This document shows, piece by piece, positions 1 to 33,634 of a stretch of DNA of 33,634 nt. The notes beneath the pieces were generated by a model that did no database searches, was not told the origin of the DNA, and was given only the letters and a program-made list of their open reading frames with translations. This DNA is from Lachnospiraceae bacterium (GTDB taxonomy: Bacteria > Bacillota > Clostridia > Lachnospirales > Lachnospiraceae): positions 1 to 33,634 of the forward strand of contig JAFXXN010000044.1 of the NCBI GenBank assembly GCA_017542245.1, written 5' to 3'. How positions within the stretch are numbered: the first letter of the stretch is position 1; the number at the start of each line of letters is the position of its first letter. The translations under genes and the position numbers were made by a program.

Positions 1-24
1 AAAAAAGCAGGGTAAGAACCCTGC
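1..24 (-). terminator. Rho-independent terminator of the leftward operon
   Basis: Arms 7-13 and 18-24 form a 7-bp GC-rich stem (GCAGGGT/ACCCTGC) with a 4-nt loop. Read leftward it is followed by six T (1-6). It lies 22 bases beyond the stop of the last leftward gene, so it closes the whole leftward cluster. Confidence 0.9.
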
Positions 25-45
25 AGAAAATCATTAACGGAAAAT

Positions 46-255
46 TTACCAGGCGTGTTTTCCGGTTGCTACAAGACTGTTAATGTCCTCGTATGCATTC
101 TCCAGTCTTTCCTGATGATATTGGAAATAACCATCGAAAATCTTCTGGGTCAATCCTTTTTCATCCCATTCTTTTAGTACATCGCCGGTAAAACGGTTAT
201 AGTTGTTAGCGTATCTTTCAATTAGAAACAGAAAGAATTTCATTTCTTCAGTCAT
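46..255 (-). CDS. Small DUF3791-like protein, possible antitoxin or partner of the DUF3990 protein
   Basis: Encodes 69 aa. The FFLFLIERYANNY start, a long amphipathic helix and an acidic tail resemble DUF3791 proteins, which commonly sit beside DUF3990 genes. A GTG at 267 would add four residues, but the GAGGAG ribosome site is one base from it. The ATG at 255 sits at a workable 11-base spacing and one base after the upstream stop, so I prefer it. It is the last gene of a tightly packed trio with the 82-aa and DUF3990 genes, just before a strong terminator. Biochemical function is unknown. An antitoxin or specificity-partner role is inferred from gene arrangement only. Confidence 0.65.
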   Translation of the reverse strand: MTEEMKFFLFLIERYANNYNRFTGDVLKEWDEKGLTQKIFDGYFQYHQERLENAYEDINSLVATGKHAW

Positions 256-256
256 A

Positions 257-505
257 TCAGATTTCACTCCTCAAAAATACAGAATTACGCGGATCACCGG
301 TGATCTGCTCGGCTTCCCACATATCGAATATGGCTCTTTCAGAAAATTCCCACATAGCCATCTCGGCATCCTCCAGCATCCTGTGTGTCTCGGAAGTGAG
401 AAAGGCGCGGGCAGCATCCATCTCGTTCATGCCGTATTTATCTATGATGCGTTTGATAACGCTGCTGTTGTAATAATCAAGTGAATGATTTGGCATTCTT
501 GTCAT
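257..505 (-). CDS. Small helical protein of a DUF3990 cassette
   Basis: Encodes 82 aa, predicted mostly helical, with many Met, Glu and Asp residues and no recognisable DNA-binding motif. The start overlaps the stop of the DUF3990 gene by four bases, so translation is probably coupled. The stop is followed one base later by the DUF3791-like gene. I do not recognise a named family. The sequence IKRIIDKYGMNEMDAARAF resembles the small helical proteins often found with DUF3990 and DUF3791 genes. By position it could be an antitoxin or chaperone of the ART-like protein. Confidence 0.65.
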   Translation of the reverse strand: MTRMPNHSLDYYNSSVIKRIIDKYGMNEMDAARAFLTSETHRMLEDAEMAMWEFSERAIFDMWEAEQITGDPRNSVFLRSEI

Positions 506-981
506 ACTTCGATCACCTCTTTGAACTGCAACAGAGAGATGCTCTTCTCTGTTTTGAAAGTATACTGATCTTTAAGTTTCTGTGGCAACAGACGTTTGAT
601 GGTTTCATCCAAGTCATACATACCACTGAGATAAAGATCAATTACCGGTGCTGTCTGATCATTGGCAACCGGACCGATTATCATATCCCACTCGTTATCC
701 ATTATCTGACCTTTTCTGTTTCTGACGACGAAATCAAGCCATTGAGCATCCGGGTTTTCAAATACCAACGAGGTAAGAGCAGATAATTTAATATCATCAA
801 CTTCATAAACAGTTACATAACCTTTATCCTGATTAAAACGTCTGGCTGTTCTTTTGGCCCATTTAGACGCCTGATCCAGATCACTTGTCGTGTAAAATCC
901 CTTCCCAAAATTCAGTTCTCGTTGAACTTTCAGCAAACGGGGCTCTTCAACTACTACGTTACTGCCGTGGTATAACAACAT
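502..981 (-). CDS. DUF3990 protein, ADP-ribosyltransferase-like
   Basis: Encodes 159 aa. The N-terminus has LYHGS (His5), then FGKGFYTT (Tyr30), then an ASKWAKR helix. This pattern is typical of DUF3990, a family considered related to ADP-ribosyltransferase folds that use a His, a Tyr and a third polar residue to bind NAD. The C-terminal DQYTFKTEKSISLLQF matches the usual end of the family. If active it would transfer ADP-ribose to an unknown target. It starts after an AAGGAGG site with 8-base spacing and has its own TATAAT-like box, so it heads a separate three-gene transcription unit. The cassette layout suggests a toxin-antitoxin or anti-phage module. The family call is fairly secure, the activity is inference. 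Confidence 0.75.
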   Translation of the reverse strand: MLLYHGSNVVVEEPRLLKVQRELNFGKGFYTTSDLDQASKWAKRTARRFNQDKGYVTVYEVDDIKLSALTSLVFENPDAQWLDFVVRNRKGQIMDNEWDMIIGPVANDQTAPVIDLYLSGMYDLDETIKRLLPQKLKDQYTFKTEKSISLLQFKEVIEV

Positions 982-989
982 TCATATCG

Positions 990-1010
990 CCTCCTTGCAT
1001 TATAATTATA
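990..1010 (-). promoter_or_regulatory. Ribosome site and -10 box of the DUF3990 cassette
   Basis: Read leftward, a TATAAT box (1005-1010) is followed directly by an AAGGAGG Shine-Dalgarno (990-996) 8 bases from the ATG. No good -35 hexamer is visible. The closeness of the -10 box implies a very short leader. Confidence 0.45.
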
Positions 1011-1034
1011 CCATTTCTGAGAAATAATAGAAGC

Positions 1035-1056
1035 AAGGCTGAATTGCTCCAGCCTT
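1035..1056 (-). terminator. Possible weak terminator after the DUF4313 gene
   Basis: AAGGCTG (1035-1041) and CAGCCTT (1050-1056) form a 7-bp stem that overlaps the DUF4313 stop codon. The downstream leftward sequence is only moderately T-rich, so termination may be partial. It separates the DUF3990 trio from the genes upstream. Confidence 0.45.
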
Positions 1057-1387
1057 ACACATCCCGATAAATGTATTTATCTATTTCACCTTGATCAAAA
1101 TAATACAAGGGGTAGGTCGACACATATCCTGAGCTTCCGGATCCTATACAGAACCCAAGGGAATACTCATTGATAATGTCCTCAAGCTCAGGGAAATCAT
1201 TCGTATTGATGTACTGAATGGTTCCTCTGGCATAAGATTCCGGTAAGTTTACCGTAATGTCACAGAACGGTTCATCGTTGGCGATGTCATACAATCCCAG
1301 ATACATGGTGCCGTTATTGGAATACTTTCCCTTAACGATGCCAAGATCGTACTGCTTATCGTAAAGAGTGATGCTGATGGTTTCCAT
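1055..1387 (-). CDS. DUF4313 family protein
   Basis: Encodes 110 aa. The start METISITLYDKQYDLGI, the central DITVNLPESY, and the C-terminal TYPLYYFD pattern fit DUF4313, small proteins from conjugative elements and plasmids with no known activity. The ATG at 1387 is chosen because TAGGAG lies 7 bases upstream, right where the DUF3846 gene stops. An in-frame ATG at 1420 would overlap that gene without a good ribosome site. Its position in a row with DUF3846 and an SSB-like gene is typical of the accessory part of integrative elements. Confidence 0.75.
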   Translation of the reverse strand: METISITLYDKQYDLGIVKGKYSNNGTMYLGLYDIANDEPFCDITVNLPESYARGTIQYINTNDFPELEDIINEYSLGFCIGSGSSGYVSTYPLYYFDQGEIDKYIYRDV

Positions 1388-1397
1388 GATCAAACTC

Positions 1398-1727
1398 CTA
1401 AGCCAGGAAGATGGCTTCATTGCTGAAGATCTTCATGTACTTACTGATCTTATCCTCCGACAGGGAGATGGTCTCTCCTTCATCATTAGCATCCACGATC
1501 AGGATGTTTCCAAAAAGGATGTCTATCAGCTGTCCCTTGTAGTACAGCAGTCTGTTTGGATCGCTTCCGTTGAACTTTCCTTCTTCGTTTACAACGATAT
1601 CTACATCATCGAACAGATAGGGCATTTCGAAGTTTCCCTCTACCAGCCTCTGCAGTTCCTTGTAGCCTTCAGGAAATTCGATAACTTCGGGTGTCTTACC
1701 CGGTCTTACGATAATTCCCTTAATCAT
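1398..1727 (-). CDS. DUF3846 domain protein
   Basis: Encodes 109 aa. The MIKGIIVRPGKTPEVIEF start, then YKELQRLVEGNFEMPYLFDDVDIVVNEE split by short turns, and RLLYYKGQLIDILFGNILIV match DUF3846. This is a small beta-rich family common in conjugative elements and phages of Bacillota. No enzymatic motif is visible. It overlaps the SSB-like gene by 8 bases, so translation is likely coupled. The product is probably cytoplasmic, with an unknown role in element biology. Confidence 0.75.
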   Translation of the reverse strand: MIKGIIVRPGKTPEVIEFPEGYKELQRLVEGNFEMPYLFDDVDIVVNEEGKFNGSDPNRLLYYKGQLIDILFGNILIVDANDEGETISLSEDKISKYMKIFSNEAIFLA

Positions 1728-2016
1728 TGTCTGCCTCCATTGGAGTCATGAATGATACTCTGGTTGCGACTACATATAATCTGTCATTGACGGTCTTGAG
1801 GTATCCTTTGATTCCTGCGACTGTCTCTTCACGGTATTTATCATTGATGGTCTGTGCTAATTCTTCCCATATGCAGATATTTACCAGCGCCTGGCTGCTG
1901 TCCTTGGTCTCATCGATTCTGATGGGGACCTTATAAGCGGCATCAGCTGCGGGCATATCATCTATTTTCATGGGTCTTCCGGCAATCCTGCCGAGTATTG
2001 CGACACTGTTTAACAT
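1720..2016 (-). CDS. Small single-strand DNA-binding (OB-fold) like protein
   Basis: Encodes 98 aa. The start LNSVAILGRIAGRP and the later ALVNICIWEELAQ and VAGIKGYLKT patterns follow the strand order of an SSB OB-fold. It is shorter than housekeeping SSB (about 150-180 aa) and ends in EADND, without the conserved acidic DDDIPF-type tip that recruits partner proteins. It would protect single-stranded DNA during element transfer or replication. The TTAGGA ribosome site is 7-8 bases before the ATG. The neighbours (amidotransferase upstream, DUF3846 downstream) place it in a mobile-element operon. The fold is likely, DNA binding itself is inferred. Confidence 0.65.
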   Translation of the reverse strand: MLNSVAILGRIAGRPMKIDDMPAADAAYKVPIRIDETKDSSQALVNICIWEELAQTINDKYREETVAGIKGYLKTVNDRLYVVATRVSFMTPMEADND

Positions 2017-2050
2017 TTGTTTTTCCTAACCTTTCACTTTTCTTTAATTC

Positions 2051-2794
2051 TTAATAGGCAAAATCCCCATTCTCTCCAATATATTCTCTGTCGTCGAGCA
2101 GGGAGAGATAGTCGTTAAGCCTGTGTTTGGAGTCTTCATCCATTTCTGAGTCATAATCGTCCGGATCGCCAAAGAGATTGGATGAATAATATCCTATCCT
2201 TGGCTTATAAGAGTATTTCGGATACTCTCTGGGTTTATATGATGAATTGGAATAGACATAGTCACCATCCTCGATGAAATTACCGAGAAGGGTGATGCAC
2301 CCGGTACTGTCGATAAAAGCCAGTTTGCTGGTACCGATGAGTTCCTCTATCAGCATCAGCTTGTCAGTATCTCTTATGAAAGAGGGGTCAAGTTTGCTGA
2401 GTACTTTCTGGGTGAAGTTGAGCGAGTCATTGATGGCGCTGTTTGCTCCCGGGAAATAATTGTTCAGAACACCGTTATGGCAGACTGCCAGATCGGTTGT
2501 TCCAAATACTTTATTCTTGTCATAAACGGGGAAGGGGTGAGTACACAGCTTGGTCTTGTGACCGCTGGTACCGATCCTGAAATGCAGAACGACAGGAATA
2601 TTCTTCCAGTCTCTGTCCTTAATAAAATCAAGCAGCTGTTCCACTTTCATGAATCCCTTATGGTAAATGACTTTCTGAAGCAGGTAATCATAATACATGA
2701 TGCCGGCTCCATCCGGATTGTTGGTGAACATGGTCCTGATCGTTGTTTCCGGGAACATCTCTGCTCCGGTTTTCTTTATGGCGATTATACACAT
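2051..2794 (-). CDS. Class II glutamine amidotransferase-like protein
   Basis: Encodes 247 aa. It begins MCIIAIKK, putting Cys2 at the mature N-terminus as the nucleophile of an Ntn-type glutaminase. HFRIGTSGHK and the AVCHNGVLNNY segment correspond to the RxGT and NGxxxN elements that bind glutamine and the oxyanion. Class II domains split glutamine to release ammonia for a partner synthase. No synthase domain is fused, and the last 60 residues are acidic, Tyr-rich and low in complexity. The gene overlaps the amidoligase by 10 bases. A pairing of amidoligase with this glutaminase type is known from comparative genomics. The substrate is unknown. Confidence 0.8.
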   Translation of the reverse strand: MCIIAIKKTGAEMFPETTIRTMFTNNPDGAGIMYYDYLLQKVIYHKGFMKVEQLLDFIKDRDWKNIPVVLHFRIGTSGHKTKLCTHPFPVYDKNKVFGTTDLAVCHNGVLNNYFPGANSAINDSLNFTQKVLSKLDPSFIRDTDKLMLIEELIGTSKLAFIDSTGCITLLGNFIEDGDYVYSNSSYKPREYPKYSYKPRIGYYSSNLFGDPDDYDSEMDEDSKHRLNDYLSLLDDREYIGENGDFAY

Positions 2795-4482
2795 GCTGCT
2801 TCACCTGTGCTTTCCATCGATGCTGCAGCAGCTTCTGCCAGCAGTTCATCGATTTCATCGTTTTCAGCTTGCGTCATTTCCCCATCATAGTGAGAAAAAT
2901 CAGCCTGGGCTTTTGTATCGATAGTCTGGTGATACTTCAGTACTCTCTGAGATACATAATCAGGCAGATACTGCCCATTCAGTAACTCTCCGAATACTAC
3001 GACATCTCTGTCATCATTGGCTGCTTCGACCAGGTTCTTTACCAGTTCGATTGTGGCCATGTAAGTCTTCGGATTCAGTGTTCCTCTGAAGATTCTGATC
3101 TCCACGGTGGTTCTGTTAGCAAGATTGACTGATACGCCATGACCCATTGATGCTTTTTCCTTGATCTTCTGTCTGGTGATGACACCGTCGATAACTCCAT
3201 AGCGGTAATAATGACCGTCTTTTCTTCTGGCAAGTACTTCCATATTCTTCTTGAAGACTGTAACCATGGCATTGAATCTGTCGATGGCTTTCTCGTCTTT
3301 GAAGGCTTCTCTTGAGATATGAACATGCAGACCGCACACGGTAGTATCATGTGACTTCATACCTTTCTGAGCCAATGTCGTCAGCATTGCTGAAATACGG
3401 CTGTAGTTGTTGCGCATGAATTTATAGGTCATCGGCTGAGAAATGATCTCAAAGCCTTCACCGATGGAGCCATCACGTTCGCAGTGGAACAGATCCCCAA
3501 AGTTTTTCTGAACATACAGTGCATTTACGCTGTCTCCCTGGCACTCGATCTCCGTACCGAAGTACAGATTGGTGTTCTCGTATGGAGCAGCGAGCTTGTA
3601 GCTGTAGTTGCTGCGGTTGTAACTGTGGTATCCTCCAACTGCATCTCTGATAGCCTTGCGGCTGTACTTCTTACCCTCTACAGTGATAAGGTCACTTGAA
3701 GATAAAAAGTATTCTCCTGAGTAATCACATCTTACGGCGGAAGAGTAATGTTCCTTCAGATAATCTAAGGACATGACCTTACTGTCACCGCTGTACTGAT
3801 GCAATACTGCCGAGTTTTCCCTTCTGATGTATGAACCGTTGATCTCGTCCTTAACGTATTTGGCGTTAAAGCATCTGGAACACATGACCTTGCCTTCGAT
3901 CATCTTCATGTCTTCCTTAGTGTGGTTTTCACCGCACTCACAGCAGCTCATAAGTTCCTGCTTACGCCAGCAGTTATTGCAGTAACGATGAACTTCACCG
4001 TTTACGACAACTTCCTGGGCATTGGTTTTCAGATGTCTTTCCCCACACATGGAGCATCTGAATGTTTCCTTGACTGCACTTGGTGCCAGCAAGAGTCCAT
4101 CTACCTCAAGTCCATATTCACGCTGGAAATAGACATTGGTGATTGGACACAGGTTCAAGGTTTCAAGTGCTTCAGTTGAGACATTCACCTTACTTATGAA
4201 GCTACTGCGCTCACTGTACATGACACCTATGATCTGATTTGCCGGATAGTATCTGTTTTTGATAAGACACCACATGTATTTGTTGAGGTGTGTATCATAA
4301 CCGACACTTTGATTTCCAAACGGCCCAAATATGGCTGTCTGGACAACAATGCGTGCATTGTCAACTGCTGTCTCATCGCATGGCTGCAATGATCTCATCG
4401 AGATGTGTTCTTTTTCAACCCATTCATCGATCTGGGAAAGTCTGATACCTTCCATTAAATCTCTTACTTCGCTGCGTTTCAT
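2785..4482 (-). CDS. Amidoligase (COOH-NH2 ligase) with N-terminal zinc ribbons
   Basis: Encodes 565 aa. Residues 1-140 are a less recognisable N-terminal domain. Two treble-clef or ribbon-like zinc modules follow: Cys143/146 with Cys168/171, and Cys180/183 with Cys201/204. A third such segment (251-280) has lost most cysteines. The amidoligase domain starts near 305 with FGTEIECQ, followed by ERDGSIGEGFEIISQP (335-350), CGLHVHIS (383-390) and a later VEIRIFRGTL. These are the ATP- and metal-binding Glu, His and Arg positions of the family. Such enzymes are predicted to join an amine to a carboxylate using ATP. It opens the leftward operon after a GGAGG ribosome site and is translationally coupled to the amidotransferase. 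Function in the element is unproven. Confidence 0.85.
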   Translation of the reverse strand: MKRSEVRDLMEGIRLSQIDEWVEKEHISMRSLQPCDETAVDNARIVVQTAIFGPFGNQSVGYDTHLNKYMWCLIKNRYYPANQIIGVMYSERSSFISKVNVSTEALETLNLCPITNVYFQREYGLEVDGLLLAPSAVKETFRCSMCGERHLKTNAQEVVVNGEVHRYCNNCWRKQELMSCCECGENHTKEDMKMIEGKVMCSRCFNAKYVKDEINGSYIRRENSAVLHQYSGDSKVMSLDYLKEHYSSAVRCDYSGEYFLSSSDLITVEGKKYSRKAIRDAVGGYHSYNRSNYSYKLAAPYENTNLYFGTEIECQGDSVNALYVQKNFGDLFHCERDGSIGEGFEIISQPMTYKFMRNNYSRISAMLTTLAQKGMKSHDTTVCGLHVHISREAFKDEKAIDRFNAMVTVFKKNMEVLARRKDGHYYRYGVIDGVITRQKIKEKASMGHGVSVNLANRTTVEIRIFRGTLNPKTYMATIELVKNLVEAANDDRDVVVFGELLNGQYLPDYVSQRVLKYHQTIDTKAQADFSHYDGEMTQAENDEIDELLAEAAAASMESTGEAACV

Positions 4483-4509
4483 TTTTACCTAACCTCCTTG
4501 TACATAGCG

Positions 4510-4536
4510 AAAAAGACAGATTCTTTCCATCTGCCT
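4510..4536 (-). terminator. Leftward terminator just upstream of the amidoligase operon
   Basis: Arms 4514-4521 and 4529-4536 pair as AGGCAGAT/ATCTGTCT on the minus strand (8 bp, one G-U) with a 7-nt loop, then five T (4510-4514). It lies about 27 bases before the amidoligase ATG and 6 bases after the stop of a truncated gene. It may once have ended that gene, or it may now attenuate the amidoligase operon. Confidence 0.65.
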
Positions 4537-4542
4537 GGATAA

Positions 4543-4614
4543 CTAAATTCCTAATGATCTTTTTACGTGGATCAGACGATAACCTTTAAGAGTGATACGG
4601 TTTGCTCTGGTGAG
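4543..4614 (-). pseudogene. C-terminal fragment of a truncated gene
   Basis: A short open stretch on the minus strand ends with ITLKGYRLIHVKRSLGI and a TAG stop, 6 bases before a terminator hairpin. Upstream a stop codon appears at once, and no start or ribosome site is visible. The residue pattern and its position before a terminator suggest the tail of a real gene whose body was lost at the edge of the mobile block. The family is not recognised, and a chance reading is possible. Confidence 0.35.
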
Positions 4615-4664
4615 TTATGGAACCAATAGCCGTTTAAATGTATCTTATTATAGTCGAAAAGAAA

Positions 4665-4725
4665 AAGCCCTATACTCAGCCGGAATAGGTAATATTGGAG
4701 GTTATCTGGCTGGATATAGGGCTTT
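4665..4725 (-). terminator. Long imperfect hairpin, probable leftward terminator
   Basis: AAGCCCTATA (4665-4674) pairs with TATAGGGCTT (4716-4725), and an inner CAGCC (4677-4681) pairs with GGCTG (4708-4712). Read leftward the stem runs into a T-rich tract (complement of 4654-4666). It lies right between the mobile block and the TetR promoter. It could insulate the two, or be the folded end of a lost small transposon. Confidence 0.5.
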
Positions 4726-4727
4726 AA

Positions 4728-4768
4728 TTGACAAATACTTTGTCGTAAAATATAATAACAAATGTTAT
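4728..4768 (+). promoter_or_regulatory. Consensus promoter with overlapping palindromic operator of the TetR gene
   Basis: TTGACA (4728-4733), a 17-base spacer and TATAAT (4751-4756) give a perfect sigma-A type promoter. The inverted repeat ATAACA-AA-TGTTAT (4755-4768) overlaps the -10 box and the start region. This is where a TetR repressor would bind to shut off its own operon. A CAGGAGG ribosome site follows at 4781-4787. Confidence 0.85.
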
Positions 4769-4792
4769 AATATTGTATGACAGGAGGTAATC

Positions 4793-5332
4793 ATGCCAAA
4801 GAAACCAACAACGACCCGAGAGGAAATGATAGATGGAGCCTTTGAACTGGTTAGAACAGAAGGGCATCAGGCTCTGACAGTCAGAAGCCTGGCCGCAAAA
4901 CTCGGCTGTTCTACTCAGCCCATCATGTATCAGTTTCCCAACATAGATGAGTTAAAAGATCTGGTATATGAGAAAGCCGATCTGTTTCATACGCAGTATC
5001 TCACGCAGACGGAAGATTTCCTTGAAATCGGATTAAGATATGTCCGGTTTGCTCATGAGGAGAGAAATCTGTTCCGTTTCCTTTTTCAGTCAGGAAGATT
5101 TGATGGGAAAAATATGAGAGAACTGATCCGTGATGAAAATGTTCAGCAATTAATAGCTTCTGCAGCTTCTGAACTGGAAATGAACCGGGAACAGGCAGCA
5201 GATGCTTTTGAAGCTCTTTTTGCCATGGTACACGGCTATGGCGCTCTGGTGGCAGATAACGCACTGGAATATGATCAGGAAGCTATCAGAAGGGCATTAA
5301 TAAAAGTTGCCCAGGGCATGATGAAGGGGTAG
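4793..5332 (+). CDS. TetR family transcriptional regulator
   Basis: Encodes 179 aa. The N-terminal helix-turn-helix is clear: LTVRSLAAKLGCSTQPIMYQ at about residues 28-47, followed by the FPNIDELKDLV helix. The C-terminal part is an all-helical ligand and dimer domain typical of short TetR regulators. It probably represses its own operon through the palindrome overlapping its promoter. The downstream CPBP protease gene starts 6 bases after its stop, so both are one transcript and the membrane protease is the likely controlled gene. The ligand is unknown. Confidence 0.9.
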   Translation: MPKKPTTTREEMIDGAFELVRTEGHQALTVRSLAAKLGCSTQPIMYQFPNIDELKDLVYEKADLFHTQYLTQTEDFLEIGLRYVRFAHEERNLFRFLFQSGRFDGKNMRELIRDENVQQLIASAASELEMNREQAADAFEALFAMVHGYGALVADNALEYDQEAIRRALIKVAQGMMKG

Positions 5333-5338
5333 TTAATT

Positions 5339-6034
5339 ATGAAGAAGTTTTATGAGAAAAATGAGCTGGCATTTGCGATATTGTGCATCGTGGCATATGT
5401 AGTGATATTCGGAAATCTACGTACACTTGGTGATGACAGTCCATACTGCGCCATCGCCATGGCGGTAATGGCCTTGGCATTATTTCTGTTTGTTAAAAGT
5501 AACGGTCTGATGGGAAAGTATGGTATGGACAGATGGATAAGCGATTCCCGAAGAATGCTTTACCTGATTCCGATGTGGATATTAGCAACAGGCAATCTCT
5601 GGGGCGGTATAAGCCCGCGTTATCGGGGAACTGGTTTGGTTTCAGCCCTGGTAATGTTTGCTTTGGTAGGATTCGTTGAGGAAATGCTGTTCAGAGGCTT
5701 CCTCTTCAAAGCGATGCTGAAGGATGGAAAAGTACTTCAGGCTATCATCATTTCCTCGCTGACATTTGGCATGGGACACATTGTAAACATCATAGTTGGC
5801 AAGGGAACACTGGAAACTTTTGTTCAGATGTTCTTTGCGGTAATGATAGGTTTTCTGTTTACCATGGTCTACTACAAGGGCAAAAGCTTATGGCCGGTGA
5901 TCATTGCGCACAGCCTGATCGACATGTTATCAGTATTTGCCGTTGATAATCCACTGGCTGATAAGATCTACATAGTGACCACATGCATTGTGTCTGCAGC
6001 TTACGGTATCTATCTTTACAGAGCAGAACATTAG
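5339..6034 (+). CDS. CPBP family intramembrane metalloprotease
   Basis: Encodes 231 aa with about seven membrane helices. It carries the CPBP (Abi/CAAX protease) motifs: VEEMLFRG with paired Glu114/115 and Arg119, FGMGHIVN with Phe143 and His147, and a later IAHSLID histidine. These place metal-binding and catalytic residues inside the membrane. Bacterial members process peptides or protect against self-made bacteriocins. The substrate here is unknown. It follows the TetR gene by 6 bases with an AAGGGG ribosome site, so it is likely induced when the TetR ligand is present. Confidence 0.9.
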   Translation: MKKFYEKNELAFAILCIVAYVVIFGNLRTLGDDSPYCAIAMAVMALALFLFVKSNGLMGKYGMDRWISDSRRMLYLIPMWILATGNLWGGISPRYRGTGLVSALVMFALVGFVEEMLFRGFLFKAMLKDGKVLQAIIISSLTFGMGHIVNIIVGKGTLETFVQMFFAVMIGFLFTMVYYKGKSLWPVIIAHSLIDMLSVFAVDNPLADKIYIVTTCIVSAAYGIYLYRAEH

Positions 6035-6042
6035 TCATTTGA

Positions 6043-6210
6043 TTATGATATCAGGCCGTTTTCCAGGTCTTTATGGTTGTAGTAATCGTCCCAGAACACG
6101 AAGTTTCTTGCGTCTTCCTCAAGCATTCTTGTAACAAGAGCAATGGCATCGTATTCTTCCATCCCCGATTCAATAAGTCTGTCGATTATTTCATTGAAAG
6201 AATCGTGCAT
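6043..6210 (-). CDS. Small acidic protein, 55 aa
   Basis: A short gene with a good GGGAGG ribosome site 8 bases before the ATG. The product starts MHDSFNEIIDRLIESGMEEY, has a regular helical pattern, and is strongly acidic (about 14 Asp/Glu against 4 Arg/Lys). It is convergent with the CPBP gene, its stop lying 8 bases past that gene's stop. Upstream lies the terminator of the prepilin peptidase, so it must have its own promoter. Family not recognised. Acidic proteins of this size often act as inhibitors or regulators, but there is no direct evidence here. Confidence 0.6.
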   Translation of the reverse strand: MHDSFNEIIDRLIESGMEEYDAIALVTRMLEEDARNFVFWDDYYNHKDLENGLIS

Positions 6211-6271
6211 TTTTAACACCTCCCACTATTTCTATAATGGCCAATTCTGAAAAATCCTCCGTTTTTGGCAC

Positions 6272-6312
6272 AAAAAAATAAAAAAGTGTATTTCCGTGTC
6301 AGAAATACACTT
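6272..6312 (-). terminator. Rho-independent terminator after the prepilin peptidase
   Basis: An 11-bp perfect stem (arms 6284-6294 and 6302-6312, AAGTGTATTTC/GAAATACACTT) with a 7-nt loop begins one base past the prepilin peptidase stop. It is followed leftward by a T-rich run (complement of 6272-6285). Confidence 0.9.
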
Positions 6313-6313
6313 C

Positions 6314-6736
6314 TCATACTAGAAACAGATATATTATTGTCGAAACTGCCACGGCAGGAGCAAGAGGAAGGAACTGCCTTCCGGTATACTTCAAAGCGGT
6401 CAGCTGAAGCAGGGAAGCAATGAAAAGAATCACCAAAACAGGCATCGGATCAAGGTAGAATCCCATCAGGCCGAGTAATTTGATGTCACCCCCTCCGCAT
6501 TGCGGCTTTCCGGTCTTCTTCTCCATGTACACTGTCAGCAGCAAAAAGGGGACCATTATTAACAGTGCTTTTCCCAGGCTGTACAAAATATTTATATAGC
6601 TATTCAAAAAAATCAGATACAGGATTCTGAAGATGACCGCAGATAGTAATAGACTGTCCGGAATGATGTGATGTCTGTAATCGATGAAGGCAATTACTGC
6701 CAGGAAAACAAGTAATACGATAATATCAATTCTCAT
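6314..6736 (-). CDS. Type IV prepilin peptidase-like protein (A24 family), compact form
   Basis: Encodes 140 aa with about four to five membrane helices. Two catalytic aspartates are present: Asp19 in AFIDYRHHIIPD and Asp84 in the CGGGDIKLLG motif (GxGD type). It lacks the N-terminal methylase domain of full PilD, so it is the short CpaA/TadV-like form (about 140-170 aa). It would cleave leader peptides of pilin-like proteins at the membrane. No pilus genes lie nearby. A broken paralogue sits at 19346-19625 with the same upstream hairpin and -10 box. It is transcribed alone and ends at a strong terminator. Confidence 0.85.
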   Translation of the reverse strand: MRIDIIVLLVFLAVIAFIDYRHHIIPDSLLLSAVIFRILYLIFLNSYINILYSLGKALLIMVPFLLLTVYMEKKTGKPQCGGGDIKLLGLMGFYLDPMPVLVILFIASLLQLTALKYTGRQFLPLAPAVAVSTIIYLFLV

Positions 6737-6742
6737 GAAAAA

Positions 6743-6769
6743 TGACCCATCCTTTGACGGGTCATTATA
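6743..6769 (-). promoter_or_regulatory. -10 box and leader hairpin conserved between two prepilin peptidase copies
   Basis: Read leftward, TATAAT (6764-6769) is followed at once by a hairpin with arms TGACCC/GGGTCA (6743-6748 and 6759-6764), ending 6 bases before the ATG. The pseudogene copy has the same order at 19633-19657. The hairpin covers the normal ribosome-site zone, so it may control translation, or the mRNA may be nearly leaderless. Confidence 0.55.
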
Positions 6770-6850
6770 GCGGTAAACCGGAATCTGTGGAGAAAGCTAC
6801 AGATGATATTAAAACAGAAAGATAATCAAATGAATAATCCAGAAACAAAT

Positions 6851-6880
6851 CATAACCACTAATAAAAACTGGTGGTTATG
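6851..6880. terminator. Inverted repeat past the PHP phosphatase gene
   Basis: CATAACCAC (6851-6859) and GTGGTTATG (6872-6880) form a perfect 9-bp stem with a 12-nt loop. It lies 26 bases beyond the stop of the leftward PHP gene. The following leftward sequence is only partly T-rich (ATTTGTTTCT). A terminator is likely, though not classical. Confidence 0.55.
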
Positions 6881-6906
6881 ACTTGGAAATGAGTTTTATT
6901 CTTATA

Positions 6907-7773
6907 TTAAAGATTGTGGAATATCGGTTCCATCTGGTCAAAGGTGCAGAACTGCTCAAAACCTATTTCATCCCTCAGTATCTTTCTGGCCTCTTCAATA
7001 TGATCACCCAAATAAGATGTATTATGGGCATCAGAACCAATTGTGATGATCTTTCCACCCAGATCCTTATACAGTTTCAGAATATCCCTGGAAGGCTGTG
7101 TGTCTTTCAAACCATAATGCCAGGATGATGTATTGATTTCTATACCTTTTCCATCAGCGATGGCTGTTCTGAGGATTTCCGCAATCAGATCCTTAACTTT
7201 ATCAAAAGGATAGACACCCTGCTTATCATAACGGACGATAAGATCAAGATGAGCAAGAACACTGTAGTGTTTATACTGTCTTATAACCTTCAGTATTTCT
7301 TCATAGTATTCCTCGTTATACTGTTTCTGGGTTTTACCTTGCTGAAACTCCTGAGTCCAGAACTCCTGATTGTTTACCTGATGCATGGAAAGCAGAGCAA
7401 AATCGAGCACATTGTTCCATCTGGCCCAGAGTTCTTCATACTGTGGAATCGTAATACTCTGAACGCCAAATTCCAGACCGCTTTTAATCTGTATTTTGCC
7501 TTTGTAAGTTTCTTTCATTCTCAGAATCTTTCCGAAGTACTCCATATAATTGACATTTGATAAAGGATCAAGCTTATCAGCGGAGGAACTTATTCCATCT
7601 CCGCCTCTCCACTCTATATTTCCTTCGGCCCAGTCCTTTTTGATGCCGTAATCGACATGATCGGTAAAACATATCTCATCAAATCCAAGCTCAATTGCCT
7701 TTTCAATCTGCTTTTCCATTGATTCTCTTGAATCGTCTGAGAATTCACTGTGTACATGATAATCAACTAACAT
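6907..7773 (-). CDS. PHP domain histidinol-phosphatase-like hydrolase (HisJ family)
   Basis: Encodes 288 aa, the usual size of HisJ/HisK. Metal-binding motifs appear in order: YHVHSEFS (His6, His8), CFTDHVDYG, a SMHQVNN histidine, VLAHLDLIVRYD and ITIGSDAHN. Family members hydrolyse L-histidinol phosphate in histidine synthesis, but many relatives in gut Bacillota are annotated only as PHP phosphoesterases. No his genes lie in the window. It follows the MFS gene by 27 bases with a GAGAGGAA ribosome site, so the two form an operon. The transporter may supply or remove a compound linked to this phosphatase. Confidence 0.85.
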   Translation of the reverse strand: MLVDYHVHSEFSDDSRESMEKQIEKAIELGFDEICFTDHVDYGIKKDWAEGNIEWRGGDGISSSADKLDPLSNVNYMEYFGKILRMKETYKGKIQIKSGLEFGVQSITIPQYEELWARWNNVLDFALLSMHQVNNQEFWTQEFQQGKTQKQYNEEYYEEILKVIRQYKHYSVLAHLDLIVRYDKQGVYPFDKVKDLIAEILRTAIADGKGIEINTSSWHYGLKDTQPSRDILKLYKDLGGKIITIGSDAHNTSYLGDHIEEARKILRDEIGFEQFCTFDQMEPIFHNL

Positions 7774-7800
7774 TTTTATATTCCTCTCCGTATTCTATAA

Positions 7801-8964
7801 CTATCTGCTTTTCCTTTTATCAGTCATCTTTACCAGTTTTTTGTGAGAAATGAACATAACCACAAATATCAGTACAAGATAAAATGGGAAAACAGATATA
7901 TCCATAATTTTAAGTACTACTCCGAAAAACGGAGCCATCAGACTTGTGCCAATATATGCTGAAGCCATCTGAACACCAATGATTGCCTGTGATCCTTCTT
8001 CACCGAAGCGATCAGGAGTTGAATGAATAAGTGAAGGATAGATGGGAGCACATCCAAGACCGATCATAACAAGGCCAAGCAGGGAGATCCTGTCTGAGAA
8101 GTTCTGCAACAGACAGACCATACCAAGAAAAATGATACCCAGACCTAAATGAACCATCTGACGATCGTTGAGTTTAAAGGTGATAAACCCGCTGATTGCC
8201 CTTCCGACAGTTATGCCGGTAAAGAATAATGAGGCAAACCTGGCCGCAACATCGGCATCGATACCCTTGCTGGTTACCAGCCATGAAGAAGCCCAAAGTC
8301 CCGTACTCTGTTCAAGGGCACAGTAACAGAAGAATGTCACCATCATCGGAACGACACCTTCTATTCTCAGGATTTCAAATAATGGCATAGTTTTACCCAT
8401 TTCCGTAACTTCCTGTTTCTTTTCCTGCCATATAGGCAGGCTTATAAGCAGAATGATCATAAGTGCCAACTGAATCAATCCTACATAGCGATAACCCAGA
8501 TGCCAGTCATGATGCTGTGAAAGGGCAAAAGACATGATCAGAGGTCCGGTGGTTGCACCAACTCCCCACATGCAATGTAGCCAGCTCATATGTCGGGATG
8601 CATAATGTAAAGCGACATAATTGTTTAATGCCGCATCAATGCTTCCGGCTCCCAGTCCATAAGGGATTGCCCAAAGGCACAAAGAAAGCAGACTGTAAGA
8701 AAAGGAAAAACCCATCAGCGCAATGACTGTCAGCATAGTTGAAAACGCAGTAACTTTTCCTGTTCCAATCTTTTTTACTAACCTGTCAGAGTTCAGGCTG
8801 GAAACAACCGTTCCAAATGAAATAATCATAAATATGATGCCCGAATAAGAAAGCGGAACATCTATTTCTGAATGGATGACAGGCCAGGCAGATCCCAAAA
8901 GTGAATCAGGCAGACCCAAGCTGATAAAAGCCATATAGATAATCAGTATCAGAATCACTGTCAT
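7801..8964 (-). CDS. MFS transporter
   Basis: Encodes 387 aa with about 12 hydrophobic helices, including FISLGLPDSLLGSAWPVI in the first and a GTGKVTAFS-type cytoplasmic loop between helices 2 and 3, the usual MFS signature site. The ATG at 8964 is chosen for its GGGGGAGG ribosome site 7 bases upstream. An alternative upstream ATG at 9000 would overlap the control region. The N-terminus resembles the sugar-type MFS group (FucP/YbjJ-like), but the substrate cannot be told. It is divergent from an AraC regulator, which probably controls it, and co-transcribed with the PHP phosphatase. Confidence 0.9.
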   Translation of the reverse strand: MTVILILIIYMAFISLGLPDSLLGSAWPVIHSEIDVPLSYSGIIFMIISFGTVVSSLNSDRLVKKIGTGKVTAFSTMLTVIALMGFSFSYSLLSLCLWAIPYGLGAGSIDAALNNYVALHYASRHMSWLHCMWGVGATTGPLIMSFALSQHHDWHLGYRYVGLIQLALMIILLISLPIWQEKKQEVTEMGKTMPLFEILRIEGVVPMMVTFFCYCALEQSTGLWASSWLVTSKGIDADVAARFASLFFTGITVGRAISGFITFKLNDRQMVHLGLGIIFLGMVCLLQNFSDRISLLGLVMIGLGCAPIYPSLIHSTPDRFGEEGSQAIIGVQMASAYIGTSLMAPFFGVVLKIMDISVFPFYLVLIFVVMFISHKKLVKMTDKRKSR

Positions 8965-9010
8965 AACATAGCCTCCCCCCTGACAATAAGATTTTATCAC
9001 CTGCGTTACA

Positions 9011-9039
9011 TTTACAAATAGTATTTTAGCGTCTATAAT
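9011..9039 (+). promoter_or_regulatory. Promoter of the AraC regulator
   Basis: TTTACA (9011-9016), a 17-base spacer and TATAAT (9034-9039) point rightward to the AraC gene. The transcript would start near 9046, giving a leader of about 30 bases without an obvious ribosome site. The MFS gene starts 47 bases to the left on the other strand, so the region is a shared divergent control region. Confidence 0.75.
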
Positions 9040-9077
9040 TAGAGTAAATATAAGACAATATCGTCATCTTGAGTTTT

Positions 9078-9989
9078 ATGGCTATTTCAATTTCCACTGA
9101 CAGAACTGATGAAACAGGAAGAGAGATTCTGGATTATGGCACGGCTGATTTCCCAATCGCTTTTTTTGATGATGATCTGACAAAAGTCAGAGTTCCCTGG
9201 CACTGGCATGATGAAGCAGAAATAATAATCATTCTGCAGGGAAGTGTAACTGTCTCTTTCCATGGCAAGGAATACATACTACGGGAAAACGAGGGTTATT
9301 TCGCTAACAGTGCTGTGCTTCACAGCGCCAGACGGAACTCAGAAACCGGCTGGCAGCATTCTTTGGTTTTTGATCCGGAGCTTATATCATCAAAAGACAG
9401 CCTGGTTTATCAGGAACATCTATCCAGAATCATAGGTAATGAAAATCTCCCATTTGTCTGCTTAAGAAATAAAATCGACTGGCAGAGAGAGATCATTGAA
9501 CTTGCCGAAAGAGCATGGCAGGCAGGTGCATACGAAACCCCTGATTATTCTCTGGAAGTAACTTATGCTCTGGGAAAAGTATTCAGTCTGCTGACAAATC
9601 ATCTGGATGAGGCTCTGGAAGACGTCTCGGAAATCAGAAAACTCACGACAGACGAAATAAAAATAAAGAGGATGCTGAATTATATCTTCAAGCATTACTC
9701 CGAAAACGTCCGAATCGAAGATGTGGCTGATTACTGTGGCATCAGTGTCAGTTCACTGTTAAGGCTTTCCAAAAAGAATCTTCACACCAGCCCGATGCAG
9801 TACCTGCTCAGTTATCGACTTGAAGAAAGCGCAAAAAAACTGCTGAAGAATCCCGAAATGACAATATCTGAGATTGCCTATTCCTGTGGCTTCAACGATG
9901 CAAGCTATTTCAACAGATGCTTCCTGAAAAAAAGTCGAATGACCCCATCAAGGTACCGATTGGAAAACCAGAATCGTGATTTCGACTAA
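9078..9989 (+). CDS. AraC family transcriptional regulator with cupin domain
   Basis: Encodes 303 aa. The N-terminal half has a cupin sensor: VPWHWHDEAEIIIILQG near residues 39-55 is the usual HWHxE strand, followed by LRENEGYFANSAVLHSA. The C-terminal 100 residues hold two helix-turn-helix units, IRIEDVADYCGISVSSLLRL and MTISEIAYSCGFNDASYFNR, the latter being the AraC signature. Such proteins usually sense a small sugar-like ligand and activate a neighbouring transporter, here the divergent MFS-PHP operon. A TTG at 9069 would add three residues. Neither start has a strong ribosome site, and ATG is preferred. Confidence 0.9.
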   Translation: MAISISTDRTDETGREILDYGTADFPIAFFDDDLTKVRVPWHWHDEAEIIIILQGSVTVSFHGKEYILRENEGYFANSAVLHSARRNSETGWQHSLVFDPELISSKDSLVYQEHLSRIIGNENLPFVCLRNKIDWQREIIELAERAWQAGAYETPDYSLEVTYALGKVFSLLTNHLDEALEDVSEIRKLTTDEIKIKRMLNYIFKHYSENVRIEDVADYCGISVSSLLRLSKKNLHTSPMQYLLSYRLEESAKKLLKNPEMTISEIAYSCGFNDASYFNRCFLKKSRMTPSRYRLENQNRDFD

Positions 9990-10081
9990 TACTCATTATT
10001 TGTACTCAGTTGTTTTTTGAACCAGGACAGTTTTTTAGAAAACGGGGGGGGCGGGAAATTATTAATAGACCACATGATCAT

Positions 10082-10579
10082 TCAGATAAGAAAACCCTTC
10101 AGCATCTGTGATACTTCAGCAGGTGTCTCCTTACAGCCGTTAATAAACCAGTAATAGAAAAGATTGAAATATGCACCTGATGCCACATAGCACCTGTAAG
10201 GATCGTCATAGATGCCTACACTTCTGGTAAAGGCAGAATCGAATTCTTCTTTCAGCAGGTAGGACAGGTCATTATCGATGAGAAGACTGACAAGGTCCTT
10301 GATATTGTACATGTGTTCGAAAAGAAGAGTGATGAACTGGTCTCTCGGGGTGGTACGGTAGTTGGCAGAAGTGGAATTCAGAAACCCGTCAGTAATAATG
10401 GAAAGATGCTGGCGGATGATATCTTCAAAAGAGGAATAGTTTCTGTAGAAGGAAAGACGGCTCAGCTGTGCCTTATCGCACAGTTCGCTGACTGTGATTT
10501 CATTTAGCTTCTTATTCTTTAACAGTTCCAACAGAGCATCTGTAAGCTGTGTTTTAGCGTATGATAGCTTTTCTGCCAT
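10082..10579 (-). CDS. TetR family transcriptional regulator (TetR_C_33-like short form)
   Basis: Encodes 165 aa. The ATG at 10579 is chosen because GGGAGG lies 9 bases upstream. An ATG at 10615 would extend into the operator region. The helix-turn-helix is ITVSELCDKAQLSRLSFYRN at about 28-47, the FYRNYSSFEDII form seen in regulators that resemble DhaS-type TetR members. The C-terminal domain is short and helical. It is divergent from the alpha/beta hydrolase gene, with a set of palindromes in between, so it most likely represses that gene and itself. The subfamily name is a guess. Confidence 0.88.
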   Translation of the reverse strand: MAEKLSYAKTQLTDALLELLKNKKLNEITVSELCDKAQLSRLSFYRNYSSFEDIIRQHLSIITDGFLNSTSANYRTTPRDQFITLLFEHMYNIKDLVSLLIDNDLSYLLKEEFDSAFTRSVGIYDDPYRCYVASGAYFNLFYYWFINGCKETPAEVSQMLKGFLI

Positions 10580-10621
10580 ATGTAACAACCTCCCTGATTC
10601 TGTAACATTTTCCAAAAACGA

Positions 10622-10674
10622 TTGAATAAGAAAAATAATTAATGTAACATATGTTACGTAACAAGTGTAACACT
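10622..10674. promoter_or_regulatory. Divergent operator with overlapping perfect palindromes
   Basis: GTAACATATGTTAC (10644-10657) is a perfect 14-base palindrome. It overlaps GTTACGTAAC (10653-10662), a second perfect palindrome, and AGTGT-A-ACACT follows at 10664-10674. A rightward promoter TTGAAT-N17-TAACAT (10622-10627, 10645-10650) has its -10 inside the first palindrome. This is the expected binding region of the neighbouring TetR protein. A further GTAACA half-site lies near 10600. Confidence 0.75.
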
Positions 10675-10707
10675 GTTGAACGGAAGAATCAAGGGGGAGA
10701 CGGAGAC

Positions 10708-11631
10708 ATGAAAAAGATCTTAAAAACTGTTGGAATCATATTACTGGTTATTATTGCGCTGATAGCTGTGGGATTATTCCTGCTGTCAAAGGTTCCATCT
10801 GCTCCGAAGGACTATACAAAAACTGTAGAGACCGGAGGAGAGATCGAAACCCGGTATATGAATAAAGGATCATATAAGGTAAAGCATTTTACAGCTGAAG
10901 CAGATGAGGTTCTAGTAAAACACCTGGTATATTATCCGGCTGATCTTGAGAGTTCTGATCAGAAATATCCTGTCATCTTTTCGCTTAATGGGACCGGCAT
11001 TGCAGGGTCAAAATATACAGCAGTATTTGAACATTTTGCTTCATGGGGATTTATTGTTCTGGGAAACGAAGATCCTTCAACAGGGTTCGGCATTACGGCA
11101 GATAAAATGTATGATTTCATTGTCCAGCAGAACGCTGATAAAAACAGCCCGTTGTATGATAAAATCGATTTTAACAACATCGGACTTATCGGTCATTCGC
11201 AGGGTGGCGCAGGCGTTTTCTCAGCGTTATCGATAGTGGAAACATCAGACAAGTACAAAACTGGAATTGCGTTTTCACCGACGCATGAAGAGATGGCTCA
11301 TGCATTGACCTGGATGTACGATCTTGAAAAGGTCACTGTACCGGTATTAATGATGGCGGGGACGGAAACTGATTTCGAAACACAGTCTGTCATACCTATC
11401 GATAAGATGAACGCAATGTTTGATAAGCTTGCTTCAGGTGTAAAAGTCATGGCCAGAAGAACAGGTGCTGACCATGGTAAGATGCTGTATTCAGCGAACG
11501 GATATGCTGCGGCATGGTTCATGTGGCAGCTGCAGGGAGACAGTGATGCAGCAAAGGCATTTACTGGGAACAATCCTGAATTACTGAGCAACCCATTATA
11601 TCAGGATCAGAGGATCGATCTATCAGAATAA
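10708..11631 (+). CDS. Membrane-anchored alpha/beta hydrolase
   Basis: Encodes 307 aa. Residues 5-27 are one membrane helix (ILKTVGIILLVIIALIAVGL), with no lipobox, so the enzyme domain faces outside. The nucleophile elbow is GLIGHSQGGAG with Ser164. A later GTETDFETQ gives a candidate Asp, and GADHGKM a candidate His. An oxyanion segment SLNGTGIAG precedes the elbow. This is the dienelactone hydrolase / PAF-acetylhydrolase-like layout, probably an esterase of unknown substrate. The ATG at 10708 has GGGGGAG upstream; a longer in-frame start at 10651 would lie in the operator. The divergent TetR likely regulates it. Confidence 0.88.
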   Translation: MKKILKTVGIILLVIIALIAVGLFLLSKVPSAPKDYTKTVETGGEIETRYMNKGSYKVKHFTAEADEVLVKHLVYYPADLESSDQKYPVIFSLNGTGIAGSKYTAVFEHFASWGFIVLGNEDPSTGFGITADKMYDFIVQQNADKNSPLYDKIDFNNIGLIGHSQGGAGVFSALSIVETSDKYKTGIAFSPTHEEMAHALTWMYDLEKVTVPVLMMAGTETDFETQSVIPIDKMNAMFDKLASGVKVMARRTGADHGKMLYSANGYAAAWFMWQLQGDSDAAKAFTGNNPELLSNPLYQDQRIDLSE

Positions 11632-11638
11632 ACAAAAC

Positions 11639-11671
11639 AAGTGCTTGGTGTGATAACTGAGCGCTTTTCTT
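11639..11671 (+). terminator. Terminator of the alpha/beta hydrolase gene
   Basis: Arms 11639-11649 and 11656-11666 form an 11-bp stem with three G-U pairs and a 6-nt loop, followed by a T-rich tail. It begins 8 bases after the stop codon. Confidence 0.8.
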
Positions 11672-11709
11672 ATTTGTTAAAACACAACTTATGTTATACG
11701 TAGGAATTT

Positions 11710-11742
11710 GCATTACAAACATATTGATTTGTAATGCTTTTT
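11710..11742 (+). terminator. Second rightward terminator
   Basis: GCATTACAAA (11710-11719) and TTTGTAATGC (11728-11737) form a perfect 10-bp stem with an 8-nt loop, then TTTTTC. No gene lies between it and the terminator at 11639, so it may be a backup or the end of a small unseen RNA. Confidence 0.8.
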
Positions 11743-12063
11743 CGTTATGTACGTAAAGGTGTGCTTAAATAACTAGGTAAGAATATTGTATTAATATCGG
11801 TTTATCAATTCCTATTTCAAGGAATTAGCGAACTGATTTACGCCTGTTTTGGTATGTGCGTCAAGGTATGCTTTGGCTGAATCGTAACTGGGATTGTTGA
11901 AATAAGGGCAAGAATTATTAGCACCCCTGTCTTTTTCTGTATAATGTACTTATAGAATCTGGGACACCATCATATCATAGGATAATGAATTTTACGTTCT
12001 GAAGATAGACTTTTGTCTAAAAATGATGGAATAATGATTCGCCCGATACAGGAGAACTCACAT
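11743..12063 (+). other. Gene-free leader region of the metalloprotease lipoprotein
   Basis: This 321-base stretch has no credible gene. It holds a degenerate direct repeat (11746-11766 and 11853-11873, 17 of 21 bases alike, 107 bases apart), a TATAAT box at 11940-11945 with only a weak -35 match near 11917, and an AGGAG ribosome site 9 bases before the ATG at 12064. The transcript would have a leader of about 110 bases. I see no riboswitch pattern. Confidence 0.5.
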
Positions 12064-15000
12064 ATGAAAAAAGCAATTATTATACTACTGGTATTGCTGA
12101 TGGTGACCGGATGCGGACAATCTCCGGCTCCGGAGCCTTCGCCCGGTAAGGATTACGACATTAGCAAGCTCAGCTTTGAAGAATTCGATGAACTATATGG
12201 TCAGATGATGTACGAAGGTCTTCCGGAAGACAGGACCAATCTTGCAGTGATCAATGCCAGCGGCACATGGAGATATAACATCAAGATTCGCAATAACTCT
12301 TTCGGAGGCGGAATGTTTGATGAGCTTGGATATGCCGAAATGGCCGTCAGCACCAAGTCTGATCCAAGGGTACAGATAATTCTTCATCCTAGGCTTGTCG
12401 CTGAAGGAGACAGCACCCGCGAAAGAACAGATGAAGAAGCAGGATACCAGCCTTTTGGCGGAGACTTTGATGAAAACAGGAAACTGAAGCTGACCGGCAA
12501 TGACTGCGTCCTTGAAATCAAACGTTTTTATTCATGGAACGGAAAAGAATATCTGATCGGAACCATGTGGTTTTCGGAAGAAGAATCCGGAGATTTCATG
12601 ATGATCAGGGAACAGACTTCTGATGACATAAACAATAATGATACTGATCCGCTGGACCAGATAATCCCATACAGTGAAGTAATAGGCAATAGCAAGCCGT
12701 TCAGCAATACGCCATGTGAAGGCATAACGGTTTCGGCTGAAGCTAATGCATTTTATAAGGATACGGAAGTAAAGTTTACTCCTGTTGATGACAGCATGGA
12801 GAGTTTTCCTGCGTTTGAAGATAATCTGTTTGAACAGGGCTACATGACCGTAGGCGGCTGGGAAGTAGATGCCGGACTGAAAGACGATGAAACAATTCCG
12901 GGACAATATGACGTTACGATCGATTTGGCAACACTGGATATCGATCCATCCATGTATGACAGCGTAAGAGTACTCAGAATCAATGATGAGGGAGAGTATT
13001 ATGTGTATTCATCATCTCTTGACGGCTCAAGGCTTTCCTTCAGCTCCAATCAGAACAGTGTTATTGTTACGACGATTTGCCTGAGTATTGTTGCCGGATT
13101 ACTTGTAGGTGCAGGAATAGAGTATGGCATCAGTAACAAGTATTACATCTGGGACAGAAAATTCGACCCGCTGAAACTTGGTGTTGAAACTCTTCACGGC
13201 AAGACTGAATACGGTTCTTACTGCATCGAATGGGTCATGAATGATGTCGACCCCAACATGGCTGAAAAGACGGCAAGAATGGCTGAGATCGAGCAGAAGT
13301 ACAAAAAGGAAGCTGAAGAATACCGCAAGGTTCTGAATGTCTTTGAGCGTTTCCGCACCAATTATCACGTAGCCGAGTACTACAAGAAGTCTCTGCAGGC
13401 TGATCAGGAATATCAGAGCCTGGCCAAGCAGCTCAAGGTACCTGAGATGATAGAATATACCGCAAAATGCATCGAGACAGCATTTGAATACCTTGGCGGC
13501 AGACAGCGTCTTTTCATGCCCAGAAGCGAAATCCCGTTTAAGATCGTTTATGACGGTGAGGCAGCGCTTGGAGAAGCAATGAACAGAACCTATTCCTCCG
13601 CCTATGTTAAGGTTCGCCCGGGAAATATGAAACCGGGGGATCAGACCGACAGAGATAACTATCTTCTGACGATCACCCACGAGCTGCTGCATATATGTCA
13701 GAACAGATACAGGGTGCCGATCGATTCTCTGACCAATTCGACACGCTTTGATGAAATGGTAGCCGCTTTTATGGAAAGAGAAGCACTTGCCTACTATCAG
13801 TATAAAGGCATAATAACGACTGAGCCTCCGCTGACAGATTCCAATTACTGGGGCGCTCTCAGAATTCCAATCGAAACCGAACCTGCAGGAATAAAAGGTA
13901 AGAAACTGAACGATCTGATGATACATGAAGGATACAACCTGGGCCGCCTAGCCATGTATCTGGCAGACAGATATCCGGACAAAAAAGTCACAACCCGTAA
14001 TCTCCTGATTGCCCGTACATACCTGGGAATTCCGGACTCTGACATTGCCAAAGCCGATATACCAAGCATCCTGTGTTCTGCGTTTGGCCTTACACCAAAA
14101 CAGTTTGAAGAATGCTTCGTTGAATGGCTGATCAGCGAGCGGAAAACGGTACAGGAAAAAATGTATGATGCATTCAGTTCAAAAGAGTATAAGATGCCTA
14201 ATCAGATCATAGCTGAACCGGGGCAGAAGCATTATGTCAAAGTCGATAATGATGCTGATTATTTTCTGAAAATTCAGGCATTCATTCAGAGAACGACTAA
14301 TATGGCTCAGCCTTGTATCCTGGTTCCGGACAGCGATCTGGCAAGCAAATATCCTGAAGTTACATTCCTGCCTGCGGCAGATTACTATCCTACATCTCAG
14401 GGATATTTCATACCTTCTTTCGTCAATTACAACCTGAAACATGATTACCTCGGCATCATGGAGATCCATGGTATGCGCAAAGGCAATACACCTACAGGGG
14501 AATCGGGAGCTACTCTCTATGTACTTGACAAAACCGCAAAGCCTGTTGTTGTTGATGATGTGGAAAACAGAAAGGTTATTATCTCATTCCCTGAGCCATC
14601 ACTGGCAGCCAAAGAAAAGGTGATAGAAGGCTACTGTGTTTATGTCCTGACAACAAGCGGAGTTAACGTAAAGAAATTCTTTGAATTCAAGGATGGGACA
14701 TTTGACAGAACGATATACTTAGACTATGACGACATCGCTGATAAAAACGATCCTTCAAATACTGTAGAGATAACAATAACGCTGTGTGAATATGCGACCA
14801 ATACCGATAATGAAAAGAAACTCTTAGGAATCGAATCAGATCCGGTAAACATTACAGTGGTTCCAAACGCCAAGCAGAAGGCCTCCTTAAAGCCATACCG
14901 CGGACCAATTGAAACCGGTGCTCCATATAACAACCCTCTGATGGCTGTACTGGGAAAATTCGTCGAAACCGATGAGGAACACGATTATGACTATTATCTC

Positions 15001-15639
15001 AACAGAGTCTATAACTATATTCCCGAAAAGCCGGTCCTTGATCTTAAGCCCAATGGAGACTTTACGATCACGTATGGCGGAACTGAATTTACATTTGACA
15101 AATTTGCGCGTGCGTATAATGGCGGAAATATAAGTGTTGACGGATATACGATCAGCGGGCATGTCACAATGGGAAAGAGCTTCAGGGATATGGGAATTAA
15201 CTCAGACAAGGTCAATACTCCTTTTGAGTGGATAGCAGACAACCTGAAGATGGAACCTTCCAGTGTCTCTGTAACAGCAGCCTGGACCGTTCAGTACTGG
15301 GAATATACCAGACCACAGTGGTGTCCTTCCGAGTTATATGAGACCTATGGAATACATGAAGTAGAGATTCCGAAAGAAGGCGGGGGAACCAGGAAAGCGT
15401 GGTGGTATTTTAGCAATAAGAGCTGGTACGAAAACATGCAGTATACCCAGAACGGTATGCTCCACGTTACCTGGAACGAAGCGGAAAACCGTTATGACTT
15501 TGTGCTGAGCGAGTATCTTGACATGTCTACCAGATACTACAGTGATGAAGAGCTCGTTACAAATACAGGTGAGTGTAAGGACTGGAGTCTTGACAACTTC
15601 AAAACATATGGTTATTTCAATGGAGAAAAACCGGATTAA
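12064..15639 (+). CDS. Very large lipoprotein with HELLH zinc-metallopeptidase motif
   Basis: Encodes 1191 aa. The start MKKAIIILLVLLMVTGCGQ is a lipoprotein signal with the lipobox VTGC; Cys18 would be lipidated. The ATG at 12064 is chosen for this signal and the AGGAG site; the frame stays open to 12013. A hydrophobic helix (about 332-355) splits the protein. Then come a coiled, Lys/Glu-rich region and a protease-like domain with HELLH at 539-543 and a likely third ligand Glu564 or Glu571, as in gluzincins. A helical domain (about 590-700) follows. The last 500 residues look like beta-rich, Ig-like or adhesin domains. It is probably anchored to the outer face of the membrane. The substrate is unknown. 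It is monocistronic. Confidence 0.75.
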   Translation: MKKAIIILLVLLMVTGCGQSPAPEPSPGKDYDISKLSFEEFDELYGQMMYEGLPEDRTNLAVINASGTWRYNIKIRNNSFGGGMFDELGYAEMAVSTKSDPRVQIILHPRLVAEGDSTRERTDEEAGYQPFGGDFDENRKLKLTGNDCVLEIKRFYSWNGKEYLIGTMWFSEEESGDFMMIREQTSDDINNNDTDPLDQIIPYSEVIGNSKPFSNTPCEGITVSAEANAFYKDTEVKFTPVDDSMESFPAFEDNLFEQGYMTVGGWEVDAGLKDDETIPGQYDVTIDLATLDIDPSMYDSVRVLRINDEGEYYVYSSSLDGSRLSFSSNQNSVIVTTICLSIVAGLLVGAGIEYGISNKYYIWDRKFDPLKLGVETLHGKTEYGSYCIEWVMNDVDPNMAEKTARMAEIEQKYKKEAEEYRKVLNVFERFRTNYHVAEYYKKSLQADQEYQSLAKQLKVPEMIEYTAKCIETAFEYLGGRQRLFMPRSEIPFKIVYDGEAALGEAMNRTYSSAYVKVRPGNMKPGDQTDRDNYLLTITHELLHICQNRYRVPIDSLTNSTRFDEMVAAFMEREALAYYQYKGIITTEPPLTDSNYWGALRIPIETEPAGIKGKKLNDLMIHEGYNLGRLAMYLADRYPDKKVTTRNLLIARTYLGIPDSDIAKADIPSILCSAFGLTPKQFEECFVEWLISERKTVQEKMYDAFSSKEYKMPNQIIAEPGQKHYVKVDNDADYFLKIQAFIQRTTNMAQPCILVPDSDLASKYPEVTFLPAADYYPTSQGYFIPSFVNYNLKHDYLGIMEIHGMRKGNTPTGESGATLYVLDKTAKPVVVDDVENRKVIISFPEPSLAAKEKVIEGYCVYVLTTSGVNVKKFFEFKDGTFDRTIYLDYDDIADKNDPSNTVEITITLCEYATNTDNEKKLLGIESDPVNITVVPNAKQKASLKPYRGPIETGAPYNNPLMAVLGKFVETDEEHDYDYYLNRVYNYIPEKPVLDLKPNGDFTITYGGTEFTFDKFARAYNGGNISVDGYTISGHVTMGKSFRDMGINSDKVNTPFEWIADNLKMEPSSVSVTAAWTVQYWEYTRPQWCPSELYETYGIHEVEIPKEGGGTRKAWWYFSNKSWYENMQYTQNGMLHVTWNEAENRYDFVLSEYLDMSTRYYSDEELVTNTGECKDWSLDNFKTYGYFNGEKPD

Positions 15640-15653
15640 TCAACAGAAAAAAA

Positions 15654-15680
15654 CGGGACTCCACCATCTAGTGTGTCCCG
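15654..15680 (-). terminator. Leftward-type hairpin CGGGAC/GTCCCG
   Basis: CGGGAC (15654-15659) and GTCCCG (15675-15680) form a 6-bp stem with a 15-nt loop. Read leftward it runs into seven T (complement of 15647-15653). It could end leftward transcription from the resolvase remnant. The loop contains a copy of the repeat listed next, so it may instead belong to a mobile-element end. Confidence 0.5.
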
Positions 15681-15730
15681 ATAAAAAGTGACCACCATCT
15701 GATGTGTTTACTCTACATCATCTAGTGTGT
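15661..15730 (+). repeat. Three copies of a CCATCTAGTGTGT-type motif
   Basis: Related 13-16-base motifs occur at 15661-15676, 15692-15707 and 15716-15730, with GATAAAAAGTGACCACC between the first two. Several similar short repeats in one end are typical of IS21-like elements, whose transposase binds multiple end sites. No transposase is left nearby, so this would be a remnant end. The IS assignment is a guess from the layout and the AAAAGTGACCA string. Confidence 0.45.
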
Positions 15731-15742
15731 CTAAGAATGATG

Positions 15743-15768
15743 AACCAGGTTCGTGAGAACCTGGTTTT
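15743..15768 (+). terminator. Rightward terminator AACCAGGTTC/GAACCTGGTT
   Basis: A perfect 10-bp stem (15743-15752 and 15757-15766) with a GTGA loop is followed by TTTTCATTT. It lies about 100 bases after the metalloprotease stop, with nothing coding between, and is the first good rightward terminator for that gene. Confidence 0.85.
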
Positions 15769-15805
15769 CATTTGAGAAGAAAGCCTGATTTATTAATGGC
15801 ATACA

Positions 15806-16274
15806 TTATGCGTTTTCTCCTTCTGTCAGAGTTTCTGATGATAAGGAGATAAGTTTATCATCATCTACCTTGATCTCTCTTCTTCCTAGCTTTTTGCCCT
15901 TAGCCTTGGCAATGGCAATGCCTTCAGCTGCACGTTCTCTGATGATGGATCTTTCAAATTCAGATAATGCCGCAAATATGGTGAGGACTAATTAACCGGA
16001 AGAAGTAGTGGTATCAACATTTTCCTTTAAGGATCTGAAATCTACTTTCTTAGACTGTAACTTCTCTACCAGATCAAGAAGATCCTTGGTAGAACGGGAG
16101 AATCTGGAGAATTCAGTGACCAATACGGTATCTCCTTCACGGATGAAGGTGAACATTTCCTTTAACTGAGGGCGGTTGGTATCCTTACCGCTCATCTTAT
16201 CGAGATATATCTTCTCACAACCGGCATTGGTCAGATGCTTTGGTCACGTGGTCTTTATTCTGTGTGATGGTACT
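15806..16274 (-). pseudogene. Decayed serine recombinase (resolvase/invertase)
   Basis: The readable parts join to a resolvase: STITQNKDHVTKA, then a frame change, then LTNAGCEKIYLDKMSGKDTNRPQL, then VTEFSRFSRSTKDLLDLVE, then TTTSSG, a TAA stop at 15992-15994, then LVLTIFAALSEFERSIIRER and AKAKGKKLGRR in the same frame. The first 20 or so residues with the catalytic serine (RVS) cannot be found, and the C-terminal helix-turn-helix appears cut short. At least one frameshift (near 16235-16245) and one nonsense mutation make it inactive. It marks a former mobile element here, together with the repeats to its left. Confidence 0.85.
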
Positions 16275-16317
16275 ATGTTGTTCAGATATTACCTTCAGTC
16301 AAAAGATTATGTGATTT

Positions 16318-16407
16318 CGTTAAATATAGTGCTAATATAAAATACAAAAACGTTAAAAATATGATAAAAACATTTGACAAATTCGTTAAACAACAGTAAC
16401 TTATAAG
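16318..16407 (+). promoter_or_regulatory. Promoter region with three CGTTAAA boxes spaced 33 bases
   Basis: CGTTAAA occurs at 16318-16324, 16351-16357 and 16384-16390, exactly 33 bases apart, close to three helical turns. A TTGACA -35 box lies at 16374-16379. The -10 is weak (TAACTT at 16397, or TATAAG at 16402 with a too-long spacer). The third box sits inside the spacer. This could be a repressor or activator array for the ATPase gene. Confidence 0.45.
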
Positions 16408-16429
16408 CAGATGACATTAGGAGGAGAAC

Positions 16430-17779
16430 ATGTATTTCAAGAGAAAAGTCTACGATCAGCTCCTTGATTGGAAAAAATCATCTTGCGGTAAGAGTGCTGT
16501 GTTAATTGAAGGCGCCAGAAGAATCGGGAAAAGTACTGTAGCGGAAGAATTCGCCAAAAACGAATATGATGATTATATCATTCTTGATTTTGCTCTGGAG
16601 GGAAAAGATATACAAAAGAATTTTGAAGATAATATTGGAGATCTGAATGCCTTTTTCAGAAATCTGTTTGTTATTAAAGGAAAGGACCTGCCTGAAAGAA
16701 AGGCTGTTATTATTTTTGATGAGGTCCAGTTATTTCCTTTAGCCCGTCAGGCGATAAAGTATCTTGTGGCTGATGGAAGATACGACTACATAGAGACTGG
16801 GTCTTTGATCAGCATAAAAAAGAATGTCAAGAATATACTCATACCATCAGAAGAAGAAAAACTGAAAATGTATCCAATGGACTTTGAAGAGTTTTTATGG
16901 GCAAAAGGAAACACAACTGTTATGCCGACAATTAAAGCATCCTATGAAAACAGAAAGCCATTAGGTGACGCAATACACCGAAAGATAATGCAGCTGTTCA
17001 GGGAATATATTGCAGTAGGAGGAATGCCCCAGGCGGTAGCTGCATACGTTAGCGGAAACAGCTACGCTGCAATAGACAGAGTTAAGCAGGGGATTCTGAC
17101 ATTATATGAAGATGACTTGAAAAAATACGATGTCGAAGAAAAGGAGAAAGCTTCTTTGGTCTTTAAAACGATCCCTAAGCAGTTGTCTGATCATGAAATG
17201 CATTTTACTTTTTCCGAAATCAATGTAAATGCCAGATATATCAATTATGTGGATTCAGTTGAATTCGTAGCAGAATCCATGATGGGGAATCTCTGTGTTA
17301 ATGTTACTGCACCGGATGTATTGCTTGATCTGTATGCTGATCGAAGCAATTTCAAACTGTATATGGGTGATACAGGATTGTTGGTATCTCAGATGATCAG
17401 GCAAAAAGAGGAAACAGAAGGTATATATAAATCACTCATTTATGATAAACTAAGTTCTAATCTGGGAATGATATTCGAAAATGTTGTTGCCCAGATGCTG
17501 AAAGCAACTGGGAGAGACTTGTATTTTCACGAGTATAAGTACACTCCAGAAACAACAGACAGAGAAAAAAAGTACGAAATAGATTTCCTTTTGGTGAAGA
17601 ACAAAAAAATTTGTCCAATTGAGGTTAAATCATCAGGTTACTCATCACATAAGTCATTTGATTATTTCATTAAGAAATATCCTGTTAAGGTGCAGGATCG
17701 CTACATTATTTATACAAAAGATTTTAAATATGATGAGGGCATTACGTATATACCTGTCTATATGACAATGTGCCTGTAA
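16430..17779 (+). CDS. AAA_14/DUF4143 family ATPase
   Basis: Encodes 449 aa. Walker A is GARRIGKST (28-36) and Walker B is VIIFDE (93-98), followed by a sensor-like YIETGSLIS. The C-terminal third is the DUF4143 domain with EIDFLLVKNKKICPIEVKSSG, a D-x(n)-ExK pattern resembling the PD-(D/E)XK nuclease core. Members are common stand-alone genes in gut Bacteroidota and Bacillota and have no settled function. The AGGAGG ribosome site and upstream promoter region look intact. It stands between a dead resolvase and a dead sugar-hydrolase gene, so it was probably inserted or left over in a rearranged zone. Confidence 0.88.
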   Translation: MYFKRKVYDQLLDWKKSSCGKSAVLIEGARRIGKSTVAEEFAKNEYDDYIILDFALEGKDIQKNFEDNIGDLNAFFRNLFVIKGKDLPERKAVIIFDEVQLFPLARQAIKYLVADGRYDYIETGSLISIKKNVKNILIPSEEEKLKMYPMDFEEFLWAKGNTTVMPTIKASYENRKPLGDAIHRKIMQLFREYIAVGGMPQAVAAYVSGNSYAAIDRVKQGILTLYEDDLKKYDVEEKEKASLVFKTIPKQLSDHEMHFTFSEINVNARYINYVDSVEFVAESMMGNLCVNVTAPDVLLDLYADRSNFKLYMGDTGLLVSQMIRQKEETEGIYKSLIYDKLSSNLGMIFENVVAQMLKATGRDLYFHEYKYTPETTDREKKYEIDFLLVKNKKICPIEVKSSGYSSHKSFDYFIKKYPVKVQDRYIIYTKDFKYDEGITYIPVYMTMCL

Positions 17780-17848
17780 CTGCTTTTGCATACATAAATA
17801 TAAATCCTTCAAGAAAAAGCCAGTTATCAAAACACTTTTTCAACACTG

Positions 17849-18034
17849 ACCAATTTGTGGCTCAATAATGGTACAGTTCTGGTTTCGACATCAACAAGTG
17901 AGATGAGAAAAAGATATGGACTGGTTTATGTTGACCTGGACGATGAAGGAAAGGGAAAATTAGATCGTTACAGGAAGGATTCCCTTTACTGGTATAAGAA
18001 AGTCATTTCTTCAAACGGAGAAGACTTACAGTAA
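17849..18034 (+). pseudogene. C-terminal remnant of a GH1 6-phospho-beta-glucosidase
   Basis: The open frame ends with TSEMRKRYGLVYVDLDDEG, then a KDSLYWYKKVISSNGEDL end and TAA. This is the conserved C-terminus of family 1 phospho-beta-glucosidases from PTS systems. The rest of the enzyme (about 420 residues) is missing, and the frame is lost upstream of about 17849. The original terminator (18046) remains. It indicates a deletion or insertion that removed a sugar-utilisation gene. Confidence 0.8.
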
Positions 18035-18045
18035 TTAATTAGCAG

Positions 18046-18085
18046 AAAGACACTTGATGATCAAAGTATCAGGTGTCTTTTTCTT
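18046..18085 (+). terminator. Terminator of the lost GH1 gene
   Basis: Arms 18046-18058 and 18068-18080 form a 13-bp stem with one G-U pair and a 9-nt loop, then a T-rich run. It lies 11 bases past the GH1 remnant stop. Confidence 0.9.
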
Positions 18086-18206
18086 AATAGGGAATTATCA
18101 TGAGGTAAAGCAAAGATCATGAAAGAAACTGCATATATAAAAGCACAGAATTTGTGCTTTAATCTTTTACAGCAGAAGAGTTCTGCAAAAGAACTATTTC
18201 GTTTCC

Positions 18207-18255
18207 CCCCTTAACTGATTGATACTCCCCTTAAAAAATGGTATATTTTAAGGGG
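18207..18255 (+). promoter_or_regulatory. Large palindromic operator before the Fic gene
   Basis: CCCCTTAAAA (18227-18236) and TTTTAAGGGG (18246-18255) form a perfect 10-base inverted repeat separated by 9 bases. A further half-site CCCCTTAA lies 20 bases upstream (18207-18214). The region ends 20 bases before the Fic start. The Fic protein carries a C-terminal winged-helix-like segment, so self-binding is possible. Confidence 0.7.
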
Positions 18256-18275
18256 AAGAAGGAGAAATTAAGGGT

Positions 18276-19322
18276 ATGAGAGAATTCAATTATAGTAAAA
18301 TTGCAGAAATTAAATGGGATTCAGAGGTCCTTGGCCTTGTGGCAGGAATCTACAAAGAAGTAGGAAAACAGGAATTGTTTTTAAAGCAAAAGCCGGAAGA
18401 GTTAGATAAATTAATTGAAATAGCAAAGATACAGAGTACAGAAGCATCTAATGCTATAGAAGGTATTGTTACAACAAACTTCAGAATAAAACAGCTTGTT
18501 AAGGAAAAAACAACTCCAAGAAACAGGGAAGAGCAGGTAATAGCTGGATACAGAGATGTATTAAACACCATTCATGAGAGTTTTGATGTTATTCCAATAA
18601 CTCAGAGTTACATTCTTCAGCTGCATAAGATAATGTACAGTCATATGAATAATCCGTTAGCAGGAAGAACAAAAGTATCACAGAACTATATCAGTGCAAC
18701 ATATCCTGACGGGCATACAGATATCGTGTTTACTCCACTTGACCCTTTTGAAACACCGCAGGCACTTGACCGTATATGTGATGAGTATAACCGTATAATA
18801 GGAAACAATGAATTAGAGCCACTTATTGCCATACTGGTGTTCATTCACGATTTTTTGTGCATACATCCATTTAATGATGGTAACGGACGTATCAGCAGAT
18901 TACTGACAACGCTCTTGTTATACAGAAACGGATTCTATGTCGGTAAATACATTTCCCTGGAAGCAAAGATCAATAAGAACAAAGATCTGTATTATGATGC
19001 TTTATCATTGTCGCAGGAAGGATGGCATGAAGGAAAAGATAATCCGCTCCCATTTATCAAATACCTGCTGGGAACGATTCTTTCAGCTTATAAAGACTTT
19101 GAAGAACGTATTGAACTGGTAGAAGTAAAACGTTCTGCCTTAGAAACAGTGCAGATCGCCAGTAAAAACAAAGTAGGAAGATTTACAAAACAGGATATCA
19201 TAGAATTATGTCCGTCACTAAGTTTAAGTTCAATAGAAGGAGCGTTAAGAAAAATGGTGGCATCAGGAGAACTTGTCAGAGAAGGAACAGGAAATAAAAT
19301 TGAGTATTATCGAACAGAATAA
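18276..19322 (+). CDS. Fic family protein with N-terminal inhibitory motif
   Basis: Encodes 348 aa. The Fic core motif IHPFNDGNGRISRL (His197 to Arg205 and beyond) has the catalytic His and the phosphate-binding loop. SNAIEG at 58-63 matches the (S/T)xxxE(G/N) inhibitory helix, so it is a class II Fic with the inhibitor built in at the N-terminus. Such proteins attach AMP to target side chains when inhibition is relieved. Residues 290-345 look like a winged helix (FTKQDIIELCPSLSLSSIEGALRKMV), often DNA binding in this group. The gene is single and sits under a large palindrome. The AAGGAG ribosome site is 11 bases before the ATG, slightly far. Confidence 0.92.
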   Translation: MREFNYSKIAEIKWDSEVLGLVAGIYKEVGKQELFLKQKPEELDKLIEIAKIQSTEASNAIEGIVTTNFRIKQLVKEKTTPRNREEQVIAGYRDVLNTIHESFDVIPITQSYILQLHKIMYSHMNNPLAGRTKVSQNYISATYPDGHTDIVFTPLDPFETPQALDRICDEYNRIIGNNELEPLIAILVFIHDFLCIHPFNDGNGRISRLLTTLLLYRNGFYVGKYISLEAKINKNKDLYYDALSLSQEGWHEGKDNPLPFIKYLLGTILSAYKDFEERIELVEVKRSALETVQIASKNKVGRFTKQDIIELCPSLSLSSIEGALRKMVASGELVREGTGNKIEYYRTE

Positions 19323-19345
19323 AGGAATTCTCGCAGAAGCCGACA

Positions 19346-19625
19346 TCAGAACATAATAGTAAGTTTCAAATTACCCCCGCCGAGCTGGAACTTGCCAGTT
19401 TTCTTTTCCATCCACACTGTCAGAAATAACAATGGTACTGTAATCAGAAGAGCATATCCAATGTTGGTAATCATAGCAACAAAACTTTGATTGATGATCA
19501 GATCATAGCCAAGTTTGAATACGACCAGACTCATGATCAGCTGATCTGGAATGATGTGCTCTTTTATAGTCGTATACTGCAATAAATAGCAAGAATATCA
19601 GTAAAATGATCAGATCAATTCTCAT
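19346..19625 (-). pseudogene. Broken second prepilin peptidase copy
   Basis: A paralogue of the gene at 6314-6736. The minus-strand ATG at 19625 opens MRIDLIILLIFLLFIAVYDY. An extra base near 19561-19566 then shifts the frame, and the reading continues as EHIIPDQLIMSL and LTVWMEKKTGKFQLGGGNLKL. The second catalytic Asp of the GGGD motif is now Asn, and the protein ends soon after, losing about 55 C-terminal residues. Three independent defects (frameshift, catalytic loss, truncation) make it inactive. It sits at the left border of the AT-rich island. Confidence 0.85.
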
Positions 19626-19632
19626 AAAAATA

Positions 19633-19657
19633 ACCCGCCTTTCGACGGGTCATTATA
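19633..19657 (-). promoter_or_regulatory. Second copy of the prepilin peptidase leader hairpin
   Basis: Arms ACCCG/CGGGT (19633-19637, 19646-19650) lie directly beside a TATAAT box (19652-19657 on the minus strand), in the same order and spacing as the leader at 6743-6769. The string GACGGGTCATTATAGCG is identical in both copies. Confidence 0.6.
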
Positions 19658-19660
19658 GCG

Positions 19661-20006
19661 TGGGACTTATCAGGCTGAGAAAAAGTCGTCTGCAAGGCGA
19701 CCATTTTCATGCTACGAGAATGCATATTTTTATTGTAGAAACAAATATTTTACGCTATTTTCAAGCAAATAGTTGATAACCATAGAAATGCTAAGAAAAG
19801 ATAAATCAATCTGATTGACCACTTCCGAATTGGATTGTATCTTGAAAGTGTAAGCCGTTTATACTAACTCATATAAAAATAATGAAAAGTAGTTTATCTA
19901 AGTTTGTAAAGAAAAAACAATATCTGTATGGATTAATTAATTATTGAAACAGTCTATGGTTAATCCTGTATGGTGGCATGGAATTAAAAGGGCGTGGTGA
20001 ATTAGC
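19661..20006. other. Gene-free junction into the AT-rich island
   Basis: About 346 bases with no credible gene. Base composition becomes clearly AT-rich from here to the right end. A TTGACC at about 19815 and scattered TATA-like strings give possible but weak promoter elements for the TM2 gene. The gene has only a modest AAAGGG-type ribosome site. No tRNA, attachment-site duplication or recombinase is visible. Confidence 0.5.
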
Positions 20007-21659
20007 ATGTTTATGATTAAGTTAAAGAATTTTTTAATTGTACTATTTTTCGGATTATTTGGGGTTCATAAGTTTATTGCAGGAGATTTGAAAACAGGCT
20101 TTTTGTATTTATTTACAGGGGGCTTATTTACTTTGGGTTGGTTTGTGGATATGCTAATGTGTTGGGTTTATGATGGGGATTACATTTACAAAGATAAAGA
20201 TAATAATAAAACTAGTAGCATCGCTAATGCTTCTACGCCTTCTGCTGATTCATTAGTGCTGGCCGCTTCACTAAATGGCTCTGTTAGTTCAGATAGCAGG
20301 TATGTTTCATATTTTAAGGATAAGTATCATATTGATGACTATTATCTTTTGACAACTTATAGGATTAAAGTTAATAACAATCCAAATATAAACTATAGAA
20401 CATTAGAACCCCAGGTAGATTCATATGACACCTATATAGATGATACTTGTGATGAGAATACAAAAAAGGAATTAGAGTATTATGGGCATAATTCTGATTA
20501 TTTGGTGAAAAGTAGGTTTATTTTTATAAATAGAGTTGAGTCATTGGCAACTTTACACATTGCTGTATATAAAAAAGAAGCTTTATCTTCAAAGAACCTT
20601 ATTTTGAATAAAACGTGCAGATTAGTATATGTCAATAAGAGCGAACGCCAAGAAGCTATTTTATTTACAGAAAAACAAGAAGAAGTAGAAATTGAACCAA
20701 ATGGTGTTGGAAGGATTATTATCACTGCTCATAACTGGCATGGTGGAGAAATGGGGGAAATCAGTGTTGCTGATTCTAAAGAAATATTACCTTATTTAAC
20801 CAATGAATTTGTTCATATAGTAACTGTAGAAAAAACACTGTGTAGTGCAAAACCATACGGAGCACTTATCAATTTCAAAATATATGCGAGATCAAAGGAT
20901 ATTCACATTTCTAATGAAATCAGCGAAAAAGAGATTTGCGATAGATTTGTTTCATACATAGCCGAAAATGACAATATTGATGCCGGATTAATTGATATTG
21001 TTAATAAGAGCTCAAACTACTCAACTATCACATATAAACATTGTGATATCCTTAGAATAAAGTGGACAGATCAGGAGAAATGGATACGTTTCTTTATGTC
21101 TCCTTCAATGAAAGAAAAATATCTTGATAGAGATGTCTTTGAAGACCAGCATAATAAAAATGAATCTTTCTGGATAAAGCATTTTTCCGCATATACAGAG
21201 CCAGAAACTTTTAGTGATATTGTTTTGGATGCAATAAAAACCATTGATGATTCTAAATCTCCTGAAGTGACAGGAGAAAATCGTATAATTGCTGAAGCTG
21301 CAAAGAAAGCAATAGCAAAACATACTAAAGATGACGAGAATTATTATGTTAATGTGGCTAATAAAACAGTGCTTATGTATTATGGGAAGTGCGTAATGAT
21401 GTTAGAATGGAAATTAATGAAAAACAAGCCTAATAGGTTATATATTGATTTAACAGAATTACAATTTAATAATCTAAAAAATCAAAATCTTATAAACGGA
21501 GATTATAAAGATTATCCAGGATATATAGAGTTTATAGACACAAGTATATTTGAAAAAATAGATCCTGTTATCAGTGTTAATTATCGTGATGCTATGAATC
21601 ATAAAGAAATTTATTTGAATTCATATCGTAGAGTGAAGGAACTCAGTAGAGAACTATAA
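20007..21659 (+). CDS. TM2-domain membrane protein with large unknown C-terminal region
   Basis: Encodes 550 aa. Residues 6-55 are a TM2 domain: two membrane helices with FFGLFGVHKFIAGDLKTG and a following GWFVDMLM, the usual pattern. A short Ser/Ala-rich linker (about 65-90) leads to a soluble region of about 460 residues, which I do not recognise. It contains RIKWTDQEKWIRFFMS and, near the end, a KTVLMYYGKCVMMLEWKLM strand-rich part. TM2 is usually found in small proteins, so a fusion to a large cytoplasmic module suggests a membrane sensor or effector. It is monocistronic with its own terminator and precedes the unknown/PLD pair. AT-rich codon use differs from genes left of 19.6 kb. Confidence 0.75.
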   Translation: MFMIKLKNFLIVLFFGLFGVHKFIAGDLKTGFLYLFTGGLFTLGWFVDMLMCWVYDGDYIYKDKDNNKTSSIANASTPSADSLVLAASLNGSVSSDSRYVSYFKDKYHIDDYYLLTTYRIKVNNNPNINYRTLEPQVDSYDTYIDDTCDENTKKELEYYGHNSDYLVKSRFIFINRVESLATLHIAVYKKEALSSKNLILNKTCRLVYVNKSERQEAILFTEKQEEVEIEPNGVGRIIITAHNWHGGEMGEISVADSKEILPYLTNEFVHIVTVEKTLCSAKPYGALINFKIYARSKDIHISNEISEKEICDRFVSYIAENDNIDAGLIDIVNKSSNYSTITYKHCDILRIKWTDQEKWIRFFMSPSMKEKYLDRDVFEDQHNKNESFWIKHFSAYTEPETFSDIVLDAIKTIDDSKSPEVTGENRIIAEAAKKAIAKHTKDDENYYVNVANKTVLMYYGKCVMMLEWKLMKNKPNRLYIDLTELQFNNLKNQNLINGDYKDYPGYIEFIDTSIFEKIDPVISVNYRDAMNHKEIYLNSYRRVKELSREL

Positions 21660-21753
21660 GCCCAAAGCAGAAGTGTAAATCATCTCTCTGAAACAGTAAT
21701 TAATAATTCAAAGCTATCAGCAGTAAAAGCCACCGTTCTGGTATAACTATCCT

Positions 21754-21784
21754 AAACGAGAGCTCTGATTTTTTCTCGTTTTTC
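21754..21784 (+). terminator. Terminator after the TM2-domain gene
   Basis: AAACGAGA (21754-21761) and TCTCGTTT (21774-21781) form an 8-bp stem with a 12-nt loop, then TTC after a five-T run. It lies about 95 bases past the TM2 gene stop. Confidence 0.75.
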
Positions 21785-22082
21785 AGTTCGAGATTTCCTT
21801 AATATCTTTAAGAACCTAGAAGCTTCTGAAGAAATCAGAAATAGCAATACATAACTAAAACATCCTTAAAACTATCAAATCAAATCTCATATAAACGGAT
21901 AACCTTTTATGACAGCAAATTATTACGTGAAACAAGCACATTAAGGTGTTTTCAAACAGAATACAAAGCACCATCATAATGATTATTGATGTTTTTCTAT
22001 TGAAAAGAGGAATAACAAATCGCTAGGCAAAGCTCATTTTGATATAATCATTATGTAAAAGAGTTAATGGTGAAGATAATAG
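21785..22082 (+). promoter_or_regulatory. Gene-free leader with promoter of the unknown/PLD pair
   Basis: The stretch holds no gene. A TATAAT box lies at 22043-22048 in the context CATTTTGATATAATCATTA, with no good -35 at 22020. A very similar CATTTGATATAAT string precedes the XRE gene (26163-26174), hinting at common control. A GGTGA ribosome site lies 9 bases before the ATG at 22083. Confidence 0.5.
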
Positions 22083-23525
22083 ATGAGTAGAAACAAAGGA
22101 CCTCAAATCAATAATACAAGTAGAACTTTTACTACAAGAGACAGTGTTGGAATAGAAGGTATAGCCAACACTATTTCCGCTGATTTATGTCCAGTTGTTA
22201 ATACAGTTACGCCAAGACCATACTATTGGGCATTTATTACGTGGTGTTATTGGAAGTATTATCAGGCATTTGGCATTATTAAAGATGATGAAGTCAAAGA
22301 GTTTATAAGAAAACAAAACTACTTTATTTCGTTGGGGAACCTCATTGCTGGTAATAATGTTGTTGGTGGATTTACTGGAATCACTAATATTGAATCACGC
22401 AACGATTTACAACAGGAATCATTTGCTTATATCAATGACTATATTGCTGGAATAGGTGCGATGGGCTATTACATTCCAGGTTTAGAAACAATGGATCTTG
22501 TCACCAGACAAGATGTTAGAAATGGAATAGTGGTTGAAACATTCAAAGAACCGCATCTCAAGGCTCCTAGAGCTACAGATTTAGCTGAAGCATTTGATTC
22601 TGTGATTTCTTCAACAGAGTATTATAAACAGTATTTATTTGAAAACAGTGTTCCAAGAGATGTGTTAAAAAAACTAGGGAATACTGTTCAAATAGATATG
22701 AAAGGGTTTGATGAATGTAAGAGGCTTTTGATTCAATATCTCTTTGAGCGTGACAGACTAGAAAAATGCAAGAACTACATTCTGTGGATAAAGGATAAAT
22801 GTGGAATTGAAGCGTCATCTCTTGATATATGCAGGAAAGTCTTTTTCGACACCTTCTCTCCTCGAGCAGACAATAACGAACTTGATTTATCATTAAAAGA
22901 TACTTCAAGGGGATGGGAAGTACTAGTTGCCAGACAATATTTTACATTGGCTTTAGAAGTAATCTGGACGTATATGATGAACCAATTGATGGAACCAATG
23001 ACAAAAACAGAATGGATTTCCTGTTGCATTAACAGGCAAGTATTCTCGTATGATATTAATTCTCCACTAAACACAATTGTTGCTGATAGCAGAAAAAACG
23101 CTGCTGAAATTGAACAGTTATTTGCTGAAGAAAGAAGCGCAAAGGATAAACGTTCTTTTGAGCGAGGACTCACAATTCTGCTTTCGGTTTACAACAGACT
23201 TAATCAGAGAAAAGACTTCAACGAGCATCAACTCAAGTATTTTGATTATGGTACCGGTGGTTCAGTATCGTTTAATGAAGTGTTTAAAGTTATCGAAGAT
23301 TACAAGAACAGACCAATAAAGGACTTTTTGGCATATATTATGTTGCACTTCCTGATCAATCAGCATTTACAGACAGCTTTTGGGAAAATGTTGGACAACA
23401 GAGATGGATACTATATACAAGAAATGGATGGTAAGTATATCGCTGTTAGAGAATATGGATGGTTCTTCCAGGGCAATCGAATGGTGCAGCTTTACAGTGT
23501 AATGAAAGATTTGGATGTTATATAA
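22083..23525 (+). CDS. Unknown 480-aa protein paired with a PLD nuclease
   Basis: Encodes 480 aa, soluble, with no signal or clear membrane segment. The start TTRDSVGIEGIANTISADL, then PVVNTVTPRPYYWAFITW, and several aromatic-rich segments such as REYGWFFQGNRM are its clearest features. The early pattern (a conserved Asp-x-Gly, then a Pro-Arg-(Tyr/x)-Tyr aromatic cluster) is faintly like DUF6361-type proteins found near PLD nucleases in defence loci, but I cannot confirm this. Its stop codon directly abuts the ATG of the PLD gene, so the two are co-translated and probably form one complex. The role might be recognition or activation of the nuclease; this is inference. Confidence 0.7.
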   Translation: MSRNKGPQINNTSRTFTTRDSVGIEGIANTISADLCPVVNTVTPRPYYWAFITWCYWKYYQAFGIIKDDEVKEFIRKQNYFISLGNLIAGNNVVGGFTGITNIESRNDLQQESFAYINDYIAGIGAMGYYIPGLETMDLVTRQDVRNGIVVETFKEPHLKAPRATDLAEAFDSVISSTEYYKQYLFENSVPRDVLKKLGNTVQIDMKGFDECKRLLIQYLFERDRLEKCKNYILWIKDKCGIEASSLDICRKVFFDTFSPRADNNELDLSLKDTSRGWEVLVARQYFTLALEVIWTYMMNQLMEPMTKTEWISCCINRQVFSYDINSPLNTIVADSRKNAAEIEQLFAEERSAKDKRSFERGLTILLSVYNRLNQRKDFNEHQLKYFDYGTGGSVSFNEVFKVIEDYKNRPIKDFLAYIMLHFLINQHLQTAFGKMLDNRDGYYIQEMDGKYIAVREYGWFFQGNRMVQLYSVMKDLDVI

Positions 23526-26072
23526 ATGAAAACAGCAGATAATTCGATTTTAAGTGAAATTGAAAAGAGCAAGGGGTATGAAGTTGCATTGCTAACTACA
23601 TACAATTTTGAAGTGCCATTCTTTGAGAAGTATGTTTATGCACTTCTTGCTCAAAATAATATCAGACTGATCAATGTGTTTGTTGATTCTAAAGAATTGA
23701 ATATAGCCATTGAAGATGCATCGTCAGATATCTTAGGCAAAAAGTATTATGTAACACCAATAATGATAAATTCATCCTTCCATCCGAAAGTGATCCTGTT
23801 ATTGGGGGAAGATAAAGCAAAGCTCATTATATCCAGTGCTAATATCAAACAGTCCGGATACATACATAATAACGAAGTCTTCAATTCGTTCGAGTATTCT
23901 AAAAAGGATACGCAGTATGCAAGTATTATTATGTCTGCAATACAGTTTTTTAAAGACTTGTTTGATCTCAGCAAAAACTGTGATGAGGATACAAGGAAAA
24001 AATTGAATGAGTATCAATTGGAAGAGATAGCGAACGATACCTGCAGTCTATTGTTTAATACAAGACAGCCTATATTGTCTCAGGTAGCAAATCTAATCGA
24101 TGAGAAAGTTATCAAGACGAATATTGCTGTTCCATTCTATGATGATTCTTTAGAAGCATTGAGTAAGATCAAAGAACAGTTTGGTTGTGATAATATCAAT
24201 CTATATATTCAGAATAAAGCTAATACTTTTCCTATTGAATTTAATGAGCAGAATCATGTTCTTCCAAATGAAGCAATAAAAGTATTTGGCGAAGTAGCAT
24301 ATAACAAGTCAAAAAGCTTTTATCATGGGAAGGTCATTGAGTTTATTACTGACAATCATTCGTATATTTTATACGGCAGCACGAATTGTTCTTCGAGTGC
24401 ATTGACAAGAACATATCGCCAAAACGGTAATATTGAATGTGATGTTTTGATTTGTGATGAACCTGGAGCAAATATATACTTCTTTGATGAATTTGTATTG
24501 GATACAGAAAACAAATTGGAGAATGGTTTTCAAACAGAAGTCTCTGAATCTAAGAGTAAACTTGCGTTCCTATATGGAGAGACTTCGGATAGCGGTGTTA
24601 TCCTCTATTTTTCAGGTAAGCCAATTAATCCAACCAGAGCTTTTTTGCATGAACAGGAATTAGAAGTGGAATCTTTAGACAATATGCTAAAGATAGTGGT
24701 ACCGTTTAGATTACTCGCCAATGAAGGAAGCATCTTTGATATTGATTTGCAGATATTTGATCTCCGAGGGAGTATTAAATGCTGGTATAACGATAAATAT
24801 GAATTAAACAGAAACAGATATGATTTGAGTGAAATAGGATTGGCGGATTTTGATACAAGTTCCGATTTTGGCCAGTATCAGGAATACATAAGGGTATTAT
24901 TTGATAAACTCTACAATAATGAGAACTGGTATAAGATAGCAAAAGGGTATACAGCAGCTGTTGCTCCAGTGAAGAATCCGGACGATGTAGACGAAGAAGA
25001 TGTTGATGAGACCTATATTATCTATACGGATGGCAGCAATTCGTATATAGATAAGGAAATCAGTTATTCAATATACAAGAATGCCACTGCGTTCGCTGGG
25101 AGATACTTTAACAGCATTACAAAACAGCCTGTAAGCACACAGAAGAAACGCGATTTACCATTACAGTTTGATTATCCTAAACGAACAGTCCAACATAGAG
25201 AACCAACACCTACCGAAAAGAGATTTGAAAGAGTTTTTAAGCGACATATAAGCAAACAATTGCCTCTATTGGAAAATCCGGACATTAGTTATGATGAATG
25301 TATGATTCATTCCGGTATAATTCTTGACCTGATCAAAATGGTAAAAGATATTGAAGGTCTTGATGAGTGTTTTGATTCAGGTTATACCACAGACATAAAA
25401 TCCAAAATAGCACAGATCCTGCTTAAGAAAGCTATTGATGAGAATTCAGAAATTGATTTTGAAACGCTTGCTAGTTTTATACTGCTTGTGTTGTTTGAAA
25501 GAGATTATAACGGATTAAATGAAAATGAAACATGGGCATCAGAGAACATGTTATATCAGTTAAACCAGATCAAGGATATAAGAGATGGATTAGAAAAATA
25601 TATTAAAAACATAGACTATGGTGCTGTAGATTCTTCAGAGGGTCAAACGGTTTTACAGGCAAAAGCAATAGCTCATATAGAACGGTTGTATGGTTATAAA
25701 ACAAAACAACAATTGGAGGAGTATCTTAGGGGAGCGTTTGGAAACGGAATGAAGTTATCCATATTGGATAAAGAGATTATTATTGAACAAACAGTAGCAA
25801 GAGATAATCTACCATTCAATGGGATATCAGATAAACACATTCAAGAGATAAATAGTTATATAACAGGATATAAACTGCACATTTCAAGAATTACTATTAC
25901 TTATTACGTTGCTGGATCAAGAGATCGTATGGAATATCAAATGAAAACAGATGGTCGAAATGCATCACAAGTGTATAGAAAGCAATATCTTGCTGGTAAT
26001 AATCTCTCTTTCAGGTGTTTTTTGAAAAACAAGATTTGGAAGTATGAACCCAACACAAGAAAAAAGATCTAA
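23526..26072 (+). CDS. Phospholipase D superfamily nuclease-like protein, 848 aa
   Basis: Two PLD half-sites are visible. The first has HPK (86-88), SSAN (103-106) and Glu117; the second has HGK (267-269), GSTN (284-287) and NIE (302-304). Together they give the HxK...S-x-N...E arrangement of PLD nucleases with two sites in one chain. The C-terminal 500 residues are not recognised. They include a PTPTEKRFERVFKRHIS segment and a helical stretch with acidic Leu-rich repeats. No helicase motif is present, unlike DISARM or Mokosh PLD proteins. It starts with no spacer after the 480-aa gene and ends at a strong terminator. It likely cuts DNA or RNA when triggered, as inferred from the fold. Confidence 0.8.
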   Translation: MKTADNSILSEIEKSKGYEVALLTTYNFEVPFFEKYVYALLAQNNIRLINVFVDSKELNIAIEDASSDILGKKYYVTPIMINSSFHPKVILLLGEDKAKLIISSANIKQSGYIHNNEVFNSFEYSKKDTQYASIIMSAIQFFKDLFDLSKNCDEDTRKKLNEYQLEEIANDTCSLLFNTRQPILSQVANLIDEKVIKTNIAVPFYDDSLEALSKIKEQFGCDNINLYIQNKANTFPIEFNEQNHVLPNEAIKVFGEVAYNKSKSFYHGKVIEFITDNHSYILYGSTNCSSSALTRTYRQNGNIECDVLICDEPGANIYFFDEFVLDTENKLENGFQTEVSESKSKLAFLYGETSDSGVILYFSGKPINPTRAFLHEQELEVESLDNMLKIVVPFRLLANEGSIFDIDLQIFDLRGSIKCWYNDKYELNRNRYDLSEIGLADFDTSSDFGQYQEYIRVLFDKLYNNENWYKIAKGYTAAVAPVKNPDDVDEEDVDETYIIYTDGSNSYIDKEISYSIYKNATAFAGRYFNSITKQPVSTQKKRDLPLQFDYPKRTVQHREPTPTEKRFERVFKRHISKQLPLLENPDISYDECMIHSGIILDLIKMVKDIEGLDECFDSGYTTDIKSKIAQILLKKAIDENSEIDFETLASFILLVLFERDYNGLNENETWASENMLYQLNQIKDIRDGLEKYIKNIDYGAVDSSEGQTVLQAKAIAHIERLYGYKTKQQLEEYLRGAFGNGMKLSILDKEIIIEQTVARDNLPFNGISDKHIQEINSYITGYKLHISRITITYYVAGSRDRMEYQMKTDGRNASQVYRKQYLAGNNLSFRCFLKNKIWKYEPNTRKKI

Positions 26073-26096
26073 TAAATCATCATAAGTATCATGGAC

Positions 26097-26126
26097 AAAT
26101 CGGTGTTGATGGACACCGGTTTTTTC
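26097..26126 (+). terminator. Terminator of the unknown/PLD pair
   Basis: CGGTGT (26101-26106) and ACACCG (26113-26118), extended by A-T and G-U pairs from 26097, form the stem, followed by GTTTTTTC. It starts 25 bases past the PLD stop, so the pair is a self-contained two-gene unit. Confidence 0.85.
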
Positions 26127-26136
26127 TTAAATAATT

Positions 26137-26174
26137 GAATTGCAATTCTCAAATAATATCCCATTTGATATAAT
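26137..26174 (+). promoter_or_regulatory. Promoter and palindrome before the XRE gene
   Basis: GAATTGCAATTC (26137-26148) is a perfect 12-base palindrome, a possible site for the small XRE protein. A TATAAT box follows at 26169-26174. The -35 region is weak. AAGGAG precedes the XRE ATG at 26214. Confidence 0.55.
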
Positions 26175-26213
26175 TAGAATAATAGAAGAATACGGTAATA
26201 AAGGAGTACATCT

Positions 26214-26420
26214 ATGCAAGAAGTTAGCTATGAAAAGCTCTGGCGAAAACTCGAAGAGAACAACATGAAAAAGACTGATTTGTATTGGAAAGTGCATATC
26301 AGTACAAATGCAATTGCTAAAATGGGTAAAAACGAAGATATCAGGGTAAACATATTGGTTAAAATCTGTAAGTACTTTGATTGCAAATTTGATGATATTG
26401 TAGAAATTGTTAAAGAATAA
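26214..26420 (+). CDS. Small XRE-family (Cro/CI-type) regulator
   Basis: Encodes 68 aa, almost only a helix-turn-helix domain: YEKLWRKLEENNMKKTDLYW, then HISTNAIAKMGKNED and a LVKICKYFDCKFDDI end. This is a well-known small regulator type in Bacillota, often found beside restriction-modification or phage defence genes. It likely binds the palindrome just upstream and controls itself and the genes that follow. The next gene (membrane protein) begins 81 bases downstream, with no terminator seen, so XRE, membrane protein and hsd genes could be one long unit. Confidence 0.88.
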   Translation: MQEVSYEKLWRKLEENNMKKTDLYWKVHISTNAIAKMGKNEDIRVNILVKICKYFDCKFDDIVEIVKE

Positions 26421-26501
26421 AGCACGGCCCTATTTTTTGGACAGAGTAGACTTCTGCGAGTGGTACTATTAATTTGGGTTAATAGTTTATGAGGAATTGC
26501 T

Positions 26502-27080
26502 ATGGGAAACAAGAAAAACCAGCCTAATAAAAGCGAGAAGATAGTAGCGCCGGTAGAGATTGATTATAAAAAACTTGCTGACGCTATTGTTGAAGCTCAA
26601 GATAGGGCAATAGAAAAAAGAAATACTAGAGAAGAAGAGCGAAAGGTTAATGAGAATAAAGAGTGGAGAGCTTTATTTGGCTATGAAGAAAACAAACCAT
26701 TAACGAATATAAAAGCCTTTATAAAGCTCTTGTTCGTAAAGAGAAAAGATGTTAAAGGGGATCGAGCGACTTTTGCTCTATTACAAATGAGCGCTGAACT
26801 TATTTTGAAAATAGCAAAATGGGCGTTATATTTGTTTTCAGCAGGATGCGTATTATATCTTATAAACATTATTTATACAAAACAGAACATTAATGTGTGG
26901 ATAATAGTTCTTAACATTATCATTGGTGTTCTTGCGTTTGTTTATGCCCAAATGTTAAGGATAGCCGAAATAGAGATTGGCAATTTAACTGACAGAGAGT
27001 ATTTGAATACCATAGTAGCATCGATAACTGCTTTGGTTGCAATGGTGCTGTCGGTTATCAGCTTATTTAAAGAAACTTAA
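26502..27080 (+). CDS. Unknown membrane protein with three helices
   Basis: Encodes 192 aa. The first 60 residues are charged and helical (about 30-52 rich in Glu/Arg, coiled-coil-like). Three membrane helices follow at about 103-124, 131-151 and 170-188, with a short ending. No enzymatic motif is visible and no family is recognised. The ATG has an AGGA-type site. It sits between an XRE regulator and hsdR (71 bases before that start), with no terminator on either side, so it may be part of the restriction operon. Small membrane proteins of this kind can be abortive-infection effectors, which is only a suggestion here. Confidence 0.65.
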   Translation: MGNKKNQPNKSEKIVAPVEIDYKKLADAIVEAQDRAIEKRNTREEERKVNENKEWRALFGYEENKPLTNIKAFIKLLFVKRKDVKGDRATFALLQMSAELILKIAKWALYLFSAGCVLYLINIIYTKQNINVWIIVLNIIIGVLAFVYAQMLRIAEIEIGNLTDREYLNTIVASITALVAMVLSVISLFKET

Positions 27081-27151
27081 CACTTGCTTTGGCAAAAACA
27101 TTGGAAAATAAAGACGATAAATAAGCAATATATATGGGAAGGAGAACTATC

Positions 27152-30076
27152 ATGGTCGGGTATTTCAACGAAGATAACACTACTGAACAAATGATAATTA
27201 ACACATTGGAAGCAAAAGGATGGACATATATTCCTGCTGATGGATTACCAAGACATTATTCTGATGTCATTGTTGAACCATTAGTTAAAAGTGCTCTTAT
27301 TAGACTTAATCCAGAAATATCAGCTGATCCTAGCAAGGCTGATGAAGTTATATATAAGCTAAGAACTCTTATTCTTTCAACGCATGCGCATAATCTAGTT
27401 ACTCAAAATGAAATTTTTAAAAAAATGATTTTTGAAGAAAACTCTTACCCATTTGGTGAGAATGGAAAGATGGTTCCAATCAAGTTTTTTGGTACATCGG
27501 CGCTGAATAATCTGTCTCTCAATGAATACATTGTTACCAATCAATGGATTTTCCCTAAAGTTGATGAGGGGAAAAGACTAGACATCGTATTGTTAATTAA
27601 TGGATTCCCAATCGCTATAGGAGAATTAAAGACACCCGTTAGAGAGTCTGTTACATGGTTTGATGGAGCGGGAGATATCGCAGATTATGAAATATCTATT
27701 CCTCAGATGTTTACAACAAACGTCTTCAATTTTGCTACGGAAGGAAAGTGTTATAGATATGGTTCAGTAAAGATGCCTATTCATAAATGGGGACCGTGGC
27801 ATATAAACGGCCATCATTCTGAAGGAACACTGAGAGATGTTAAAACGAGCGTTGAAGATATGATTACGCCGGAGAATGTAATGGACATCTTCCAGTTTTA
27901 TACATTGTTTGCTACTGACAAGAAGCATAGAAAATATAAAATAATATGCAGGTATCAACAGTTTGAAGGCGCAAACATGATAGTTGAAAGAGTAAAGGCA
28001 GGATATCCAAAAAAAGGTTTGATTTGGCATTTCCAAGGATCAGGAAAATCATTGCTAATGGTTTTTGCTGCTCAAAAGTTGAGAATGACCCCGGAATTGA
28101 GAAATCCTACTGTTGTTATTGTTGATGATCGTATAGACTTAGAAACACAGATAACAGCTACTTTTAATGCATCTGATATACCTAATCTTGCAATTGCCAG
28201 TTCTAAAGAAGAATTAATGACTTTCTTTGAAAATGACACAAGGAAAATTCTGATAACTACGATTTTTAAGTTTGGTGAAGTTAATGGAATATTAAACGAA
28301 AGAAGCAATATCATTGTAATGGTTGATGAAGCACACAGAACTCAAGAGGGAGATCTTGGCATGAAAATGCGTCAAGCATTACCTAACGCCTTCTTCTTTG
28401 GATTAACCGGAACCCCAATTAATAAACTGGATAGAAACACATTTGCTACTTTTGGAGCAGAAGAAGACCGTTCTGGATACATGAGCAAGTATTCTTTCTC
28501 TGATTCAATTAGAGATGGAGCAACATTACCTCTGCGTTTTGAACCTGTACCACTTGAATTACATGTTGATAAGGACAAACTAAACATGGAGTTTGATGCC
28601 ATGTCTGAAAGGGCAGGATTAAGTGCAGAAGAACAAAATGAATTAGCAAAACGAGTTAATATGCGTGCAATAATGTATGAACCGAAACGAATCAGAAAAG
28701 TATGTGAGCATATTGTTAAACATTATAAAGAAAAAATAGAACCGAATGGTTATAAAGGACAGGTAGTAGTTTATGATAGGGAATGCTGTTTAAAATACAA
28801 GGCAGTTCTTGATGAGCTGATGGGCGAGGAAGCTTCAACTATCGTGATGGATACAAATAACGATAAAGAAGATAGATATAAAAAATATCGTAGAGACAGA
28901 GATCAAGAAGCTAAAGTTCTGGATTATTTTAGAGATCCAAGTAGTCCATTAAAACTTGTTATAGTTACATCCAAATTGTTGACGGGTTTTGATGCGGACA
29001 TTCTTCAGGTTATGTATCTTGATAAACCAATGAAAGATCACACTCTTTTGCAAGCTATTTGTAGGACAAATAGAACATATGATACTGGTAAGACCTATGG
29101 ACTAATTGTAGATTATATTGGGATATTTGATGATGTTGCAAAAGCGCTTGATTTTGATGAAGAAAGTATGCGCAAGATCATTACTAATATAGAAGAAGTA
29201 AAGCAGAAGTTCCCGGAATTAATGGCAAAATGTTTAAGCTATTTTAAGGATGTTGATAGGACGGTTGATGGATGGGAAGGACTTATGGCAGCTCAAGAAT
29301 GCCTCCCAACTAACTTGATTAAAGATAAATTTGGTGCTGATTATCGTGTTTTAAACAGAGCGTGGGATGCGCTGGCACCAAGTTTATTCTTGAATTCATA
29401 CAAACAAGATTATCTTTGGTTATCTAGAGTATATGAATCAGTAAAACCTACGGACGGTAGAGGTGGCTTAATCTGGGCTTCTCTCGGTGCAAAGACGATA
29501 GAACTTGTCCATCAAAATGTTACTGTAGGCGAATTTGAAGAAGATGTTGATATCCTTTCAATGGATGCAGATCTTATTGATGATTTCCTGGAAAAACAGA
29601 AAGATATAAGAAAGACCACCAAAAAAGTGGAAATTAATCTGGTGGCCAAAATTTTAAGCCACTCAGATGATTATAAATTCATAAAACTTGGAGAAAAACT
29701 TGAAGCTTTAAGAGAAAAACATGAACAAGGATTACTAACCAGTATCGAGTTCTTAAAACTGTTGTTGGAACTTGCAAGAGAAGCTGCACAGGCGGAAAAA
29801 GAAGTTGTTCCTGAGGAAGAAATTGATAAGGGCAAAGCAGCGTTAACCGAATTGTTCAACGGCGTGAAAAACAAGAATACTCCGGTCATTGTAGAAAGAA
29901 TAGTTGCTGATATTGACAATATTGTTAAGATCGTAAGATTTGATGGATGGCAGGATACTACCACAGGTAAACAAGAAGTTAAGAAAGCATTGAGAAGCAT
30001 CGTTTGGATTAAGTATAAGATTAAGGATAAAGATGTATTTGACAAAGCATATGGGTACATCGAACAGTATTATTAA
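27152..30076 (+). CDS. hsdR: Type I restriction enzyme R subunit
   Basis: Encodes 974 aa. The N-terminal nuclease has Asp144 in RLDIVLLINGF and the ELK triad at 158-160, the PD-(D/E)XK core. The helicase begins with HFQGSGKSL (Walker A, 296-300) and has MVDEAHRTQ (Walker B, 392-395), a GLTGTP motif, and later SKLLTGFDAD, then QAICRTNRTY, as in superfamily 2 translocases. The C-terminus is helical and would contact the methylase. The ATG at 27152 is chosen since AAGGAG lies 7 bases before it; that site overlaps the alternative ATG at 27134. It is the first gene of the hsdRMMS operon and would cut unmodified DNA. Confidence 0.95.
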   Translation: MVGYFNEDNTTEQMIINTLEAKGWTYIPADGLPRHYSDVIVEPLVKSALIRLNPEISADPSKADEVIYKLRTLILSTHAHNLVTQNEIFKKMIFEENSYPFGENGKMVPIKFFGTSALNNLSLNEYIVTNQWIFPKVDEGKRLDIVLLINGFPIAIGELKTPVRESVTWFDGAGDIADYEISIPQMFTTNVFNFATEGKCYRYGSVKMPIHKWGPWHINGHHSEGTLRDVKTSVEDMITPENVMDIFQFYTLFATDKKHRKYKIICRYQQFEGANMIVERVKAGYPKKGLIWHFQGSGKSLLMVFAAQKLRMTPELRNPTVVIVDDRIDLETQITATFNASDIPNLAIASSKEELMTFFENDTRKILITTIFKFGEVNGILNERSNIIVMVDEAHRTQEGDLGMKMRQALPNAFFFGLTGTPINKLDRNTFATFGAEEDRSGYMSKYSFSDSIRDGATLPLRFEPVPLELHVDKDKLNMEFDAMSERAGLSAEEQNELAKRVNMRAIMYEPKRIRKVCEHIVKHYKEKIEPNGYKGQVVVYDRECCLKYKAVLDELMGEEASTIVMDTNNDKEDRYKKYRRDRDQEAKVLDYFRDPSSPLKLVIVTSKLLTGFDADILQVMYLDKPMKDHTLLQAICRTNRTYDTGKTYGLIVDYIGIFDDVAKALDFDEESMRKIITNIEEVKQKFPELMAKCLSYFKDVDRTVDGWEGLMAAQECLPTNLIKDKFGADYRVLNRAWDALAPSLFLNSYKQDYLWLSRVYESVKPTDGRGGLIWASLGAKTIELVHQNVTVGEFEEDVDILSMDADLIDDFLEKQKDIRKTTKKVEINLVAKILSHSDDYKFIKLGEKLEALREKHEQGLLTSIEFLKLLLELAREAAQAEKEVVPEEEIDKGKAALTELFNGVKNKNTPVIVERIVADIDNIVKIVRFDGWQDTTTGKQEVKKALRSIVWIKYKIKDKDVFDKAYGYIEQYY

Positions 30077-30087
30077 GAGGTTCTATT

Positions 30088-31602
30088 ATGCCAAATAAAA
30101 ACGATAATGTAGAAGAAACAACCAGTCAAAAGCTGTTTTCTCATCTATTTGAAGCATGTAATATTTTAAGAGGACCAATAAATCAAGATGAGTATAAAAG
30201 TTATGTAACACCTATACTGTTCTTTAAAAGGCTGTCAGATGTATATGATGAAGAAACCCAGATAGCTTTACGTGAATCTGATGGTGATGAAGAGTATGCG
30301 GCTTTTGAAGAAAACCATAGATTTCAAATACCAGATGGATGTCATTGGAACGATGTAAGAGAAGTAAGCGAAAATGTAGGAACAGCCATAGTCAACGCAA
30401 TGTATGGTATAGAAAGAGCAAATCCCGATACACTGAATGGAGTTTTCAGTAGTTTTGATGATGCTAACTGGACAGATAAATCAAAGCTTTCTGATGAAAG
30501 GCTTAAGGATTTGATAGAACACATGTCCAAAATTAAAGTAGGGAACAACAATTATCCTGCAGATGTAATGGGTGATAGTTACGAGTTTTTAATCAAGAAG
30601 TTTGCTGATTTATCTAAAAAGAATGCCGGCGAATTCTACACCCCAAGATCAATAGTAAAATTGTTGATTATGTTAATGAAACCTCAACCAGGTGATACAG
30701 TATACGACCCAGCCTGTGGAACTGGGGGTATGCTTATCGAAGCTATTCGTTATATGAATAACGATAAACTGACATATGGCAAGATATATGGACAAGAGAA
30801 TAATCTGGCCACCTCAGCTATTGCAAGAATGAATTTGTTCCTACATGGTGCGAGAGACTTTAAAATTGCCCAGGGCGATACTTTAAGAAACCCGTACTTT
30901 TTAGAAAAAGGAAAATTAAAAACTTTTGATTGTGTCGTAGCGAACCCTCCATTCTCTTTAAAGAATTGGGGCGCATCACAATTCAGCACAGATATTTATG
31001 GTAGAAACATATGGGGATGCCCAACTGATTCAAATGCTGATTTCGCTTGGCTGCAACATATGGTTAAGTCGATGGATGATAAAAATGGTCGTTGTGCTGT
31101 CGTGCTTCCTCAAGGAGTGTTATTTAGAACAACCGGAAAAGAAGGAGAGATTAGAAAACAGCTTATTGAATCTGATAAATTAGAAGCGGTGATAACGCTA
31201 ACCAGTGGTGTTTTCTATTCTACTGGTGTTTCAGCCTGCATTTTGTTCTTGAATAATCATAAAGAGCATAGCCATAAAGGCAGAATATGTTTAATTGATG
31301 CTACTAACATATACACGCCGCAAAGAGCACAAAACATTATGACTGAAGAGGATATTCAGGAAGTATACAAACATTATATTGATTACACTAACAAGATTAA
31401 TGTATCCAAAGTTGTTACTTTGGAAGATGTGAGGAATAAAGATTATACTCTTGCAGTAAACGTGTATATTGAGAAAGAACAAAAAGAAACTGCTTCTCCT
31501 GCTGAGGTTAGAAAGCAGTTCTATCAGGCTTATGAAGAAATGAGAAAAGCGGAAAACAAGATGAAAGAGTTGCTTGTCAAAGGAGGATATGTAAGTGAGT
31601 AA
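30088..31602 (+). CDS. hsdM: Type I DNA methyltransferase M subunit, first copy
   Basis: Encodes 504 aa. An N-terminal HsdM_N domain (LFFKRLSDVYDEE) precedes EFYTPR (182-187), the SAM-binding DPACGTGG (207-214) and the catalytic NPPF (286-289). These are the motifs of N6-adenine methyltransferases of type I systems. All motifs are intact and the length is normal. It starts 11 bases after hsdR with a GAGG site and overlaps the second M gene by 8 bases. With HsdS it would protect host DNA and form the restriction complex. It is clearly a different protein from the second copy, though homologous along its length. Confidence 0.95.
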   Translation: MPNKNDNVEETTSQKLFSHLFEACNILRGPINQDEYKSYVTPILFFKRLSDVYDEETQIALRESDGDEEYAAFEENHRFQIPDGCHWNDVREVSENVGTAIVNAMYGIERANPDTLNGVFSSFDDANWTDKSKLSDERLKDLIEHMSKIKVGNNNYPADVMGDSYEFLIKKFADLSKKNAGEFYTPRSIVKLLIMLMKPQPGDTVYDPACGTGGMLIEAIRYMNNDKLTYGKIYGQENNLATSAIARMNLFLHGARDFKIAQGDTLRNPYFLEKGKLKTFDCVVANPPFSLKNWGASQFSTDIYGRNIWGCPTDSNADFAWLQHMVKSMDDKNGRCAVVLPQGVLFRTTGKEGEIRKQLIESDKLEAVITLTSGVFYSTGVSACILFLNNHKEHSHKGRICLIDATNIYTPQRAQNIMTEEDIQEVYKHYIDYTNKINVSKVVTLEDVRNKDYTLAVNVYIEKEQKETASPAEVRKQFYQAYEEMRKAENKMKELLVKGGYVSE

Positions 31603-33091
31603 TAGGATTTCTATCGAAGAATTACAGTCATATCTTTGGAACTCTGCAGTACTACTGAGAACAAATATTGATGCCGGATCGTATAAACAATACATTTTCC
31701 CCCTTTTGTTTTTCAAAAGAATCTGTGATGTGTATGATGAAGAAACTCAAAATGCGATAAAAGAATATGGTGAAGATGCTAAAGAATTTGAAGAAAACGA
31801 AATCCATTCTTTCATAGTACCTAAGGGATATCATTGGAACGATGTAAGAAATGTATCTGAAGATGTTGGTGTTGCGATCGTCAATGCATTCAGAGCAATA
31901 GAAAAAACAAATTCTGACAAATTACAGGGTATCTTTGGCGATGGAACATGGACAAACAAAAACAGATTGCCTGATAGGTTACTTAAAGATTTGCTTGAGC
32001 ATTTTAGTAGTAAAACCCTCTCAATAGAGAATTGCCCAGAGGATGAGCTTGGACAAGGTTACGAGTATTTGATCAAGAAATTTGCTGATGATAGCGGTCA
32101 CACTGCACAAGAGTTTTATACTAACAGAACAGTAGTTCATTTAATGACAGAGATCTTAAAACCTAAATCAGGTGAATCAATTTATGATCCAACTTGTGGT
32201 AGTGCTGGTATGTTAATCTCATCAATTGCCTATATAAAAGATAGAGAAGAAGAATGGCGAAATGTTGCTGTATATGGTCAGGAGATAAACGCTCTTACTT
32301 CTGCGATAGGAAGAATGAATTTATTCCTACATGGAGTAAAAGATTTTAGTATTGTTAATGGAGATACTCTGAAAAATCCTGCATTTATTGAAAACAATAA
32401 GTTAAAACAATTTGATTTAGTGCTGGCTAATCCACCATACTCCATTAGTCAATGGGATAGAGCAGCATTTGAAACTGACAAGTATGGAAGGAACTTTTTA
32501 GGAGTTCCCCCTCAGGGAAGAGCGGATTATGCATTTATACAACATATACTCAAAAGCCTGAAGAAAGATACTGGTAGATGTGCCATACTTCTTCCACATG
32601 GTGTGCTATTCAGAAATGAGGAAGTTACTATGAGAGAAAGACTTGTGAAAAGTGATTTATTAGATTGCATAATAGGCCTTGCTCCAAACCTCTTTTATAA
32701 TTCCCCAATGGAAGCTTGTATCATTATTTGTAGAACAAGTAAAGCTGTTGAAAAGAGGGGACAAGTGTTATTCATTAATGCTATTAATGAAGTCGAGAGA
32801 AAAAATGCACAAAGTATGCTAAGAGATGACCACATTCGCCACATAGCCGATGCATATAATAATTACAAAGATGAAACTGGTTTTGCTAAAGTAGCTACTA
32901 TTGATGATATTGCTGCTAACAACTACTCATTGAGTATTCCATTATATGTAAAACAGGATCTTTCGGTTGAAGAAAAAGATGAAAGAACACTCCAGGAAAT
33001 GTTCGACTCGTGGTATTCATCTTCTGATATGGTGAAGTTAAACTATGAAAAACTCTTTTCAATGATTGAAGGTGGTGAAAAAGATGGGTAA
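31595..33091 (+). CDS. hsdM: Type I DNA methyltransferase M subunit, second copy
   Basis: Encodes 498 aa from a GTG start with an AGGAGG site 8 bases upstream, inside the end of the first M gene. Motifs are EFYTNR (173-178), DPTCGSAG (198-205) and NPPY (279-282); all key positions remain, with slightly unusual DPTCGSAG. The order and spacing of blocks match the first copy (for example HWNDVR, YGQE, RMNLFLHG, GDTL), but most other residues differ, so this is an old duplication or a captured gene. It overlaps hsdS by 8 bases, an arrangement usual for a normal hsdM. Whether both subunits join one complex is open. Confidence 0.95.
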   Translation: MSNRISIEELQSYLWNSAVLLRTNIDAGSYKQYIFPLLFFKRICDVYDEETQNAIKEYGEDAKEFEENEIHSFIVPKGYHWNDVRNVSEDVGVAIVNAFRAIEKTNSDKLQGIFGDGTWTNKNRLPDRLLKDLLEHFSSKTLSIENCPEDELGQGYEYLIKKFADDSGHTAQEFYTNRTVVHLMTEILKPKSGESIYDPTCGSAGMLISSIAYIKDREEEWRNVAVYGQEINALTSAIGRMNLFLHGVKDFSIVNGDTLKNPAFIENNKLKQFDLVLANPPYSISQWDRAAFETDKYGRNFLGVPPQGRADYAFIQHILKSLKKDTGRCAILLPHGVLFRNEEVTMRERLVKSDLLDCIIGLAPNLFYNSPMEACIIICRTSKAVEKRGQVLFINAINEVERKNAQSMLRDDHIRHIADAYNNYKDETGFAKVATIDDIAANNYSLSIPLYVKQDLSVEEKDERTLQEMFDSWYSSSDMVKLNYEKLFSMIEGGEKDG

Positions 33092-33634
33092 GGTAAAACT
33101 TGGCGATGTAGCAACAGAGTATAAAAATACCTATAAAGATGACAAAACCGGAATACCGATTATTGGATTAGAACATCTTCAGCCAGAAGAAATTACGATT
33201 ACCTCATACGATGTTAATACAGACAACACATTTACAAAATCATTTAAAAAAGGGCATGTGCTTTTTGGTAGACGTAGAGCCTATCTAAAAAAAGCTGCTA
33301 TAGCTGATTTTGACGGTATCTGTTCTGGTGATATTACCGTAATCGAAGCAAAAAAAGACAAAATATTACCAGCTCTTTTACCTTTTGTTATTCAAAATAA
33401 TAACTTGTTTGATTACGCGGTTGAAAAATCTGCGGGTTCCTTATCGCCTAGAGTAAAATGGGAGCATCTAAAAGACTATGAGTTTTCCCTCCCTGATTAT
33501 GAAAAGCATCAGGAATTAGCTAATGTTTTGTGGTCTATTGTCAATACCAAAAAAGCGTATAGAAGAATGATTAACGCTACAGAGGAATTAGTAAAATCTC
33601 AATTTATCGAGATGTTTGGATTTGTTGAGAAGGT
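33084..33634 (+). CDS. hsdS: Type I specificity subunit, 5' part (runs off the window)
   Basis: The first 183 codons are visible from the ATG at 33084. The product starts MGKVKLGDVATEYKN, has a first target-recognition domain with GHVLFGRRRAYLKKAAIADF and a GICSGDITV segment, and the conserved GSLSPRVKWEHLKDYEFSLP piece before a helix that would be the first spacer. HsdS reads the DNA sequence and holds the M subunits. The overlap with hsdM2 shows tight coupling. The second recognition domain lies beyond the window. Confidence 0.92.
   Translation, partial: MGKVKLGDVATEYKNTYKDDKTGIPIIGLEHLQPEEITITSYDVNTDNTFTKSFKKGHVLFGRRRAYLKKAAIADFDGICSGDITVIEAKKDKILPALLPFVIQNNNLFDYAVEKSAGSLSPRVKWEHLKDYEFSLPDYEKHQELANVLWSIVNTKKAYRRMINATEELVKSQFIEMFGFVEK

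Follow-up and report, generated by a model that had tools for sequence, protein, structure and literature searches.

The window, a stretch of 33,634 nucleotides that makes up the entire Lachnospiraceae contig C104, contains two contiguous open reading frames (ORFs) on the + strand, genes A and B, which abut with 0 bases between them, as the original prediction had stated. The features of the locus were as follows.

22040..22048, + strand: candidate extended -10 (TGATATAAT) 5′ of gene A, read by eye and absent from the scan list
22083..23525, + strand: gene A, 480-aa ORF
23526..26072, + strand: gene B, 848-aa ORF
23541..24525, + strand: predicted bilobal PLD domain with H86/K88 and H267/K269, B residues about 6–333
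24526..26069, + strand: fast-changing part, B residues 334–848, with low pLDDT and a drop in identity to the B protein of locus L041
26097..26122, + strand: terminator-like hairpin 3′ of gene B, with 11 pairs (4 GC) and a T-run

Both genes fall within the GC-poor part of the contig. The GC content was 0.39–0.45 in the first 15.5 kb and 0.32–0.36 from 16.5 kb onward, in agreement with the AT-rich setting predicted earlier, and the low-GC island continues past the contig end because the window is the whole contig. A TM2-domain gene flanks the pair upstream, with a Fic gene farther out on that side, and an HTH gene, a 192-aa gene, and an operon follow downstream; the restriction operon expected there was confirmed and is of type I restriction–modification (RM). 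The pair had also been credited with a -10 box of its own and a strong terminator. The extended -10 was readable, but no -35 was found for it, and the scan yielded 20 promoter-like sites in the region versus 27.0 expected in shuffles; the hairpin and its T-run were present, but terminator-like sites numbered 3 versus 2.3 expected. Since such sites were no commoner (promoter) or barely commoner (terminator) than in shuffles, the promoter and the terminator are regarded as plausible candidates. The sequence TTTGATATAAT upstream of the small HTH_26 gene 3′ of the pair (26214–26420) repeats the -10 region before A, and the HTH_26 gene and the A–B pair might therefore be under common control.

Both PLD half-sites of the original prediction were found complete in the single B chain, H86-P-K88, S103-S-A-N106, and N115-x-E117 forming the first and H267-G-K269, G284-S-T-N287, and N302-x-E304 the second, which corresponds to the two HxK...N...E/D half-sites of the PLD superfamily. 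Among 12 aligned B proteins, 11 of the 12 catalytic-type positions were invariant, and N287 was kept in 11 of the 12 rows and replaced by K in one. Judged from this alignment, the conservation is far beyond chance and supports the presence of a complete PLD active site in B. The predicted structural model likewise displayed a bilobal PLD fold containing two half-sites. The Pfam PLDc_2 model matched B below its threshold (4.3e-5), whereas two models in PADLOC-DB 2.0.0, the source of the defence models used here, gave matches of 2e-10 (PDC-M27B, over B residues 82–312) and 3.6e-7 (ZacB, best stretch 267–334, judged without PADLOC's own cut-off). ZacB, PDC-M27B, and DrmC models matched 12, 11, and up to 8 of the 12 B relatives, respectively. 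Catalysis by PLD enzymes is metal-independent and proceeds through a histidine intermediate. No Walker A (P-loop) motif was found in the A or B proteins. On the basis of these sequence features, B is proposed to be a PLD-superfamily protein serving as a nuclease subunit. The low-confidence prediction for residues 334–848 shows a stretch rich in beta structure, an unstructured linker, a region of helices, and a small alpha/beta part at the end. Identity to the L041 B protein, 36% overall, drops from 46% to 28–29% in this part.

Gene A of the window matched no Pfam or NCBIfam family above the cut-off. Its relatives have a common N-terminal motif in which D20, G23, P37, T43, R45, Y48, and W54 were invariant (alignment A6). 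The PADLOC ZacA model gave weak matches in nine of 12 A proteins, with a best value of 1.5e-5; the E-value of window A was 0.019, and the window's genome contained 0 ZacA matches at E <= 0.001. The A-type protein of genome G018 was a clear ZacA (1.5e-135) and a clear member of Pfam DUF6361 (1.8e-67). When the A family was compared by hhalign with the G018 ZacA and with the A protein of genome G372, the probabilities were 63.6 over 64 columns and 95.7 over 152 columns, respectively. These profile matches suggest that gene A remotely resembles ZacA/DUF6361. The original prediction, which did not recognise the partner and took the system as possibly undescribed, needs correction on this point: both genes have known kin, with a remote relative of A (ZacA/DUF6361) and relatives of B (ZacB and PDC-M27B) present in PADLOC-DB. 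Window A is 41% identical to its nearest relative, the L041 A protein, and both end before a C-terminal tail that is present in the other aligned A relatives. Window A is not considered a broken copy, as the L041 protein ends at nearly the same position.

A search via B collected 33 loci, namely the window, 18 plasmid records, G372, 12 genome contigs, and one viral contig. The plasmid loci are those of 18 of 26 records examined, with H5, H6, H13, H16, H21, H22, H25, and H26 outside the counts. Because the window and L010–L020 supplied the sequences for the profiles, matches there arise by construction; the remaining loci are independent of the profiles. An A homologue was found at all 33 loci, and in 29 it formed an uninterrupted frame directly 5′ of B. 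At the other four, A lies downstream of B (L021 and L047), lacks its 5′ part and has its remainder in a single frame with B, close to a transposase-like ORF (L033, 370–3327), or is split over two frames (L048). Among the loci whose A–B junctions were compared, 12 show a 4-base overlap, and the window, L040, and L041 have no base between the genes. Trees of the two genes for 21 loci agreed closely (Mantel r 0.97; 0 of 9999 permutations), with 13 of 18 splits in common. These results support A–B as a conserved, co-inherited two-gene module, in line with the prediction. Locus counts overstate independence because some loci are near-copies: L010, L030, L031, and L038 are close to one another, and the L040 and L041 pairs are identical at 485 of 487 A residues and 838 of 841 B residues.

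The taxa at the plasmid loci include Halobacteria, Alpha- and Betaproteobacteria, Bacteroidota, and Actinomycetota, and the genome-contig loci include metagenome-assembled genomes (MAGs) labelled Bacilli and Clostridia; the distribution is mobile and patchy. The near-identical L040 and L041 pairs sit in two MAGs, one with each of these labels, which suggests transfer or a binning error. The reversed gene order was seen in Rhizobium and Sphingomonas plasmid loci (L021 and L047), which group together at 99% support in the B tree. The L042 pair, found on an IMG/VR contig, may therefore be prophage-borne. In the B tree, the window and L041 form a group with 100% support. As a single query, window A matched two genomes, its own and G018, out of 398 in the phylum and nothing in plasmids or viral contigs; window B found one of 398 (its own), with no match in phages and none confirmed in genome contigs. 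The B profile matched four of the 398 genomes, namely its own, G372, G080, and G235. The latter two were left out of the counts as B loci, their proteins being 384- and 372-aa PLD proteins with one half-site matched. A profile of the window and L041 had no match in the 290 other genomes from the class or in viral contigs. The window's branch of the pair is rare in the sampled genomes.

PADLOC-DB lists both Zac (ZacA–ZacB–ZacC) and the PADLOC candidate PDC-M27, with B and C models for the latter. Like the window, Zac has an A-like gene followed by a PLD protein, the A protein in G018 being of the DUF6361 family. In G018 (locus L027), however, ZacA and ZacB are accompanied by a third gene, ZacC, encoding a 1073-aa helicase that the window pair does not have; B is 622 aa there versus 848 aa in the window, and window A stays far below a clear ZacA match. 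PDC-M27 resembles the window through the B match and through G372, where A and B are followed by an SNF2 helicase that overlaps B by 4 bases and matches the PDC-M27C model at 1e-44; in contrast, the window pair has no helicase, and its A protein matches no M27 model. The PLD half-site region of window B also resembles DISARM DrmC (4.2e-4), but its score was 14.3 bits against an NCBIfam cut-off of 133, and window B differs in having two half-sites, a large C-terminal part, and a partner, A. The kind of system is therefore known, whereas the window form is weakly detected by PADLOC models. The original prediction had taken a match of both genes to a named system as counting against it, and such a match was found in weak form. 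In the literature searched, with preprints covered within PMC, we found, among the papers listed, no account of the A–B pair or of its catalogued kin, no paper on DUF6361 or PDC-M27, and none linking ZacA to phage or PADLOC to Zac.

The helicase-free state of the pair, also part of the original prediction, held for its immediate surroundings. Among the nine window proteins, none matched ZacC as a partner gene or PDC-M27C, and the only helicase nearby was HsdR, which lies beyond two other genes and matches REase_I models. When three such helicases were used as queries against the ORFs of 27 loci, they were the best match in L017, L027, L028, and L041 only. Helicase relatives lie upstream of the pair in L017 and L041, and a further one upstream in L045; those of L017 and L045 are DrmD- and ZorD-like, respectively. 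Helicase_C genes occurred in 17 of 21 records, and among the plasmids they were within 10 kb of the pair in W08 (L017) only. The B protein is 778–889 aa in 22 loci, the window included, and 649 aa in G372. Its length and the presence of a helicase split imperfectly, because B is also short in L021 (598 aa) and L046 (at most 732 aa), where no helicase relative was found. The missing helicase separates the pair from its Zac/PDC-M27 relatives but is not proof of an unrelated system.

Among the chosen neighbours that were scanned, relatives of known defence genes adjoined the pair at 11 or more of the 33 loci, consistent with the predicted defence neighbourhood. GajA and GajB (L038), ZorD (L045), QatB/C/D (L048), a type IIG RM gene (L041), and DrmD (L017) were found near the pair, and no PADLOC model matched the CHAT, NACHT, Sir2, or AbiEii neighbours that were scanned within the limits applied. 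In a whole-record count on 11 plasmids, five of 12 N6_Mtase matches fell within 10 kb of the pair versus 2.6 expected, a weak enrichment. Type I RM genes or their relatives were close in seven of the 33 loci (the window, L010, L013, L016, L035, L036, and L038). In L013, the gene order is M-S-A-B-R, with HsdR 19 bases after B. The pair might accordingly be an RM accessory that helps the neighbouring type I system by finishing cleaved or stalled DNA, as the downstream operon in the window would also suggest. We regard this as unlikely: at most loci no type I RM relative was found in the flank, some loci instead have genes of the Zorya, Qat, Gabija, or DISARM type next to the pair, and in the window a terminator-like site, the HTH gene, and the 192-aa gene separate the pair from the operon.

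It also seems improbable that the pair is a toxin–antitoxin or abortive infection system in which A keeps a host-toxic nuclease, B, inactive until infection. The two genes are tightly coupled, and one of 12 A relatives ends in a winged-helix match (HTH_45, 8.6e-6) of a type common in regulators, but A is large and conserved beyond a binding tail, and the window and L041 A proteins stop before the winged-helix tail. A DNA-repair module on mobile elements, clearing blocked or protein-linked ends like tyrosyl-DNA phosphodiesterase 1 (TDP1), is very unlikely, because PF06087 (the TDP1 family) did not match window B at E <= 1, the matching family models are those of defence PLD proteins, and the distribution is mobile and patchy. 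Identity in the TDP1 rows was 12–16%, and window B differs from TDP1 in carrying about 500 additional residues and in being paired with a partner gene.

The simplest interpretation is that the pair forms a two-subunit defence nuclease akin to Zac and PDC-M27, from which it differs in lacking a helicase and, mostly, in having a longer B. We consider it somewhat probable that A and B are co-made subunits of a helicase-free branch of this kind of mobile defence module, in which B cuts nucleic acid and A directs it. B would be a bilobal PLD-superfamily phosphodiesterase whose half-sites together form one active site and which cuts nucleic acid without ATP. A, proposed as a recognition or licensing subunit, would bind B or the target and restrain or direct the nuclease, which would then act on invading DNA or infection intermediates; the "sensor/activator" role originally suggested for A is an inference. 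Recognition may be carried by the fast-changing last 500 residues of B together with the C-terminal half of A. More tentatively, the pair could be a self-sufficient, ATP-independent two-subunit immune nuclease of archaea and bacteria, unnamed as a system, which within Zac/PDC-M27 lost the helicase or never had it and relies on A and the variable C-terminal region of B to recognise invaders. If so, two genes alone are enough for the nuclease core of a catalogued group of defence candidates, those combining a helicase with a PLD protein, to function, and the pair would offer a small unit for studying ATPase-free licensing of a PLD nuclease against invaders. DUF6361, a family of unknown function, and its kin would be tied to a nuclease partner, and search models could be made for a branch weakly detected by PADLOC-DB 2.0.0.

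Other genes of the window were also noted. The Fic gene (18276–19322), which lies in the same low-GC stretch as the pair, matched the SoFic model at 1.2e-37. The TM2-domain protein (20007–21659) contains about 500 residues that matched no Pfam, PADLOC, or NCBIfam model. In the type I RM operon, two full-length genes for HsdM-type N6 methylases stand in tandem (30088–31602 and 31595–33091), and the ORF after them is truncated where the contig stops; the two methylases matched each other at about 1e-135 by phmmer.
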